Below, piece by piece: positions 1 through 64,000 of a DNA stretch of 64,000 nucleotides; within the stretch, counting starts at the first letter, position 1, and every line of letters begins with the position of its first letter. Position numbers and translations under genes: made by a program. Location of the stretch: positions 1 through 64,000 of the forward strand of contig JBBDNB010000021.1 of assembly GCA_040877935.1 (NCBI GenBank), in the 5' to 3' direction. The notes below the pieces were generated by a model. That model worked only from the letters and a program-made list of their open reading frames with translations, searched no databases and had not been told where the DNA came from. Source of the stretch: Chitinophagales bacterium (lineage in GTDB: Bacteria; Bacteroidota; Bacteroidia; Chitinophagales; CAIOSU01).

Positions 1-93
1 CAGAAATTCAATGATAGTATAGTGATTGGAGGTCTCGACCAAACACTAAATATTGTTATTACTGGTTTTATTGAAAAAACACTTGTTTTTTAA
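1..93 (+). CDS. possible 3' end of a gene cut by the window edge
   Basis: Frame 1 is open from the first base to a TAA at 91-93 and reads as a plausible 30-residue protein tail ending in EKTLVF. The stop overlaps the stop of the opposing T9SS-cargo gene in the sequence TTAA at 90-93, an arrangement often seen where two convergent genes meet. Too little is present to assign a family, and the open stretch is short enough to be chance. Confidence 0.3.
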   Translation, partial: QKFNDSIVIGGLDQTLNIVITGFIEKTLVF

Positions 94-1871
94 GGTTCTG
101 TTTTTATCAGCTTTTTTACTCCAACTGATTTTCCATTTTCAAACAAATTCAAGAAATAAATACAGGGTGGAATCTCACTTGTTTGAATTTCAATCTGAGT
201 ATCAAGATTTGAAAATGTATGGCTTTTCAATGATTTACCCGAAATATCCAAAAGGGTCAAATGCGCATTTTCAATAGGCTTGTTTACCTGAACCCTAATG
301 TTTTGATCAAAAGGATTGGGAAAAACGGAGAATGGGTCGCCCTTCATATTTTCATTTATGGAAGACACGACTGGGACTTCTTTTGGTACATCTATTACGG
401 AATCGCAGAATGCCTGTACCTGATCGGCAGCAGCCCCAATAGTGGAATTAAAATCACCACAGTGAAAGCTATCGGGACGTGTCCATACCACTGCAATGTC
501 CATTGTTTTCACTTCGCCCGGCATGAAATCCATAGGACCAACGGACATTATAAAGCGCCTATCAGCAGGGGTGTTATTTTCCGAACATTCCGACCATTCA
601 TTGGGGTTTGCAGGGTTGCCCGAAAACATAAAGTTAGTAGGAACATTGCCTCCATATCCGTTTCCACCAATTGTTTGAGTGGTATTGTCTTTCCAAAACC
701 CACGTATGTAATTGTAAAGGTCTTCTTTAGAAGATGGTGTTCCCATTACTGAAAAATCACCATTATAATACTTAAAAACAGACATACCCATTCTATCCCC
801 ATTATTGTCTTTAGGTCCTTTTAAAATTTTTATTCCAGTAATAGGTGGATTTGCCCCATAACCCTTAGAAGCACAGTCAGGGTCTGTTGCAGTTCCATTG
901 TAGCCTATACCCATATCCCTTGAGGTATCACAGCCTACAAAATCATTATTAAAGCAACCCAAGTCGATATCCACAAAAATACCGATGTTCATTTCCCTTA
1001 GCTCAATAGTGTCTTTTGCCAAAAATTTGAAGGAATAATAGGTAGCATTGTCAATGGCTGTATTGTTGCTGCTATATGCATAAGCATTGGCATGTATTTC
1101 AATACCAAGTGGATTGTGGTCAAAAAAAGGATGGCTGGTATCTCCCTTGTCGTTGAACACCCAAAAAATATGTTGGTCGCCCCGTATATCCGGAAAATCA
1201 CCTTTTACAGGATTATAAACGCCATTGCTGTCCACATCCACAAAAGGAGCCAATTCTTCATTAATTGTTATGCTTTGCCCATTCTTTCCTTTTGCATAAG
1301 GATTTCCTCTTGCGGGCCATTTCAAAACCGATTCGGGAATATTGGCCAATGGAATGTCTTGATAATTGGAAAACCTGTAATTATTTATCTGCTTCTGAAC
1401 TTCCGTATCACTGGTTTCCCAGTATTTGTCATAAGCATTGCAAATACTTAGGTCGGTTTTTCCATTTGAATTCAAAGGGCCTGCCCAAAAGTTTTCAATT
1501 TCATATTCGTATATGGTTCTTGATAGGCGAATGGAATCATCTTTGTCCAAAGCACCTATCCAAAATCCTCCGCTAAAAATTGAATGCACATCGTTTCCAC
1601 TGCCCTCAGGTAATTTGGGTATTTCATAACCAGCGCTCATTTCAAAATTGTCTGGATCTCCAAACTGAGTGTCTATTTTAGTCCAGAAGTAACTGAGGTG
1701 GGATAAATTTACCCGCGCGTTATTAGCATCCAAAACGGTTCTTGCATTGGCACGGTCACAAGGAGTTTGAGCATGAATAAAATTTAGGGAAATTCCAGAA
1801 AGTAAAAGTGCAGGAAGCAAACAGAAGCGGAACATAAGCAAAAAGATCGGTGAACAGCATGAATGTAACAA
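90..1871 (-). CDS. secreted protein with type A T9SS sorting domain
   Basis: 593 residues with a hydrophobic N-terminal signal peptide; an internal ATG at residue 13 (base 1835) gives a more typical signal peptide (MFRFCLLPALLLSG, cleavage after HAQ) and may be the real start. The body contains a glycine/tryptophan-rich opening (FSGGFWIGALD) found in a family of large Bacteroidota extracellular proteins without known catalytic function. From about residue 516 a C-terminal domain starts with VFPNPF and continues as beta-strands ending in a basic KKLIKTEP tail, the pattern of a type A type IX secretion signal. It should therefore be exported through the SprA channel encoded at 8.3 kb and anchored at or released from the cell surface. 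It lies 26 bases downstream of the ECF sigma-factor gene on the same strand. Confidence 0.8.
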   Translation of the reverse strand: MLHSCCSPIFLLMFRFCLLPALLLSGISLNFIHAQTPCDRANARTVLDANNARVNLSHLSYFWTKIDTQFGDPDNFEMSAGYEIPKLPEGSGNDVHSIFSGGFWIGALDKDDSIRLSRTIYEYEIENFWAGPLNSNGKTDLSICNAYDKYWETSDTEVQKQINNYRFSNYQDIPLANIPESVLKWPARGNPYAKGKNGQSITINEELAPFVDVDSNGVYNPVKGDFPDIRGDQHIFWVFNDKGDTSHPFFDHNPLGIEIHANAYAYSSNNTAIDNATYYSFKFLAKDTIELREMNIGIFVDIDLGCFNNDFVGCDTSRDMGIGYNGTATDPDCASKGYGANPPITGIKILKGPKDNNGDRMGMSVFKYYNGDFSVMGTPSSKEDLYNYIRGFWKDNTTQTIGGNGYGGNVPTNFMFSGNPANPNEWSECSENNTPADRRFIMSVGPMDFMPGEVKTMDIAVVWTRPDSFHCGDFNSTIGAAADQVQAFCDSVIDVPKEVPVVSSINENMKGDPFSVFPNPFDQNIRVQVNKPIENAHLTLLDISGKSLKSHTFSNLDTQIEIQTSEIPPCIYFLNLFENGKSVGVKKLIKTEP

Positions 1872-1897
1872 AAAAATATTTTGTTTTTTTATTGTGC

Positions 1898-2476
1898 TTA
1901 ATCCGTCTTGAAACCCATTTTTTTGGCATACTCCATAAGATGATCTTTAAGCATATTTCGGGCTCGGTGCAAGCGGGAACGAACGGTTCCAATCGGGATG
2001 TCTATAATTTTGGCTATTTCTTCGTAGGTAAAGCCCTCTATATCGCAAAGCAGAATGACAGTTTTGAAATCTACCGGCAGCACATTAATGGCGCGGGTAA
2101 CTTCATCGCCCAACATATCCTGGAAGTAATCCTGGCGCATATCTTGGCTGTCGCTGCCTTTTTTATCATCTTCCTTATCGTGATAGTGGATAATATCCTC
2201 GTAATCTACACGAGTTGGGCGTTTGGATTTTTTTCGGTATTCATTGATAAAGGCATTTTTCAAAATCTTGAAAAGCCAGGCTTTGGCATTGGTGCCTTCA
2301 TCATAGGAATGCGAAAAGCGGTATGCTTTTAAATAGGTTTCCTGTACCAGGTCATTTGCATCGTCCTCATTATAGGTAAGGTGAAATGCAAAATTGTACA
2401 AGGCATCAATATGCGGGAAAAACTCTTTTTCAAAGAGCGCATCACTTTTTATTTTTTCTGCTTTTGTCTTAGCCAC
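1898..2476 (-). CDS. ECF-type RNA polymerase sigma factor
   Basis: 192 residues. Region 2 is seen at about residues 20-90 (DANDLVQETYLKAYRF, then WLFKILKNAFINEYRK) and region 4 at about 130-185 (EGFTYEEIAKIIDIPIGTVRSRL), the helix-turn-helix that reads the -35 element. There is no region 1 or 3, as usual for group 4 sigma factors. No anti-sigma factor gene is adjacent. The T9SS cargo gene follows on the same strand after 26 bases, so the two are probably co-transcribed. In Porphyromonas an ECF factor (SigP) controls T9SS genes; whether this protein is its counterpart cannot be decided from sequence alone. Confidence 0.9.
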   Translation of the reverse strand: MAKTKAEKIKSDALFEKEFFPHIDALYNFAFHLTYNEDDANDLVQETYLKAYRFSHSYDEGTNAKAWLFKILKNAFINEYRKKSKRPTRVDYEDIIHYHDKEDDKKGSDSQDMRQDYFQDMLGDEVTRAINVLPVDFKTVILLCDIEGFTYEEIAKIIDIPIGTVRSRLHRARNMLKDHLMEYAKKMGFKTD

Positions 2477-2950
2477 GCTTAAAATTATAAATTAGATGGA
2501 ACTATCCATTATTTCTGCTGATAAATATACAAAAAGACATGCAGTCTTGTTTAGCTCCAACGGTGTAATTATATTTCAGTCAAACCCTGACAATGAAAAT
2601 CACCACTTTGGTTTTCTCAATTTTACGATACGTTACTGATTTTTATTCGTCAAATTATGCAATTACTTTTCAAATGAATAATGAGGGTTACACCACTGGA
2701 GCAATAAAAGTACATTGAACTCGGTAATCCTACAGCTTTTATTATATGGAAGAGAAGTTTTGTATTAACAAAGATTTTTATGCTCATATCCTAATGTCTC
2801 TATATTCTACATATATACTGGGTCTTGCTCACGTTTTTTACCTGCGCTAGACTCTCTATTGGTAAGTGTTTTTAAAATGATTATAAGCAGACTACACAAT
2901 TAGTTGTCTAACTTTACTGATTCTGTTGAATAGAAAAAATCAGATTATAC
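2477..2950. other. 474-bp intergenic region between divergent genes, with a repeat element
   Basis: No gene is supported here. The middle holds an element bounded by imperfect 15-base inverted repeats (GCTCCAACGGTGTAA at 2554-2568; the complement of GCTCCAGTGGTGTAA at 2688-2702, 13 of 15 matching), giving a MITE-like unit of about 149 bp. Inside it lies a block also present at 37528-37610. The remainder, 2703-2950, is AT-rich leader DNA of the transglutaminase-like gene. Confidence 0.6.
2585..2692 (+). repeat. dispersed intergenic repeat, copy 1
   Basis: Shares two blocks with 37528-37620: CCCTGACAATGAAAATCACC (one mismatch in 20) and, after a variable spacer, GATTTTTATTCGTCAAATTA followed by TGCAATT (one mismatch). 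It ends in a hairpin, ATTATGCAATT (2654-2664) with AAATGAATAAT (2672-2682), that has two mismatches here but is perfect in copy 2. Both copies sit about 330-370 bases upstream of a plus-strand gene for an exported protein. Confidence 0.7.
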
Positions 2951-4300
2951 ATGTTAAAGCTTCAAATTATTACAGCAATTATACTGATCCTGACTGCCTG
3001 TCAATCAGGTAATGGGAATAAAGAAGAAAAGCAAAGCACAGAAAAAGAAAAAACTGCCAAAGTAGATATTGCAGATATCGAAGCGGGCATTAAAAACTGG
3101 ATTGAGGCAAAAACAAAAGAAGGGGACGGCTATTTTCATATCAATACGGAAGACCAGGAGCTGCGCTTAAAATTGGTGCGTGTACACACCGAATATTTAT
3201 CAAACCTGGGGCCAAACCGTCATTTTGCCTGTGTGGACCTTGCTGATGTAAGTGGTGATGTTTATGATGTGGATTTTTTTATGGAAGGAGATCCGGGGGC
3301 AATGGAAGTGACCCAAACCACAGTGCACAAACTCAATGGAAAACCTTTTTATACCTGGAAGCAGCGCAAAGACAAAACCTGGCACAGGGTTGCCGTTGAA
3401 GAGGCTTCAAACGACCTGCTGGGCGTAGTGGAAGGCACCGATAAATTTGAATTCTATTATGAGGCTGAATTGCCCGAAATTGACAAGTCAGCTAAGTTAT
3501 GGCTTCCAATTGCAAAGAGCGACAGCTTTCAAAAAATTGAGTTGGTTTCTATTCAGGCCCCTGCCGAACACAAGATTATTTCAGATGATGAATACGCCAA
3601 TTCAATTTTATATTTGGAACTGGAACCGGAACACAGTGGCAAAACCGTGAAGTTGGTTTATGAAGTTGAAAGAAAAGAGAAAGCGCCCTATGCTGCTGAA
3701 AAACCCTCTGAAAAATACTTAGATTCCACTTCGCTTTTACCGGTAAACAATCGATTTAAAGCCATTGCAGCAGAAGCCATAGGCGATAAGAGAGACGACA
3801 GCGATCTGATGAAAGCCAGGGCACTGTACGATTATATCATTGACAATATGCACTATCGGAAAGTTGGCGAATATGGCACCGGAGACGCTGCCCACGCCTG
3901 TGATTCAAAGAGTGGAAATTGTACAGAATTTCATTCTTTCTTTATTTCACTGGCAAGATCTGCCGAAATCCCGGCACGCTTTTCCATAGGTGCTGCCATT
4001 CCATCCGAAAGGAATGAAGGCGGAATTGACGGATACCATTGCTGGGCCGAATTTTATGCAGAAGGAAAATGGTGGCCGGTGGATATCAGTGAAGGCAATA
4101 AATACACAGCACTTGCCACCTATTATTTTGGCAGGCATCCGGCCAACCGTATTGAGTTGAGCAGCGGCAGGGACATTGAACCTGAAATACCCCTCGCTTC
4201 TGGCCCGATCAACTTTTTTGCCTATCCCGTACTGGAAATAGGCGATGTCCCGGCTGCGGCCAAAACAACTTTTTCATTCAAAAGAAAAGCTGTTTTGTAG
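2951..4300 (+). CDS. lipoprotein with transglutaminase-like domain
   Basis: 449 residues. The N-terminus is a lipoprotein signal with lipobox LTAC, followed by a charged Lys/Glu linker. The C-terminal third carries a transglutaminase/protease-like core: Cys324 in GNCTEFHSFF, His363 in GYHCWAEFY and Asp378 in PVDIS form the expected Cys-His-Asp triad, and the spacing is normal for the superfamily. Such domains in bacteria usually act as cysteine peptidases or amidases rather than as cross-linking enzymes. The N-terminal part (residues 35-260) is probably a beta-sandwich region of unknown role. The protein should sit in the inner or outer membrane facing the periplasm or surface. A strong hairpin follows the stop. 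Confidence 0.85.
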   Translation: MLKLQIITAIILILTACQSGNGNKEEKQSTEKEKTAKVDIADIEAGIKNWIEAKTKEGDGYFHINTEDQELRLKLVRVHTEYLSNLGPNRHFACVDLADVSGDVYDVDFFMEGDPGAMEVTQTTVHKLNGKPFYTWKQRKDKTWHRVAVEEASNDLLGVVEGTDKFEFYYEAELPEIDKSAKLWLPIAKSDSFQKIELVSIQAPAEHKIISDDEYANSILYLELEPEHSGKTVKLVYEVERKEKAPYAAEKPSEKYLDSTSLLPVNNRFKAIAAEAIGDKRDDSDLMKARALYDYIIDNMHYRKVGEYGTGDAAHACDSKSGNCTEFHSFFISLARSAEIPARFSIGAAIPSERNEGGIDGYHCWAEFYAEGKWWPVDISEGNKYTALATYYFGRHPANRIELSSGRDIEPEIPLASGPINFFAYPVLEIGDVPAAAKTTFSFKRKAVL

Positions 4301-4314
4301 GGGGAAGTCTGAAA

Positions 4315-4351
4315 AAAACACTGTGCCAATATTTAATCAACACAGTGTTTT
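4315..4351. terminator. bidirectional terminator between convergent genes
   Basis: AAAACACTGTG (4315-4325) pairs perfectly with CACAGTGTTTT (4341-4351). The stem ends in A and T runs on either side, so it can serve the transglutaminase-like gene on the plus strand and the small lipoprotein gene on the minus strand. Confidence 0.8.
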
Positions 4352-4373
4352 CATTCATAAATTTTCAATAAGA

Positions 4374-4625
4374 TTACTTGGGATGCTCATCCTCGCCCTC
4401 TCCTTCCGGGTGCTCGCTTTCTTCTCCATTAGGATGCTCTTCCCCTTCTTGATCATTGGGGTGTTCGGCTTTTTCGCTGTCATCTTTTTCAGGGTGCTCC
4501 TCCTTTTGTTCGGTTTCCTGGCCGTTACCTCCACTGTTGTTGCAGGAACTCAAGGGTGCAACAAACAAAAAGCTGACAAGCAATGCTGCCAATGTAAAAA
4601 TCTTGATTTCTTTAAGGCAATTCAT
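4374..4625 (-). CDS. small lipoprotein with EHP repeats
   Basis: 83 residues. Signal peptide of about 27 residues ends in lipobox LSSC; the mature part is almost entirely Glu, Asp, Gly, His, Pro, Asn and Lys. The tripeptide EHP occurs six times at irregular spacing (EEHPEK, AEHPND, EEHPNG, SEHPEG, DEHPK), giving regularly placed histidines in a strongly acidic, probably disordered chain. Function is unknown; a metal-buffering or spacer role is possible. Reality is supported by the clean lipoprotein signal, repeat pattern and terminator directly downstream. Confidence 0.75.
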   Translation of the reverse strand: MNCLKEIKIFTLAALLVSFLFVAPLSSCNNSGGNGQETEQKEEHPEKDDSEKAEHPNDQEGEEHPNGEESEHPEGEGEDEHPK

Positions 4626-4716
4626 AATTTACTGGGTTTTAAATTGTTAGGAAAAATCTTTTCAGATTTAACCAAATATACAATTATTGCATCAATTTTG
4701 AAGCTTTCTGGTTATT

Positions 4717-5787
4717 TTATGGAATGGTGAAATTGATTTCAGTGGAGGCCGATACGCTGCTCTTTTCATTCAGTGTAAAAGAAGCGTTAGAACTGCTCAC
4801 CCAATCGCCACTGCTGAAAGTATTGTTGCCATCTGCATCGTAAATGGCGTAGAGATAATAAGTGCCCGGATGCATTGAAGTGAATGTGAAGTCCTGATCG
4901 CTGGCTGAAAGCACAACATAGCGCGAACGGAATTTCATGTTGTTAAAAGCAAATGTAAAACCATTTATCAAAGGCTCTGTGGTAATCACCAAAAAAACCT
5001 TGTTGTTGGGGTCGGGCGTATAATTGGAAGCGAAGCTGTATGTGATGTTTGTATTTCCCAGGTAGGGTTGTTCGCTTTCGGGATAAGGATCGCCACCACT
5101 GATGGAATAAAAAATGGCTTCCTGAATGTCTTCAAAGTCATTGGAAAAATCTTTGGCGAGTGTTTTTTGCGGAAAACCAAAGTGGTCCACAGCAGGTTGG
5201 GAAGAAGTTCTGTCCTGTAGTTTGGCACGCCAGGTCATGTGCAATTCCGCTTTGTTCAGTGTATTGTATTTGTTGGTGAAAGAACGGATGATCAAACTAT
5301 CGCTGCGAAACACTACTTCTGTATATGCCCTGCTGCTGCCTTTAACAATTTCTGAAAGTCGATAATAAGCTTGAGCCGAAGTTTCTGAAACACTGTCTGC
5401 CAGGAAATAGGATACACGGGTCATTCCGGCAAACATTCCTCCATTCCTGAAGCAAAGTCGGTATTCGCCATTGTATTTTGCCGTGAAGAAACTCATATGG
5501 ATATTATTGGCAGTGTCCAGCTCATTCATGGAGGAAATTTGGTTTTCAGCTACCGGCCTGAAATCTATAATCCACTCCGGATAGCTGCCCAGCGCTGTGG
5601 ATGAAGTGACCGGGCCGTTCCAGATGCCTTTTATTTTGCTGAGCAGGGAAAACCCCAGTGTGTTTTCAATTTTTGAAGGATCGGTTTTGTCCTTGTTTTC
5701 ATCATCATCATTTTTATTGTCTTTTTTGCATTGCAAAAAAAGAGACAGTACCAGCAAAACAAAAATTCCGGTTTTTAGCTTTTTCAT
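4717..5787 (-). CDS. lipoprotein of unknown function
   Basis: 356 residues starting with a lipoprotein signal (lipobox LFLQC), then a Lys/Asp-rich linker (KKDNKNDDDENK). The rest looks like extracellular beta-rich domains; the C-terminal ~120 residues have the feel of a pre-albumin-like or Ig-like fold (GTYYLYAIYDADGNNTFSSG). I see no catalytic motif. It is only 14 bases downstream of the outer-membrane barrel gene on the same strand, so the two are likely one transcript and may cooperate at the cell surface. Confidence 0.75.
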   Translation of the reverse strand: MKKLKTGIFVLLVLSLFLQCKKDNKNDDDENKDKTDPSKIENTLGFSLLSKIKGIWNGPVTSSTALGSYPEWIIDFRPVAENQISSMNELDTANNIHMSFFTAKYNGEYRLCFRNGGMFAGMTRVSYFLADSVSETSAQAYYRLSEIVKGSSRAYTEVVFRSDSLIIRSFTNKYNTLNKAELHMTWRAKLQDRTSSQPAVDHFGFPQKTLAKDFSNDFEDIQEAIFYSISGGDPYPESEQPYLGNTNITYSFASNYTPDPNNKVFLVITTEPLINGFTFAFNNMKFRSRYVVLSASDQDFTFTSMHPGTYYLYAIYDADGNNTFSSGDWVSSSNASFTLNEKSSVSASTEINFTIP

Positions 5788-5801
5788 TTTAAAATGATTT
5801 T

Positions 5802-6443
5802 TCAGATAAAGAAAATGGCCCTAAGCGAAAGCACATTGTGGCTGCGTTTTCTAACACTTCTTCCCGATATCAACTGTACGTTCCCTTTGTTTACATTTGT
5901 AAGGGAATAAGAGATGCGAGCATTGATGCCAAACCAATCGGTAAATTTAAAAGTGGCATTGGCCATAATTTCAAGTGCGAGCGGATTGGCTTCATAATTC
6001 TGAGGGATTTCATTGACCCGCTCCCTGTACCTGACCAGCGTGTTTACTATAAAGCCAGCACCCAGGATTAACCTGTCTTCAATGGTGTAATTTGCAAAAA
6101 TAGGTACATCAATATAATCCATGTCAATTTTAATATCGCCAAAATTCACAGCTTGATTGGTGGAGGAGCGGGCGCCTTTCATAGAGTACAAAATTTCAAA
6201 ACCCAGTGAAAAATCCTTGGGCAGATATATTAAAACTCCACCGCCCACATTGGCTCCGAGCTTACGATATCCTTTTATATCATCGCCTTCTACCTGTGCG
6301 GCATTGAACCCCGCAATAATTATTGGTTGAAAAATGGATTCTTTTTCTTTGATTTGCGGTGTGCTTTCTGTTGATTCTTCCTGTGCATTTGAAATATTAA
6401 AACAAAAAATCAGGCAAAATAAAATGGAGAAGCTTTTTAACAT
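5802..6443 (-). CDS. outer-membrane beta-barrel protein (PorT-like family)
   Basis: About 213 residues from the ATG at 6443; the frame is open 25 codons further upstream, but the segment before MLKSFSILF is not signal-like and overlaps the opposing gene's leader. The start gives a classical signal peptide cleaved after SNAQ. The mature part has alternating hydrophobic strands with glycine turns and ends in the aromatic-terminated strand LSLRAIFFI, typical of small Bacteroidota barrels of the PorT/outer-membrane protein beta-barrel family. No specific ligand or partner can be read from sequence. First gene of a likely two-gene transcript with the lipoprotein downstream. Confidence 0.8.
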   Translation of the reverse strand: MLKSFSILFCLIFCFNISNAQEESTESTPQIKEKESIFQPIIIAGFNAAQVEGDDIKGYRKLGANVGGGVLIYLPKDFSLGFEILYSMKGARSSTNQAVNFGDIKIDMDYIDVPIFANYTIEDRLILGAGFIVNTLVRYRERVNEIPQNYEANPLALEIMANATFKFTDWFGINARISYSLTNVNKGNVQLISGRSVRKRSHNVLSLRAIFFI

Positions 6444-6488
6444 AATAACTGTAATTTTGATCAGACATCGGCAAAACTGCCCTTTTAG

Positions 6489-6767
6489 ATGATGCTCAAA
6501 TATAACACAAAGACACAAAAGAAATTGGAATCGGTATTTGAGTCCAGCGATTTCATCATTCGCTACGAAAAGGGAAATTTTAATGCTGGCTATTGTATTT
6601 TGGAAAGTAAGCGTGTGATCGTTATCAATAAATATTACGACACGGAAGCAAAAATCAATTGTTTGGTAGAAATTTTACAAAATGTGCAATTGGATCGTGC
6701 CAATTTAGACCAGGCACAAAAAGAATTTTTGGATAAAATCAGTTTGGGAAAAACAAAATTATTTTGA
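6489..6767 (+). CDS. conserved small protein of unknown function
   Basis: 92 residues, no signal or membrane segment. The sequence is that of a compact alpha/beta protein (FIIRYEKGNFNAGYCILESK, then VIVINKYY and a helical tail). I do not recognise a named domain. The stop TGA overlaps the TTG start of the hydrolase that follows (TTGA at 6764-6767), so translation is probably coupled and the two proteins may act together. A TAATTTTG box at 6452-6459 is a plausible -7 element for this pair. Confidence 0.7.
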   Translation: MMLKYNTKTQKKLESVFESSDFIIRYEKGNFNAGYCILESKRVIVINKYYDTEAKINCLVEILQNVQLDRANLDQAQKEFLDKISLGKTKLF

Positions 6768-7525
6768 GACTTACATTTTTAGGTTCTGGAACATCAGGAG
6801 GAGTGCCACTATTGGGCTGCCAATGTGAGGTTTGCCGATCGGATAATCCTAAGGACAAGCGCCTGCGAACATCTATTATGCTGGAATGGGATAAGAAAAG
6901 AGTAGTGGTGGATAGTGGTCCCGATTTCAGGGAACAGATGATGCGCGAGGATGCGCGCTATTTAGATGCAATCGTTTTCACGCATTCCCACCGCGATCAC
7001 ACAGCCGGGCTGGATGATATTCGTTCGTACAATTTTCTGCAAAAAGCAGACATGCCGCTTTACCTGAACGAAAAAACACTGAAAATCCTAAAAAGGCAGT
7101 TTGAATATATTTTTGAGCCCAATCCCTATCCCGGTGTTCCAAAGGTGGATCTGAATATTATTGAAAACAAACCCTTTAAAGTTTTTGATACTGTTTGGCA
7201 ACCCATTTTGGTTTTGCACCATAAAATGGAAGTTTACGGTTTCAGAATTGGCGATTTCACATACATCACCGATGCCAATTATATTTCCGATGAAGAGAAG
7301 GAAAAAATAAAAGGCACAAAGACCCTGGTGCTGAATGCGCTGAGAAAAGAAAAGCACCTCTCGCATTTCAATCTGGATCAAGCGGTGGAACTGGTCAATG
7401 AATTTTCACCCGAAAAAGCATATTTCACCCACATCAGTCATCAAATGGGCAAACATGCAGATATTCAAAAGACTTTACCAGAAAACATTTTTTTGGCTTA
7501 TGATGGGCTTAAGGTTGAGTTGTGA
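6764..7525 (+). CDS. PhnP-like metallo-beta-lactamase-fold phosphodiesterase
   Basis: 253 residues. The opening LTFLGSGTSGGVP is the first strand-loop of the MBL fold. HSHRDH at residues 74-79 is the HxHxDH metal site, and THISHQMG near residue 225-230 supplies a later His ligand. The N-terminal CQCEVC (C-x-C-x-x-C) is the extra zinc site known from PhnP, a cyclic phosphate phosphodiesterase of phosphonate metabolism. No phn genes are nearby, so the physiological substrate here is uncertain; Bacteroidota carry this family widely outside phosphonate operons. The start is TTG, chosen because of the overlap with the preceding stop and the immediate fit of the MBL first strand. Confidence 0.85.
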   Translation: MRLTFLGSGTSGGVPLLGCQCEVCRSDNPKDKRLRTSIMLEWDKKRVVVDSGPDFREQMMREDARYLDAIVFTHSHRDHTAGLDDIRSYNFLQKADMPLYLNEKTLKILKRQFEYIFEPNPYPGVPKVDLNIIENKPFKVFDTVWQPILVLHHKMEVYGFRIGDFTYITDANYISDEEKEKIKGTKTLVLNALRKEKHLSHFNLDQAVELVNEFSPEKAYFTHISHQMGKHADIQKTLPENIFLAYDGLKVEL

Positions 7526-7602
7526 TTAAGGGTTTATACCAGTTATTTTTAATATATCTATCTTTTTAGTTGACACAATGCACTTTAAACCTTGCTAAAG
7601 CT

Positions 7603-7639
7603 TAACCTGAGCTCGATAATTATTTAAGAGCTCAGGTTA
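7603..7639. other. perfect 12-bp inverted repeat upstream of ruvA
   Basis: TAACCTGAGCTC (7603-7614) and GAGCTCAGGTTA (7628-7639) form a stem with a 13-base AT-rich loop. It lies 78 bases after the hydrolase stop and 93 before ruvA. It lacks a T run on either strand, so a simple intrinsic terminator is doubtful. Confidence 0.55.
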
Positions 7640-7732
7640 TTATCAAAAAACAACACACTCTTTTTAATATCTGTGAATAAGTCTACCTCACTTGTCGGAT
7701 TAATGATATACTTTTGAGAAAATTTTTGGTTT

Positions 7733-8317
7733 ATGTTTGCATTTTTAAGGGGGAAATATGCGCAGAAAAGTCCTGCTCATGTTATTGTAGATTGCAATGG
7801 AGTTGGGTATTACCTCAATATTAGCTTAAATACCTACACTTCTATTCAGGTTGAAAAAGAGGGCACCTTATTTACCTATTTCCATGTGACAGAAAATTCG
7901 CAGGCACTCTATGGTTTTTCACAGGAAAGCGAACGTGAACTGTTCATCCAACTTATCAGCATTTCAGGAGTAGGGCCAAGCACTGCTATTTTAGCATTGT
8001 CATCCTCTCAACCAGAGGAGTTGATTCAGGCCATAGCCAGCTCAGATGTAGCTTTTATCAAAAAAATCAAGGGCATTGGTCCTAAAACAGCTCAAAGGAT
8101 CATACTCGAGCTGAAAGACAAATTGGGCAAGCTTGAAACGGGCATAAAAGTTTCCGGTAGCTCAGGCAATACATTGAGAAGTGAGGCGTTAAGTGCCCTG
8201 ATCGCATTGGGAATAAACAGAAGTCAGGCTGAGAAAACCATAGATCAGGTAATGGGAAGAAGCCAGGAGCCTCAAGAACTTGAATCGATAGTTAAGCAGG
8301 CCCTTAAATCATTGTAA
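7733..8317 (+). CDS. ruvA: Holliday junction DNA helicase subunit RuvA
   Basis: 194 residues, the usual length. RuvA binds four-way junctions as a tetramer and loads the RuvB motor for branch migration. Residues 1-62 form the OB-fold (FAFLRGKYAQKSPAHVIVD), followed by two helix-hairpin-helix motifs (ISGVGPSTAILALS and IKGIGPKTAQRIILELKDKL), then a flexible linker and the C-terminal UBA-like domain that contacts RuvB. ruvB and ruvC are not in the window. The gene lies 12 bases before sprA, an arrangement conserved in many Bacteroidota although the functions are unrelated. Confidence 0.97.
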   Translation: MFAFLRGKYAQKSPAHVIVDCNGVGYYLNISLNTYTSIQVEKEGTLFTYFHVTENSQALYGFSQESERELFIQLISISGVGPSTAILALSSSQPEELIQAIASSDVAFIKKIKGIGPKTAQRIILELKDKLGKLETGIKVSGSSGNTLRSEALSALIALGINRSQAEKTIDQVMGRSQEPQELESIVKQALKSL

Positions 8318-8329
8318 TTTGGGTATTTA

Positions 8330-11300
8330 GTGTCAGGGAGCGATAGCAACATATTAAAGGCTAAATGGATTGTTTATTTTCTGTTTTTACTAACGGCTAC
8401 TCATGCTCGTGAGCCGGCCGGTATATTATGGCCGGTAATGAACTACCTGCAACAAGACACCACACAACAACAGCAAGAACAAAATCAGGAAGAAGAAACA
8501 CCACCCCCCGAACTGCAATACCCCATGCAAGATCGTGATGGAGATTTCATGAGTGATCAAGATAGAAATACACTGGCAGTTGATGATCCTTCTATTATTG
8601 AGAAAAATGTAGAGTACGACCCCGAAACCGACCGCTACATTCTTACTGAAACCATCAATGGGCAAAATGTACGCCCCCCAAGTTACATGACCTTTGAGGA
8701 ATACCGCAGGTATGAAAGTCAAAGAGCTCAACAGGATTACTGGAAAGAACGCTCAGAAGCCATTAACCTTGTCGAAAAAGAGGGAGTTGTACCTGAACTC
8801 TATGTTGATAACAGCTTTTTTGATCGATTGTTCGGGGGTACAAAAATTGACATCAAACCCTCTGGAAATGTTGACATTACCTTTGGCGGGAATGTCCAAA
8901 AAATTGACAATCCAACACTCACAGAAAGACAGCGCAAGCAGGGCGGTTTTGATTTCGACATGAACATCAATATGAATGTGGTTGGAAAAATCGGTGATAA
9001 GCTAAAACTCAATCTGAGCTACAATACTGAAGCTACTTTTGATTTCGACAATCAAATAAACCTGAACTACGAAGGCGAAGAAGATGATATCATTAAGAAG
9101 ATAGAGGCCGGAAATGTAAGCTTCCCGCTACCTACCTCGCTCATCAATGGCCCTCAAAGCCTTTTTGGCGTGAGAACCCAACTTCAATTTGGCCGATTGA
9201 CCATCAGTACGGTATATTCTCAGCAAAAATCCCAGTCGCAAAACCTCAGTATACAGGATGGTGCACAAATTCAGGAATATGAAGTTTTTGCTGATGATTA
9301 CGATGAAAACCGGCACTTTTTCCTTGCGCAGGAATTTCGCGACAGTTACAATCAGGCTTTATCCAGTTTACCCAACATTAATTCCCTTTACAATGTAACA
9401 CGGGTAGAAGTATGGGTAACAAACAGCAGAGGAGTTACACAAAACGGGGTGCGGGATGTAGTTGCATTTCAAGATCTTGGAGAACCGGAAAGAATTGCGC
9501 GTCCCGATGTGATAAATGTTAGAGCCGGAGCCGATAAGGCAGACAACTATGCAAATGATTTGTACAGCAAGCTAAATGCCGATCCTGCAACCAGGTCAAT
9601 TGACAACTCGGTTAGAGTTTTATCCTCTCCAGCTTTTGGTTTGGAAAACTCTTTGGATTTTGAAAAAACTTATGCCAGGAAACTTACTCAATCTGAGTAT
9701 TCTTTTAATCCCCAACTGGGTTATATTTCACTCAATCAACAACTCAATCCAAATGATGTTTTGGCCGTAGCTTATGAATATACTTTTAATGGAGAAGTAC
9801 ACCGAGTAGGTGAGTTTGGACAGGATTTGCCACAAGATTCGATTTCTCCAAATAAGATATTATTTTTAAAACTATTGAAAAGCACTACTGTTGCGCCCAC
9901 ACAGCCCATGTGGGATTTGATGATGAAAAACATATACTCCATTGGGGCTTTTCAGATCAATTCGGAAGATTTTAAACTCAATGTCCTTTATCAAGATCCC
10001 GGAGGAGGTGAAAAAAGATATATCCCTGAAGGTAGCCTACAGGGCAAACCACTTATAGGCGTATTAAACTTAGACAATCTCAACAATCAGCTTGACCCGC
10101 AGCCCGATGGTATTTTTGATTATTATCCGGGCGTTACCATCAACCCGCAAAATGGACGGATCATTTTTCCTGTGCTTGAACCTTTTGGCGACAATTTAAG
10201 AGATGCCTTTGCTTCGGGCGAAGAAGACCTGGCGAATAACTACGTTTATGATTTATTGTATGATTCTACCAAAATTATAGCCCAACAATTCCCTGAATTT
10301 AATCGCTATGTGATTTCGGGAACTTATAAATCCAGTGTGTCTTCAGAAATTTCACTGGGAGCCTTTAATATTCCTGAGGGGTCGGTTACTGTTACTGCCG
10401 GTGGCAGGCAATTAGTAGAAGGGCAGGATTATGATGTAGATTATCAACTCGGAAGAGTGAAAATTCTAAATGAAGGAATTCTCAATTCAGGAGCACCGGT
10501 AAATGTACAGTTCGAAAACAATGCGCTTTTCGGATTTCAACAAAAAAGTCTTTTTGGCAATCGTTTGGATTATCGGGTGAATGAAAAGCTCTCCTTCGGT
10601 AGCACATTCATGCATATGAAAGAAAGACCCTTCACGCAAAAAGTAAATGTAGGTGACGACCCAATTTCCAATTCAATCATCGGCTTTGACTTTAACTACA
10701 ATACAGAATCAGAATTTCTGACCTGGCTTGTTGATAAATTGCCTTTTTATGAAACCACACAAACTTCAACTTTTACGCTTGCCGGTGAAATGGCGCGCCT
10801 CAAACCCGGACACTCCAAAGCGATAGGTGATGAAGGAACCGTTTATGTTGATGATTTTGAAGGTGTTAGAAGTGCCTATGACCTGAAATTCCCGGCCAAC
10901 AACTGGAAGTTGGCGAGTACACCTGAAGGTGCAACAGGGCCGGGAGGCAATGAGCTTTTTCCCGAAGCTTCAAGAACAGGAGAGCTTGAATACAATTACA
11001 ATCGCGCAAAATTAGCCTGGTACAATATTGACCCGCTTTTCCTAAGAAACAATGTAAGCACACCGGATTATATCCGAGACAATTCCGACCTACAATCCAA
11101 TCATTATGTGCGAGAAGTGTTGCAAACGGAAGTTTTTCCACAATTTACAAACCCTACCCAGGGTTTCAATTCCAATCTTGTAACACTTGATATGGCTTAT
11201 TATCCCGAGGAAAGAGGCCCTTATAATTTTGAAAGTACAGCAAATGGAGCCCCGGGAGTTTCCAGAGGAGTGGCTCCGGATGGCAAATTAAAAGATCCAA

Positions 11301-14300
11301 GTACTCGTTGGGCTGGCGTAATGCGCAATATCGACAACAGCAATTTTGAACAATCCAATATTGAATTCATTGAATTTTGGGTATTGGATCCTTTTATATA
11401 TGACTCCCTAAACAGAAATAGAGGGGATCTCTATTTCAACCTTGGAAATATTTCAGAAGATGCGCTCAAAGATAATCGCTACTTTTATGAAAACGGACTT
11501 ACAGATCCTTCCGATCCTTCCAGAATGGACGAAACGGTTTGGGGCCGAGTGCCACGAACACAGCCTATTGTAAATGCCTTTGATAATGACCCCGATGCAC
11601 GTGCCTATCAGGATGTTGGTTATGATGGCTTAAATGATGGTGATGAAAGGGAGCATTATTCAGATTTTTTGAATGATGTACAAAATGTACTGAATGCAGA
11701 TGCCTTTCAACAATTACAGGATGATCCTTCAAGTGACAATTATCGCTACTATAGAGATGATAATTTTGATGACCAAGAAGTGCCTATTATTGATCGTTAT
11801 AAAGATTTTAATAACCCACATGGCAACTCTCCTGTTTCCCAGGGTGGTGATTTTGCCTCAGCCCAAACCAATTTGCCCGATTCTGAAGACCTGAATCGTG
11901 ACAATACATTGAATGAAACTGAAAGTTATTTTCAGTATCGCGTTCCCATATTTCCCGGAATGGAAGTGGGAGATTCCTATATTACCAATACTACAGAAGC
12001 AACTGTGCGGTTGGCCAATGGAAATACGGAAACAGTTACCTGGTACCAGTTTAAAATCCCCATTAATGAATACGATAAAAAAGTAGGAACAATACAGGAC
12101 TTTCGTTCTATTCGATTTATAAGAATGTTTATGACCGATTTCAATGAACCGGTAGTAATGCGCTTTGCACGTTTGGAATTGGTAAGAAATCAGTGGAGAA
12201 GGTATTTGAATTCATTGCTCGAGCCGGGAGAATATGTACCGGATGATGTATTTGACGAAACACTTTTCAATGTTTCTGCTGTAAATATTGAGGAAAATTC
12301 TGAACGCGATCCAATTCCATATGTATTACCCGAAGGCATTCAGAGAGAGCAAAATATTGCAACACAAAATACTGCCGCCTTACTTAATGAGCAATCGCTA
12401 TCGGTTCGTATCTGTGATCTACAGGATGGAGATTCACGTGCTGTATTTAAAAATGTGAATCTTGATATTAGGGTTTATGAGCGGCTCAAAATGTTTGTGC
12501 ATGCCGAGTCACTTGTTGGTGAACCCGAATTGCAAGATGGTGATCTCACCGCTTTTATAAGAATTGGGCGGGATTTTAAAAGCAATTATTACGAATATGA
12601 AATCCCGCTTGAAGTAACAGATTATGGGGTGAGTGATCAAGATGCAGACCTCATTTGGCCAGATAACAATGAGTTAAATATAAATCTTGACAGCCTGGTG
12701 CTGGTCAAGCAAATTCGAAATTTGAATACAGTCAATACCACATCTCCCTATACCATTACCGATTCAAAAGGAAATAATATCAGTATAGTTGGAAATCCTG
12801 ATATTGGAAAAGTACGCAGCATAATGCTCGGTATCAGAAACCCTAAAGCAACAGGAGAAACAGGCGATGATGGGCTTACAAAATGTGTGGAAGTTTGGTT
12901 TAATGAGTTGAGACTTGAAGGTTTTGAAGATGGAGGGGGTTGGGCTGCAATGGGACGTGCTGAAACACAATTGGCTGATCTGGGTAATATCGTTGTGGCC
13001 GCCAATATGCATACCATTGGATATGGACAGCTTGAGCAGCAGGTTCAGGAGCGATTTAGGGATAATTTCTGGCAATATGACTTTGCCACAAATCTTGAAC
13101 TCGGCAAGCTATTGCCTAAAAAATTAAACCTAAGATTACCTTTTTATGCCAGTATATCCCAGTCATTCTCAACTCCTGAATACGATCCATATGATTTAGA
13201 TATAAAGCTTAGCGACAAACTAAACCTCTTAGGTAATGATGAAGCACGAGACTACAAAAGAACAACACAGGACATTATCACAATAAAGAGTTTCAATTTT
13301 ACCAATGTGCGCTATATGGGGCCTGAAGAAAAAGAAGCCCAACCCCGCTTTTACGATCCTGAAAACCTGAATTTTACTTATGCATATACCATCACACAAC
13401 GCAGCGACCCATTGACAGAAAGCGATGTGATCAAAAGATACCGGGGTTCGCTCGGTTACAATCACTCCCCACAGACCAAGTACCTGTATCCATTCAAAAA
13501 ACTCATCAAATCCAGGAGTAAATGGCTCGATATTATAAAAGATGTAAACGTCAATTTCTTCCCTTCAAACCTGAGTTTTAGCACAGATTTCAACAGGCAA
13601 TTTGGCAGAACACAGCTGCGAAAAATAGGTGGTGAAGAAATAGCTATTGACCCTACATTTGACAAATACTTTACCTGGGACCGTTTTTATGGCATAAAAT
13701 ACAATCCTTTCCAGTCCCTTAGTTTTGATTTTACTGCCGCCAATAATGCACGAATAGATGAACCTCCCGGAGCATTTGATGGAGATGATGCTGAAGTGAA
13801 AAAGGATTCTGTATGGAGTAATATTTACCGTTTTGGAAGAACTACCAATTATACCCACTCTACCAATTTGAGCTATACTGCACCTATTGATAAAATACCT
13901 ATGCTGGATTGGACGCAAATTCGAGCATCATATAACACAAGTTACACATGGGTGGCGGGCCGACTTGTGCGCGATGTCAACGGGCAAATAGTTGAAAACC
14001 CATTTGGGAATACAATCTCCAATACACAAAACGTACAGATTAACGGAGATCTAAATTTTAAAAATCTCTACAATAAATGGAATGTACTTAAACCCTATAA
14101 TTCAAGTAGACGTACCAACGAAACAGCCGACCAAAGAGATAAGAAAAGAGAGGCCAATGACAGAAGAAAAGATCGTATTGATAAAGACATTGAAAAAACC
14201 AAAGATGAAATAAGTGATACCAAGGAAGAAATAAAAGAAATGAAACGCTCAGATGAAGAGGATAAAAAAAGCAAAATAAAAGATTTGAAAAAACAAAAGC

Positions 14301-15754
14301 GCACTCAAAAACAAAGAGTAAAAAAATTGCGCAAAGACAAAAAACGTATAACACCCGTTGAAAGCCCCTATGCAAGCCCATTTATACGGCCATTAATTGC
14401 CCTTAAAAGAGTATCAGTAAATTATTCGGACAATCGCTCCACTACATTGCCGGGTTATTTGCCAAAAACGCGTTTTCTGGGACAAGATGCAGGATTCGAT
14501 AAACCGGGAGCCGATTTTATATTTGGTTACCAACCTAATCAACAGTGGCTGGATGAAGCTGCTTCTGATGGCTGGATTACTCCTGACACAAATTTGAATT
14601 ATCAATACACACAAAGCATATCTAAAAACCTAAATATAAAAGCAACCCTGGAGCCATTCCGGGATTTTAGAGTTGACCTGACTCTATCTAAAACCGAATC
14701 TGAAAATTTCTCGGAATATTTCAAGCGACAATTTGAAGGAGGGCCTTATGAGCACCTAAACCCAATGACCTCAGGAAGCTACAATATTACTTACATGGCT
14801 ATTGGTACAATGTTTAAAAGCAGCGAGGAGTTGTTTGAAAATCTGGAAAATTACCGCAGGCCTGTATCTCAAAGAATAGGAGACGAAAACCCCTACTCAA
14901 CTGGAGAATACGTTCCTGTGAACGACACTGTATCTTCGCAGGGCTACAAAGAAGGTTATGGCCCCTATTCGCAGGATGTAATAATTCCGGCATTCATAGC
15001 AGCTTATACCGGCAAGAATACAGAAGAAGTTAAACTCAATCCTTTTAAACAAACTCCACTGCCCAATTGGCGGGTCACATACAATGGACTGGGCAGAATG
15101 AAACTTTTTGAAAACATTTTTAAGAATGTAAACATTACACACGGTTATAACTCCAATTTCACTCTAAGCGGTTATATTTCAGACCTTAATTATGAAGGGG
15201 ACGGTTATTTATCTCCATCTGTTATCGATACGCTATCTAACAACTACAATCCTCAATTGGCCATTGCGCAGGTGGTTATAAGCGAACAATTTTCTCCTCT
15301 AATTGGAATAGATATTACCTGGGCCAATGATATTACCACACGCTTCGATTATAAAAAATCGCGCAGTCTGAGTATGAGCATGATAGACTATCGCCTTAGC
15401 GAAACAAATACTACAGAGTTCAGCTTTAGCTTTGGCTATCGTATGAAAGGCCTGACACTACCATTTAAGATTGGCGGCAAGAAGCGTTCTCTTAACAATG
15501 ACATTAATTTCAATTTTGAATTCAGTATTCGTGATAATGTCACTACCAATTATATACTCGATCAGGATATTTCTCAACCTACACAAGGCATGAAAACCAT
15601 CAGGGTATCGCCATCAATAGATTATGTGATAAATAAGCGACTCAATATTCGTTTGTTTTTCGATAGAAACCGTACTATTCCAGCTACTTCAGCCTCATAT
15701 CCAATCACCAATACCAAGGCAGGTATTACATTGCGCTTCTCTTTAGCACAATAA
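8330..15754 (+). CDS. sprA: type IX secretion translocon protein SprA (Sov)
   Basis: 2474 residues, similar to the ~2400 of the family. SprA forms the giant 36-strand outer-membrane barrel through which T9SS substrates leave the cell. The frame starts at a GTG, 12 bases after ruvA, and begins with a hydrophobic segment (WIVYFLFLLTATHA) acting as signal. Repeated SprA signature stretches are visible, e.g. VYVDDFEGVRSAYDL, FIEFWVLDPF, VEVWFNELRLEGF, and the C-terminus ends in an amphipathic strand with terminal aromatic (ITLRFSLAQ). At about residues 1925-2008 there is a highly charged Lys/Arg/Glu/Asp segment predicted to be coiled coil, unusual inside a barrel protein. Neighbours ruvA upstream and gcvH downstream match the conserved Bacteroidota context. 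Confidence 0.97.
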   Translation: MSGSDSNILKAKWIVYFLFLLTATHAREPAGILWPVMNYLQQDTTQQQQEQNQEEETPPPELQYPMQDRDGDFMSDQDRNTLAVDDPSIIEKNVEYDPETDRYILTETINGQNVRPPSYMTFEEYRRYESQRAQQDYWKERSEAINLVEKEGVVPELYVDNSFFDRLFGGTKIDIKPSGNVDITFGGNVQKIDNPTLTERQRKQGGFDFDMNINMNVVGKIGDKLKLNLSYNTEATFDFDNQINLNYEGEEDDIIKKIEAGNVSFPLPTSLINGPQSLFGVRTQLQFGRLTISTVYSQQKSQSQNLSIQDGAQIQEYEVFADDYDENRHFFLAQEFRDSYNQALSSLPNINSLYNVTRVEVWVTNSRGVTQNGVRDVVAFQDLGEPERIARPDVINVRAGADKADNYANDLYSKLNADPATRSIDNSVRVLSSPAFGLENSLDFEKTYARKLTQSEYSFNPQLGYISLNQQLNPNDVLAVAYEYTFNGEVHRVGEFGQDLPQDSISPNKILFLKLLKSTTVAPTQPMWDLMMKNIYSIGAFQINSEDFKLNVLYQDPGGGEKRYIPEGSLQGKPLIGVLNLDNLNNQLDPQPDGIFDYYPGVTINPQNGRIIFPVLEPFGDNLRDAFASGEEDLANNYVYDLLYDSTKIIAQQFPEFNRYVISGTYKSSVSSEISLGAFNIPEGSVTVTAGGRQLVEGQDYDVDYQLGRVKILNEGILNSGAPVNVQFENNALFGFQQKSLFGNRLDYRVNEKLSFGSTFMHMKERPFTQKVNVGDDPISNSIIGFDFNYNTESEFLTWLVDKLPFYETTQTSTFTLAGEMARLKPGHSKAIGDEGTVYVDDFEGVRSAYDLKFPANNWKLASTPEGATGPGGNELFPEASRTGELEYNYNRAKLAWYNIDPLFLRNNVSTPDYIRDNSDLQSNHYVREVLQTEVFPQFTNPTQGFNSNLVTLDMAYYPEERGPYNFESTANGAPGVSRGVAPDGKLKDPSTRWAGVMRNIDNSNFEQSNIEFIEFWVLDPFIYDSLNRNRGDLYFNLGNISEDALKDNRYFYENGLTDPSDPSRMDETVWGRVPRTQPIVNAFDNDPDARAYQDVGYDGLNDGDEREHYSDFLNDVQNVLNADAFQQLQDDPSSDNYRYYRDDNFDDQEVPIIDRYKDFNNPHGNSPVSQGGDFASAQTNLPDSEDLNRDNTLNETESYFQYRVPIFPGMEVGDSYITNTTEATVRLANGNTETVTWYQFKIPINEYDKKVGTIQDFRSIRFIRMFMTDFNEPVVMRFARLELVRNQWRRYLNSLLEPGEYVPDDVFDETLFNVSAVNIEENSERDPIPYVLPEGIQREQNIATQNTAALLNEQSLSVRICDLQDGDSRAVFKNVNLDIRVYERLKMFVHAESLVGEPELQDGDLTAFIRIGRDFKSNYYEYEIPLEVTDYGVSDQDADLIWPDNNELNINLDSLVLVKQIRNLNTVNTTSPYTITDSKGNNISIVGNPDIGKVRSIMLGIRNPKATGETGDDGLTKCVEVWFNELRLEGFEDGGGWAAMGRAETQLADLGNIVVAANMHTIGYGQLEQQVQERFRDNFWQYDFATNLELGKLLPKKLNLRLPFYASISQSFSTPEYDPYDLDIKLSDKLNLLGNDEARDYKRTTQDIITIKSFNFTNVRYMGPEEKEAQPRFYDPENLNFTYAYTITQRSDPLTESDVIKRYRGSLGYNHSPQTKYLYPFKKLIKSRSKWLDIIKDVNVNFFPSNLSFSTDFNRQFGRTQLRKIGGEEIAIDPTFDKYFTWDRFYGIKYNPFQSLSFDFTAANNARIDEPPGAFDGDDAEVKKDSVWSNIYRFGRTTNYTHSTNLSYTAPIDKIPMLDWTQIRASYNTSYTWVAGRLVRDVNGQIVENPFGNTISNTQNVQINGDLNFKNLYNKWNVLKPYNSSRRTNETADQRDKKREANDRRKDRIDKDIEKTKDEISDTKEEIKEMKRSDEEDKKSKIKDLKKQKRTQKQRVKKLRKDKKRITPVESPYASPFIRPLIALKRVSVNYSDNRSTTLPGYLPKTRFLGQDAGFDKPGADFIFGYQPNQQWLDEAASDGWITPDTNLNYQYTQSISKNLNIKATLEPFRDFRVDLTLSKTESENFSEYFKRQFEGGPYEHLNPMTSGSYNITYMAIGTMFKSSEELFENLENYRRPVSQRIGDENPYSTGEYVPVNDTVSSQGYKEGYGPYSQDVIIPAFIAAYTGKNTEEVKLNPFKQTPLPNWRVTYNGLGRMKLFENIFKNVNITHGYNSNFTLSGYISDLNYEGDGYLSPSVIDTLSNNYNPQLAIAQVVISEQFSPLIGIDITWANDITTRFDYKKSRSLSMSMIDYRLSETNTTEFSFSFGYRMKGLTLPFKIGGKKRSLNNDINFNFEFSIRDNVTTNYILDQDISQPTQGMKTIRVSPSIDYVINKRLNIRLFFDRNRTIPATSASYPITNTKAGITLRFSLAQ

Positions 15755-15805
15755 TTTTTCATAGACCAAAAATTCGAGTAATTTAGCGGCAAAATAAAAA
15801 GCAAT

Positions 15806-16186
15806 ATGGAATTTCCGGATAATTTAAAATACACCAAAGAACACGAATGGGTAAGAGTTGAAGGCAACACGGCTTTTGTTGGTGTCACTGATTTTGCACA
15901 GCGCGAATTGGGTGATATTGTTTATGTAGAAATTGAAACTTTAGATACTGAACTGGAACAAGGTGAAGTTTTTGGCACAGTTGAAGCAGTAAAAACAGTA
16001 TCTGATTTGTATATGCCTGTTTCCGGAAAAGTAGTAGCTGTTAACGAGGATTTGGAAGCCACTCCTGAAGATGTAAACGAATCTCCATACGATAAAGGCT
16101 GGATGATAAAAATAGAGTTATCCAATACCGATGAGTTAGATGAGTTATTAAGTGCGACCGACTACAAGGATTTAGTAGAAGCATAA
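15806..16186 (+). CDS. gcvH: glycine cleavage system H protein
   Basis: 126 residues, family-typical. GcvH carries the lipoyl arm that shuttles the aminomethyl group between the P, T and L proteins of the glycine cleavage system. The lipoylated lysine is Lys63 in VEAVKTVSDLY, within the conserved frame ETVKxxSDxY. The opening KYTKEHEWV is also diagnostic. A TAATTTAG box at 15779-15786, just 20 bases before the ATG, may be a -7 promoter element. The partner glyA is at 26.6 kb; gcvT and gcvP are not in the window. Confidence 0.97.
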   Translation: MEFPDNLKYTKEHEWVRVEGNTAFVGVTDFAQRELGDIVYVEIETLDTELEQGEVFGTVEAVKTVSDLYMPVSGKVVAVNEDLEATPEDVNESPYDKGWMIKIELSNTDELDELLSATDYKDLVEA

Positions 16187-16196
16187 GCCCCTATTT

Positions 16197-16571
16197 TTGA
16201 TTTTTTCATTAAGGCATTTCACCCCGGTAATTATTTGGCTGCTGTTGATTTTGTTCAGTGCTATATTACCTGGCAATGAAATCCCAGAGACCGGTTTCAA
16301 AGGATTTGACAAAATCGTGCATATTTCTATATATGCAGTTTTATGCTTCTTGTTGAAAATTGCACTGCACAAGCAGTTTGTATATAGCTACAGAAGTTAT
16401 AGGGTAAAATACTACGCTGTGACAATTGCTTTTCTTTATGGCTTTTTGATGGAATTAATTCAGCATCTCTTTACTTCAAACCGATCTTTTGAGTTGCTTG
16501 ATATATTGGCAAATACTGTAGGTTGTATGGTAGGAGTATTGATTTTTGCATTCGTTTACCGCAAAATCTAA
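16197..16571 (+). CDS. VanZ-like membrane protein
   Basis: 124 residues with four hydrophobic segments (about 7-23, 41-57, 70-90 and 102-120). The pattern PGNEIPETGFKGFDKIVHISIYAVLCF and the later FLMELIQHLFTSNRSFELLD with GCMVGVL is that of the VanZ-like family (a small four-helix membrane protein of unknown mechanism, first named for teicoplanin resistance). The start is a TTG 11 bases after gcvH; no ATG precedes the first helix. Its position after gcvH is conserved in Bacteroidota and does not by itself imply antibiotic resistance. Confidence 0.8.
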   Translation: MIFSLRHFTPVIIWLLLILFSAILPGNEIPETGFKGFDKIVHISIYAVLCFLLKIALHKQFVYSYRSYRVKYYAVTIAFLYGFLMELIQHLFTSNRSFELLDILANTVGCMVGVLIFAFVYRKI

Positions 16572-16736
16572 AGAAAAACCAGGGTTCGATAATTATCACT
16601 GGTTTATTGCGTTTGTAGTACTGTGTCAAGAATTGTAACTTTATAAAGTAAGTTGTGATATTTTCATGCTTCACAACGCATCTTTAAACGGAATGCTTAT
16701 CTTTAAGCTCATTTATCATAAAATTCGAACATTGAT

Positions 16737-17534
16737 ATGTTACCGATATTAGCAGTTCTGGGAGGTTTGATAGCGGTTATTTTCTTAATGGTATTCATCA
16801 TTAAGCTCTTTTTTAACCGCAAATCCACTGAAGATATAATAAAAGAAAACCAGGGTAAACCTGAGAGTCAGTCTGTATTTGTAAAAAAATATGAAGAGGC
16901 TAACCTCAACAAATACCACGGCCTGTTCTTAAGAGTAGGATTGATTTTTTCACTTGGCCTTGTGATTTTAGCTTTTAGTTGGACTACTTATGAAAAGCAA
17001 GTGAAGTCTCTTGGAGAAGTAGTGGCATTGGATGAATTTGAGATCGAGCCACCACAAACCCAACGAGAACCACCTCCGCCACCTCCTCCTCCACCACCAG
17101 AAATTAAAGTGGTAGAAGATGAAGAAATTATCGAGGAAGAAATTGAGATCGACATAGAGATTGAGGAAGATACTGAAATCGAAATGCCAGAGCAAATCGA
17201 AGAGGAAGAAGTTAATGAAGATGAGATATTTCAAGTAGTAGAAGATATGCCTCAGTTTCCTGGTGGTGAGCAAGCATTGCTTAAATACCTTGCGAGTATC
17301 CCCTATCCTGCAATTGCGAAAGAAAATGACATTGAAGGATCGGTTTTTATTCGCTTTGTGATAGATAAAGAGGGGAATGTAACAAGTGTGCAAATAGCAA
17401 AAGGAACAGATAAAATTTTAAATGAAGCTGCACTGAAACATGTGAAAAAAATGCCCAAATGGACACCGGGCAAACAAAGGGGAAAGGCCGTGAAAGTGCA
17501 GTATGTTGTCCCCATTAAATTCAGGCTTTCATAA
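16737..17534 (+). CDS. TonB-family energy transducer with two N-terminal membrane segments
   Basis: 265 residues. The C-terminal ~85 residues form a TonB domain (PYPAIAKENDIEGSVFIRFV to VVPIKFRLS) that contacts TonB boxes of outer-membrane receptors. Between come a proline stretch (PPPPPPPPPPE) and a long acidic linker rich in Glu and Ile for spanning the periplasm. A membrane helix at about 62-82 (GLFLRVGLIFSLGLVILAF) is the usual anchor; residues 1-27 add a second hydrophobic helix, which many homologues lack. ExbB/ExbD genes are not nearby. A good intrinsic terminator follows. Confidence 0.9.
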   Translation: MLPILAVLGGLIAVIFLMVFIIKLFFNRKSTEDIIKENQGKPESQSVFVKKYEEANLNKYHGLFLRVGLIFSLGLVILAFSWTTYEKQVKSLGEVVALDEFEIEPPQTQREPPPPPPPPPPEIKVVEDEEIIEEEIEIDIEIEEDTEIEMPEQIEEEEVNEDEIFQVVEDMPQFPGGEQALLKYLASIPYPAIAKENDIEGSVFIRFVIDKEGNVTSVQIAKGTDKILNEAALKHVKKMPKWTPGKQRGKAVKVQYVVPIKFRLS

Positions 17535-17549
17535 GCATTTCATTCTTTT

Positions 17550-17594
17550 AAAACAATCATTGCCCGACTCGTACAGTTGGGCAATATTGTTTTT
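17550..17594 (+). terminator. intrinsic terminator after the TonB-family gene
   Basis: AAACAAT-c-ATTGCCC-g-ACT (from 17551) pairs with AGT-t-GGGCAAT-a-TTGTTT, giving a long stem broken by single mismatches and followed by a T run. It separates the TonB-family gene from the TPR gene. Confidence 0.75.
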
Positions 17595-17688
17595 ATACAC
17601 CGCGTTTATCCGCTATAGTTATAGCTTTCTTAATCAATTGAACTAACTTTATACAGAATCTGTAAAATGAATGCCCTCTTAAAATAAT

Positions 17689-19530
17689 ATGCTAAAACCA
17701 ATAAAAATATCCTTCCTTATTTACCGGACATTGTTTACCCTAGTACTGATTTGCTTTATTGCAGGTAGTACCTTTGCTCAACAAGACAATCGGCAAAACC
17801 TTGCTTTTGAATATTACCAAAACGGAGAATTTCAAAAGGCAGCTGAAGTATTTGAAGAACTCTATGATGAAGATCAGTCCTCCACTATATTTTACAATTA
17901 CCTTTTTAATGCACTCATTCAGATCAAAGAATTTGACAAAGCAGAAAAGATTGTAAAAAAGGCAATTAAAAAATTTCCTGAGAGATACGGTCAGATTATT
18001 GATCTTGGGATGCTCTACAAAAAACAAGGGGATTTAAAAAAAGGCAACCAGGTATTTCAGCAAGCTATTGATGAATTAAAACCTGATAATAGCCATGTTG
18101 TACAAATAGCAAATGCTTTTTCTCGCTACAATGAATGGGAATATGTAATTAAAACATATGAAAAAGCAAGAGCCCTTCGAAATGATGAACACTCATTTAG
18201 CATGGAACTTGCTTCAGCATATGAAAACAATAGGGAGGCTCAAAAGGCAATTCCTCATTATCTGAATTATTTAGGCTTTAATTCCGGCAATAAAGAGATA
18301 GTAGAAAGCAAATTATTAACACACCTGGAATCTCCGGAATATTCCGAAGCATTAAAAACAGCCTTACTTGAACGTATTCAAAAAAGTGGCTCTGCTGTAG
18401 TGTATACAGAATTGCTGATTTGGTATTTCACCCAGGCAGACAATTTTAAAGCAGCATTTATACAGGCCCGTGCACTCGATAAAAGACTCAATGAAAATGG
18501 TCAGCGCATGATTAATTTAGCACGTGCTGCCAGTAAACAAGAAGCATACGATGCTGCAATTGATTGCTATGAGTATGTTTTAGAAAAAGGCAGTTCAGGC
18601 CGTTATTACTTAACAGCCAAACAGGAAATGCTGGAAACTCGCCAAAAGAGAATAACAACAGGTAATTTCAATGAAAATGATTTGCTTGAACTCGATCAGG
18701 CCTATGATGCTTTTCTCGATGAATTTGGACTGAACAGGAACACTGCCAAGACTCTTCGGCAAAAAGCACAATTACATGCATTGTACATGGATAATTATAA
18801 TAGTGCCATTAGCATGCTTGAAGAATTGATCAACAATCCACAAATCGATAAAAAATTGGTAGCAGAATGCAAACTCGATCTCGGTGATTTTTACCTAATG
18901 AAAGAGGAAATATGGGAAGCTACACTGCTCTATTCACAGGTAGATAAATCTATGGACGATGAACCGCTTGGTGAATTGGCACGCTATAAAAATGCACAAC
19001 TCAGTTATTATATCGGTGATTTTGGCTGGGCGCAAACACAATTGAGCGTTTTAAAAGGAGCCACCTCAGACCTTATTTCCAATGATGCCATCGAGCTCAG
19101 TGTTTTTATAATGGACAATATGGGACTGGACACCTCCGCACATCCTATGGAATTGTATGCAAGGGCTGAATTGCTCTCTTATCAGAAAAAACACGACCGA
19201 GCATGGGATTTGCTCGATTCCATTACTTATTTCTATCCCGATCACAATTTGAAAGATGATATACTGTACAAAAAAGCAGAGATCAGTGAAGCGCGTAGGA
19301 ATTATTCCCAAGCAAAAGATTTTTATGAAAAAATGCTGGAAATGTCTGATCCTACAAACCTGCTTTTAGACAATGCTTTATTTAATTTGGCCGGGCTATA
19401 CGAGAATCAGCTCAATCAGCCCGAAAAAGCGATGGAACTCTATCAAAAAATTATTCTGGAATTTAGAGAGAGTATTTTTCTTATAGAAGCCAGAAAGCGT
19501 TTCAGAAAATTAAGAGGAGATCAACTGTAA
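17689..19530 (+). CDS. exported tetratricopeptide-repeat protein
   Basis: 613 residues. A signal peptide (about 1-31, ending TFAQQ) is followed by repeated helix pairs of the TPR type, e.g. AFEYYQNGEFQKAAEVFEEL, AEKIVKKAIKKFPERYGQII, and near the C-terminus NYSQAKDFYEKMLEM. TPR arrays act as protein-binding scaffolds; nothing in the sequence names the partner. The DUF4286 gene begins at the base after its stop, so the two genes are co-transcribed and probably translationally coupled. Confidence 0.85.
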   Translation: MLKPIKISFLIYRTLFTLVLICFIAGSTFAQQDNRQNLAFEYYQNGEFQKAAEVFEELYDEDQSSTIFYNYLFNALIQIKEFDKAEKIVKKAIKKFPERYGQIIDLGMLYKKQGDLKKGNQVFQQAIDELKPDNSHVVQIANAFSRYNEWEYVIKTYEKARALRNDEHSFSMELASAYENNREAQKAIPHYLNYLGFNSGNKEIVESKLLTHLESPEYSEALKTALLERIQKSGSAVVYTELLIWYFTQADNFKAAFIQARALDKRLNENGQRMINLARAASKQEAYDAAIDCYEYVLEKGSSGRYYLTAKQEMLETRQKRITTGNFNENDLLELDQAYDAFLDEFGLNRNTAKTLRQKAQLHALYMDNYNSAISMLEELINNPQIDKKLVAECKLDLGDFYLMKEEIWEATLLYSQVDKSMDDEPLGELARYKNAQLSYYIGDFGWAQTQLSVLKGATSDLISNDAIELSVFIMDNMGLDTSAHPMELYARAELLSYQKKHDRAWDLLDSITYFYPDHNLKDDILYKKAEISEARRNYSQAKDFYEKMLEMSDPTNLLLDNALFNLAGLYENQLNQPEKAMELYQKIILEFRESIFLIEARKRFRKLRGDQL

Positions 19531-19833
19531 ATGATTGTTTATAATATTACGATCAAAATAGAGTGGGATGTTCACCAGAAATGGTTGGCTTTTATGCGTG
19601 AGAAACACATCCCAGATATGTTAAATACAGGATTGTTCCATGGCCATAAACTATACAGAATTATGGAAGAAGATGAACAGGATGGCGTGACCTATTCCGT
19701 TCAATACCATTTGCAAAACATTACGGATTATTTCACTTACAAAAATGATTTTGCCAAAGCACTACAGGAAGAGCATACAGCACTTTTTAAAGATAAATTT
19801 GTGGCATTCAGAACGCTGTTGAGAGAAGTATAA
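19531..19833 (+). CDS. DUF4286 family protein
   Basis: 100 residues. The ATG directly follows the TAA of the TPR gene with no gap. The sequence IVYNITIKIEWDVHQKWLAF, the HIPDMLNTGLFHGHKLYRI stretch and the closing helix match the DUF4286 family, a small ferredoxin-like alpha/beta fold of unknown function common in Bacteroidota. No catalytic residues can be named. Confidence 0.85.
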   Translation: MIVYNITIKIEWDVHQKWLAFMREKHIPDMLNTGLFHGHKLYRIMEEDEQDGVTYSVQYHLQNITDYFTYKNDFAKALQEEHTALFKDKFVAFRTLLREV

Positions 19834-19885
19834 TCCGGTCAACAAAGATGAATAAATCGCTTAAAAGCTCTCGCAAGAAATAAAA

Positions 19886-19921
19886 AAAAGCGGTGTCAGT
19901 TAATAAATAGACACCGCTTTT
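19886..19921. terminator. bidirectional intrinsic terminator
   Basis: AAAAGCGGTGTC (19886-19897) pairs perfectly with GACACCGCTTTT (19910-19921), a 12-bp stem with a 12-base loop. On the minus strand the stem is followed by a long T run, so it chiefly ends clpC; on the plus strand it has TTTT and can end the DUF4286 transcript. Confidence 0.9.
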
Positions 19922-19924
19922 CAA

Positions 19925-22483
19925 TTACTTCTTATCTGTTGTATCAGACTGAGTTTCTTTTTGTGAGGAAGCCTTTTGTTTTCTTATAGAGATATTCAAA
20001 GCCTTTTTATCACTATCCAGATCAACATGAAATTCTTCTCCTTCTTTGATTTTTTTATTCAAAATTTCTTCGGCCAGGGGATCTTCCAAATATTTCTGAA
20101 TAGCTCTGTGCAATGGTCGTGCTCCAAACTGTGGATCAAAACCTTTTTCCGCGAGAAATGATTTTGCAGCTTTTGTCAGCTTCACATTATAACCCAGATT
20201 GTCCAATCGGGCATAAACATCATCCATTACAATGTCTATAATCTTAATGATATCCTCTTTTTTGAGTGAATTAAAGATTACAACATCATCAATTCTATTT
20301 AGAAACTCAGGGGCAAAAGTACGTTTCAGTGCTCTTTCGATTACCGCTTTTTCCTGTTCATCTTCATTGGCCTGACGCGCTCCGGTACTGAATCCGATTC
20401 CGGTTCCAAAATCTTTCAATTGGCGTGCTCCGATATTGGAAGTCATGATAATAAGTGAGTTTTTGAAATCCACCTTTCTTCCAAGTCCGTCTGTTAAAAC
20501 ACCATCGTCCAATACTTGCAGTAAAATATTGAAAATATCGGGATGTGCTTTTTCTATTTCATCCAGCAAAATAACAGAGTATGGTTTTCTTCTCACTTTT
20601 TCAGTAAGCTGACCACCTTCTTCATAGCCAATATATCCGGGAGGCGCTCCAACGAGTCGGCTTACAGAAAATTTCTCCATATACTCACTCATGTCAATTC
20701 TGATCAAAGCATCTTCTGTATCGAAAAGGTAGCGCGCAAGTGCACGTGCCAATTCTGTTTTTCCAACACCGGTAGGACCTAAAAATATAAATGAACCAAT
20801 AGGTTTTTTAGGATCTTTTAGCCCTACGCGATTGCGCTGAATAGCTTTGGTGATTTTAGTAAGCGCATGATCCTGTCCAACTACTGAGCCGCGCAGGTCT
20901 TTCTCCATATTCAAGAGTTTTATACTTTCATTTTGCGCTACTCTTTTTACAGGAACACCGGTCATCATAGCAATTACCTCTGAAATATCTTCATCAGTAA
21001 CTGGATATTTTTTTGTTTTGGAATCTTCTTCCCACTGAGCTTTAGCTGTATCAAGATCTTCCAGCAATCTCTTTTCTGTATCGCGGAGCCTTGCTGCTTC
21101 TTCGTATTTTTGACTGTTGACTACTTTTACTTTCTCCAGCTTTATTTCTTCAATCTGTTTTTCCAGTTCGAGAATATTCTTGGGAACAAAAATATTTTTA
21201 AGGTGAACACGAGCGCCCACTTCATCCATTACATCAATGGCCTTGTCCGGTAAAAAACGATCTGTGATATAGCGATTGCTCAGACTTACACAAGCTTTTA
21301 TTGATTCAGGTGAATAGGTCACATTGTGAAACTCCTCGTATTTAGAGCTGATATTGGTCAATATTGTAACGGCCTCTTCAGCAGATGGTGGATCTACAAT
21401 AATTTTTTGAAACCTTCTGTCCAATGCTCCATCCTTTTCAATATGTTGCCTGTATTCGTCAAGGGTTGATGCTCCTATGCATTGCAACTCGCCCCTTGCC
21501 AATGCAGGTTTGAAAATATTGGAAGCATCTAAAGAGCCTGTTGCTCCTCCTGCGCCAACAATGGTGTGAATCTCATCAATGAAAAGAATGACATCCCTGT
21601 TTTTTTCCAGTTCGTTCATTATAGCTTTCATGCGCTCTTCAAACTGTCCGCGGTATTTAGTACCGGCAACAAGCGCAGCCAGATCGAGCATAACAAGGCG
21701 TTTGCCAAACAATACTCTTGAAACTTGTCTTTTGATAATTCTCAGAGCCAGTCCTTCAACTATGGCTGTTTTACCAACTCCGGGTTCACCAATCAAAATT
21801 GGGTTGTTCTTTTTTCTGCGGCTAAGAATCTGAGAGACACGTTCAATTTCTATTTCGCGCCCTACAATTGGATCTAAGCGGTCTTCTTCAGCAAGCTTTG
21901 TAATGTCTCTGCCAAAATTATCAAGAACTGGAGTTCTTGATTTTGTAGCTCCTTTTTTAGCAGATGATGATCCACCGAAAGCACTGCGTTTTTCTTCGTC
22001 AAAATCCTCGTCACCGGGATCATTTGACAGTTCGTTTGTGATATCGTGTTTCATAAAGTCAAGTTCTCCTTTAAATGTAGTATAATCCACATTAAATTTT
22101 GCAAGTATTTTAGTGACAATATTGTCATTGTTTTTTAAAATGGCCAGCATTAAGTGCTCAGTACCTATGGTATCGCTCTTGTGCCGTTTGGCTTCTAATA
22201 CTGTAATCTTTAAAACTTTTTCTGCCTGTTTGGTCAGGGGCAAAGTCCCTGAATGATAAGTTGTTTTAGTGATCTTATCTTTAATCGTTTCTTCAATGTT
22301 TTTTCTCAAAAGCGGAATTTCCGCATCCAGAGATTTCAATACCTTAATAGCCAATCCATCTCCTTCACGAATAAGCCCAAGCAATAGATGCTCTACACCG
22401 ATATACTCATGGCCTAAACGCAGTGCTTCTTCTCTACTAAAGGAAATAACTTCTTTAACTCTGGGTGAAAATTTAGAATCCAT
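19925..22483 (-). CDS. clpC: ATP-dependent Clp protease ATPase subunit ClpC
   Basis: 852 residues. ClpC is a hexameric AAA+ unfoldase that feeds proteins to ClpP. The N-terminal double Clp-N repeat spans about 1-140; AAA module 1 carries Walker A GEPGVGKT and Walker [10 protein letters not shown]; a coiled-coil middle domain with a UVR-like motif ([14 protein letters not shown]) follows; AAA module 2 has [15 protein letters not shown] and the arginine-containing [13 protein letters not shown] near residue 700 fits the ClpP-binding loop (IGF/VGF type), supporting a protease role rather than a pure disaggregase like ClpB. The tail beyond residue 820 is charged and likely disordered. Ends at the strong terminator downstream. 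Confidence 0.95.
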
Positions 22484-22625
22484 AATAATTGTTCAACAAA
22501 ATTTTTATCAAAATGATCAATAAATGATCCTCTACATTTGATCCTTCAAGTAATCAATTAAACATGAAAATAGCAAACGCTATCCTATAACTTAATAATT
22601 AGGGGATTAATTTAGTAAAATTGCG

Positions 22626-22656
22626 TTTATTATTGCTTAAATAATAATTAGCTTTG
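22626..22656 (+). promoter_or_regulatory. likely promoter of the STAS-rnz pair
   Basis: TAGCTTTG (22649-22656) matches the Bacteroidota -7 consensus TAnnTTTG, and TTTA (22626-22629) stands exactly 19 bases upstream, where TTTG is expected for the -33 box. This would start transcription about 50 bases before the STAS gene. Confidence 0.55.
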
Positions 22657-22715
22657 CTCAAAGACAAAAAAATTTTATTTTAGGCTCAGTGCTTAATTAA
22701 ATATAATCTCAGGAT

Positions 22716-23093
22716 ATGAAGTTTTCATTCGAAAAAAAAGAGAAATACACGCTTTTCAAATTAGAAGATGAAAAGTTAAACACAATAAACGCTCCCAAGC
22801 TTAAATCCGAGTTGGTGATTTTAAATGCGGGTGGTGTGAAAAATATTATTCTGGATTTGGGAGAAGTTACTTTTGTTGATTCTTCCGGTCTTAGCGCAAT
22901 ATTGATCGGCAACAGATTGTGCAAAAACATCAATGGCACCTTTGCCGCAGTTAATCTCAATGACTATGTGCTTAAACTTGTGAAAATTTCTCAACTGGAT
23001 TCTATTTTAAATATCTTCCCTACAATTGATGAGGCAGTTGATTATATTTTAATGGAAGAACTGGAACGTGGCCTGAAAGAAAACAAGGATTAG
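22716..23093 (+). CDS. STAS-domain protein (anti-sigma factor antagonist family)
   Basis: 125 residues, a single STAS domain: the strand IILDLGEVTFVDSSGLSAIL contains the DSSG motif whose serine is phosphorylated in SpoIIAA-type antagonists. No kinase (SpoIIAB/RsbW type) is next to it, so whether it works by partner switching is open. Its TAG stop abuts the ATG of ribonuclease Z; this pairing recurs in Bacteroidota. Confidence 0.85.
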   Translation: MKFSFEKKEKYTLFKLEDEKLNTINAPKLKSELVILNAGGVKNIILDLGEVTFVDSSGLSAILIGNRLCKNINGTFAAVNLNDYVLKLVKISQLDSILNIFPTIDEAVDYILMEELERGLKENKD

Positions 23094-24020
23094 ATGCAAT
23101 TTGAGCTTACTGTTTTGGGGAGTAATTCTGCACTTCCTGCCCAAAACAGATACCCTACATCTCAATATTTAAACATTCGCAACAATCATATACTTATAGA
23201 TTGCGGGGAAGCTGCGCAAATTCAGCTCAACAAGTACAAAATAAAGTCTTCAAAAATTGATAAAATATTTATCTCCCATCTTCACGGAGATCATTTCTAT
23301 GGGCTTCCGGGGCTTTTGTCTTCATTCAATCTCAACAGGAGAACTGACCCCTTGATGATCTTTGCTCCTCCCGGACTCAAGGAGATTATTGAGACCATGT
23401 TCAGCCACACAAAATCTTCGCTGAATTATTCATTGGAATTCCAGGAAATAGTACCTAAAAATGGACTGTTGATTTATGAAGATGAAGAAATTGAAGTGCG
23501 GAGCCTTGAAATGATCCACCGAATTCCTTGCTGCGGGTTTGTTTTTAAGGAGAAAAAAGAGAAAAGAAAGATCAACAAAGAAAAAATTGAAGGACTGGAG
23601 ATGTCACACGAATGGTACATCAAGTTAAAAGAGGGGGCAGACTATATCGACAAAAACGACAAGCGCATCCCCAATGATGAGTTGACCGACCCGCCACCTC
23701 AACAAAGAACATATGCCTATTGTACCGATACGGCCTACAATGAGAAGATCATTCCATTTATAGAAGGAGTGGATATTTTATACCACGAGGCCACCTTTAA
23801 AAAAGACAAAGCTGAACGGGCACTGGAAACCTATCACTCAACAACAGTTCAAGCGGCAGAAATAGCCAAAAAAGCCGGGGTCAAAAAATTGCTGATTGGC
23901 CACTATTCAAGCCGCTATGAAGACCTGACTCCACTGCAGAATGAATGTCGAGAAGTATTTGAAAATACAGAACTGGCACTTGAAGGAAATATTCATACCC
24001 TACCAAGGATTTTTCAATAG
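23094..24020 (+). CDS. rnz: ribonuclease Z (tRNA 3'-processing endonuclease)
   Basis: 308 residues, usual for the short-form enzyme. RNase Z cuts tRNA precursors immediately 3' of the discriminator base. The MBL-fold opening LTVLGSNSALPAQNRYPTSQ, the metal motif SHLHGDHFYGLPGLL (HxHxDH), and later metal ligands in CTDTAYN and GHYSSRY are all in place. Starts on the base after the STAS stop, so probably coupled to it. Confidence 0.95.
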   Translation: MQFELTVLGSNSALPAQNRYPTSQYLNIRNNHILIDCGEAAQIQLNKYKIKSSKIDKIFISHLHGDHFYGLPGLLSSFNLNRRTDPLMIFAPPGLKEIIETMFSHTKSSLNYSLEFQEIVPKNGLLIYEDEEIEVRSLEMIHRIPCCGFVFKEKKEKRKINKEKIEGLEMSHEWYIKLKEGADYIDKNDKRIPNDELTDPPPQQRTYAYCTDTAYNEKIIPFIEGVDILYHEATFKKDKAERALETYHSTTVQAAEIAKKAGVKKLLIGHYSSRYEDLTPLQNECREVFENTELALEGNIHTLPRIFQ

Positions 24021-24104
24021 TAATTGGCCCAATGCGCTATATTTAAGTTGAGATAAATTCATTTCCATATAAATCCTTATTTTCAGGGGCTTAATCAAGC
24101 ACAA

Positions 24105-25700
24105 ATGAGAACAGGTGTTTCTTACAAACAACAACCAATAAACGGCAAATACGATGTAATTGTAATTGGTTCCGGTTTAGGAGGCATGTCCACAGCAGCT
24201 ATTTTGGCCAAAGAAGGTAAAAAAGTCCTGGTCCTTGAGAAACATTATACTTTGGGTGGCTTTACACACATGTTTACCCGAAAAGATTACGAATGGGATG
24301 TAGGTATCCACTACATAGGAAATGTAGAAAAAAAGGAACGCGCATTGCGCAAACTCTTTGACTATATTACAGATGAGCAGTTGGAATGGGCAGATATGGG
24401 AGAAGTATATGACCGTATTGTATTTGGAGATAAAGAGTACCAACTGGTAAAAGGAGTCGATAATTTTAAAGCAAAGCTTAAAACATATTTTCCCGATGCA
24501 ATAGATCAGAAAGCAATTGATGTATATACAGAAACCGTGTACAAAGCTTCAGTAGCAGCTCGCAGCTTTTATGAAGAAAAGGCTCTTCCCGGATGGCTAA
24601 GTTTTTTATTTGGCTATTTTATGCGCAGAAAATACCTGAAATACGCCCGCAGAACAACTTTGGAAGTCATGCGCGAAATCACCGACAATAAAAAACTAAT
24701 TGGTGTGTTGACAGGTCAATACGGAGATTATGGATTGACTCCCTCTGAAAGCAGTTTTGCTATGCATGCAATGGTTGTAAAGCATTATTTCAATGGAGGT
24801 TACTATCCCGTAGGTGGTTCGAGCAGAATTGCAGAAACCATATTGCCTGTAATTGAAAAAGCAGATGGCGCAATGTTCAGCAATGCAGAGGTAAAAGAAA
24901 TCATTATTGAAAAGGGCAAAGCTGTTGGTGTGAAAATGGCAGATGGCAAATCAATTTTTGCAGATAAAATTGTGAGCAATGCCGGCATTGAAAACACTTA
25001 TGAAAAATTAATACCTGGAAAAATTGCGCAGCTAAACGGGATGAAAAAGCAATTGGATAAAGTACGGCCTTCTGCTTCGCACATGAGCCTGTATATCGGA
25101 CTTAAGCATACAGCCGAAGAATTGAAAATTCCCAAAGCCAATTATTGGATATATCCTGACAATTATAATCACGATGAAAATCTGCAGAATTTTGTAAAAG
25201 ACCCTGCTGCGCCATTTCCGGTGACCTATATTTCTTTTCCGGGTGCAAAAGACCCGGATTTTACCAATCGATTTCCGGGCAGATGTACCATTGAGATAAT
25301 TGGTTTTGCCCCTTATGAGTGGTTTGAAAAATGGGAAGGCACCCGCTGGAAAAAGCGAGGAGCTGAGTATGAAGCATTTAAAGAAGAAATTGCCCAACGC
25401 ATGCTTAAAGAGCTCTACCGCTTTGAACCACAACTCAAAGGCAAGATTGATACCTATGAATTGTCAACGCCATTGAGCACAAAGCATTTTGCCAATTATC
25501 AGCACGGTGAAATTTATGGTATTGCGCACAGTCCTGATCGTTTTGAATTGAAATTTTTGCGTGTACAAACTCCGATAAAAAACCTTTTCCTTACCGGACA
25601 GGATATTGTAACTGCCGGAATTGGAGCTGCAATTCTAAGCGGATTGCTCACAGCATCTACTATTTGCGGGAAAAATTTGGGGAAGAAAGTTATCAGCTGA
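24105..25700 (+). CDS. FAD-dependent oxidoreductase of the phytoene desaturase / retinol saturase family
   Basis: 531 residues. The N-terminal dinucleotide-binding motif GSGLGGMSTAAILAKEGKKV with VLEKHYTLGGFTH is the signature of the carotenoid isomerase/RetSat branch of flavoproteins; the C-terminal motif NLFLTGQDIVTAGIGAAILS is the second FAD contact. Family members reduce or isomerise polyene double bonds, but no carotenoid genes are nearby, so the substrate is not known. The TGA stop and the stop of the opposing TPR gene abut in the palindrome TGATCA at 25698-25703. Confidence 0.85.
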   Translation: MRTGVSYKQQPINGKYDVIVIGSGLGGMSTAAILAKEGKKVLVLEKHYTLGGFTHMFTRKDYEWDVGIHYIGNVEKKERALRKLFDYITDEQLEWADMGEVYDRIVFGDKEYQLVKGVDNFKAKLKTYFPDAIDQKAIDVYTETVYKASVAARSFYEEKALPGWLSFLFGYFMRRKYLKYARRTTLEVMREITDNKKLIGVLTGQYGDYGLTPSESSFAMHAMVVKHYFNGGYYPVGGSSRIAETILPVIEKADGAMFSNAEVKEIIIEKGKAVGVKMADGKSIFADKIVSNAGIENTYEKLIPGKIAQLNGMKKQLDKVRPSASHMSLYIGLKHTAEELKIPKANYWIYPDNYNHDENLQNFVKDPAAPFPVTYISFPGAKDPDFTNRFPGRCTIEIIGFAPYEWFEKWEGTRWKKRGAEYEAFKEEIAQRMLKELYRFEPQLKGKIDTYELSTPLSTKHFANYQHGEIYGIAHSPDRFELKFLRVQTPIKNLFLTGQDIVTAGIGAAILSGLLTASTICGKNLGKKVIS

Positions 25701-26603
25701 TCAATTCCTGAACAGGAATAAAAAGAGCAGTAAAAGCAGCAGTATTAAAGCTAAAAGACCATACAGCCAATAACTGTTGATCCAATCGAGATACATGAGT
25801 TTATTTTCAATGGGCTGGATTTTAGCTTGCTCTTCGGGGAAATCTTTTTCAATAATTGCAGCAATTTCTCTGGCCTGCCGGTAATTTCCCTGTTCTGTCA
25901 TCAGGTTTAATTGCGCATATTTCCATTGTACTTGTTGATCGGAATCAAAAGCCGATTGGTAATCTTCCATTGCTCCCTTTGTATCTCCTCTGCTTTTTTT
26001 GATAGCTGCGCGCAAGCCATATGCTTCTGCTGCTTTGCGATGGGTAAGCAAAATATTTAGGTCTTTGAGAGCAGCAGCGGTATCATTCAATGCTAAATTG
26101 GCTTTTGAGCGATAGTAGAGTGTTTGCAATAATCCGGGATCTAAAAGCAAAGCCTGGTCTAAAATCAGCTTGCTTTGCCCAGGATCTTCCGGGAGTAATA
26201 ATCGGCCTTTGAGCAAAAGCATATCGGCATTTTTTTCTCCATCGGGAACAGTACTTAACCACAGGCGGGCACTGTCTTTCATTTCCGAATTGTAGGCACA
26301 CCACACCGCCAGGCTCAATAAGCGTTTTTGCTTTTTCCAGTATTTGATCTGCTTTATGTTTTCTAAACACAATCTTGGATTGCTGTCATTATAATGACTC
26401 AATGCCAGGTTGTACAGCGCAGCCTGATTATCGGGTTTTGCTTCTAAAAATTGAGCGAAATATTCTGCTGCAATTTCGAAGTCACCTGCTTTTAATGCAT
26501 TTTCTCCTTTTTTAAAAAGAGTCGAGGGTGCTTCAGATGCAAGTGTATTTAAACTGCTGAAAAGCAGCACGAAAAAAAACATGCATGTGATCAGCCATTT
26601 CAC
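25701..26603 (-). CDS. TPR protein with C-terminal membrane anchor
   Basis: 300 residues. Signal-like N-terminus ([20 protein letters not shown]), TPR helices from about 30 ([53 protein letters not shown]) and a C-terminal membrane segment ([21 protein letters not shown]) followed by RN. It is therefore a membrane-anchored periplasmic scaffold. The GTG start overlaps the glyA stop (four shared bases, 26600-26603), so it is translated with glyA. BatE-like proteins have a similar plan but I see no Bat operon. Confidence 0.75.
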
Positions 26604-27877
26604 AACTCAGGAAATAATGGAAATTTTGAGGCAAAAGTATTGATCTCTGCTTTGGTCTTTTCGGTCAGCTCACGATCTTCCCGATTTGAGATCAGTAGGT
26701 CTATCCAGGCGGCAACTTTTTCTGCTTCATTTTCTTTCATGCCGCGTGTAGTTATGGCTGCTGTTCCAATGCGAATGCCTGATGTTACAAATGGAGATTT
26801 ATCATCAAAAGGCACCATGTTTTTGTTTACCGTGATATCGGCTTCACCGAGCAGTGCTTCAGCTTCTTTTCCGGTAATATTTTTATTTCGCAGGTCAATC
26901 AGCATCAGGTGATTGTCCGTACCATCTGAAATGAGTTTGTAATCTTTTGAAGTGAAATAAGCGGCCATCGCTTTGGCATTTTTAATTACCTGAAGTGTAT
27001 AATCTTTAAATGCCGGCTTCAGTGCTTCGCCAAATGCCACAGCTTTAGCGGCAATAATATGTTCTAAGGGGCCGCCCTGTGTGCCTGGAAATACTGCTGA
27101 ATTGAGTATTGCCGACATTTTTCGGATGCTTCCTTTTGGTGTTTTCAAACCAAATGGGTTGTCAAAATCCTTTCCCATCATAATAATACCACCTCTTGGT
27201 CCGCGCAGCGTTTTGTGAGTAGTGGAAGTTACAATATGGCAATGCGGCATGGGATCCTTTAATAGCTTAGAAGCAATCAAACCTGCGGTATGTGCAATAT
27301 CTGCCAGCAAGATTGCACCAACTTTATCGGCAATGGCTCTAAAACGCTCATAGTCCCAGTCGCGCGAATAAGCTGATGCTCCACAGATGATGAGTTTTGG
27401 CTTTACTTCCATTGCTTTTTCCTCCACTTTATCCATATCTATGATTCCTGAGTCTGCTTCAACTCCATAGAAATTTGGCCGGTATAATTTTCCTGAAAAA
27501 TTCACGGCAGATCCGTGTGTCAGGTGACCCCCATGAGAAAGGTCAAAACCCAAAATGGCATCTCCGGGATTCAAAACTGCAAGCATTACAGCTGCATTGG
27601 CCTGTGCGCCCGAATGCGGTTGTACATTGGCATATTCCGCGCCAAAAAGTTCACAAAGCCTGTCAATAGCAAGTTGCTCCGATTGATCTACAAATTCACA
27701 ACCACCATAGTATCTTTTTCCCGGATAGCCTTCTGCATATTTATTGGTCAAAACACTCCCGGCTGCTTCCATTACAGCCTTGCTGGTAAAATTTTCAGAT
27801 GCGATCAGTTCTATACCTTCTATCTGTCGCTTTTTTTCTTTTTCAATGATATCGAACAATTGCTGATCTCTTGCCAT
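26600..27877 (-). CDS. glyA: serine hydroxymethyltransferase
   Basis: 425 residues. PLP enzyme converting serine and tetrahydrofolate to glycine and methylene-THF in the cytoplasm. Diagnostic stretches: IELIASENF near the start, [19 protein letters not shown], and the PLP-lysine motif [14 protein letters not shown]. Length is normal. It heads a two-gene unit with the TPR protein. Together with gcvH at 15.8 kb it belongs to one-carbon metabolism, though the two loci are separate. Confidence 0.97.
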
Positions 27878-28016
27878 TTTCTTCTTTTGTGCTTATTTAT
27901 AAAAAAATTACTGCCGTAAATTTAAGCAATTATAGGAGTGTAAGTGTAATGCATCAGGTTTTGAAACAATGCTTTTTTAGCAAATCGCTACAGCATTATT
28001 TTTCAATCTCTAAAAT

Positions 28017-30257
28017 TCAATTTTTATCCGGGCTAAAATGCTTTCTCAACCTTTCAATACCGTATTGTATATGCGGTTGTTCGAGCGTTGTAAGAATATC
28101 TTCTTTCTCTTTGGATGTGAGGTGTAAATTGAGCGATGCTTCCTCTTCTTTGGTTTTTGGGCGGTATTCAAAAACAATATAATCGAGTTTGCCATCCAGC
28201 CATTCCTCACCAAAGCTCAGCAAGTAGTTGTGCTGATAGTCCTGTACTTTAAACATATTGGTGTATAAATTGCTGATCGGGTCGAGGAATAGATTGGTAA
28301 TGGTATTACGGTCATATTTCTCTACTTCTATGTTTTTCCCCACAATTCTTGTTTGCAGTAAAATCACACCGCTTGTATTTTCTTTTATCCATTCTTTAAA
28401 AACCTGGATAAATCGAATAGAGGTTTCTATTCCATAATTATCGCGAAATCCGGCATCTGAAACTTTAATTTCAGGTGTGCTGGGCAGTGCAATGTTTGGC
28501 AGAATATAGGGGTAACTTGCATTCATTCTTATAGACGTGCTAAGCCGGAGATCAAGAGGCTTGTGCTTTTCAAAAAGCGATAGAAAGTCCACTCCGTCCA
28601 CATCTTTGTAATCAGGCTGATAGTGCTTGTTGAATGGGCGCATCAGGTAGCGCACAGGTGTTGAGGAAATATAGATTTTGCGCTCGTCATTAATGATAGT
28701 CGGGGAAGTAATAAGCATAGGAATAACACCTGTTTCAACATATTCTTTATAATCTCCGAGGCTTTTATCTATGGCATAATTGGTGTTGATGTGAAATTGT
28801 TTTTCAAAAGAATAGCCACGATCGAGTTTGTATTTTTTGTTGCCAATAGTGATTTTGTGAAAGGGATAAAAAAGATCGTTTACAGCAAAAGTGAAAACAA
28901 TAGGATTGAGCATATCCTTTGAGATGTTATTGGTGTATTTCTTGTCATATAATTTTATGGTGTCGTTCATTTGCTTTTGCAGATATATTTCCCTGATATA
29001 TGCAGCAGACATCATTCCTCCAGACGCACCACACATCAGGGCACTGTGGTCCATGATTTTTCCATTAAAAACGCTGTCTAATTTTTGCATCAGGCTAAAA
29101 GCAAATGTTGTAGAGCTCAACCCGCCACCGCTAAAATTGGTGATGATCATTTTGGGTTTTTTCTCCCCGGTTTTTTTCTTCCAGGCCTCCAGTGTTTTTA
29201 TGGTATTGGCTTTGTCAAATTCTATATTTTCCCTGGAAGCTATGGAATCCAAAACACCAAGGGAATAATTTGCAGGAGCTTGATTGTAATCAATTCCAAA
29301 AGCCTGGCTGTTTTGATTGATAACCTCGTTTTTTATCAAAAAATTAAGTCCTACTAATAGCAGGATTATAATAAAGGCACGCCATCTCAAAAACCAAAAT
29401 TCAAGAATGCCCGACAGGGATATTAAAATAGTAACAACCAAAAGTGCACTTGCACCTGCCGGAATTTGAAACAAGGGATTGTCCACTACAAAACTAAAAC
29501 CGAGCAAAAGCAAAATAGAGATTATCTGGATTGTTAGTGCATTGGAGTGGTTCTGCTCAAATACTTTTTTAATCAAATCACTATTGTAATGTTGCACTTC
29601 TCTCGTTGTCCGTATTTTTAATGAGGTGCTTAAATAAGTCCTGACTGAAAACTCACCTGCTTCCTTGCTTTTTTCCTGCCAAAGCAAATTTTGGCGAATT
29701 TTCATTTTATTTTCAAACTGCGCTACTTCTTTAATTTTATTGCCAAACATGCTGAAAATATTCCTGTTGGTGGTTTGAAAATAAATGGCAGAAAAAACCA
29801 CATTGGCAACAATCCCTGCAAGAAAACCCGAGATATCTATGAGGATAAACTGGTATTTGATAAATTCGCTCTTCATCTGAAACTTGTACACCAAGATGAT
29901 GTAGGTGATAATAAATGCAAGGGGAAGCAACGCATTGTTAAGGCAATAAACAGCAAAAGGTCTTTTAAAAGTGGCGAGAAATGGAAAGTAATTGCTATTG
30001 AGGATATAAGTAGTGATATTCCACACCATAAAAAACCCCCCAATTGCAAAGCCCAGTAGGGCAAAACTCAGAAAACTCACTTCTCCCAAATATTCGGGAT
30101 CTAAGAAAAGATAGGCAATGCCAAATTCATTGCCGAGCTGATTGCTGATAAAAAGAAAGAGCATCACCCAAAACAACAGCAATATCTGATGTTTTTTCAC
30201 ATGCAGAATCAGCAATTGAACAGGAAAGAATTGATAAAAGCTTTTTAAGATGCTCAA
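28017..30257 (-). CDS. multi-pass membrane protein with patatin-like phospholipase domain
   Basis: 746 residues. The N-terminal ~330 residues hold several hydrophobic helices (e.g. ILLLFWVMLFLFI, FLSFALLGFAIGGFFMVW, LALVFIITY-like segments and a later cluster ending at residue ~315). The C-terminal half is a patatin hydrolase: oxyanion loop FSGGGLSS, nucleophile Ser412 in CGASGG (GxSxG) and catalytic Asp601 in DAGFRDNYG. Such enzymes use a Ser-Asp dyad to cleave lipid acyl esters. The fusion to an integral membrane portion suggests action on membrane lipids from the cytoplasmic face. No neighbour suggests a pathway. Confidence 0.8.
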   Translation of the reverse strand: MSILKSFYQFFPVQLLILHVKKHQILLLFWVMLFLFISNQLGNEFGIAYLFLDPEYLGEVSFLSFALLGFAIGGFFMVWNITTYILNSNYFPFLATFKRPFAVYCLNNALLPLAFIITYIILVYKFQMKSEFIKYQFILIDISGFLAGIVANVVFSAIYFQTTNRNIFSMFGNKIKEVAQFENKMKIRQNLLWQEKSKEAGEFSVRTYLSTSLKIRTTREVQHYNSDLIKKVFEQNHSNALTIQIISILLLLGFSFVVDNPLFQIPAGASALLVVTILISLSGILEFWFLRWRAFIIILLLVGLNFLIKNEVINQNSQAFGIDYNQAPANYSLGVLDSIASRENIEFDKANTIKTLEAWKKKTGEKKPKMIITNFSGGGLSSTTFAFSLMQKLDSVFNGKIMDHSALMCGASGGMMSAAYIREIYLQKQMNDTIKLYDKKYTNNISKDMLNPIVFTFAVNDLFYPFHKITIGNKKYKLDRGYSFEKQFHINTNYAIDKSLGDYKEYVETGVIPMLITSPTIINDERKIYISSTPVRYLMRPFNKHYQPDYKDVDGVDFLSLFEKHKPLDLRLSTSIRMNASYPYILPNIALPSTPEIKVSDAGFRDNYGIETSIRFIQVFKEWIKENTSGVILLQTRIVGKNIEVEKYDRNTITNLFLDPISNLYTNMFKVQDYQHNYLLSFGEEWLDGKLDYIVFEYRPKTKEEEASLNLHLTSKEKEDILTTLEQPHIQYGIERLRKHFSPDKN

Positions 30258-30314
30258 AATTCAAAGTGATTTGGAGCAAAATAAAACAGTTTTTAAAAAG
30301 TAAAAAGTTTTGTG

Positions 30315-31760
30315 TCAGTTTTGATTTTCATAACAGCCAATATCCGGGTTGCTTCCGCGCATATTTCCTGCTAAATCCTCACTGATTATTTGTGGAGAAT
30401 TATCCCCCCCGGCATCTATAGCAGGGGATCCGGGGTTTAAAGTATAATCTCCTTCAGGGCGATCAACAAATTGAGGATCTTCATTAAAAATAGTATTTGG
30501 AAAAAATTGTGGCAGCGTATCAATTTCCGAACGTACCAGGCAATGGTCAAAAAGTGCATCGAAAGGCACCCCCTGGCCAATATCTCCAAACTCTATTTCG
30601 TTTTCAAGCGATCCGTAAATAATGGAGTTGTAAAACTTAGCATCTAAACTTGCAGGAAATATTTGTGTTTGTCCTTCACATTCTACTCCTGCTACATTGC
30701 TCATAAAAACAGAAGGCGTTTGGTGATTAATAGCTGCGCTTCCATAATTGGCAAAAGTACAATGTACAAATTCATAAGCACCTCCAAAACCCAGTGATAC
30801 CAAATAATCTCCGCTATTATAAACAAGCAGATTATTGGCAGATATAGCAGAAAAAAATCCTGCTATGCCTGTTCTAAGGCTATTGCTGATAATGGTGTTT
30901 TCTATCATAAGATCCGGAGCGTTATCTGCTCTGAACACTTCGCTAAAACGACAGGCACTGTCTAATGCAGCGGAACCCACTGAAACGCCAAAATTTGCAT
31001 TTCTGATTTCCGCATGGCGGATATAAGAATTTTCACTGCCGCGCAAAATACTGATGCCCGGCCATTGCCCGGGCAGATCATCATAAAACTCCTCCAGTCG
31101 AGTTCCCTGAAATGAGACAGGATTCTCCCTGTTTCCTTCAACCTGGAGGGTGCCTTCAACAAAAAAGCCGGAATTGGGCCCCACATAAATGCGCACGCCT
31201 TCTTCAATTCTCAAGAAGCAATCCTCAGGAACCAAAGTATTGTTTAGCAAAACATAGGGTTTGTCATTGGTCCAGGTTTCATCGCAGATTTCAGCTGCTT
31301 TGTAAAAATTGGCATTCTGCCCCCATGCACTGAGCACTGCTGTCTGCCTACTGCCATTGGTGTGAAATTCCACCTCATCGGCAATAATAAAGGGATTGTT
31401 CAAATTAGTGGGATCAACCGTTACTTCCACAAAAATATAAATACTGTCGCGCGGCCCGATTTCCACATCCCTGGCCTGATTACCAGACACTCCGTCAATA
31501 TTCAATCTAAAATTTGAGCTGTTGCTACCTACAAGATTAATCTCAGCTATTTTTACCGAAAGTTTATTGTCATTAAATACTTTCAACGCTTTGGTAGTAG
31601 AACCCAGGGTTGTAAATACCGTATCGAAACTCAGGGTATCTTCAGAAAATCGCAATACCTCTCCTCCTTCTGTGAAAAAGCGATCTTTACGGCAGGAACT
31701 TGAAAAAACAAGCACACAAGCCAAAACAGAAAACAAGGTGTATTTTATGAAAGTCTTCAA
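30315..31760 (-). CDS. surface lipoprotein with right-handed parallel beta-helix
   Basis: 481 residues. Lipoprotein signal with lipobox FSSSC. After an Ig-like segment (about 40-150) the chain shows repeating short strands with stacked Asn and small residues (ISILRGSENSYIRHAEIRNA, IENTIISNSLRTGIAG, AINHQTPSVFMSNVAGVEC) and ends in the motif NPGSPAIDAGG with DIGCYE, characteristic of choice-of-anchor Q / pectate-lyase-like beta-helix proteins. No polysaccharide lyase residues can be assigned. Probably a cell-surface binding or structural protein. Confidence 0.8.
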   Translation of the reverse strand: MKTFIKYTLFSVLACVLVFSSSCRKDRFFTEGGEVLRFSEDTLSFDTVFTTLGSTTKALKVFNDNKLSVKIAEINLVGSNSSNFRLNIDGVSGNQARDVEIGPRDSIYIFVEVTVDPTNLNNPFIIADEVEFHTNGSRQTAVLSAWGQNANFYKAAEICDETWTNDKPYVLLNNTLVPEDCFLRIEEGVRIYVGPNSGFFVEGTLQVEGNRENPVSFQGTRLEEFYDDLPGQWPGISILRGSENSYIRHAEIRNANFGVSVGSAALDSACRFSEVFRADNAPDLMIENTIISNSLRTGIAGFFSAISANNLLVYNSGDYLVSLGFGGAYEFVHCTFANYGSAAINHQTPSVFMSNVAGVECEGQTQIFPASLDAKFYNSIIYGSLENEIEFGDIGQGVPFDALFDHCLVRSEIDTLPQFFPNTIFNEDPQFVDRPEGDYTLNPGSPAIDAGGDNSPQIISEDLAGNMRGSNPDIGCYENQN

Positions 31761-31854
31761 GCGAAGGAGTACATATTAAGTATTGATAGAAAATTTTAAT
31801 TACGCCTTTGCTGGCGTATTTATTGCACAAAAATAGGATTAATAGCCGTGAAAA

Positions 31855-32559
31855 TCAGGAATGGGCATAGCCAATTACAGCAAGGCTGACTTTGGCAGCT
31901 TCTGCGCGGTGCAGTTGCAGTGCACAAGCCTCTAAAGTTGAGCCTGTGGTAACAACATCATCCACCAGCAAAATGTGTTTGCCTTTTACTTTGTCTGTTT
32001 TTTCTACTGAAAATATTTTACTGACATTGTCCCAGCGCTGGTACTTGCTTTTTTTGGTCTGGCTCTGGCTGAAGATGTTTCTTTTCATTACCTCACCCGA
32101 CCAGGGAATGCCCATAGCCTCTGATAGTCCGGCTGCAAAAAAATCACTTTGATTGTAGCCTCTTATTTTCTGCTTTCTCTTGTGCAGGGGAACGGGAATT
32201 ATCAAATCAAATGCTTTGTGAAAATCTACGTGTTTTAGTTTTAGGCCATAGTTTTTGCCTACAAACATCCCGACCTCTGTTTTGCCGTGGTATTTCAATT
32301 GATGCATCAACTTTTGAATGCTGCTTTTTTTAAAGAAGAAATATGCGGCCAAACAATATTGAATGTCAATTCTGCCCCAAAACAGTTTAGACATCATATT
32401 GGGTTCGTGCAAATGAAAATCTGTTTCCGGCAATTGGTCACAGCAGTGCAAACAAACTATTTCCTCTCCATTCAATAAGCGATGACCACAAGCACGACAA
32501 TTGTCCGGGAAAAACAAATTGAGCAGGTCGCTGAAAGCAGGAAGGCTTGTCGTATTCAT
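31855..32559 (-). CDS. comF: ComF-family phosphoribosyltransferase-like protein
   Basis: 234 residues. N-terminal zinc ribbon CRACGHRLLNGEEIVCLHC (two Cys pairs), then a type I PRTase fold with the PRPP-binding motif ILLVDDVVTTGSTLEAC and the conserved KRKQKIRGYNQSDFFA. ComF is required for DNA uptake in naturally competent bacteria and is thought to act on incoming single-stranded DNA in the cytoplasm. Other competence genes are not in the window. Confidence 0.9.
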   Translation of the reverse strand: MNTTSLPAFSDLLNLFFPDNCRACGHRLLNGEEIVCLHCCDQLPETDFHLHEPNMMSKLFWGRIDIQYCLAAYFFFKKSSIQKLMHQLKYHGKTEVGMFVGKNYGLKLKHVDFHKAFDLIIPVPLHKRKQKIRGYNQSDFFAAGLSEAMGIPWSGEVMKRNIFSQSQTKKSKYQRWDNVSKIFSVEKTDKVKGKHILLVDDVVTTGSTLEACALQLHRAEAAKVSLAVIGYAHS

Positions 32560-32656
32560 TTTCCGCTTTTTGAAAACTCGATATAGCTATTGATAATTCA
32601 AATAAATATAAGCAAATTATTCATGCTATGAATTACTGCAGAACAGAAATAAAAAA

Positions 32657-32684
32657 AGCAGAGCGTCCATAGGACAACTCTGCT
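32657..32684 (-). terminator. intrinsic terminator of the MmpS-like gene
   Basis: On the minus strand AGCAGAG (complement of 32678-32684) pairs with CTCTGCT (complement of 32657-32663), with an inner TCC/GGA pair, followed by a seven-T run. It lies 29 bases after the stop of the small secreted protein gene. Confidence 0.85.
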
Positions 32685-32712
32685 CAGTTATTTAGTGATT
32701 TGCAAAAAGATA

Positions 32713-33063
32713 TTATAAAATAGTCCCTACACGAGCTGATACAAATTCTTTAACACTCTCGTCAGAGACTTCAAGCTTACCATCTTTTAGAATGGTTACT
32801 TTAACTTGCTTTCCTTTGGTATTTGTTGCTGATACATATACAAAGTTGCCTTTAGGGGCATTAAACTTAAGGTTCCAGTTCTCAGCATTTTTTACCACTT
32901 CAGACTCACCATCTTTGTTTCTGTAGGAGACTGTACATTTGTCACATTCCACTTTATATTCTACCTGATAAGAAGCTTTATCTGAATCGCTGCTTTTAAA
33001 GGCGAGAAAGCCAAGTGAACTTACGGAAATAATGCCGATTAAGGCGAAAGCTGATTTCTTCAT
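32713..33063 (-). CDS. small secreted MmpS-like beta-sandwich protein
   Basis: 116 residues with N-terminal signal or anchor (FALIGIISVSSLGFLAF). The mature part shows the pattern seen in Bacteroidota MmpS-family-like secreted proteins: YQVEYKVEC, CTVSYRNKDGE, a Trp before FNAPKGNFVYVSATNTKG and VTILKDGK. It has the pair Cys-x-x-Cys (CDKC). Role unknown; it forms its own transcription unit ending in a good terminator. Confidence 0.55.
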   Translation of the reverse strand: MKKSAFALIGIISVSSLGFLAFKSSDSDKASYQVEYKVECDKCTVSYRNKDGESEVVKNAENWNLKFNAPKGNFVYVSATNTKGKQVKVTILKDGKLEVSDESVKEFVSARVGTIL

Positions 33064-33141
33064 TGTTTGTGCTTTTTTGATTTAAGGAATACCCTCCCTA
33101 ATACGCGAAACAGAACAAAGAGTTACAATAGGATAAGTTTT

Positions 33142-33813
33142 TTACTTAATTTTTTTGACTATCAGATTTTTGCAAACCTTGTGGCTGGTGAAGACGCTGG
33201 TATCATTATTGATCTTTATTTGCCTGGATCCATCGTAATCATTGCTCTCCAGTACTTCGACTTTGGATTGTATGGCAATATTGAGTTTGTCTAAGTATTG
33301 TAAAAATTCAGGGGATTGCTCATTTACATTTACTATAATTCCTTTGTCACCGTTTTCCAGTTCGCTTAATTTTTTTTCTTCGAAATAAGGGATGTTCCCA
33401 TCTTTATCGGGAATAGGATCTCCATGCGGATCGTAGCGAGGAAAGTTGAGAAATTGATCGAGTCTTGATGTGAGCAAAGGAGAACTTACATGTTCCAGCT
33501 CTTCGGCTACTTCGTGCACCTGATCCCAGTTAAAATTTAATTTTTCTACCAGGAACACTTCCCAGAGTCTGTGTCTTCGCACCAAATCAATTGCTACATC
33601 ATTACCCTTTGAAGTAAGCTTTACACCTTTGTATTTTTTATAGCGCAGCAAATCTTTATCGGCAAGCCTTTGGAGCATATCAGTTACAGAAGCCGCTTTT
33701 GTTTTAATTTCACTTGCTATTGCATTGGTGGAAATGTTTTCAAGGCTATTTTCAGAGAGTTTGAAAATGGCTTTGATATAATTTTCTTCTGTGATTGAAA
33801 GCCCCATGTTCAT
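33142..33813 (-). CDS. DtxR/MntR-family metal-dependent transcription regulator
   Basis: 223 residues. N-terminal winged helix (ITEENYIKAIFKLSE, IASEIKTKAASVTDMLQRLA), followed by the metal-binding dimerisation domain with RRHRLWEVFLVEKLNFNWDQ, HEVAEELEHV and the C-terminal SH3-like FeoA domain from about residue 150. His and Glu in HEVAEELEHV fit the manganese or iron site of MntR/IdeR. No metal transporter is adjacent, so the effector is not clear. An ATG two codons in (MGLSITEENY) is an equally good start. Confidence 0.9.
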   Translation of the reverse strand: MNMGLSITEENYIKAIFKLSENSLENISTNAIASEIKTKAASVTDMLQRLADKDLLRYKKYKGVKLTSKGNDVAIDLVRRHRLWEVFLVEKLNFNWDQVHEVAEELEHVSSPLLTSRLDQFLNFPRYDPHGDPIPDKDGNIPYFEEKKLSELENGDKGIIVNVNEQSPEFLQYLDKLNIAIQSKVEVLESNDYDGSRQIKINNDTSVFTSHKVCKNLIVKKIK

Positions 33814-33827
33814 ACTATAAAGTTATA

Positions 33828-34247
33828 TCAATTGCCCCTGAGTTTGTCCCAGAAGCTTTTCTTTTTGCGCTGCTTATTGCTTTCTGAGTTTTCTCCTCTG
33901 ATTTGCTGTATAATATTATCCCAACCGGGAAATCCCCCAAGGTTTCTGTCATCTATAAAGAGATCTGCATGAATTTTACGGCTTGTATTTTCATCTAATT
34001 TTTCACCTGGATAGCTCTCGTTAACAGCAAAAAATTCAATGCCATTTTTTCTGCAAAATTCTACAGCTTCTTCTAATAGAGGACCGGCACGATATGTCCA
34101 GAGAATTAATTTGTGCCCGTCTTCCTGCAATTTTTTTAAGGATGAAAAAGCAAAGAGTTTTTCTTTACCAATTTTTGGATACTCGTGATCTACAATAGTC
34201 CCGTCAAAATCAACGGCAATGGTTTTTGATTCAATATTGTAATTCAT
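33828..34247 (-). CDS. small HAD-superfamily hydrolase
   Basis: 139 residues. HAD motif I is AVDFDGTIVD (nucleophile Asp and acid Asp), motif II is LILWTYR and the acidic motif IV is LFIDDRNLGG. The protein lacks a cap, as in the BT0820-type Bacteroides proteins of unknown substrate. Its ATG overlaps the map stop by four bases, so it is translated with map. Phosphatase activity is inferred from the motifs only. Confidence 0.85.
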   Translation of the reverse strand: MNYNIESKTIAVDFDGTIVDHEYPKIGKEKLFAFSSLKKLQEDGHKLILWTYRAGPLLEEAVEFCRKNGIEFFAVNESYPGEKLDENTSRKIHADLFIDDRNLGGFPGWDNIIQQIRGENSESNKQRKKKSFWDKLRGN

Positions 34248-35035
34248 GCTTTTTCATGTTTCACTATCCCCAGTGCTTCTTCTACATAATCAAAAGTAGA
34301 TAATATTTCAGGTTTCCCATTTACTATAGCCACATTGTGCTCAAAATGTGCAGAGGGTTTTCTGTCGGCAGTTACAATGGTCCAGCCATCAGAAAGTTGC
34401 ACCACTCGGTGCGTTCCCATATTGATCATTGGTTCTATGGCCAAAACCAATCCTTCCTGTAGTTTTTTGCCTTTTCCGCGCTTGCCGTAATTGGGCACTT
34501 CCGGATCTTCGTGCATTTTCTGACCCAAACCATGTCCTACCAATTCTCGAACCACTCCATATCCAAAACTCTCGGTGTAGCTTTGAATAGCATAGGAAAT
34601 ATCACCTACTCTATTGCCCTCGCGCATTTGCTCTATGCCCAGATAAAGGCTTCTTTCCGTTACTTCCAGCAATTTGTTTACTTCATCTGACACCTCGCCC
34701 ACTTTAAAGGTATAGGCATGATCGCCATAATAGCCATTCATTTTTACGCCACAATCAATGGAAATAATATCGCCCTCTATCAAGGGTTTTTCGCTGGGAA
34801 TGCCATGCACTACTTGTTCGTTCAGCGACATGCACAAAGAATTTGGAAAATCGTACAAACCCAAAAAACCGGGTACGCCTCCATGATCTCGAATAAATTC
34901 CTCCGCTAACTTATCTATACTCAAAGGAATGGCTCCTGGTTTTACTTCTTTGGCAATAATTCCAAGTGTTTTAGAAACCAATTGCGCACTTTCCCTTATC
35001 AATTCTATTTCTTCCTTTGATTTATATTGAATCAT
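34244..35035 (-). CDS. map: type I methionine aminopeptidase
   Basis: 263 residues. Removes the initiator methionine from nascent proteins. The five metal ligands can be followed: Asp in SIDCGVKMNGYYGDHAYTF (two Asp), His in VGHGLGQKMHEDPEVPNYG, Glu in LAIEPMINMG and Glu in HFEHNVAIV. A bacterial type I enzyme without zinc-finger extension. Overlaps the HAD gene; divergent from gpmA. Confidence 0.96.
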   Translation of the reverse strand: MIQYKSKEEIELIRESAQLVSKTLGIIAKEVKPGAIPLSIDKLAEEFIRDHGGVPGFLGLYDFPNSLCMSLNEQVVHGIPSEKPLIEGDIISIDCGVKMNGYYGDHAYTFKVGEVSDEVNKLLEVTERSLYLGIEQMREGNRVGDISYAIQSYTESFGYGVVRELVGHGLGQKMHEDPEVPNYGKRGKGKKLQEGLVLAIEPMINMGTHRVVQLSDGWTIVTADRKPSAHFEHNVAIVNGKPEILSTFDYVEEALGIVKHEKA

Positions 35036-35162
35036 CTAAAACTTATTTAGGCTCAAAGTTAATGCGAAAACTACTGTGGGACAATTATTCTATTTTTAGT
35101 AACCTGAGTTAGATAATTATTTAATCATTACATGCTTTCCATAGATAACACTTGATTGTTTT

Positions 35163-35170
35163 TAACTTTG
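35163..35170 (+). promoter_or_regulatory. -7 box of the gpmA promoter
   Basis: TAACTTTG matches TAnnTTTG and ends 17 bases before the gpmA ATG. The -33 region is poor, so only the -7 box is claimed. Confidence 0.45.
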
Positions 35171-35187
35171 CATGATAAGCACAAAAG

Positions 35188-35934
35188 ATGAGAAAATTAG
35201 TATTACTGAGACACGGGCAGAGCACCTGGAATAAGGAAAACCGATTTACGGGCTGGAAAGATGTAGGGCTGACCGAGCAAGGAGAAAGGGAGGCCAAACA
35301 AGCCGGAAAGATTCTTAAAGAGGAAGGTTTCAAATTTGATATGGCCTATACTTCAGTTTTGAAAAGAGCCATTAAAACACTGTGGATTACGCTAGAGGAA
35401 ATGGATCAGATGTGGATTCCCGTTATCAAACACTGGCGACTGAACGAGAGGCACTACGGGGCTTTGCAGGGATTGAACAAAGCTGAAACCGCAAAAAAAT
35501 ACGGTGAAAATCAAGTCTTGGTTTGGCGCAGAAGTTATTCCACCCCACCTCCTGCTTTGAAAAAGACCGACAAAAGATATCCCGGAAATGATCCGCGCTA
35601 CAAATTATTGGGCAAAAAAGATATTCCCGTGGCAGAATGCTTGAAAGACAATGTGGCTAGAACGCAGCCCTATTGGGAAGGAGAAATTTTGAGGGATATT
35701 AAATCGGGCAAAAACATTTTGATTACCGCGCATGGAAATAGCCTACGATCCATTATTAAAATGTTGGATAATGTTAGCGAGGAGGAAATCCTGAAAATAA
35801 ATGTACCCACGGGCGTGCCTTTGGTTTATGAATTGGATGATGATTTAAAGCCCATTCGACATTATTACCTGGGCGATCAAGATGCAATAAAAGCTGCTAT
35901 GGAAAGTGTGGCCAATCAAGGGAAAGCTAAATAA
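35188..35934 (+). CDS. gpmA: 2,3-bisphosphoglycerate-dependent phosphoglycerate mutase
   Basis: 248 residues, the normal length. Interconverts 3- and 2-phosphoglycerate in glycolysis. Catalytic RHGQSTWN (His phosphorylated during the cycle), the pair ERHYGALQG and the second His in [11 protein letters not shown] identify the dPGM branch. Six bases separate it from the phosphatase gene downstream, and the following three genes run as one unit. Confidence 0.96.
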
Positions 35935-35940
35935 AAGCCT

Positions 35941-36663
35941 ATGCCGAACCCCTCAAAAACCAGCAGAAAATCTCAATGGGCCATCTCCGATATTCACGGA
36001 TGTGCCGATACTTTTAGGGCATTGGTGGAAGAACAAATCGGCCTTTCAAATATCGAAACGCTTTACCTTTTGGGCGATTATGTAGATCGTGGTCCCAACT
36101 CGAAAGGTGTTTTTGATTATATTTTTGAATTAAGGGGAAAAGGACTGCCCGTACATTGCCTTATGGGCAATCACGAAGATTTGATGTTGGATTCAGTGAA
36201 ATCTCCAGAGGATTTTGAACTGTGGATGAAAAATGGCGGTGAAATAACGCTGGACAGTTTCAATGAGTGGAGCGTTAATGATATTGGTGAAGTTTATTTT
36301 CAGCTCATTCAAAACACGCAATTATTCATTGAACTAGAGCATTATTGGCTGGTACATGCCGGCTTTGAAACAGCAGATAAAAACCCCTTTGAAAACAGGC
36401 GCATGTTGCTTTGGAAAAGAAATATGGAATATGATGCGGCCTTGTTAAAAGGCAAGAAAGTAATCCATGGACATACGCCCACACCTTATACTGAAATCAA
36501 AGAGAAAATTGAAAACGAGGAGATGGTGATAAGCATTGATGGTGGTTGTGTGTATAAAAACAGAAGAGGCATGGGACATCTTTGCGCTTTAAATTTAGGC
36601 AATATGGACTTGGTCGTTCAAAAAAATATTGATATCATACCCGAGAAACCAAATCAACATTAA
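35941..36663 (+). CDS. PPP-family serine/threonine-type protein phosphatase
   Basis: 240 residues. The PPP metal motifs are complete: SDIHGC (GDxHG variant), LLGDYVDRGPNSKGV and LMGNHEDLM, then HAGF and IHGHTPT for the last metal ligands. Similar bacterial enzymes dephosphorylate proteins or small diadenosine nucleotides; substrate cannot be decided. Second gene of the gpmA-elbB unit. Confidence 0.9.
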   Translation: MPNPSKTSRKSQWAISDIHGCADTFRALVEEQIGLSNIETLYLLGDYVDRGPNSKGVFDYIFELRGKGLPVHCLMGNHEDLMLDSVKSPEDFELWMKNGGEITLDSFNEWSVNDIGEVYFQLIQNTQLFIELEHYWLVHAGFETADKNPFENRRMLLWKRNMEYDAALLKGKKVIHGHTPTPYTEIKEKIENEEMVISIDGGCVYKNRRGMGHLCALNLGNMDLVVQKNIDIIPEKPNQH

Positions 36664-36665
36664 AA

Positions 36666-37346
36666 ATGAAAGTAGCAGTATTATTATCAGGCAGTGGCGT
36701 ATATGATGGTTCTGAAATCCATGAAACGGTCTTAACGCTTTTGGCCATAGAGAAAAATGGTGCAGAATGGTTTGGCATTGCGCCCAATATCAATCAACAC
36801 CATGTGGTGAATCACCTGAATGGCGAGGAAATGGACGAGAAGCGCAATGTATTAATAGAATCTGCACGAATAGCGCGTGGCAATGTGAAAGATTTAAAAG
36901 AAGTCTCAGCCGATGATTTTGATGCATTGGCCATTCCCGGAGGTTTTGGCGCTGCAAAAAATTTGACCAAATGGGCATTTTCCGGTCCCGAAGGAGAAAT
37001 TGACCTGGAAGTAAAGCGCATTATCAATGAAACAATTGAAGCCAGAAAACCAATTGCGGCCATGTGCATGGGGCCAACCGTAATTGCAAAAGCCCTGCAA
37101 GGCAGCAAGCTAAAAGCCAAATTAACCGTGGGTACTACGGAGGAAAAATCTCCATACGATATTAAAGCCATAAGCCAGGGCATGGAAACTGCCGGAGCTG
37201 TAGCAGAAATGAAAACAGTACAGGAACAAGTGATTGATGAAAAGCTGAAAATAGTCAGCACGCCCTGTTATATGATGGATACCAGTGTGGCGGAAATTGC
37301 AGCGTCTATTGATGCGACCATTAAAAGGATGATGGAGTTGGGATAG
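36666..37346 (+). CDS. elbB: ElbB-type glyoxalase (DJ-1/PfpI superfamily)
   Basis: 226 residues. The opening VAVLLSGSGVYDGSEIHET and the nucleophile elbow IAAMCMGPTVIA with Cys are those of ElbB, a class I amidotransferase-like protein reported to act as a glyoxalase and linked to isoprenoid synthesis. The Glu in DGSEIHE is the expected partner of the Cys. Starts two bases after the phosphatase stop. Confidence 0.93.
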   Translation: MKVAVLLSGSGVYDGSEIHETVLTLLAIEKNGAEWFGIAPNINQHHVVNHLNGEEMDEKRNVLIESARIARGNVKDLKEVSADDFDALAIPGGFGAAKNLTKWAFSGPEGEIDLEVKRIINETIEARKPIAAMCMGPTVIAKALQGSKLKAKLTVGTTEEKSPYDIKAISQGMETAGAVAEMKTVQEQVIDEKLKIVSTPCYMMDTSVAEIAASIDATIKRMMELG

Positions 37347-37427
37347 GTTTTTAGTATCCTAACCTGGACAAGCCAGAACCAAAGAGGTAAGATCAAAAGA
37401 ATTGTCAACCATAACCCAGCAGTAGCA

Positions 37428-37475
37428 CAATCCCGCAGTAGCCACAAGGCATGCCTTGTGGCTACTGCGGGATTG
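37428..37475. repeat. 48-bp perfect palindrome, REP-like
   Basis: Bases 37428-37451 and 37452-37475 are exact reverse complements with no loop (arm begins CAATCCCGCAGTAGCCACAA). The inner part has a GTAG...CTAC frame around GGCATGCC. A degenerate start of the same arm (CAGCAGTAGCAC, 37418-37428) precedes it and a copy of the second arm (GCCTTGTGGCTAC) follows, as if units were stacked. GTAG-headed palindromes are typical of REP sequences mobilised by RAYT (TnpA-REP) proteins; no such gene is in the window. Confidence 0.7.
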
Positions 37476-37527
37476 CCTTGTGGCTACATTGGCTACCTAA
37501 ACAGACCTAAAATTTAAATTTGGTAAG

Positions 37528-37620
37528 CCCTGACAATGATAATCACCATTTCATGATAAGCTATTGATTTTCATTCGTCAAATTATGCAATTGAAAAGCA
37601 ATTGCATAATGTGGGATAAA
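37528..37620 (+). repeat. dispersed intergenic repeat, copy 2
   Basis: Matches copy 1 at 2585-2692 in both blocks. Here the terminal hairpin is perfect: ATTATGCAATTG (37582-37593), loop AAAAG, CAATTGCATAAT (37599-37610). The spacer between the blocks is about 15 bases shorter than in copy 1, and the flanking inverted repeats of copy 1 are absent. Confidence 0.7.
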
Positions 37621-37768
37621 ATAATTTCCTTCTGAATGACCAATGTTTACAAGGCTTTTCATGGGGCATGAAAAATATTCTGCTAAAAAATGGTTGAAAT
37701 TGAACCCTAAGGTACTAATTCAACAACAATGGATTTGTAATCAGCAATCCTGAAACAATTACGCATTT

Positions 37769-37794
37769 TTTCACATAAATTTACTCATGTGAAA
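37769..37794. promoter_or_regulatory. inverted repeat upstream of phoD
   Basis: TTTCACAT (37769-37776) and ATGTGAAA (37787-37794) are perfect 8-base arms 10 bases apart, 57 bases before the phoD start. The spacing fits a dimeric regulator's operator; which regulator is unknown. Confidence 0.4.
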
Positions 37795-37850
37795 TGAGCA
37801 CTTTTCCAGCAAAACATGTACATTGTAAGGCCAATTAAAAGACCTTAAGA

Positions 37851-39461
37851 TTGTACTTGTTGCATTTTCTGTTTTCAATTTCCTGGATATTAATCAGTCT
37901 TTCTCACTTACAGGCAGAAAATCCGCTGGATGCGCTAAAAAATCCAGAACTCTCGCCATTTTATTATGGCGTAGCATCGGGCGACCCGCTTCAGGATCGT
38001 GTGATTCTTTGGACAAAAGTAGATGTTGAAAACAGCCCGGACAGTATTTCTGTTTTCTGGGAAATTGCCCGGGACACCGCTTTTAAAGACATTGCCAACA
38101 GCGGTACTGCCATATCCCATAAAGCAAATGATTTCACCGTAAAAGTAGATGCCAACCGGCTGCAATCCAATACCTGGTACTATTATAGATTCAGCTTTGA
38201 GGAAACATATTCATTGACAGGCAGAACGAAAACCCTCCCTGCTGATGGAGAAGTAGATGCCGTTAGGTTGGCTGTGGCAAGTTGCCAGGATTATGAATTT
38301 GGCTACTATAATGCTTATAAAAGCATGGTCGATAGAAATCAAGCAGATGCTGTGGTTTTTCTCGGAGATTATATCTATGAATATGGCAGCTATGCACTCA
38401 AAGAACCCACCATAGAGTTTAGAAAAAGACGGGTGAGGTACAACTATCCCGAACATGAAATTGTAAGCCTGGAAGATTACAGAAACCGTTATCGCCTCTA
38501 CCGGCTCGATTCAAATTTAAGGGAAGCCCATCGCCAATTTCCCTGGATATGCGTGTGGGACGACCACGAGCATGCCAACAATGCGTGGCGAACGGGCGCT
38601 CAAAACCATCAACCCGAAACAGAAGGAGATTGGGAAGAAAGATTGGCGCGTTCCATAAAGGTATATCACGAGTGGTTGCCCATACGACTGCCGGAAGAAG
38701 ACAAGCCCATAAAAATTTACAGGAATTTTGAATTTGGAAAGCTCTTCAATTTGCTGATTTTAGATGCGAGAATAATAGGAAGAGACAAACCTGTGAGTAG
38801 AAGAATTGATATAAAAGATACGCTGCTCAATCAAGAAAATCGGTATTTATTGGGTCTGGAGCAAATGCAATGGATAGAAAATACGCTGGCAAATTCTGAG
38901 AGCGAATGGACCATCCTGGGGCAGCAAATTATGATGGCGCCCCTTTTGATTAAAAACCCGATTTTCGACAAAACCAAAGTTGGCAACAGCGATCAATGGG
39001 ATGGCTATCCACAAGAGAGAAATAGGCTTCGCAGCATTGTTGAGCAAAACAATATTGACAATTTGGTGGTGCTGAGCGGAGACATCCATACGGCCATAGT
39101 CAGTCATTTGCCCAAAAGCAATTTCAGGCGCGGAAGACTGGCCAATAATTGGGGTGTGGAGTTTGTTACACCTTCTATCTCATCAAGAAACCTGGAAAAA
39201 AGAATGCTGCTCTTTAAATTACTTACAAGGAGCTTCAATCCCAATATTAAATTTTTGGACCTTTTTGCCCACGGCTATTATATTTTAGATATCAGAAAAG
39301 AAAGTGTGCAGGCCGATTACTTTTTTGCCAACAGGATAAAGACACGCATATTCAAGGAAAGAAAAGTGCGCAGCTACTATGTGAATAACGGCAAAATGCG
39401 GATTAGAAAAAGCAGGAAAAAGGCAATGACCAGGCAAAATTATCCACCCTTGGCACCATAA
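37851..39461 (+). CDS. phoD: PhoD-family alkaline phosphatase / phosphodiesterase
   Basis: 536 residues from a TTG; no ATG precedes the signal peptide (LHFLFSISWILISLSHLQA). An N-terminal beta domain (about 30-125) with SGDPLQDRVILWTKV is followed by the metallophosphoesterase core: CQDYEFGYYNAY, FLGDYIYEYG, VWDDHEHANNAW and LSGDIHTAIVSH. PhoD enzymes release phosphate from mono- and diesters outside the cell, usually with Ca and Fe. The extreme C-terminus is basic (RKSRKKAMTRQN) and has no T9SS tail, so a Sec-exported periplasmic location is likeliest. No Tat RR motif is seen, unlike Bacillus PhoD. Confidence 0.9.
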   Translation: MYLLHFLFSISWILISLSHLQAENPLDALKNPELSPFYYGVASGDPLQDRVILWTKVDVENSPDSISVFWEIARDTAFKDIANSGTAISHKANDFTVKVDANRLQSNTWYYYRFSFEETYSLTGRTKTLPADGEVDAVRLAVASCQDYEFGYYNAYKSMVDRNQADAVVFLGDYIYEYGSYALKEPTIEFRKRRVRYNYPEHEIVSLEDYRNRYRLYRLDSNLREAHRQFPWICVWDDHEHANNAWRTGAQNHQPETEGDWEERLARSIKVYHEWLPIRLPEEDKPIKIYRNFEFGKLFNLLILDARIIGRDKPVSRRIDIKDTLLNQENRYLLGLEQMQWIENTLANSESEWTILGQQIMMAPLLIKNPIFDKTKVGNSDQWDGYPQERNRLRSIVEQNNIDNLVVLSGDIHTAIVSHLPKSNFRRGRLANNWGVEFVTPSISSRNLEKRMLLFKLLTRSFNPNIKFLDLFAHGYYILDIRKESVQADYFFANRIKTRIFKERKVRSYYVNNGKMRIRKSRKKAMTRQNYPPLAP

Positions 39462-39507
39462 GTTCTGTTTTTTATCGGTAATCATTAAGCCCCATCATCT
39501 ATAAGCC

Positions 39508-39537
39508 TTTATTATTTGCGGATAAAAGCTAAATTTG
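39508..39537 (+). promoter_or_regulatory. promoter of the outer-membrane barrel gene
   Basis: TAAATTTG (39530-39537) is a perfect TAnnTTTG -7 box with TTTA 18 bases upstream (39508-39511). Transcription would start near 39544, after the in-frame TTG at 39542 and before the ATG at 39557, which decides the start codon of the next gene. Confidence 0.6.
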
Positions 39538-39556
39538 TGGCTTGAAAAACATAGCT

Positions 39557-40303
39557 ATGAAATATTTTCTTCTTTTAATTTTTTCTTGTATTAGCATCGC
39601 GCCATCTTTTGCCCAGGAAGATACAGCAGAAGATGATTTCTCCAAATCAAAGGAAAAAGCTCAGACTACCATTAATGAAACTGCCAGCCGCGACCGAGTG
39701 GTTGTGGAATTGACCTTTGACAACTGGTTTCACAATGTCGATAGCCTGCAGACCAAATGGCATTCCCTTGGATTTAATTTTCATTTCATGTATGACATGA
39801 TCATTAAAAAGTCCAGGTTCAGTTTTGCGCCTGGTATCGGTATTGGTACCAGCCATATCTACAACAATTCAGAAATCGTAAAAACCGATTCAACGAGTTT
39901 TTTCAGACCTATTGGCGATGGCGACCAAAAAGGTGGTTATACTATGGATGAACTCAAGGGCAATAAACTCACACTGGTTTATCTGGATGTGCCATTGGAA
40001 TTGCGCTACAGGGCTAAACCAAACAACAATAACAAGGCTTTTAAAATGGCCATTGGAGTAAAAGGTAGCGTACTGGTTCAGAGCCATACTAAAACACGCT
40101 TTACAGATAGCTTTGGCGATACCAAAAAAATTAAGGACATCAACCAAAAGGATTTGTTGAAATTCAGAGCAGCAGCTACTTTCAGAATTGGTTATGGCCC
40201 CTTTAACGTACTTGCAGTGTACAACCTGACCAACCTTTTTAAGAAAGATCGCGGCCCCATTGTTACCCCATTTTCGCTGGGGATATCGTTTAATGGATTG
40301 TAG
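39557..40303 (+). CDS. outer-membrane beta-barrel protein (PorT-like family)
   Basis: About 248 residues from ATG 39557 (MKYFLLLIF), which gives a clean signal peptide cleaved after SFAQ. An acidic and Lys-rich stretch follows, then amphipathic strands typical of the small PorT-type barrels, e.g. FSFAPGIGIGTSHIYN and LVYLDVPLELRYRA, ending FSLGISFNGL. In T9SS bacteria one member of this family, PorT, is part of the secretion pathway, but many paralogues exist and I cannot assign this one to it. Confidence 0.8.
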   Translation: MKYFLLLIFSCISIAPSFAQEDTAEDDFSKSKEKAQTTINETASRDRVVVELTFDNWFHNVDSLQTKWHSLGFNFHFMYDMIIKKSRFSFAPGIGIGTSHIYNNSEIVKTDSTSFFRPIGDGDQKGGYTMDELKGNKLTLVYLDVPLELRYRAKPNNNNKAFKMAIGVKGSVLVQSHTKTRFTDSFGDTKKIKDINQKDLLKFRAAATFRIGYGPFNVLAVYNLTNLFKKDRGPIVTPFSLGISFNGL

Positions 40304-40494
40304 GATTTAGTTGACCAGTAGATTAGTTGCCTGGAGAATTAGTATGGTCTTAGGCATATTATTTTTCCTCCCATCCTTTCAAGAATCCAATATTTGTCTG
40401 TATTTTAATTTACTGGCGTTTTTTTTGATTTCCAAAATTCGCCAGAATTCCTCTATTCATAGCGCCCTCGCTACGAATCAATAAAACTCTCCAA

Positions 40495-41274
40495 TTATTC
40501 CCCTTTAAACTCAGGTTTTCTTTTTTCCAAAAAGGCCGTAGTGCCCTCTTTGTAGTCTTTGGAATAACCAGCCATTTCCTGTCCGTAGGCTTCTTCCTGT
40601 AGCATGGTATCCAAATCGGAGTGAAAGGATTTGTTCAGCATTTTTTTCATAATGCCTATGGCTTTGGTAGGCGCTTTGGCATAATAATCGGTGTATTCCT
40701 TTACCGCAGCATCCAATTCTTCGGAAGGCACCACTTTATTGACCATACCCAATTCCAGTGCATCTGCTGCGCTAACTTTGGTGCCCATCGTACTCAGCTC
40801 AAAAGCTTTGTTGGAGCCCACAATTCTGGGCAGAAAGTAAGAAGAGCCGGAATCCAGCACCAAACCGATATTGACAAATACTTCTATCAATTTCGCATTT
40901 TCGGCAGCCACCACTACATCAGAAGCCAATGCCAGCGAACAACCTGCACCTGCTGCCACGCCATTCAGGCGACAAACAATAGGTTTGGGCATATTGCGCA
41001 TCAGGCGGATAATGGGATTGTAGCGTTTCACCACCGATTCGCCCAGGTTTCTGTTTTCAGCACCCTGCACATCTTTAAGGTCCTGCCCTGAACAAAATGC
41101 TTTGCCTTCTCCCGTAAGCACTACCACCCGAACATCAGGGCTTTTTGTTACTTCTTTCAGGGCTTTTTGCAGTTCAAAACTCAGCGCATCATTAAAGGCA
41201 TTATAGACATCGGGGCGGTTTAAGGTAATGTATCCTACGCCTTCTTTAATTTCTAAGATAAGTGTATCGTACAT
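40495..41274 (-). CDS. enoyl-CoA hydratase/isomerase, PaaG-like
   Basis: 259 residues of the crotonase fold. The oxyanion-hole segment KAFCSGQDLKDVQG and the second loop NGVAAGAGCSLALASD are present; GLVLDSGSSYFLPRIVG carries an Asp in place of the Glu used by hydratases, as in PaaG (1,2-epoxyphenylacetyl-CoA isomerase). No other phenylacetate genes are near, so the pathway is unclear. Last gene of the rpoN-PAP2-crotonase run on the minus strand. Confidence 0.88.
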   Translation of the reverse strand: MYDTLILEIKEGVGYITLNRPDVYNAFNDALSFELQKALKEVTKSPDVRVVVLTGEGKAFCSGQDLKDVQGAENRNLGESVVKRYNPIIRLMRNMPKPIVCRLNGVAAGAGCSLALASDVVVAAENAKLIEVFVNIGLVLDSGSSYFLPRIVGSNKAFELSTMGTKVSAADALELGMVNKVVPSEELDAAVKEYTDYYAKAPTKAIGIMKKMLNKSFHSDLDTMLQEEAYGQEMAGYSKDYKEGTTAFLEKRKPEFKGE

Positions 41275-41280
41275 GGTATT

Positions 41281-41904
41281 TTAGTTTAAAAAATTTAAAT
41301 CAATATTGAACGCTATAAACTGACAGGCAAAGCCAATGGCATAACCCATAAATACTTCAGCATTATTGTGCGCTTTCAGTACCAGTCGGGAAGTACCCAC
41401 CATTCCGGCAACAACTATAACAAGTGCAAGCGGCCATTCCAGGTTATAGCTCGACATAAAAGTGAGCGCAACAAGCAATGTAATAAAATTGCCAAAAGCC
41501 AGGGTATGCACACTTATTTTTATAAAAAGATTGAAGAAAAAAGCGGCAAATACGGAAAGGCTGGCTCCCAGCATAATATCATTGATAAAGCCACCTATAC
41601 CCAGGCTTTTAACCACCATAAATGTCCAGAAATAAAAAATGGAAATGGCGATAAATGGGATGATACGTTCTTTGCGATCGCTCATTTCATATGAATTGAT
41701 AAAATTCAATTTCTTCATTAGGAAGATCACCAATATGGGAAAAATGAGCGTATTGGTGGTTATGGTTGCCAATAGTCTTACTACTTCCTCGCGGGTAAGA
41801 TTGGACAAAAAATGCGGGTAAACCAAAGCGATCAACAAAAGTGCGTAGGAAGGCAGCAGCATGGGGTGAAAAAACACGGAAAGCAGGTATGCAAAAGCCT
41901 TCAT
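41281..41904 (-). CDS. integral membrane protein related to PAP2 phosphatases
   Basis: 207 residues with six hydrophobic helices. The residues KISVHTLAFGN and SRLVLKAHNNAEVFMGYAIG have the SxH and SRxxxxxHxxxE pattern of the C2 and C3 motifs of lipid phosphatases of the PAP2 type, though C1 (KxxxxxxRP) is weak (YEMSDRKERIIPF). Could therefore dephosphorylate a lipid phosphate or be an inactive relative. Begins one base after the rpoN stop. Confidence 0.7.
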   Translation of the reverse strand: MKAFAYLLSVFFHPMLLPSYALLLIALVYPHFLSNLTREEVVRLLATITTNTLIFPILVIFLMKKLNFINSYEMSDRKERIIPFIAISIFYFWTFMVVKSLGIGGFINDIMLGASLSVFAAFFFNLFIKISVHTLAFGNFITLLVALTFMSSYNLEWPLALVIVVAGMVGTSRLVLKAHNNAEVFMGYAIGFACQFIAFNIDLNFLN

Positions 41905-41905
41905 C

Positions 41906-43375
41906 TCAGAGTTCTTTTCTTAAGCGGGCAACAGGAATGCCCAATTGTTCGCGATATTTAGCTACTGTTCTTCTGGCAATATTGTAGCCTTTTTCCTTCA
42001 GTCCTTCCATTAGTTTTTGATCAGAAAGTGGTTTCTTTTTGTTTTCAGCCTCTATCATATCTGAAAGTATGCTCTTTACTTCACGGGTTGAAACTTCTTC
42101 CCCACTGTCAGTAGAAATGGATTCCGAGAAAAAATATTTCAGCGGGTAAATGCCAAATTCTGTTTGTACATATTTGCTATTGGCCACCCTCGAAATAGTA
42201 GAAATGTCCAGGTTGGTCATTTCAGCGATATCTTTTAGGATCATGGGTTTTAGCTTGGTTTCATCCCCGCTGATAAAAAAGTCGTACTGCTTTTTCATCA
42301 ATGATTGCATGGTTTTCAAAAGCGTCTGCTGACGTTGTTGAATGGCATCGATAAACCAGCGGGCTGCATCTATTTTTTGCTTGATAAAAAGCACTGCCTG
42401 TTTTTCATTGCTGTTTTTGCTGTTTTCCGATTTATCATAAGCTTCCAGCATATCTTTATAATCCCGGCTTACAGAAAGCTCGGGTGCATTTCTGCCATTT
42501 AGGGTCAGTTCCAGCTCCCCGTTTTTGTTGTTGAGGAAAAAATCAGGGGTAATGTACTGTCGTTCTTTTGATGAAGAAGCATAGGCACTTCCGGGTTTGG
42601 GATTCAGCTTTAGAATTTCATCCAATACAATTTTTAACTCGTCTTCATCCAGGTCCAATTGTTTTTGAAGTTTGTCGTAATGTTTTTTAGAAAACAGTTC
42701 AAAATATTTACCAATTACCTGTTTTGCTTTTTTAATAATGATATTCTCATTTGCTTTTTCAAGCTGAATCATCAGGCATTCCTGAAGATTTTGCGCTGCC
42801 ACTCCGGGCGGGTCAAATTGTTGAATTTGCTGAATTATTTCATTGACTTCATCGGCATTTACTATAATGTTTTGACCAAAAGCCAGATCATCGGTAATGG
42901 CCGCTGCATCTCTACGCAGATAGCCATCGTCATCTATGCTGCCAACTATTTGCAAAGCGATTTTTTCTTCCTGTTCATCCAGGTTTAGCAGACCAACCTG
43001 GTCAACCAAATATTCGTGAAAGGTACTTTGAACCGAAACAGGATATTCCTTATCCTCATCATCGGCAGAATAATTGTTGCTACGGGTTTTATAGTCCGGA
43101 ATATCGTCATCATCGTAATACTCTGACAAGTCAATATCTTCTAATTCATCGGTAGCAACCTGTTCATCTTTTTCTTCTGCTTTTGTATTTTCCGGCTCCT
43201 GGGCATCAAATTCTTCCTGCTCATTTGAACCTTCTTCCAAAGCAGGATTGGACTCCAATTCCTCCTTAATGCGCTGCTCCAATTGAGCTGTAGGCACCTG
43301 CAGCAATTTCATCAGTTGAATTTGCTGAGGCGAGAGCCGCTGTAATTGCTTTTGTGAAAGTTTTTGATGTAACAT
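41906..43375 (-). CDS. rpoN: RNA polymerase sigma-54 factor
   Basis: 489 residues. Region I (LSQKQLQRLSPQQIQLMKLL, the glutamine- and leucine-rich activator-contact segment) is at residues 7-30, region II is long and acidic (EEGSNEQEEFDAQEPENTKAEE to about 115), the core-binding domain follows and the C-terminus carries the helix-turn-helix and the RpoN box ARRTVAKYREQLG near residue 470. Directs polymerase to -24/-12 promoters and needs an AAA+ activator; none is in the window. Divergent from asnS. Confidence 0.96.
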   Translation of the reverse strand: MLHQKLSQKQLQRLSPQQIQLMKLLQVPTAQLEQRIKEELESNPALEEGSNEQEEFDAQEPENTKAEEKDEQVATDELEDIDLSEYYDDDDIPDYKTRSNNYSADDEDKEYPVSVQSTFHEYLVDQVGLLNLDEQEEKIALQIVGSIDDDGYLRRDAAAITDDLAFGQNIIVNADEVNEIIQQIQQFDPPGVAAQNLQECLMIQLEKANENIIIKKAKQVIGKYFELFSKKHYDKLQKQLDLDEDELKIVLDEILKLNPKPGSAYASSSKERQYITPDFFLNNKNGELELTLNGRNAPELSVSRDYKDMLEAYDKSENSKNSNEKQAVLFIKQKIDAARWFIDAIQQRQQTLLKTMQSLMKKQYDFFISGDETKLKPMILKDIAEMTNLDISTISRVANSKYVQTEFGIYPLKYFFSESISTDSGEEVSTREVKSILSDMIEAENKKKPLSDQKLMEGLKEKGYNIARRTVAKYREQLGIPVARLRKEL

Positions 43376-43466
43376 TTCTGTTGCTTTTAGCCTTATATTC
43401 TAAGGCCTGTGCCAAAATTATAATTAATTTAGCACATTCTTTTTAGTATTTAAAGTAGCAGAAAGT

Positions 43467-44987
43467 ATGGATGTTTTGATTAAAGCGCTGGAAAAGCACG
43501 AGCAGAAGGAAGTAACTCTGAAAGGCTGGGTAGCAAACAAAAGAACAGGAAAGGGTTTGGTTTTCATCATATTGAGAGATGGCAGTGGTTTTTGCCAGTG
43601 CGTGGTCAATGAAGAAAATGTGCCAGAAGCACAATTTGAAGATGCTAAAAGACTAAGCCAGGAGAGTTCTCTGCAGCTGAAAGGAAAAGTATTGAAAGAC
43701 GAGCGTCAGCTTGGAGGCTATGAACTTCAGGTTTCTGAATTGCAGATCATTTCCGAAGCGGAAGAATATCCCATTTCTAAAAAGGAACACGGTGTAGATT
43801 TCCTGATGGACAAGCGGCACTTGTGGTTGCGTTCTACGCGTCAATGGGCTATTATGCGCATTCGCAACAGGATTATATTTGGCATTCACCGCTTTTTCCA
43901 GGAAAGGGATTTTATACAAATGGATCCCCCCATTTTTACCAGCAATGCCAGTGAAGGAACTTCAACACTGTTTGAAACAGATTTTTACGGACAACCGGCT
44001 TACCTTTCTCAATCAGGTCAATTGTATGGTGAGGCTATGGCAATGGCACACAACCTGATCTATACTTTTGGCCCTACTTTTCGTGCAGAAAAATCAAAGA
44101 CCAGAAGGCATTTGTCGGAATTTTGGATGATAGAGCCGGAAATGGCCTTTTTCGATCTGGATCAGGACATGGATTTGATTGAGGGTTTTTTCAGATTTAT
44201 TGTACGGGATGTGGTAGAAAACTGTGCCCAGGAACTTGAACTTATCGAGCGCGATACTGAACGTCTGAAAGCTGCCGATGCACCATTCCCGCGCATCACC
44301 TATGATGATGCAGTGAAAATCATAAAAGGGGAAAAAGATGTGAATGGTAAAAACTCCATTGAAACGCTTGAAAATGACCTCAAACTGATCAATGCGCAAA
44401 TAATTGAGGCGGAAGCTGATATTGCTGAAAGAGAAGCCAATATTGCCAAAGGCGGAATGAAAAAAGGCGCTGTGAATTTCAACAAGAGTAAAATTGACCA
44501 GTTGAAAGTGCAGATAAAAGACCTGAAGGAAAAAGCAGATTATATCCCGCAATGGATTGAATCGGCCAAAAACTTTGTTCAGGGAAATGATTTTGGCGGT
44601 TCTGATGAAACGGTTTTGACCCGATTGTTTGAAACCCCTGTGATGGTCTATAAATGGCCCAAAGCCATCAAGGCTTTTTACATGAAACAGGATGAAGAAA
44701 ATCCGGATTATGTAAAAGGGGTGGATGTTTTGGCACCGGAAGGCTATGGAGAAATTGTAGGTGGCGGAGAGCGTGAAACAGATAAAACTTATCTGATAGA
44801 GCAAATTCACAAACACGAATTGCCCATTGAGGCCTTTGAGTGGTATTTGGATTTAAGGCGTTTTGGATCCGTGCCACATGCCGGTTTCGGCATGGGACTG
44901 GAAAGAATGGTGGCCTATATCTGCGGGTTGCACCATGTCCGAGAAACCATTCCTTTCCCGAGAATGTACGGCAGGTTGGCTCCTTGA
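43467..44987 (+). CDS. asnS: asparaginyl-tRNA synthetase
   Basis: 506 residues. OB-fold anticodon domain at 15-110 (VTLKGWVANKRTGKGLVFI), then the class II core with motif 2 FRAEKSKTRRHLSEFWMIEPE and motif 3 GFGMGLERMVAYI. Between them, about residues 291-375, is a charged helical insertion (EADIAEREANIAKGGMKKGA...) seen in Bacteroidota AsnRS and explaining the length above the ~465 of E. coli. The asparagine specificity is supported by EPEMAFFDLDQ in the active site region. Confidence 0.96.
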   Translation: MDVLIKALEKHEQKEVTLKGWVANKRTGKGLVFIILRDGSGFCQCVVNEENVPEAQFEDAKRLSQESSLQLKGKVLKDERQLGGYELQVSELQIISEAEEYPISKKEHGVDFLMDKRHLWLRSTRQWAIMRIRNRIIFGIHRFFQERDFIQMDPPIFTSNASEGTSTLFETDFYGQPAYLSQSGQLYGEAMAMAHNLIYTFGPTFRAEKSKTRRHLSEFWMIEPEMAFFDLDQDMDLIEGFFRFIVRDVVENCAQELELIERDTERLKAADAPFPRITYDDAVKIIKGEKDVNGKNSIETLENDLKLINAQIIEAEADIAEREANIAKGGMKKGAVNFNKSKIDQLKVQIKDLKEKADYIPQWIESAKNFVQGNDFGGSDETVLTRLFETPVMVYKWPKAIKAFYMKQDEENPDYVKGVDVLAPEGYGEIVGGGERETDKTYLIEQIHKHELPIEAFEWYLDLRRFGSVPHAGFGMGLERMVAYICGLHHVRETIPFPRMYGRLAP

Positions 44988-45115
44988 TTAATGTTATTCT
45001 AATGGACTTTCTAATGCTTCCAGCTCTGATAATAACAATGTGTTGATAATCAGATGCATGCACTATTTTGATACTTCCTTAAATTGAAATTTTAAAAATT
45101 CCTGAAAACCTAATA

Positions 45116-45820
45116 ATGAAAAAATCAATTCAATCTGTGCTATTTATTGCCCTGTTTGTTCTTCAATTTACTGCAGTATTTGCCCAAAAACAAAATGGAG
45201 TAATCGCAAAAGTAACAGATGGAGATTCTTTTGAAATAATTGCCAATGGCGAAAAATTCAAAGTCAGGTTAAATGGAATTGATTGTCCTGAATACGATCA
45301 GGCTTATGGCGCAGAAGCCACTGAATTTGCAATGCAGTTTCTTTATCAGGAAATTAAATTTGAGTCTTTTGGAGAAGATAAATACAAAAGAGTAATTGCT
45401 GATATATATTTCGGTGAAAAAAGCATCAATGCCCTTTTGGTAGAAAACGGATATGCTTGGCATTATAAAAAATATTAGGATGATGCTTCACTTGATAAAC
45501 TGGAAGTAAAAGCCAAAGCCGCCAAGATCGGGCTTTGGAGTCAGGATGAGCCAATGGCGCCATGGGACTGGAGAAAAATAAGCAAGGAAGAAAAAATTGC
45601 TTTTGCAGAATCTACCCAAACAGAAATTCCGCTTTTTGAAAATGAGAGCAACACTTTGACTGATAAAAATACAGTACTCATTTGTGGGGGAAGCAGTGCC
45701 ACTAAATACCATAATTCAAGCAATTGCAAAGGGGTGAAAAGTTGTAAAGGAGAAATGTCTAAAATCTCTAAAGATGCCGCTGAAAGCAAAGGCAGAGGCC
45801 CTTGTTCATTTTGCTACTAG
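45116..45820 (+). pseudogene. thermonuclease (SNase)-like gene broken by an in-frame TAG
   Basis: The reading frame from ATG 45116 shows a signal peptide (to AVFAQ), the SNase domain start (IAKVTDGDSFEIIANGEKFK, RLNGIDCPEYDQAYG) and the final active-site segment (NGYAWHYKKY), then meets TAG at 45476-45478. The same frame continues without a break to 45820, and the continuation is the expected rest of the SNase fold (DKLEVKAKAAKIGLWSQD, APWDWRK) plus a Cys-rich C-terminal tail (CGGSSATKYHNSSNCKG, PCSFCY). A single substitution in one codon, e.g. TCG to TAG, explains the break. Read-through or assembly error are alternatives. The full product would be 234 residues. Confidence 0.85.
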
Positions 45821-45840
45821 TATCGTGTCAACCAACAAAT

Positions 45841-45881
45841 AACGGTCTCGGCTATAATATCTCTGCAAATAGCCGTCCGTT
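45841..45881. other. bipartite inverted repeat after the nuclease gene
   Basis: AACGG-tct-CGGCTAT (45841-45855) pairs with ATAGCCG-t-CCGTT (45869-45881) around a 13-base loop. The two-part stem resembles a cassette recombination site in outline, but the RYYYAAC/GTTRRRY ends of integron attC sites are not seen. Confidence 0.5.
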
Positions 45882-45945
45882 TGAGGTGAAATTTAGCACC
45901 ACTTCAGTGCCTTATTTTTGATTGCAGCACTTGAAATGGCTTTTC

Positions 45946-47859
45946 TTATTTTGAAAACTCCTTTGCCCCTTCAATCACCTCTTCTACAACTTCCGGATCG
46001 AGCAGGGTTGATGTATCTCCCAAATTAGAAGTTTCTCCCTCTGCCACTTTTCTCAAAATCCTGCGCATGATTTTTCCCGAGCGGGTTTTGGGCAATCCGC
46101 TTACAAACTGTATGCGCTCTGGGCGTGCAATTTTCCCGATTTCATCTTCTACAATGCTTAAGATTTCAGCGCGTTTTTCATCTTTATTGCTGTCGTCCAC
46201 TGAATCATTGCAAATGACATAGGCGTGAATGCCCTGTCCTTTCACCGGATGCGGATAACCGACCACTGCCGATTCTACCACGCCTTTGTGCTCATCTATG
46301 GCATTTTCTATTTCTGCCGTTCCAAAGCGGTGGCCCGAAACATTGATTACATCATCTACACGGCCGATAATCCTGAACAATCCGTCTTTGTCTCTTTTAG
46401 CGCCATCGCCCGTAAAATAATAGCCTTTGTAGTGTGAGAAATAAGTGAGCTTGCAACGCTCGTGATCGCCATAAGTAGTCCTCAAAATAGATGGCCAGGG
46501 ATGTTTTACACAGAGGTATCCTTCCACATCGGCTTCCGTAATTTCCTTGCCTTTTTCATCCAGCAAAACGGGTTGGATGCCCGGCAGTGGCAATCCTGCA
46601 AAACTGGGTTTTTGTGGCGTGATATTGGGTAGGGAGGAAATCATAATGCCGCCCGTTTCGGTCTGCCACCAGGTATCTACAATGGGTGTCTTTTCCTTGC
46701 CCACATATTTGTGGTACCATTGCCATGCCTCGTAATTGATTGGTTCGCCCACGGTGCCCAGTACTTTTAAATTTTCCAAATTGTATTTTTCCACATAACT
46801 TGTTCCATCTTTCATCAGGGCGCGAATGGCAGTCGGGGCGGTGTAAAACTGATTGACTTTGTGCTTTTCGCAGACCTGCCAAAAACGCCCCGCATCTGGA
46901 TAGGTGGGAACGCCCTCGAACATCATGGTGGTAGCGCCTGCCAATAATGGCCCGTAAACAATATAGGTATGTCCGGTAATCCAGCCGATATCGGCCGTGC
47001 ACCAGTAAATGTCCTTTTCTTCGTACTGAAAAACATTGGCAAAGGAATAATTGGCAAAAACCATATAACCGCCACAGGTGTGGACCACGCCTTTTGGTTT
47101 TCCTGTAGAGCCAGATGTATAAAGGATGAAGAGCATGTCCTCGGCATCCATTTCCTCGGCAGGACATTCATCGCTTACGGTTTTTAATTCGGCTTCTATC
47201 CAAAAATCGCGTCCGGCTTTCATATCGGCAGCTTCATCCGATCGCTCGGAGACCAATACGGCTGTTACGGAACTGCAATTTTCCAGGGCTTTATCGACCA
47301 CAGATTTTACCGACATTTGCTTTTTGCCTCGGTACATTCCGTTGGAAGTCAGGACCATTTTACAGGCCGAATCATTGATGCGATCGGCCAAGGCTTTGGA
47401 GGAAAATCCCGCAAAAACTACTGAATGCACCGCTCCAATTCTGGCGCAGGCCAATACGGCAATGGCCAAATCGGGAATCATGGGCATGTAAATGCAGACA
47501 CGGTCGCCCTTTCCGACTCCGTGTTTTTTCATCACATTGGCATAGGCGCAGACTTTGTGGTAGATTTCCCTGTAGCTCAGACTTACAGGAGAATCTCCGG
47601 GTTCGTTGGCTTCCCAGAGTATGGCGGTTTTGTCACCCCGACTTTCCAAATGCCGGTCGATGCAATTTTCGGTGATGTTGAGCTTTGCGCCTTCAAACCA
47701 TTTTACGCTAGGGGTATCGAATTCCCAGTCCAGGACTTTGTCCCATTTTTTGCGCCAGGTGAAATGTTCTGCTTTTTCCGCCCAAAAGGCTTTTGGGTCA
47801 TTTACACTCTTTTCGTATTCTTTTTCGTACTCCGCTTTTGAGTTGATTTTTGGTATCAT
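45946..47859 (-). CDS. acs: acetyl-CoA synthetase
   Basis: 637 residues, the standard length. Makes acetyl-CoA from acetate, ATP and CoA through acetyl-AMP. Seen: the P-loop motif ILYTSGSTGKPKGVVHT, the acetate-pocket WWQTETGG, hinge and CoA region GYYFTGDGAKRD, and the C-terminal acetylation site PKTRSGKIMRR whose Lys is catalytic and often controlled by acetylation. G+C is clearly higher than in the island that follows. Monocistronic. Confidence 0.97.
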   Translation of the reverse strand: MIPKINSKAEYEKEYEKSVNDPKAFWAEKAEHFTWRKKWDKVLDWEFDTPSVKWFEGAKLNITENCIDRHLESRGDKTAILWEANEPGDSPVSLSYREIYHKVCAYANVMKKHGVGKGDRVCIYMPMIPDLAIAVLACARIGAVHSVVFAGFSSKALADRINDSACKMVLTSNGMYRGKKQMSVKSVVDKALENCSSVTAVLVSERSDEAADMKAGRDFWIEAELKTVSDECPAEEMDAEDMLFILYTSGSTGKPKGVVHTCGGYMVFANYSFANVFQYEEKDIYWCTADIGWITGHTYIVYGPLLAGATTMMFEGVPTYPDAGRFWQVCEKHKVNQFYTAPTAIRALMKDGTSYVEKYNLENLKVLGTVGEPINYEAWQWYHKYVGKEKTPIVDTWWQTETGGIMISSLPNITPQKPSFAGLPLPGIQPVLLDEKGKEITEADVEGYLCVKHPWPSILRTTYGDHERCKLTYFSHYKGYYFTGDGAKRDKDGLFRIIGRVDDVINVSGHRFGTAEIENAIDEHKGVVESAVVGYPHPVKGQGIHAYVICNDSVDDSNKDEKRAEILSIVEDEIGKIARPERIQFVSGLPKTRSGKIMRRILRKVAEGETSNLGDTSTLLDPEVVEEVIEGAKEFSK

Positions 47860-48079
47860 GTTTTTTCCGTTTTTTTCCTGCCCTTAAAATAGAATTAAGA
47901 TTTTGGATTTAAAAATGGGGGAGCTTGTTCTTATGTATTTGAAAAACATCAAAAGTTAATTTGATGTTTTTCAGATTAGTGATATCTTTAAAAACAAAGC
48001 GTGGTAATTTTCATTCAAAGCCAGACTAATTGAGTGATATAACTATTGTATAGGCAATTTGAAAAATGAATAAAGCACT

Positions 48080-48991
48080 ATGAAATATAATAAATTAGGT
48101 AGAACAGGATTAGATTGCTCAAAAATAGGGTTTGGAACATGGCAAATTGGTGGTGGGAGGTGGAAAGGAATTACTGATTCAAAGGCCTTAAAATTATTGA
48201 ATACAGCAAAGGACTTCGGCATAAATATATTTGACATAGCCTTAGTTTATGGTCAGTATCGAGGGGAAAACCATGATTTAAATAGCAGATCACTTGAATT
48301 TATTTCCAAAGCATTTAAAGGAAAGGCTAGATCTGAAATAATTATAAACCTCAAAGTAGGTCAAGTTGATGAATATAGTCATCGCTCAAATTATTCTCCA
48401 AAAAATATAGTAACACAAGTTGACAAGGCATTAAAAAAATTAGGAACCGATTATATTGATATTTGTTTGATACATGCTCCAAGCTTAAAAGAAATAGAAG
48501 ATGAAATTGCTCTTACAATACTTAAAACATTACAGGCCTGTGGAAAGATTAGATTTTTAGGTTATAGCATTGAGGCAGAGCCAAATCATGCTGAATTGAT
48601 ATTGAATCAAAAAATAGATATTTTAATGTTACAGTATAACCTAATTGATAGAGAGTGTGCCAACATTTTCCCCATAGCCGAGAGAAAGGGTATTGGTATT
48701 CTCACTGGAGGCCCATTTAAAAGAGGGTATCTTACAGGAAAGTTTGATTCAATTAAAGATTTACCATTGAAAGACAATTACTGGCAATGGAACATTAACT
48801 ATTCTAAAGATAAAGTGGCTCAAATTCTTGAAAAAGCTAAAGGATTAAAAGAGAAATATGGTAACGAAATTAATTTAAGGAAAGAAGCATTAAACTTTGT
48901 TGCTGAAAATAAGGCTGTTGGAAGTATTGTGGTAGGATTCAGAGAGGAAAATGAAATAGTAGAGAATATAAACTTACTTAATTTAGAATAA
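48080..48991 (+). CDS. aldo/keto reductase
   Basis: 303 residues, normal for the family. The catalytic tetrad is intact: Asp52 and Tyr57 (IFDIALVYG), Lys92 (INLKVG) and His132 (CLIHAP); GSIVVGFREENEIVENI near the end is the phosphate-binding part of the NADP(H) site. Enzymes of this type reduce carbonyls in the cytoplasm. It is the first gene of the AT-rich five-gene island and lies 13 bases before the kinase gene, so it is very probably on the same transcript. Its connection to the SIR2/HAM1 genes is not known; it may be part of the system or cargo. Confidence 0.9.
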   Translation: MKYNKLGRTGLDCSKIGFGTWQIGGGRWKGITDSKALKLLNTAKDFGINIFDIALVYGQYRGENHDLNSRSLEFISKAFKGKARSEIIINLKVGQVDEYSHRSNYSPKNIVTQVDKALKKLGTDYIDICLIHAPSLKEIEDEIALTILKTLQACGKIRFLGYSIEAEPNHAELILNQKIDILMLQYNLIDRECANIFPIAERKGIGILTGGPFKRGYLTGKFDSIKDLPLKDNYWQWNINYSKDKVAQILEKAKGLKEKYGNEINLRKEALNFVAENKAVGSIVVGFREENEIVENINLLNLE

Positions 48992-49004
48992 TCAATTTGT
49001 AAAC

Positions 49005-49550
49005 ATGAAAGTATATAGTCTAGTTGGACCTAGTGCTGCAGGTAAATCTACAGCAATAAAGAAACTATCTGTTGAATATAATGTTCTAGATTTAAATTAT
49101 ATGGAACTGAATACCTTCAATCTTGATAATCGTCTGATGGTAGCCAAGTGGAAATATATTGATTATTGGTTTAGTAGCATTCTTGAATCAAAAAGGAACG
49201 GAATAGAGCATTTATTAACTGACAGATGTCCTATTGATACTTGTGCTTATGTATCTAAAGGTGAGGATTATTTGCTTTATTGCTTAACCCAAACATTTGA
49301 AGAACTTAAGAAACTTGGGATCAACATGTATTTCATACTTATAACTGCTGATTTACATGTGCTAGAGAATAGAATTAAGGATAGAATAAAACGAGAAGCA
49401 AATCGGATAAACTATAACGAATTAAATAAATTTCACAATAAAAAAGCATATGATTTCTTCTCGCGAAATAAAAATTTATGGAACAGTATCATAGATACAA
49501 GTTGCAAAAAACCTGAAGATGTCGTTGAATTAATTAAAGCTGAATTATGA
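49005..49550 (+). CDS. P-loop nucleoside/nucleotide kinase-like protein
   Basis: 181 residues. Walker A at residues 8-16 (GPSAAGKST); a DR motif with context LTDRCPIDTCAY (residues 72-82) is that of deoxynucleoside kinase/thymidylate kinase-like enzymes (ER/DR-x-P-x-D/H), and an Arg-rich segment ENRIKDRIKREANRI (121-135) fits the lid. Phosphorylation of a nucleoside or nucleotide is thus the likely reaction; substrate is not readable. Its stop overlaps the ATG of the SIR2 gene (ATGA at 49547-49550). A standard housekeeping thymidylate or guanylate kinase would show a longer consensus, so this is a divergent accessory member. Confidence 0.75.
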   Translation: MKVYSLVGPSAAGKSTAIKKLSVEYNVLDLNYMELNTFNLDNRLMVAKWKYIDYWFSSILESKRNGIEHLLTDRCPIDTCAYVSKGEDYLLYCLTQTFEELKKLGINMYFILITADLHVLENRIKDRIKREANRINYNELNKFHNKKAYDFFSRNKNLWNSIIDTSCKKPEDVVELIKAEL

Positions 49551-50365
49551 GATTGCCTTCCCATTTAATAGAAGCTGCTAAAAATCAAAAATTAATCCCA
49601 TTTATTGGAGCTGGGTTTTCATTTTCTCTAAATTTACCTTCTTGGTCAATATTAATTGATGAAATTGCAGGTGAACTTGGATATGACTCTGAAATCTTGA
49701 AATCTTATGGAGATTATATCCAGATAGCTGAGTTTCTCTATATCCAAAAAAACGGGATTGGGAAACTCCAAAGTAAACTTGATAGAAGCTTTAATAACGA
49801 TACTATAGATATCTCAAAATCTCAGCCTCATATGCTTTTAACAAAAATGAAAGCAAAAAAAATTTATACAACAAATTGGGATAACTGGATAGAAGAAGCC
49901 TATGATTATAAAAACCTACCTTATAATAAAATTGTCAATATTAATGATCTAGTTAATTCCAATCCCGACTCAACACATATTATAAAATTTCATGGCGATC
50001 TTAGTACTAGAGATGAGGATATAGTTTTTACTGAAACCAGTTATTTTGACAGATTATCGTTTGAATCTCCATTGGATATAACTCTGCGTTCAGATATGTT
50101 AAGCAATACCATGTTATTTATTGGTTATAGTCTTTCAGATTTCAACATTAGATATATGCTCTATAAATTACAAAAACTAATTTCTAACCAAATAAGCACT
50201 AAAGCTAGACCTCCATTAGCATATATTATATTAGCCACTCCTAATCCAATACTTGAAACGATATTTAAGAATTCCAGAAATATGGAGGTAGTTTATTTAG
50301 ACCCAAGAGATAGGCAAAAATCACTAATTAGCATACTCGAGGAAATAGCATTAAATGTTCAATGA
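49547..50365 (+). CDS. SIR2-family protein, probable NAD+-consuming effector
   Basis: 272 residues, a stand-alone SIR2-like domain. Motifs: IPFIGAGFS (residues 17-25, nucleotide loop), TTNWDNWIE (108-116, catalytic Asn110), IKFHGDLS (His149) and FIGYSLSDFNIR (191-202), the form found in bacterial defence SIR2 proteins rather than in protein deacetylases (no zinc Cys pairs). In Thoeris, DSR, SIR2-HerA and related systems this domain depletes NAD+ after phage infection. Overlaps both neighbours by four bases: ATGA with the kinase gene upstream and ATGA with the HAM1 gene downstream. Confidence 0.85.
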   Translation: MRLPSHLIEAAKNQKLIPFIGAGFSFSLNLPSWSILIDEIAGELGYDSEILKSYGDYIQIAEFLYIQKNGIGKLQSKLDRSFNNDTIDISKSQPHMLLTKMKAKKIYTTNWDNWIEEAYDYKNLPYNKIVNINDLVNSNPDSTHIIKFHGDLSTRDEDIVFTETSYFDRLSFESPLDITLRSDMLSNTMLFIGYSLSDFNIRYMLYKLQKLISNQISTKARPPLAYIILATPNPILETIFKNSRNMEVVYLDPRDRQKSLISILEEIALNVQ

Positions 50366-50907
50366 TGGAAGAAATTACTTTAGTTACAAGTAATAAATAT
50401 AAAACTCAGGAAATCTCTGAAATAGCCAAACCCTATAATATTAAAATAATAGGGCATGATTGTAAAATAGAAGAATTACAAACTGATAATAGGTTTAATC
50501 TAATAAAAAATAAGGTTTTAAAGGCATTTGAGGAAATCAAAATCCCCGTTATTGTAGACCATGCTTCTCTGGAAATTGATTCATTAAATGGAATGCCTGG
50601 ACCGCTTACTCAATTGTTTTGGGATAGGCTAAAAGGTGATTTATGTAATATTTCTATGACTTTAGGTATGCCTACAGCAAAGGCTATTTGTACAATAGGT
50701 TATTGTGACGGGAAAATGATACACACAGAAGAAGCACAGGTTACAGGAAAAATATCAAGTTCTCCAAAAGGTTCAAGAAAATTTCAATGGGATACTATTT
50801 TTATTCCAGACGGTCAAACTAAAACATACGGTGAAATGTCTGTTGCTGAGAAAAATCTTATCTCTCAAAGACAAAAAGCTTTTAAAAAATTATTTAGCTC
50901 GATCTAA
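50362..50907 (+). CDS. HAM1/ITPA-like protein with altered active site
   Basis: 181 residues of the non-canonical purine NTP pyrophosphatase fold (RdgB/ITPA). Fold markers: LVTSNKYKTQEI (residues 7-18; Ser10, Asn11, Lys14 and Glu17 as in the family), LEIDSLNGMPGP (70-81), FQWDTIFIPDG (141-151) and EKNLISQRQKAF (163-174). The general-base Asp of the family (VEDT/ADDS position) is His67 here (VDHASL), the base-contacting SHR is SQR (168-170), and the early metal-binding Glu also seems replaced. Binding without normal hydrolysis is therefore likely. Sits between SIR2 and the unknown gene with overlapping ends. Confidence 0.85.
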   Translation: MMEEITLVTSNKYKTQEISEIAKPYNIKIIGHDCKIEELQTDNRFNLIKNKVLKAFEEIKIPVIVDHASLEIDSLNGMPGPLTQLFWDRLKGDLCNISMTLGMPTAKAICTIGYCDGKMIHTEEAQVTGKISSSPKGSRKFQWDTIFIPDGQTKTYGEMSVAEKNLISQRQKAFKKLFSSI

Positions 50908-51965
50908 TGGATATTTGGAAATATTTACATGATATTGAAATAAATAAGAAGGTAGATATAGAAGCCTGTAGAAAATTAATATTCAACACAACTGAAGTGT
51001 ATCAAGTAAAGGAATATTTAGATGATATTTTAAGAGATTTAAAATTTGGAAAAACGAGAGTGATTGATGAGGCTAGGAGTGTGGCTTTACCTATATCATA
51101 TAGGTTGTCGCTTGATGATACTTCGAGTGATTACAGGATTTCCTCTAAGATAAATACAGAAATTTTCAGGTTAGAAAACCCAAAACTTTCCAAAAGCATC
51201 TCAGATGAAATAAAAAATCTAATATTCAAATCATTTAAAATTAGATATAGCGGATTAAAAATTTTAGAAAATCAAATTGTTTTTGATTTAAGCAAATTTT
51301 CAACAAAATTAGATGATGAATGGCATAGCTATGGACGTGTAAAAGAAATATTCTCTATTTATTATAAACTATTTAGATTCAAAATACACGACAAACAACC
51401 AAAGAAAAAAAGTGATGAGGTTTATAAGGGCATTACTGGTGTTTTACAAACATTTGAAGAAAATGTTTGCATAAGGTTAAATGATCATGTTGAAGATATT
51501 AAGAGTTATGATACACAGCAGGTAATGTGGATTGTTCCTGATTTAATTGCCATAACCATTCAGCTATCAATTAAGTCTGATCATACTAGAAATTTAGGAA
51601 GTCTAAAATCAAAATATAAGAGCGTTAATAAAAAGCTAAAAGAGGAGTATCCTTTAGAGATATTTTATGGACCTTCATATTCAAACAAATGGCACATAAA
51701 CCGCTTAGTTTCTTATGCCTTTTGGAATTTTAAAAATTATATGATTCCAATTGAACTTTTCATTAGAACTGATTTTGATTATTTTATTGGATATGCAAAC
51801 TATTGGCGATATAAAGGGGTTCATCTATTTGCTGGTACTCACAAAGACAGCACTTCTAAAAGCAAGAAAATGCTTATTAATAAAATACATGAATGCAACA
51901 GCTTTTACGAAGTTCAAAATATGTTGTATCGAGAAATAAAGTCAGGTCAATTAGAACTATTCTAA
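50907..51965 (+). CDS. unknown 352-residue protein of the SIR2-HAM1 island
   Basis: Its ATG shares a base with the stop of the HAM1-like gene (TAATG at 50905-50909), so it is part of the operon. No signal, membrane segment or recognised motif. Predicted mixed alpha/beta: helical N-terminus (about 1-60), a basic middle (FRFKIHDKQPKKKSDEVYKG), and an aromatic-rich C-terminal third (ANYWRYKGVHLFAG, then a helical tail ending GQLELF). I searched by eye for deaminase, HNH, PD-(D/E)xK, nucleotidyltransferase and RelA/SpoT motifs and found none. Very AT-rich: 51241-51300 has 11 G/C in 60 bases. Confidence 0.85.
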   Translation: MDIWKYLHDIEINKKVDIEACRKLIFNTTEVYQVKEYLDDILRDLKFGKTRVIDEARSVALPISYRLSLDDTSSDYRISSKINTEIFRLENPKLSKSISDEIKNLIFKSFKIRYSGLKILENQIVFDLSKFSTKLDDEWHSYGRVKEIFSIYYKLFRFKIHDKQPKKKSDEVYKGITGVLQTFEENVCIRLNDHVEDIKSYDTQQVMWIVPDLIAITIQLSIKSDHTRNLGSLKSKYKSVNKKLKEEYPLEIFYGPSYSNKWHINRLVSYAFWNFKNYMIPIELFIRTDFDYFIGYANYWRYKGVHLFAGTHKDSTSKSKKMLINKIHECNSFYEVQNMLYREIKSGQLELF

Positions 51966-51986
51966 CCTAATAATATACGCAAATTA

Positions 51987-52043
51987 GTCCCTAATCTGGC
52001 GCAACATGATGTTTAGCCAACGTGAAAGAGCTTCTTTGTGGAT
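51987..52043 (+). repeat. dispersed ~60-bp repeat, copy A
   Basis: Core TAATCTGGCG...ATGATGTTTAGCCAA and GTGAAAGAGCTTCTTTGTG. About 85 percent identical by eye with copy C; begins 22 bases after the last island gene. Confidence 0.7.
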
Positions 52044-52321
52044 GGGACTTTAAAAGTATGAGATTTTCTAAATCAAGAATTTTCGAAGCGGCTCTTGTTT
52101 GTTTAAAGGATATTTAGACAAGAAATCATTAGTTGTAATTGCTTTATAATGGAATTATTTTTCCAAATCACTTTATTTAATGGAAAATATTTTACCATTA
52201 GCTTCCTTTTTTCAGTTTTAATGGAAGAAATGCAACTGTATCTCGAAAGAACAAATGCATTTTTGGAATCAAACGAAGGAAGACTAAAATTTTGAGCACT
52301 TGAATAGCTTGGGCAAAATTT

Positions 52322-52377
52322 CCCCCGCTGACGAAAGAATGAGGTTAAGCCAACATGAGTGAACCTGCTTGTACCTC
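52322..52377 (+). repeat. dispersed ~60-bp repeat, copy B
   Basis: Starts CCCCCGCTGACGAAAGAATG, then AGGTTAAGCCAACATGAGTG and AACCTGCTTGTACCT. Shorter at the 5' end than A and C, otherwise aligned over the whole length. Confidence 0.65.
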
Positions 52378-52442
52378 AAATTTCTAAATCTTTCAGGTCT
52401 GAAAAATATGCCTATAAGCACGAAGCACAGCATTAGGACTTA

Positions 52443-53315
52443 TTATTGAAGGCAGCAATGCTTATACTTTTTGCCACTACCACAAGGGCAAGGGTCGTTC
52501 CGCCCAATAGATTTTGGTGGAGAATAAGAAGAGAAATTTACTGCTGCTAAGTCCTGATTAAATGCCTTTGAAAGTATCTTGTAGAGTTCCGGTTCTTTTT
52601 CCTTGAGCAAATGTGGGCGTTCGAAAAAATATTCACTGGTGACTGCAAAAAACTCATTGCGATTGTAGGTAGCATAGGAATCTATCTTCGTATCCTCATT
52701 GATTATTTCCCTGGTTTTGGTTTCAATCAATTGTATCCAGGGGAGTGTGTATGTTTTGTCTATAAAATCAGGTGGTATCCCATCTACCACCCCATCTTCT
52801 TTATCGAATAAATGTACAAATTCATGGATACCCACATTTTGCTTGTCATTGTTGATTTGATAACCCATATGTAATGCTGGTCTGGATAAAATCATCTTGC
52901 CTTCCATGGGGCCCGTCCCCACCATTCCGGTAATAATTTCTGCTTTACTCCCGATATTGAAATTGCGGTCGAAGGAAGCGGGATAGAGCAAAACTTCCTC
53001 CAGGTTTTTGTAAGTCCAGGCAGGGAAACCAAAAAGAGGAATGACAGCACTACTAGCAACTAGCAGCCTGTCTTCTATTGTAATATCTATATTGATTCCT
53101 GTAATCTTGATATTGGCCAGGAAATGCGCAATATCAGATTCAAATTGGAGCTTTTGTTCTGCATTTAATTTTCTATAAAAATCTACTTTCTCTTGCAGAA
53201 CGATTCTCCACTTAGCAGGAAATGCAAGTGGAGGATTGATTTTCTTTTTTCGATAAACTAGGTAGAGTAGAAATGCCCCCAATGCCAAGATGGAAATGAA
53301 TAGATACATCAGCAA
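52443..53315 (-). CDS. M90 (MtfA-like) zinc peptidase with SEC-C tail
   Basis: 290 residues. N-terminal membrane helix (LFISILALGAFLLYLVY), then the MtfA-type gluzincin domain with GIHEFVHLFDKEDG (HExxH) and the downstream Glu in NEFFAVTSEYFFERP. At the C-terminus a SEC-C zinc motif, GRNDPCPCGSGKKYKHCCLQ, is attached; in SecA and other proteins this motif binds zinc and ribosomes or SecB. E. coli MtfA (a peptidase titrating Mlc) has neither helix nor SEC-C. Substrate here is unknown. Confidence 0.88.
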   Translation of the reverse strand: MLMYLFISILALGAFLLYLVYRKKKINPPLAFPAKWRIVLQEKVDFYRKLNAEQKLQFESDIAHFLANIKITGINIDITIEDRLLVASSAVIPLFGFPAWTYKNLEEVLLYPASFDRNFNIGSKAEIITGMVGTGPMEGKMILSRPALHMGYQINNDKQNVGIHEFVHLFDKEDGVVDGIPPDFIDKTYTLPWIQLIETKTREIINEDTKIDSYATYNRNEFFAVTSEYFFERPHLLKEKEPELYKILSKAFNQDLAAVNFSSYSPPKSIGRNDPCPCGSGKKYKHCCLQ

Positions 53316-53473
53316 CTAAAATTACACATTATTCATCTCCAACAAAGACACATTAATTTTTATCTATAGAATAACTCAAAGCCGGGCAGTCTTAACTAGA
53401 AAAGAAAAGCAGTAAAATATTATCTTCCGAACAATTTCGCTATTGATCGCTTTGTTCTAAAAAATCCTTACTT

Positions 53474-54127
53474 ATGAAATGGCTCACGATTATCGCTTGC
53501 TTTTTTTGGCTGGCTTGCACTGGAAATAATAATTCTGAGAACAAAGAAACACTTAGCAGCACAACAGCCGAAAAGCAATTAGATCCTTCCAAACTGGACA
53601 CCGCTTATTTTGCAGGAGGTTGCTTTTGGTGCATTGAAGCGGCTTTTGAGCAAATCAAAGGGGTGCAAGAAGCCATTTCGGGTTATGCTGGCGGTCAGCA
53701 GAAAGACCCAAGCTACCAGCAGGTGAGCTCGGGCATGACCGACCATGCAGAAACGGTAATGGTTTTATACAATCCAGATGTGATAAACTACAATACATTG
53801 TTGGCCATTTTCTTTACCGCACATGATCCCACACAGCTCAATCGCCAAGGAGCGGATGTGGGCAAACAATACCGCTCGGCTATTTTCTATACCAAACCTG
53901 AGGAGAAACACAGCGCCATGAAAACCATTGGCCAACTCAAGGATTCCGATCGTTTTGACAAAGCCATCGTAACCTTGGTAGAGCCGCTAAAAACTTTTTA
54001 CCCTGCCGAGCCTTACCATCAGGATTACGAAGAAAAAAACCCGGATAATTCTTATATCCAAAATGTGTCTTTGCCTAAGATTAAGAAAGTGCGAAAGGAA
54101 TTTCCAGAGCTTTTAAAAGAGCATTAA
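53474..54127 (+). CDS. msrA: peptide methionine-(S)-S-oxide reductase, lipoprotein form
   Basis: 217 residues. Lipobox WLAC at residues 12-15 precedes the MsrA domain, so the enzyme should be lipid-anchored outside the cytoplasm. Catalytic GGCFWCIEAAF carries the sulfenic-acid Cys; Glu in the same motif and GYAGGQ, MTDHAETV and YHQDY complete the site. Resolving cysteines seen in many MsrA tails are not present after the domain, so reduction may use the second Cys of GCFWC. Confidence 0.95.
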   Translation: MKWLTIIACFFWLACTGNNNSENKETLSSTTAEKQLDPSKLDTAYFAGGCFWCIEAAFEQIKGVQEAISGYAGGQQKDPSYQQVSSGMTDHAETVMVLYNPDVINYNTLLAIFFTAHDPTQLNRQGADVGKQYRSAIFYTKPEEKHSAMKTIGQLKDSDRFDKAIVTLVEPLKTFYPAEPYHQDYEEKNPDNSYIQNVSLPKIKKVRKEFPELLKEH

Positions 54128-54252
54128 TCTAAGCTTTATTTACAATTGCTTCGCTGAGTTACTGACCATAGACTCGTCAAGATCTAAACAGATCTTCTAA
54201 TAGAAAAATCAACTTTTGCCCTTTATATTGTTTATTTAGATAAAGGAGAATA

Positions 54253-54681
54253 ATGAAATCAATTGAAGAAGCTATAAGCATTAACGCATCGGTAGAAAAA
54301 GTCTGGGAAATCTTTACCGATTTTGAAAATCACAAAAATTGGAATCCTTTTATAATATATATCAAAGGCGAGCCAAAAGAAGGCGCTCAACTAGAGATCA
54401 AAGTAAAATCAGCGGAAGGAAAAAGCACCTCTTTTAAAACTAAGATCAATAGTGTGAAAGAAAACGAGAAGCTATGCTGGAAAGGCCATGCGGGGTTTAA
54501 GAGTATGCTGGAAGCTGAGCATTGTTTTCAGTTTGCAGCGCAAGACGATGGTACTACACTATTTACACAAAGCGAAACTTTTGAAGGTTTGCTGACTGCC
54601 GTCATCGATAGTGAGATCAAAAAAACCAAAGAGGGATTCAAAGAGATGAATAAAGCACTGAAAAAACATTGCGAAGCTTAG
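54253..54681 (+). CDS. SRPBCC (START-like) domain protein
   Basis: 142 residues. The opening IEEAISINASVEKVWEIFTDFENHKNWNPF is that of the polyketide cyclase/dehydrase-type SRPBCC family, with a long C-terminal helix (IKKTKEGFKEMNKALKKH). Such proteins hold hydrophobic ligands in a cavity; ligand unknown. Monocistronic. Confidence 0.85.
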   Translation: MKSIEEAISINASVEKVWEIFTDFENHKNWNPFIIYIKGEPKEGAQLEIKVKSAEGKSTSFKTKINSVKENEKLCWKGHAGFKSMLEAEHCFQFAAQDDGTTLFTQSETFEGLLTAVIDSEIKKTKEGFKEMNKALKKHCEA

Positions 54682-54822
54682 TCTTGGGAAATCCAGTTTG
54701 TTTTTCACAATACTCTTTTGAAGTTTTTGATCTATACTTTTTCGCAACAAAAAGACGACCAAGACTTCAACATCAGCTCATGATATTTCAACATTACGCA
54801 TATATTTTGTAAAGTTGTAATC

Positions 54823-56121
54823 ATGATAATCACCAAGCCCCTCAATGAACTTACGGTACATATTCGCCACCTGGTCAAGAACCGCTTATGGTTAAAGGTA
54901 ATTATTGGTTTGATATTGGGCGCATTGGCTGGCTTGGCAATCAATCCATCAACGGGCTGGGTCTCTAAAGAGCTCAGTCAAACGCTTGGAAGTTGGCTCA
55001 ACTTACCGGGAGATATTTTCATGAAGCTGGTGCAAATGGTGATGATCCCGCTGATCTTCGCCTCCATCATTTCGGGGCTGGTGAGCAATGTTTCTGAAGA
55101 CCTCAAATCCTTTGGGCTCAAGCTTTTTCTGTATTTCATTTTCACTACCGTTGTCGCTATTATTTTCGGTATAATCCTGGCTTACCAATTCAAGCCCGGA
55201 GAATTCATACGCTCACAGGGTGGTTTTTCTGGACAGGAATTAGCGGTTCAATCTGGTGAAAATCCAGAGGCATTGGTTTTAAACATACCAAAAGCCATTT
55301 CAAACCTGGTTCCTGCCAATCCACTGGAATCAATCCTGAGTGGAGAAATGCTGAGCATAGTAATCTTTACTGTGATTATCGGTATAGCACTGACACAAAT
55401 TGAGCAGGAAAGTGCGCGCCCAGTCGTTCGCTTCATTGAATCCATCCAAAAAATATCCATGATTATTGTAGGCTGGGCGATGCGCCTGGTACCTTATGCC
55501 GTTTTCGGCCTGATGGCTGCACTGATTTCTACTACGGGCGTAGAGATATTTCTAGGTCTGGGCTATTACATGATGGTCATCATGCTGGGGCTTTTGCTCA
55601 TTCTTATTTTTTATATGCTGATCTATTTTCTGGTAGTCAGAAAAAACCCCTTCTCTTTTATCGCCAATATTAAGGATGCCCTTTTGTTGGCCTTTTCCAC
55701 AGCCAGTTCTGCTGCTGTGATGCCTTTGTCTATGAAAATAGCGGATGAAAAACTGGGCGTTTCTTCCAAGGTCAGCGATTTTGTGATTCCCATTGGTGCC
55801 ATCATCAATATGAATGGAACGGCTATGTTTCAATGTGTTACGGTATTGTTTATGGCGCAGGCCTATGGTATTGAGCTGGGGATTATGAATGTAGTGCTGC
55901 TCACCGTTACTGTTGTTTCTGCTTCCATTGGAACCCCGGCCATTCCAGGCGGAGGAGTTATTATTTTGGCCTCGGTACTCAAAAGCACGGGCATTCCTAC
56001 AGAGGGTTTACTGGTGATTATTGGCATCGATCGTATTTTGGGCATGTTTCGTACTGCTGTAAATGTTAGTGGAGACCTGACGGCCTGTGTGGTTTTCAAT
56101 AGGTGGTATGGAAATGACTAA
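54823..56121 (+). CDS. dicarboxylate/amino acid:cation symporter (DAACS family)
   Basis: 432 residues with eight hydrophobic helices and two re-entrant loops. AFSTASSAAVMPLSM is the serine-rich HP1 loop, MNGTAMFQC the sodium-binding NMNGT motif, and GTPAIPGGGVI the HP2 loop. These take up glutamate, aspartate or C4-dicarboxylates with Na+ or H+. Which substrate cannot be told; the final Arg/Asp pair region (GIDRILGMFRTAVNVSGD) is of the glutamate/aspartate-dicarboxylate type. Confidence 0.92.
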   Translation: MIITKPLNELTVHIRHLVKNRLWLKVIIGLILGALAGLAINPSTGWVSKELSQTLGSWLNLPGDIFMKLVQMVMIPLIFASIISGLVSNVSEDLKSFGLKLFLYFIFTTVVAIIFGIILAYQFKPGEFIRSQGGFSGQELAVQSGENPEALVLNIPKAISNLVPANPLESILSGEMLSIVIFTVIIGIALTQIEQESARPVVRFIESIQKISMIIVGWAMRLVPYAVFGLMAALISTTGVEIFLGLGYYMMVIMLGLLLILIFYMLIYFLVVRKNPFSFIANIKDALLLAFSTASSAAVMPLSMKIADEKLGVSSKVSDFVIPIGAIINMNGTAMFQCVTVLFMAQAYGIELGIMNVVLLTVTVVSASIGTPAIPGGGVIILASVLKSTGIPTEGLLVIIGIDRILGMFRTAVNVSGDLTACVVFNRWYGND

Positions 56122-56307
56122 AAAACGGCATTAGAAATAAGTAGTTTTTTTAAAATAGCTTGATACTATTTCAGAAAACAAACCACGCTAAATTGTTGAG
56201 GCTATTTTGTTTTTAGCACATGAGCCCCATAAGCTTGAGAAAGCTAAATAATTTTTTAAGTTCATGCTAAATAAAAAGCGTGTGCCAATGTATCAAACTG
56301 CGAAAGA

Positions 56308-56373
56308 CCCCCCCCTAATCTGGCGAAAGCATGAGGTTTAGCCAATGTGAAAGAGCCTGCTTGTGCCTATGTA
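56308..56373 (+). repeat. dispersed ~60-bp repeat, copy C
   Basis: Eight Cs, then TAATCTGGCGAAAGCATGAG, GTTTAGCCAATGTGAAAGAG and CCTGCTTGTGCCTATG. The best-preserved copy, lying between the symporter and the pseudouridine synthase genes, 4.3 kb from copy A. Confidence 0.7.
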
Positions 56374-56405
56374 AGAATTAAAGCATGAAAATATCGATAA
56401 TATCA

Positions 56406-56996
56406 TCACTTCTCAATCCCAAACCCATCCACCTCCAAAACCTCGCCCGGCTGCAATTCACCTAAAGTAATTCCTCCAATTCTTACCCGTATTAATCTCA
56501 AAGTAGGAAAGCCAACTGCTGCGGTCATTTTTCTGATCTGCCTGAATTTGCCTTCCGTAATGGTAATGGACAACCAACTTGTAGGCCCGTGTTTTTCGTT
56601 TCTGATTTTTTGGCCTGTTGGTCGTGGTGCCAGATCCGGTGCTGTTTTCAATCGAAAGGCTTTGCAAGGCAGGGTTTGGTATTTTTTACCATTGATGCCT
56701 ATTTCCACTCCTTGTTCTAATTGAGCGGTTGCATCATCCGTGACTTTACCATCTACCTGCACATAATATTCCTTTTCAACTGTTTTGCTCCGCACCTGTG
56801 TACTTACTACTCCATTGGTTGTGAGCAACAAAAGGCCTTCTGAAGCTTCATCCAGGCGGCCAATGGACATGGTGCCTTCCGGAAAATCGTGCAGTTCGCC
56901 CAGCAGCTTTTTGTTTTTCCGCTTGTTTTGGTTGTTGACAAACTGAGAGAGGTATCCGTAGGGCTTATTTAAAATAAAGTGCCGGTGTCCTTGCAT
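56406..56996 (-). CDS. RsuA/RluE-family rRNA pseudouridine synthase
   Basis: 196 residues. No S4 domain; starts directly with FILNKPYGYLSQF. Catalytic Asp lies in GRLDEASEGLLLLTTNG, and KFRQIRKMTAAVGFPTLRLIRVRIG completes the RsuA-type core. The length and lack of S4 fit RluE, which modifies U2457 of 23S rRNA in E. coli, but the exact site should be treated as a guess. Confidence 0.9.
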   Translation of the reverse strand: MQGHRHFILNKPYGYLSQFVNNQNKRKNKKLLGELHDFPEGTMSIGRLDEASEGLLLLTTNGVVSTQVRSKTVEKEYYVQVDGKVTDDATAQLEQGVEIGINGKKYQTLPCKAFRLKTAPDLAPRPTGQKIRNEKHGPTSWLSITITEGKFRQIRKMTAAVGFPTLRLIRVRIGGITLGELQPGEVLEVDGFGIEK

Positions 56997-57093
56997 TTAT
57001 TAAAAAATTGGTAATCAACCCCAAAGCTATACAATTGCTTTTTTTGGATAAAAAACTGCTGTTTGAATTAATGACTTTGCTTATACAAAGCTT

Positions 57094-57135
57094 TTTCAAA
57101 GGTAGAGACACGGCCGTGCGCCCCTACCTTTGAAA
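57094..57135. repeat. nested palindrome with GTAG/CTAC ends, REP-like
   Basis: Outer arms TTTCAAAGGTAG (57094-57105) and CTACCTTTGAAA (57124-57135) are perfect complements; inside lies the 10-base palindrome CACGGCCGTG (57109-57118). The inner sides differ (AGA against CGCCC), as in a decayed REP hairpin. Located 31 bases before the small yqaE gene. Confidence 0.6.
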
Positions 57136-57166
57136 TTGTAAAAAAACATTCACTATTTTAGCTCCC

Positions 57167-57322
57167 ATGAGTTTAATACGTGTAATATTTTCAATTTTAT
57201 TTCCACCGCTGGCCGTATATGACCAGGGTTGTGGTTCTATCGTAATTGTTTTGATTCTCACCATTATGGGCTGGATTCCCGGAGTATTGGCAGCATTGAT
57301 TATTTTAAACAAAAGGGTTTAG
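57167..57322 (+). CDS. YqaE/Pmp3-family small membrane protein
   Basis: 51 residues. The sequence is almost a textbook member: SLIRVIFSILFPPLAVYDQG, then a second helix IVIVLILTIMGWIPGVLAAL ending LNKRV. Two transmembrane helices with the conserved PPLAV and GWIPG motifs. Family members (Pmp3, YqaE) are stress-related membrane proteins; mechanism is poorly known. Between the REP-like palindrome and tauE, probably its own short transcript. Confidence 0.9.
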   Translation: MSLIRVIFSILFPPLAVYDQGCGSIVIVLILTIMGWIPGVLAALIILNKRV

Positions 57323-57374
57323 TTTAATTAATTGCCCGGCAAAGCTTTATTTTGCAGCTTATTCATTGAGCAAA

Positions 57375-58169
57375 ATGGCATCTTTAGAACTCTTCGATCT
57401 TTTTCTGCTTTTTTTAGGGGGCTTATTGGCCGGAATAATCAATACGCTGGCGGGAAATGGTTCGGCCATTACCCTGTCTCTACTGTTTTTCTTTGGGCTG
57501 TCTGCCCATGCAGCAAATGCTACCAACAGGGTTGGAGTGTTTTTGCAAACCATTGTTGCCGTTTTGTCTCTCAGGAAAAACGAACAAACAAAAAAACTTT
57601 TTTGGGAAGGCGCCTGGTTTTTAATTCCATCATTTATAGGTTCTGTACTTGGTGCAGTAGTTGCTATAGATATAGATGAACATATACTGACTATCACCAT
57701 TGGTGTGTTGATGCTTTTGATACTGGCGAGTATGTTTTTCAGTCCTAAAAGATGGGCGGCTGCTACCAGCGACAAAAAGAAAAAAACACCTCTGAATTTC
57801 GTGCTGTTCTTCGCCCTGGGTTTTTATGCCGGTTTTGTACAAATGGGCATGGGGCTGATTTTTCTTTCTATAATGATACTGGTGGCGCAATACAGTCTGA
57901 AGGATGCCAATATCATCAAACAGTTTTTGGTGCTGGCTCTGGTTGCGCCTGCATTTTTTGTGTTTGCCTTCAGCGGCCAGATTGACTGGGTATTGGGTTT
58001 GGCAATAGCTCCGGGTCAAATGCTTGGTGCATTTATAGCAAGCCGTTATCTCCTTCAGAATGATGCAGCTCAAGTTTGGATTCGTTATTTGTTGATGGTG
58101 ATTCTGATAGTTGCAGCAGTTAAATTGCTCGGTATCTGGGATTGGGCAGTGCAAGTGTTTGTTGCTTAA
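57375..58169 (+). CDS. sulfite exporter TauE/SafE family membrane protein
   Basis: 264 residues from ATG 57375 (MASLELFD); the frame also has a TTG three codons upstream. Eight or so hydrophobic helices with the duplicated motif GGLLAGIINTLAGNGSAITL in the first half and the matching GFYAGFVQMGMGLIFLSI in the second. TauE/SafE proteins move sulfite, sulfoacetate or other small anions out of the cell; no sulfur genes are adjacent. Confidence 0.88.
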   Translation: MASLELFDLFLLFLGGLLAGIINTLAGNGSAITLSLLFFFGLSAHAANATNRVGVFLQTIVAVLSLRKNEQTKKLFWEGAWFLIPSFIGSVLGAVVAIDIDEHILTITIGVLMLLILASMFFSPKRWAAATSDKKKKTPLNFVLFFALGFYAGFVQMGMGLIFLSIMILVAQYSLKDANIIKQFLVLALVAPAFFVFAFSGQIDWVLGLAIAPGQMLGAFIASRYLLQNDAAQVWIRYLLMVILIVAAVKLLGIWDWAVQVFVA

Positions 58170-58201
58170 ATGCTGTAATTATTTGGGTAACTTTGCATCC
58201 T

Positions 58202-59251
58202 ATGCCTCAACAACTTCCCAATATCAGGGCTTTAAGCAAAGCCGAGTTGAAAAGCTATTTTTTGGAAAATGGCCACAAAGCATTTCGTGCCACACAGGTT
58301 TGGGAATGGCTCTGGCAAAAATCTGCACTGTCATTTGAGGAGATGAGCAATCTTTCCAAAGAAATGAGAACTGCACTTGAGGCGGATTTTGAATTGCCAC
58401 ATATCACACTGGATTTACAACAAAAAAGCAAAGACGGCACCATTAAAAGCCGTTTTAAACTCAACGATGGGCATTTGGTGGAAGGCGTTTTGATTCCCGC
58501 TGAAGACCGCTTTACGGCTTGCGTTTCTTCTCAGGTGGGCTGCAGTTTGAGTTGTAAATTCTGCGCTACAGGTTTTCTTGATCTAAAGCGCAATTTGCGA
58601 GCCGATGAAATCTACGACCAGGTATGCATGATCAACCGGCAATCGTTGGAGCATCATAGCGCTCCATTGAGCAATATTGTTTTTATGGGCATGGGCGAAC
58701 CATTGCTCAATTATAAAAATGTATTACAGGGCATTGACAGAATTACTGCTGAAGATGGGCTGAATATTTCCCCAAAAAGAATCACCGTTTCTACTGTAGG
58801 CATTGCCAAAATGATCAAAAAGCTGGGAGAAGATGAAGTGCGTTTCAACCTGGCGCTTTCCCTACATGCGGCCAATGATACAAAGCGCGATAAGATTATG
58901 GCCATCAACGAAAGCAATAATATTGAAGTGCTGACAGAAGCCCTGCAATATTTTCACGAGAAAAACCCAAAATCCAAAATCTCCTTTGAGTACATCCTTT
59001 TCAAAGGATTCAATGATACTAAAAAGGATGCACAGGAATTGATAGAACTCTGTAGCAAAGTGCCTGCAAAAATCAATATCATAGAGTATAACAAAGTAGA
59101 AGATGTGGAATTTGAAAAGGCCGGGGAGAAAAGACGTAAAGGTTTTGTTGCACTGCTTGAAAAGGCCGGAATCACAGCAACTGTAAGGCGTTCGCGCGGT
59201 GAAGATATTGATGCTGCCTGTGGTCAATTGGCAAATAAGACCCTGGCTTAG
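58202..59251 (+). CDS. rlmN: dual-specificity 23S rRNA/tRNA adenine-C2 methyltransferase RlmN
   Basis: 349 residues from ATG 58202 (MPQQLPNIRALSKAELKS); the frame is open further upstream but overlaps tauE and reads as non-conserved. Radical SAM motif CKFCATG with Cys-x3-Cys-x2-Cys (SCKFC context SLSCKFCATGF), MGMGEPLLNY, and the C-terminal Cys in DIDAACGQL that is methylated during catalysis. Methylates A2503 of 23S rRNA and A37 of some tRNAs. Confidence 0.95.
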   Translation: MPQQLPNIRALSKAELKSYFLENGHKAFRATQVWEWLWQKSALSFEEMSNLSKEMRTALEADFELPHITLDLQQKSKDGTIKSRFKLNDGHLVEGVLIPAEDRFTACVSSQVGCSLSCKFCATGFLDLKRNLRADEIYDQVCMINRQSLEHHSAPLSNIVFMGMGEPLLNYKNVLQGIDRITAEDGLNISPKRITVSTVGIAKMIKKLGEDEVRFNLALSLHAANDTKRDKIMAINESNNIEVLTEALQYFHEKNPKSKISFEYILFKGFNDTKKDAQELIELCSKVPAKINIIEYNKVEDVEFEKAGEKRRKGFVALLEKAGITATVRRSRGEDIDAACGQLANKTLA

Positions 59252-59292
59252 TGTCAAACAGATAAGCTTGAAATCGGGAAAACTTCAATCTG

Positions 59293-59375
59293 CCCTTACT
59301 TTGTTACAAAATAATCAAAAAACACCCCTTACTTTGTTACAATATTTTGTGAAAATTACCCTTACTTTGTTACAA
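59293..59375 (+). repeat. three 17-bp direct repeats at exact 33-bp period
   Basis: CCCTTACTTTGTTACAA occurs identically at 59293-59309, 59326-59342 and 59359-59375, separated by unrelated 16-base AT-rich spacers. The last copy ends 10 bases before the ATPase start codon. The period is close to three DNA turns, as for operator or iteron arrays. Confidence 0.85.
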
Positions 59376-59385
59376 ATGGATTGAA

Positions 59386-60735
59386 ATGAAGTTTACAAGG
59401 CAAGTTGAAAAAGAGTTAAAGGATTGGCAATCAAGAGTTGATAGAAAGCCTTTGATTCTCAGGGGGGCAAGACAAGTTGGCAAAACTACGCTCATTGAAT
59501 ATTTTGCCCAATCTTATAAACAATTTATTCATCTTAACCTCGAAAAAAAGTCAGATAGATATTATTTTGAAAAATTTGAAGATGTCAAAAAGATTGTTGA
59601 AGCACTTTTTATCAAAAATGGATTTTCTGCTCAGCTGCCTCAAACATTACTGTTTATTGATGAAATACAAGAATCATCCAAAGCCATACAACTTTTACGC
59701 TATTTCTATGAAGATATCCCTGAATTACACGTGGTTGCAGCAGGGTCTTTGCTTGAATTTGCCCTAGGAGAAGTAAAATCTTTTCCCGTAGGAAGAGTTG
59801 AGTATCTTTATCTTTTCCCTTTGAATTTCCCGGAATTTCTTGCAGCCAGAAATAAGAAAAACCTTGCAAATGAACTGCGCACTGTTCCCGTAAAAGATAT
59901 AGCACATGCAGCTCTTTTGGAAGAATTCCACATATATGCTATTACAGGGGGTATGCCTGAGTTGATTAAAACATTCACTCTCGAGAAAAGCATGATCAGT
60001 TTACCCAGGGTATTTGAAAGCATTTGGGAAACCTATAAAAAAGATATCGAAAAATATGGCCGGAGTAGTACTGAAAAGAAAATCATAAAACACATTATGG
60101 AAACTGCACCGGAATATTTGGATCAGCGTGTGAAGTTTCAAAATTTTGGACACTCCAATTACAGGTCAAGAGAAGTGAGTGAAGCCATGAAAAGCTTAGA
60201 TGATGCAAAAGTAATACAGCTTATATACCCGACAACTGAAAGAACGGTTCCACCGAAAACTAATTACAGAAAATCCCCAAGATTACAATTTCTTGATACT
60301 GGTTTGGTAAACTATGCTTTAGGTATTTTACCACAATTAATGGAAGTAAAAGATTTAAGCAATGCTTATAAAGGTGCACTTATTCCTCATTTAATAACAC
60401 AGGAGCTGATTTCACTAAATATATTTGCCTATAAAAAACCACATTTCTGGGTTAGGGATAAACGACAATCTTCTGCTGAAGTAGATTTGGTAATTCCATA
60501 TAAAGACAAACTTATTCCAGTAGAAATAAAATCGGGTAGTACAGGTACACTAAAGTCTTTACAATCTTTTATAGATACGTCAGAGCATTCCTATGCCATA
60601 CGTATTTATTTTGGGACATTTAAAATTGAAAAACATCAGACAATAAAAGGAAAGCCTTATTTATTGATGAACCTACCTTATTATTTGGGAACGCAATTAC
60701 ATGCCTATATAGCGTATTTTGTAGAGCAACATTAA
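59386..60735 (+). CDS. AAA ATPase with DUF4143 domain
   Basis: 449 residues. N-terminal P-loop ATPase of the AAA_14 type: Walker A RGARQVGKTTL (residues about 25-35), Walker B TLLFIDEIQE and sensor AAGSLLEFAL. The C-terminal ~200 residues carry DUF4143, with RKSPRLQFLDTGLVNYALG and a PD-(D/E)xK-like nuclease-type core (SAEVDLVIPYKDKLIPVEIK). The family is abundant in bacteria and of unknown function; many members are encoded as mobile-like singletons. The stop is one base from the stop of the opposing nfu-like gene. Confidence 0.88.
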   Translation: MKFTRQVEKELKDWQSRVDRKPLILRGARQVGKTTLIEYFAQSYKQFIHLNLEKKSDRYYFEKFEDVKKIVEALFIKNGFSAQLPQTLLFIDEIQESSKAIQLLRYFYEDIPELHVVAAGSLLEFALGEVKSFPVGRVEYLYLFPLNFPEFLAARNKKNLANELRTVPVKDIAHAALLEEFHIYAITGGMPELIKTFTLEKSMISLPRVFESIWETYKKDIEKYGRSSTEKKIIKHIMETAPEYLDQRVKFQNFGHSNYRSREVSEAMKSLDDAKVIQLIYPTTERTVPPKTNYRKSPRLQFLDTGLVNYALGILPQLMEVKDLSNAYKGALIPHLITQELISLNIFAYKKPHFWVRDKRQSSAEVDLVIPYKDKLIPVEIKSGSTGTLKSLQSFIDTSEHSYAIRIYFGTFKIEKHQTIKGKPYLLMNLPYYLGTQLHAYIAYFVEQH

Positions 60736-60736
60736 A

Positions 60737-61318
60737 TCACTCCTCATTCTCAGCCACCACACTTTCTACTTCGGGCACCATTCTTTTCAATAATCCTTCA
60801 ATGCCTTGTTTTAGTGTTTGGGTAGAAGATGGACAGCCGCTACAGGCTCCCTGCAGGCCAAGTGTTACCACGCCTTTATCAAAAGATTTGAAAACAATAT
60901 TGCCCCCGTCCATTTCAATGGCTGGTTTCACATAGGTATTGAGCAATTCCGTGATTTTCAGGTCGAGCTCAGAAGCATCTGCACCCATTTCGGCAGCAGC
61001 TTTTTCCTGGCGTTTTTTGTCAAAGTCGGGACTTAAAACGGCTTTCTCCTCAGTGATGTATTCCTTTAGAAAAGCTTTGATCTCAGGAATAATTTCTATC
61101 CATTCCGGGCCTTCCACCTTTTTAATGGTCACAAAATTATTGGCTATAAAAACCCCATTCACAAAAGGAAAATCGAAAAGCGCTTTCGCCAAAGGTGCTT
61201 CTTCGGCATCAGCTACTTCTTTAAAATCCAGGCTTCTGTTGGGCGCAATTACTTTATTGGCGACAAATTTCAGGGAATCCGGGTTGGGTGTATATTCTGT
61301 ATAAATTTCAATGTTCAT
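60737..61318 (-). CDS. NifU-like iron-sulfur scaffold (Nfu type)
   Basis: 193 residues from ATG 61318 (MNIEIYTEYTPNPDSLKF); an ATG eight codons upstream is less likely. N-terminal Nfu domain (TPNPDSLKFVANK, VNGVFIANNFVTI) and C-terminal NifU domain with the cluster-binding GACSGCPSS (CxxC) near residue 165. Carries an Fe-S cluster and hands it to client proteins. No suf or isc genes in the window. Confidence 0.93.
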   Translation of the reverse strand: MNIEIYTEYTPNPDSLKFVANKVIAPNRSLDFKEVADAEEAPLAKALFDFPFVNGVFIANNFVTIKKVEGPEWIEIIPEIKAFLKEYITEEKAVLSPDFDKKRQEKAAAEMGADASELDLKITELLNTYVKPAIEMDGGNIVFKSFDKGVVTLGLQGACSGCPSSTQTLKQGIEGLLKRMVPEVESVVAENEE

Positions 61319-61392
61319 GGCAAAAATTTCTTTTGCCAACAAAGGTACAAACCTTTTGGTTTAGCTCAATGTCCTCATTTTAGTGCCGTGAA

Positions 61393-61450
61393 AACTGTCA
61401 GACAGCTTTTTTGCAGCTATATAGTAGCTGTCAGACAGTTGGTGATTTCT
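61393..61450 (-). terminator. hairpin from two CTGTCAGACAG copies, probable terminator
   Basis: AACTGTCAGACAGCT (61393-61407) pairs with AGCTGTCAGACAGTT (61436-61450) except for one central A:A; each 11-base core is itself palindromic. On the minus strand it follows the WG-repeat gene and has a short T run. Could double as an operator pair. Confidence 0.55.
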
Positions 61451-61486
61451 AAAGGATTTTGTTTTCAATCCCAGCATTTCGACTTC

Positions 61487-63259
61487 TCAATTGATTAATT
61501 TTCCGGTAGCATCAATCTGTTTTTCAGTCATCAACTGCATGCCATTGCTTTCAATTTCCACCATTACAGTTGCTTTGCTGTTCTCAAAGCTTTTGGCAAA
61601 TTTATATTGCGGTTGAATTTTGTAATTCCCGTCTTTGTCAATATAGCCCCAAAGCCCTGTTTCAGGATCTTGTACAGGTGCTAAACCTTCTTTAAATCTA
61701 CCGGCCTGATCATAAGTTGCTTCAATTATAAATCCTCCGTTTTGACCAATAAAGCCCCATCGACCACCTTTTGAAACTGGTGCCAGTCCTTCGCTAAAGG
61801 ATTCAGCATCATCAAACTGTAAGCTGATGACTTCCCTTCCGCCAATATGTACAAAGCCATAACCTTTTTCATCATTGCCAACCAAAGCCATGCCTTCTGA
61901 AAAAGGATAGACATCATCATAAATTATCGGGACAACAGCAACGCCCTTTCTGTCAATATAGCCCCATTTGCAGGGAATATCATCACAATTGCCTGTGGAA
62001 ACCAGAGCTCGCCCATCTTCAAAAGGACTAACTTCTGAATAATTTTCAGGAATCACCATTTTTCCCTCCTTATCGATATAGCCATAGTTGCATTCATCCA
62101 AACATTCCGATGTAGTTACAGCAGCCATACCTTCTGAAAATTCATAGGCATCTGTATATTGTGCGGGAATTAATATGGTTTCTGAATGAATGTCTTTATA
62201 GCCAAAAAGCCCATTCTCATCTTCATAAAGTTCTAATGCTCTTTTGGAAATGCGAATGTCTTTGGCCAATTGTTCTTTGAAAGGGAAATTGGGAAATTCA
62301 CGCTGAAAATTCAGGTAGGTAGCGGTTTCTTTATTGAAGTTATAAGCATCGTACAACAATTGCCAGACCATATTTACATTCTTATTGTTGAGAAAATTGC
62401 GCACAAAATCTGTGTATTTCTCAATTGATCCTTCAGTAATTGAAAGGATGTAAACACTATCCTGAGCTTCTTCTGAATAGGGGCTGTTGGAGTAATTATT
62501 GATAAAATCTACATAGGCTTCAAGGGTACCTGATGAAGTAACGGTTTTATACAACGTGTATTCATATTGTTCTCTTGCTTTTTCAGCATAAGGACTTTCA
62601 GGATATTTTTCAGCAAAGGTTTTGAAATCTCGATAACTTCCTCCTTTTGTTTCCTGCTCATAGAGCGATTTTTCATACAAATCCTGAGCATATTCAATTT
62701 GACTGGCATTGGGATATTTTTTCATAAAATCCTGAAAGCTTTTATAGGAATCCTGGCTTTGCGCAGCTTTAAAAGCCATTTCATTTCTGCGCTCTTTGGC
62801 TTCAGCAAGCTGGGGAGCACTTAAAAATTCTGCTGCAAAACGCTCCCAAATTTCAAGTGTATTTATACTATCGGCCAATTGATAGCCATGGGTATTGATG
62901 CGGCTCTGCAATTTGTCTATAGTATAGGGACGGATTCCGTGTTTTTTGTAGCGGTTTTTATCCCGATCAGATGAGGTAGGGTAGGTTTCAGTGCATTTGA
63001 GCATGTACTTGTTGGCTTTAAATATATCAAAACCCGAATGGTCTTCCATAAAGAAATAGAGTGCCAGTGCGTAGTTCAGACCAAAATTGTCTTCAGCATC
63101 ATTATAGGCATCTTCAAGATTAATGCGCGCCTGTTCGTATGATCCGGCACGAATCAATTTCAATGATTTCGTGACAGCATCTGCCTTAAGCAAGAAAGGC
63201 ATTGCAGTAAATATCAACAGGAAAATTACTGTATTTTTTGTTTGACTTGTATTTGGCAT
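61487..63259 (-). CDS. exported WG-repeat protein with helical repeats
   Basis: 590 residues. Signal peptide (VIFLLIFTAMPFLLKADA), then about 300 residues of TPR-like repeats with the recurring phrase YRDFKTFAEKYPESPYAEKA / YVDFINNYSNSPYSEEA, and from about 350 seven or so WG repeats (YGYIDKEGKMVIPENY, KWGYIDRKGVAVVPIIY, RWGFIGQNGGFIIEATY, LWGYIDKDGNYKIQPQY). WG repeats are beta structures of unclear role; the protein is likely periplasmic or surface-exposed. Ends at the CTGTCAGACAG hairpin. Confidence 0.88.
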   Translation of the reverse strand: MPNTSQTKNTVIFLLIFTAMPFLLKADAVTKSLKLIRAGSYEQARINLEDAYNDAEDNFGLNYALALYFFMEDHSGFDIFKANKYMLKCTETYPTSSDRDKNRYKKHGIRPYTIDKLQSRINTHGYQLADSINTLEIWERFAAEFLSAPQLAEAKERRNEMAFKAAQSQDSYKSFQDFMKKYPNASQIEYAQDLYEKSLYEQETKGGSYRDFKTFAEKYPESPYAEKAREQYEYTLYKTVTSSGTLEAYVDFINNYSNSPYSEEAQDSVYILSITEGSIEKYTDFVRNFLNNKNVNMVWQLLYDAYNFNKETATYLNFQREFPNFPFKEQLAKDIRISKRALELYEDENGLFGYKDIHSETILIPAQYTDAYEFSEGMAAVTTSECLDECNYGYIDKEGKMVIPENYSEVSPFEDGRALVSTGNCDDIPCKWGYIDRKGVAVVPIIYDDVYPFSEGMALVGNDEKGYGFVHIGGREVISLQFDDAESFSEGLAPVSKGGRWGFIGQNGGFIIEATYDQAGRFKEGLAPVQDPETGLWGYIDKDGNYKIQPQYKFAKSFENSKATVMVEIESNGMQLMTEKQIDATGKLIN

Positions 63260-63405
63260 ACCGGTTATAACTATACGGATTAGAGGCGTTTCTGTTGCAG
63301 AAATTTAAGCAGAAATAAGCAATAAGTGACTTATTTTATTCAATAAAAAGCAAACAGCACAATTAATTTCATAAATTAGCAGCGGATTTTAAAAAAAACA
63401 ACATT

Positions 63406-64000
63406 ATGAAAAAACTAATTGTATTAAGCGTATTTATTGCGTTAGGCATGTCCACCTATGCCCAAAAAGGATTACACCTTGGTGTTAAAGCTATTCCTCA
63501 ATCTACCTGGATGTTTAACAATGCTGATGCCGACAACTCAGATTTTGTCTATCGTTCTACTTTTCGTTCTGCTTTTGGTCTGGATGTGGATTATCACTTC
63601 ACTGATGGGGTTGGTGCTGGAATCAACCTGCTTTTTTCAGGTCAGGGTCAAAAATTCAGAAGTGATGGGGGATTAGCTGAAGGTTTTAGAAAACTGACTT
63701 ATTTAAAGCTGCCAATTTTGTTGAATTTTAATACCAGCTCAGAATCGGTTGTCATGTTCAAAGGTAGTTTAGGACCGCAGTTTGCCTTCCCAATTAAAGG
63801 AACACTGGAAACCAATGGTACGACCTTTTTTGGCACATATTCCAATGAAAGAGATATAAAAGACTACTATAAAGTAGATATAGGGATTGTGTTTGGCTTT
63901 GGTCTTGGCTTTAATATTACCGATTATTTGCAGGCTTCACTGGGCTTGCGCTTTGATGCAGGTTTTACTTCTGAAGATACGGATATGACCAATTCAATTG
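63406..64000 (+). CDS. outer-membrane beta-barrel protein, cut by the window end
   Basis: The frame is open from ATG 63406 to the last base, 198 codons. Signal peptide LIVLSVFIALGMSTYAQ, then amphipathic strands (HLGVKAIPQSTWMFN, GVGAGINLLFSGQGQKF, FGFGLGFNITDYLQASLGLR) of the small Bacteroidota barrel family related to PorT and OmpX-like proteins. The C-terminus is outside the window. Confidence 0.8.
   Translation, partial: MKKLIVLSVFIALGMSTYAQKGLHLGVKAIPQSTWMFNNADADNSDFVYRSTFRSAFGLDVDYHFTDGVGAGINLLFSGQGQKFRSDGGLAEGFRKLTYLKLPILLNFNTSSESVVMFKGSLGPQFAFPIKGTLETNGTTFFGTYSNERDIKDYYKVDIGIVFGFGLGFNITDYLQASLGLRFDAGFTSEDTDMTNSI

Follow-up and report, generated by a model that had tools for sequence, protein, structure and literature searches.

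Phased direct-repeat arrays before PDC-S01 ATPase-nuclease genes as likely private operators of the gene's own product

Closest described systems and the locus in the window

PDC-S01, an ATPase plus a PD-(D/E)XK domain, is abundant and has not been validated (PMC12988326, PMC13356809); it is reported to be the fourth most common prokaryotic defence system (29,494 Bacteria and 9,986 Archaea), and experimental validation is pending for most PDCs (PMC12988326). No upstream array is mentioned in the relevant sections of these two papers (PMC12988326, PMC13356809), and our search of the open-licence literature on PDC-S01, DUF4143, AAA_14/COG1373, PF13173/PF13635/SSO1545 and STAND proteins retrieved no description of the arrays reported here. 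The nearest described arrangement is that of RptR, a product of the same operon that represses its own promoter, where three direct repeats lie at the promoter of a defence gene, as in the array analysed here (PMC12255303). RptR is, however, a separate 9-kDa protein whose 9-bp repeats are found 58-31 bp upstream of its start codon, whereas our locus consists of a lone ATPase-nuclease gene with units of ~17 bp at 32/33 bp. In mycobacteria, IniR is a promoter-binding ATPase, as we propose for the PDC-S01 protein, and was likened by its authors to SSO1545 (PMC5760070), although it has other DNA-binding and sensor domains and controls another operon. Repeat operators with autoregulation are already known (RptR); a family-wide, phase-locked and sequence-private version for PDC-S01 was not found in the literature searched.

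The window (the whole stretch of DNA that was analysed, 64,000 nucleotides from a Chitinophagales bacterium) carries three copies of the 17-mer CCCTTACTTTGTTACAA with a period of exactly 33 bp, separated by AT-rich spacers that are mutually unrelated (Table 1). The first-pass annotation, made from the sequence alone, had claimed a triple exact 17-mer at 33-bp spacing ending 10 bp before an ATG, AT-rich unrelated spacers and a DUF4143 ATPase gene downstream; all of this held, the copies being exact, the coordinates confirmed and the 449-aa product matching Pfam AAA_14 (aa 20-152) and DUF4143. The array as such is shown by computation. Allowing up to 3 mismatches, CCCTTACTTTGTTACAA was matched in the 64-kb window just three times, by the array units themselves (shuffle mean 0.42), and self-matches of at least 15/16 at lags 18-60 were found at two places in the whole window, both inside this array. 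Exact copies of CCCTTACTTTGTTACAA in the own genome were limited to the three window units.

Table 1. Positions of the array, the gene and related features (window coordinates, unless a locus is named).
Feature	Position	Strand	Basis	Remark
Array unit 1, CCCTTACTTTGTTACAA	59293..59309	+	exact-copy search of the sequence	
Array unit 2	59326..59342	+		identical to unit 1, offset 33 bp
Array unit 3	59359..59375	+		identical, a further 33 bp; ends 10 bp before the start codon
Stretch with array and gene	59252..60736	+		1485 bp long; flanked by rlmN and a convergent nifU-like gene
PDC-S01 gene	59386..60735	+	Pfam, PADLOC, alignment, AlphaFold2 models, fold searches	ATG at 59386
Upstream copies in flavobacterial genome G450	L237:420-735 and L019:2600-2990			

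A second array of the own genome, on contig C39 (~170590-170730), comprises four units that are close variants of the window unit and stands before a paralogue 62% identical to the window protein. Since the units at the two genes are near-identical, cross-regulation between the two proteins is conceivable.

A spacing rule across the family

Relatives of the window gene were collected from 20 genomes near the window genome (12 with a match), from 60 genomes searched by protein query (20 with a match), from 392 genomes of the phylum (47 with a match at E 1e-30) and from seven further genomes (6 with a match), together with additional stretches, viral contigs and plasmid or phage records. Before counting, 21 duplicates, 10 genes without a recognisable Walker A motif and 3 without a start were left out, as were 3/181 for protein or upstream length, leaving 178 genes that gave 140 representatives at 70% identity; owing to these exclusions fragments are under-represented, and the sample is skewed toward relatives from the window's phylum. 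Each gene was scored by the best 16-nt self-match in the 170 bp upstream. The own genome alone has ten DUF4143 matches, and most of the upstream regions of these genes and of 12 relatives from other genomes showed repeats of their own at ~32-33 bp, in many cases with a different repeat sequence.

As for the whole set, a self-match of at least 14/16 was present in 66/140 representatives, compared with 1.1% of dinucleotide shuffles, and a direct repeat at lag 31-34 in 73/140 against 2.1 expected. At a threshold of 13/16, lag 32 was observed in 36/140 (0.45 expected) and lag 33 in 39/140 (0.55 expected); their multiples, lags 64 and 66, occurred in 17/140 (0.35 expected) and 23/140 (0.3 expected), respectively. 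Lag 23, about one helical turn shorter than 32/33, was found in 4/140 (0.35 expected). Counted exclusively, 73 representatives have lag 31-34, 4 have lag 23, 2 have lag 64-66 only and 61 have none of these, so that by the threshold used the array is not needed by every member. In the controls, the 174 other upstream regions of the same loci gave 2 cases at lag 32, 1 at lag 33 and 5 at 14/16 or better, gene interiors gave 0/127 at this last threshold and regions farther upstream 4/123. Arrays across the family hold two to seven units. These counts show that the feature held in common is the spacing (32 or 33, in few genes 23) and not the sequence, which varies among subfamilies.

The members with period 23 are L143, L144, L145 and L047; in L145 seven units stand in register, the last one overlapping a TATATTTG box.

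The 33-bp period of the window array lets one frame read LTLLQ three times, as the first-pass annotation had pointed out. The frame is real (open from 59187 to 59384), but it carries no coding signal, because about half of the family arrays use a period of 32 or mix 32 and 33. A coding role was rejected on this ground, as a period divisible by 3 is not kept in the family, where 36/140 representatives have period 32 and others have 32/33 mixtures.

Closer to the window gene, the repeat sequence is conserved as well. Among relatives of at least 40% identity, 23/27 (including the window gene; counted by eye from the listing) have at least two window-type units, defined by a match of at least 11/17, placed 32/33 or 66 bp apart. 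Among the remaining four, L024 carries a full array whose sequence is its own, the arrays of L022 and L094 are weak, and L087 has a single unit. The consensus drawn from 83 units of this close clade is approximately ATTTACCCTTATTTTGTTACAA.

The fixed period also extends to several phyla, as shown by 14/18 named loci with at least 13/16 at lag 31-34. Self-matches at this lag reached 16/16 in Collinsella and Agathobacter, 16 in Pontiellaceae and in a phage contig from human faeces, 14 and 15 in two Acinetobacter, 14 in Fusobacterium, Glaesserella and a planctomycete, and 13 in Criblamydia; plasmids from several other phyla carry arrays too, as does a phage contig. The archaeon Haladaptatus (L204) gave only 12/16, a value reached by 1% of shuffles, and no repeat at lag 31-34 of 12/16 or better was detected in Vibrio (L192), Segatella (L198) or Parabacteroides (L197), the last of which has 15/16 at lag 66.

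The array could in principle have arisen by chance or by tandem slippage, and the region is indeed A/T-rich. Against this stand the shuffles and controls, the exact periods across several phyla, and the identity of the units (90%) compared with that of the spacers (50%, with 32% expected from composition), a contrast produced partly by construction, the arrays having been selected for unit identity. With the lag enrichment refuting it at the family level, this explanation is all but excluded. Neither of the two outcomes that the first-pass annotation had named as refuting was observed: phased arrays do stand before homologues, in 23/27 close relatives and 73/140 family members, and simple tandem slippage fails as an explanation, with spacers that vary and units that are kept.

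Motif inheritance and genomic setting

The motif was found to follow the protein family and not the host genome, a co-divergence that is shown by computation. Motif similarity climbs with protein identity, being at chance under about 32% identity and near chance under about 40%, and present in 96% of pairs at 60-70% and in 71% at 70-90%. Paralogues in the same genome (<50% identity) had a motif in common in 1/34 pairs, while of the 168 between-genome pairs at 50-90% identity 67% shared it. Furthermore, nine genomes hold 20 instances of the exact degenerate unit, every one of them in an array before a PDC-S01 gene, which shows that the unit is absent from the rest of these genomes. A wider regulon was not visible in these nine genomes, where 14 one-mismatch matches outside PDC-S01 arrays, one of them the RhuM case described below, compare with 10 for a reversed-pattern control.

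A different, host-encoded regulator could be the protein for which the array serves as operator. In support of this, dedicated small repressors often bind direct-repeat operators, and RptR binds three of them at a defence-island promoter (PMC12255303). However, motifs are unrelated among same-genome paralogues and common to relatives across genomes, the exact units are confined to PDC-S01 genes in the nine genomes, and the ORFs flanking the gene in the window include no evident regulator gene; we consider this alternative unlikely. Such a pattern of paralogues, relatives and private units would not arise from a host-wide regulator but does arise from a protein that travels with the array, and on this ground the gene's own product is favoured as the binder. 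The identity-motif test alone cannot separate a co-inherited regulator from the own product, and when the protein was scanned for segments whose variation follows the motif, the highest signals fell in conserved parts of the ATPase and nuclease, the putative winged helix giving only a minor peak.

Regarding the genomic setting, rlmN and the nifU-like gene are directly adjacent, with a gap of about 12-14 bp, in 2/29 other rlmN loci examined (G010 and G030), both from a single other family within the taxonomic order of the window genome. In the window, array and gene are thus a one-gene unit in a gap, although gain and loss are not told apart by this alone. This arrangement raises the possibility that the repeats are recognition sites for integration or transposition of a mobile single-gene cassette, which would agree with the filling of the rlmN-nifU gap seen in the two relatives, with the patchy distribution and with the copies on plasmids and phage contigs. 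But in the window the array is one-sided, the end of the gene adjoins the nifU stop without a matching repeat, and the neighbouring ORFs include no evident transposase gene, which makes a cassette very unlikely.

On contig C103 of the flavobacterial genome G450, the PDC-S01 upstream region recurs in nearly identical form, with two units, ahead of a RhuM-family gene. This near-copy is 2.9 kb upstream of the PDC-S01 array itself; its homology extends to about the second unit, and an AbiEii-like nucleotidyltransferase gene separates the two. It may be that the operator was placed in front of another gene, or that the region was duplicated locally.

Fold of the product, promoter position and proposed mechanism

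The PADLOC model for PDC-S01 matches the window protein over its full length (residues 1-447, E 1.6e-184), and also matches a short-subfamily paralogue as well as the relatives from Collinsella and Agathobacter. In an alignment of 13 sequences E365, D367, E380 and K382 are invariant, in a C-terminus that resembles PD-(D/E)XK nucleases; we take these residues to be the PD-(D/E)XK motif from their pattern, and with this reservation the window protein is an ATPase fused to a PD-(D/E)XK domain. PDC-S01 is an abundant defence candidate whose anti-phage activity is inferred, without experiment.

An AlphaFold2 model of the window protein (13 sequences) had a mean pLDDT of 88 and a pTM of 0.85. Its nearest folds were the archaeal ATPase 2qen (Z 16.1, rmsd 4.8, 272 aligned) and 2fna (Z 14.7, rmsd 4.3, 268 aligned), followed by NLR and CED-4 proteins at Z 13-14, suggesting a STAND-type NTPase by predicted fold only. 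The two best structural matches, PABY2304 (2qen) and SSO1545 (2fna), are archaeal STAND-type ATPases aligned over residues 1-313, which leaves out the C-terminal nuclease part. Foldseek alone ranked ORC and Cdc6 first: Orc1/Cdc6 (2qby, E 6.6e-6) is likewise an AAA+ protein, one that sits on origin DNA, but the TM-scores are low (0.27/0.31) and there is no sign of an origin at the window locus. A PDB sequence search returned a single weak match (4qdy, E 0.019), and an NCBIfam search just a weak RFC-like match under the cut-off. Residues 203-308 folded alone (pLDDT 84) matched mostly winged-helix regulators, and the order of secondary structure in the model is consistent with a winged helix after the ATPase part. 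As none of these weak matches had an E below 0.07, the winged helix predicted at about aa 228-302 is probable and not proven.

To locate the array relative to the promoter we used the box TANNTTTG, which we take to be the Bacteroidota-type -7 box. This box was present between the last unit and the ATG in 22/72 arrays against 3.8 expected, mostly 0-21 bp past the last unit, and upstream of the array in 6/68 against 3.2 expected. Where a promoter is recognisable, the array thus lies at or just upstream of it, a position that is shown. Phased repeats at the gene's own promoter are what marks an autoregulatory operator here, and the arrays have them; binding by the own product is inferred, with indirect support.

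The position also bears on a possible function of the repeats in an RNA leader, in favour of which all units precede the ATG, in some cases by no more than 10 nt. Because the recognisable -7 boxes sit downstream of the last unit, the array would not be transcribed in those cases, and helical-turn spacing and palindromic units suit DNA; a role in RNA is very unlikely.

The reading we prefer, at a probability of roughly 0.66, is that the gene's own protein binds the repeats, which would form a private operator array in helical phase, the binding itself being inferred without any binding data. The PDC-S01 protein, a STAND-like AAA+ ATPase, would contact the units through its probable winged helix, and because the units are about three helical turns apart, neighbouring molecules could be placed on one face of the DNA and bind cooperatively. 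Cooperative binding at three-turn intervals, perhaps by the ATPase, had already been suggested in the first-pass annotation; this is supported, while direct binding is not shown. As the array overlaps or adjoins the promoter, binding would most likely repress the gene and hold a costly ATPase-nuclease at a low level, and triggering would release the repression; both the sign of the regulation and the trigger are inferred.

Alternatively, the array might be a docking platform or self-mark of a nuclease complex, for assembly or licensing at its own locus, with regulation being secondary. The invariant nuclease-like residues, the predicted STAND-like fold, close to that of the oligomerising NLR and Avs proteins, and the exact phasing, which would suit an ordered assembly, speak for it. 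Against it, the array is right at the promoter, where regulation is the simpler role, and there is no evidence of cleavage or assembly, so that we regard docking as improbable. The own-product operator can be extended to a bolder and only possible version, in which assembly on the private array silences the gene and also forms a guard state that is broken by phage, with an orthogonal pair per subfamily.

If the operator reading is true, sequence-specific DNA binding would be the first testable biochemical property of PDC-S01, and the private operator would offer a reporter for PDC-S01 triggers. Should every subfamily recognise a unit of its own, PDC-S01 would also amount to a large natural collection of orthogonal protein-operator pairs whose spacing rule is known.

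Palindromes of at least 11/12 were found in 14/78 upstream regions with an array (1.2 expected) and in 14/62 without one (0.5 expected), which by analogy may fit dimer operators. In the members without an array a single strong palindrome upstream is frequent, for example in L032, L036, L070 and L150.
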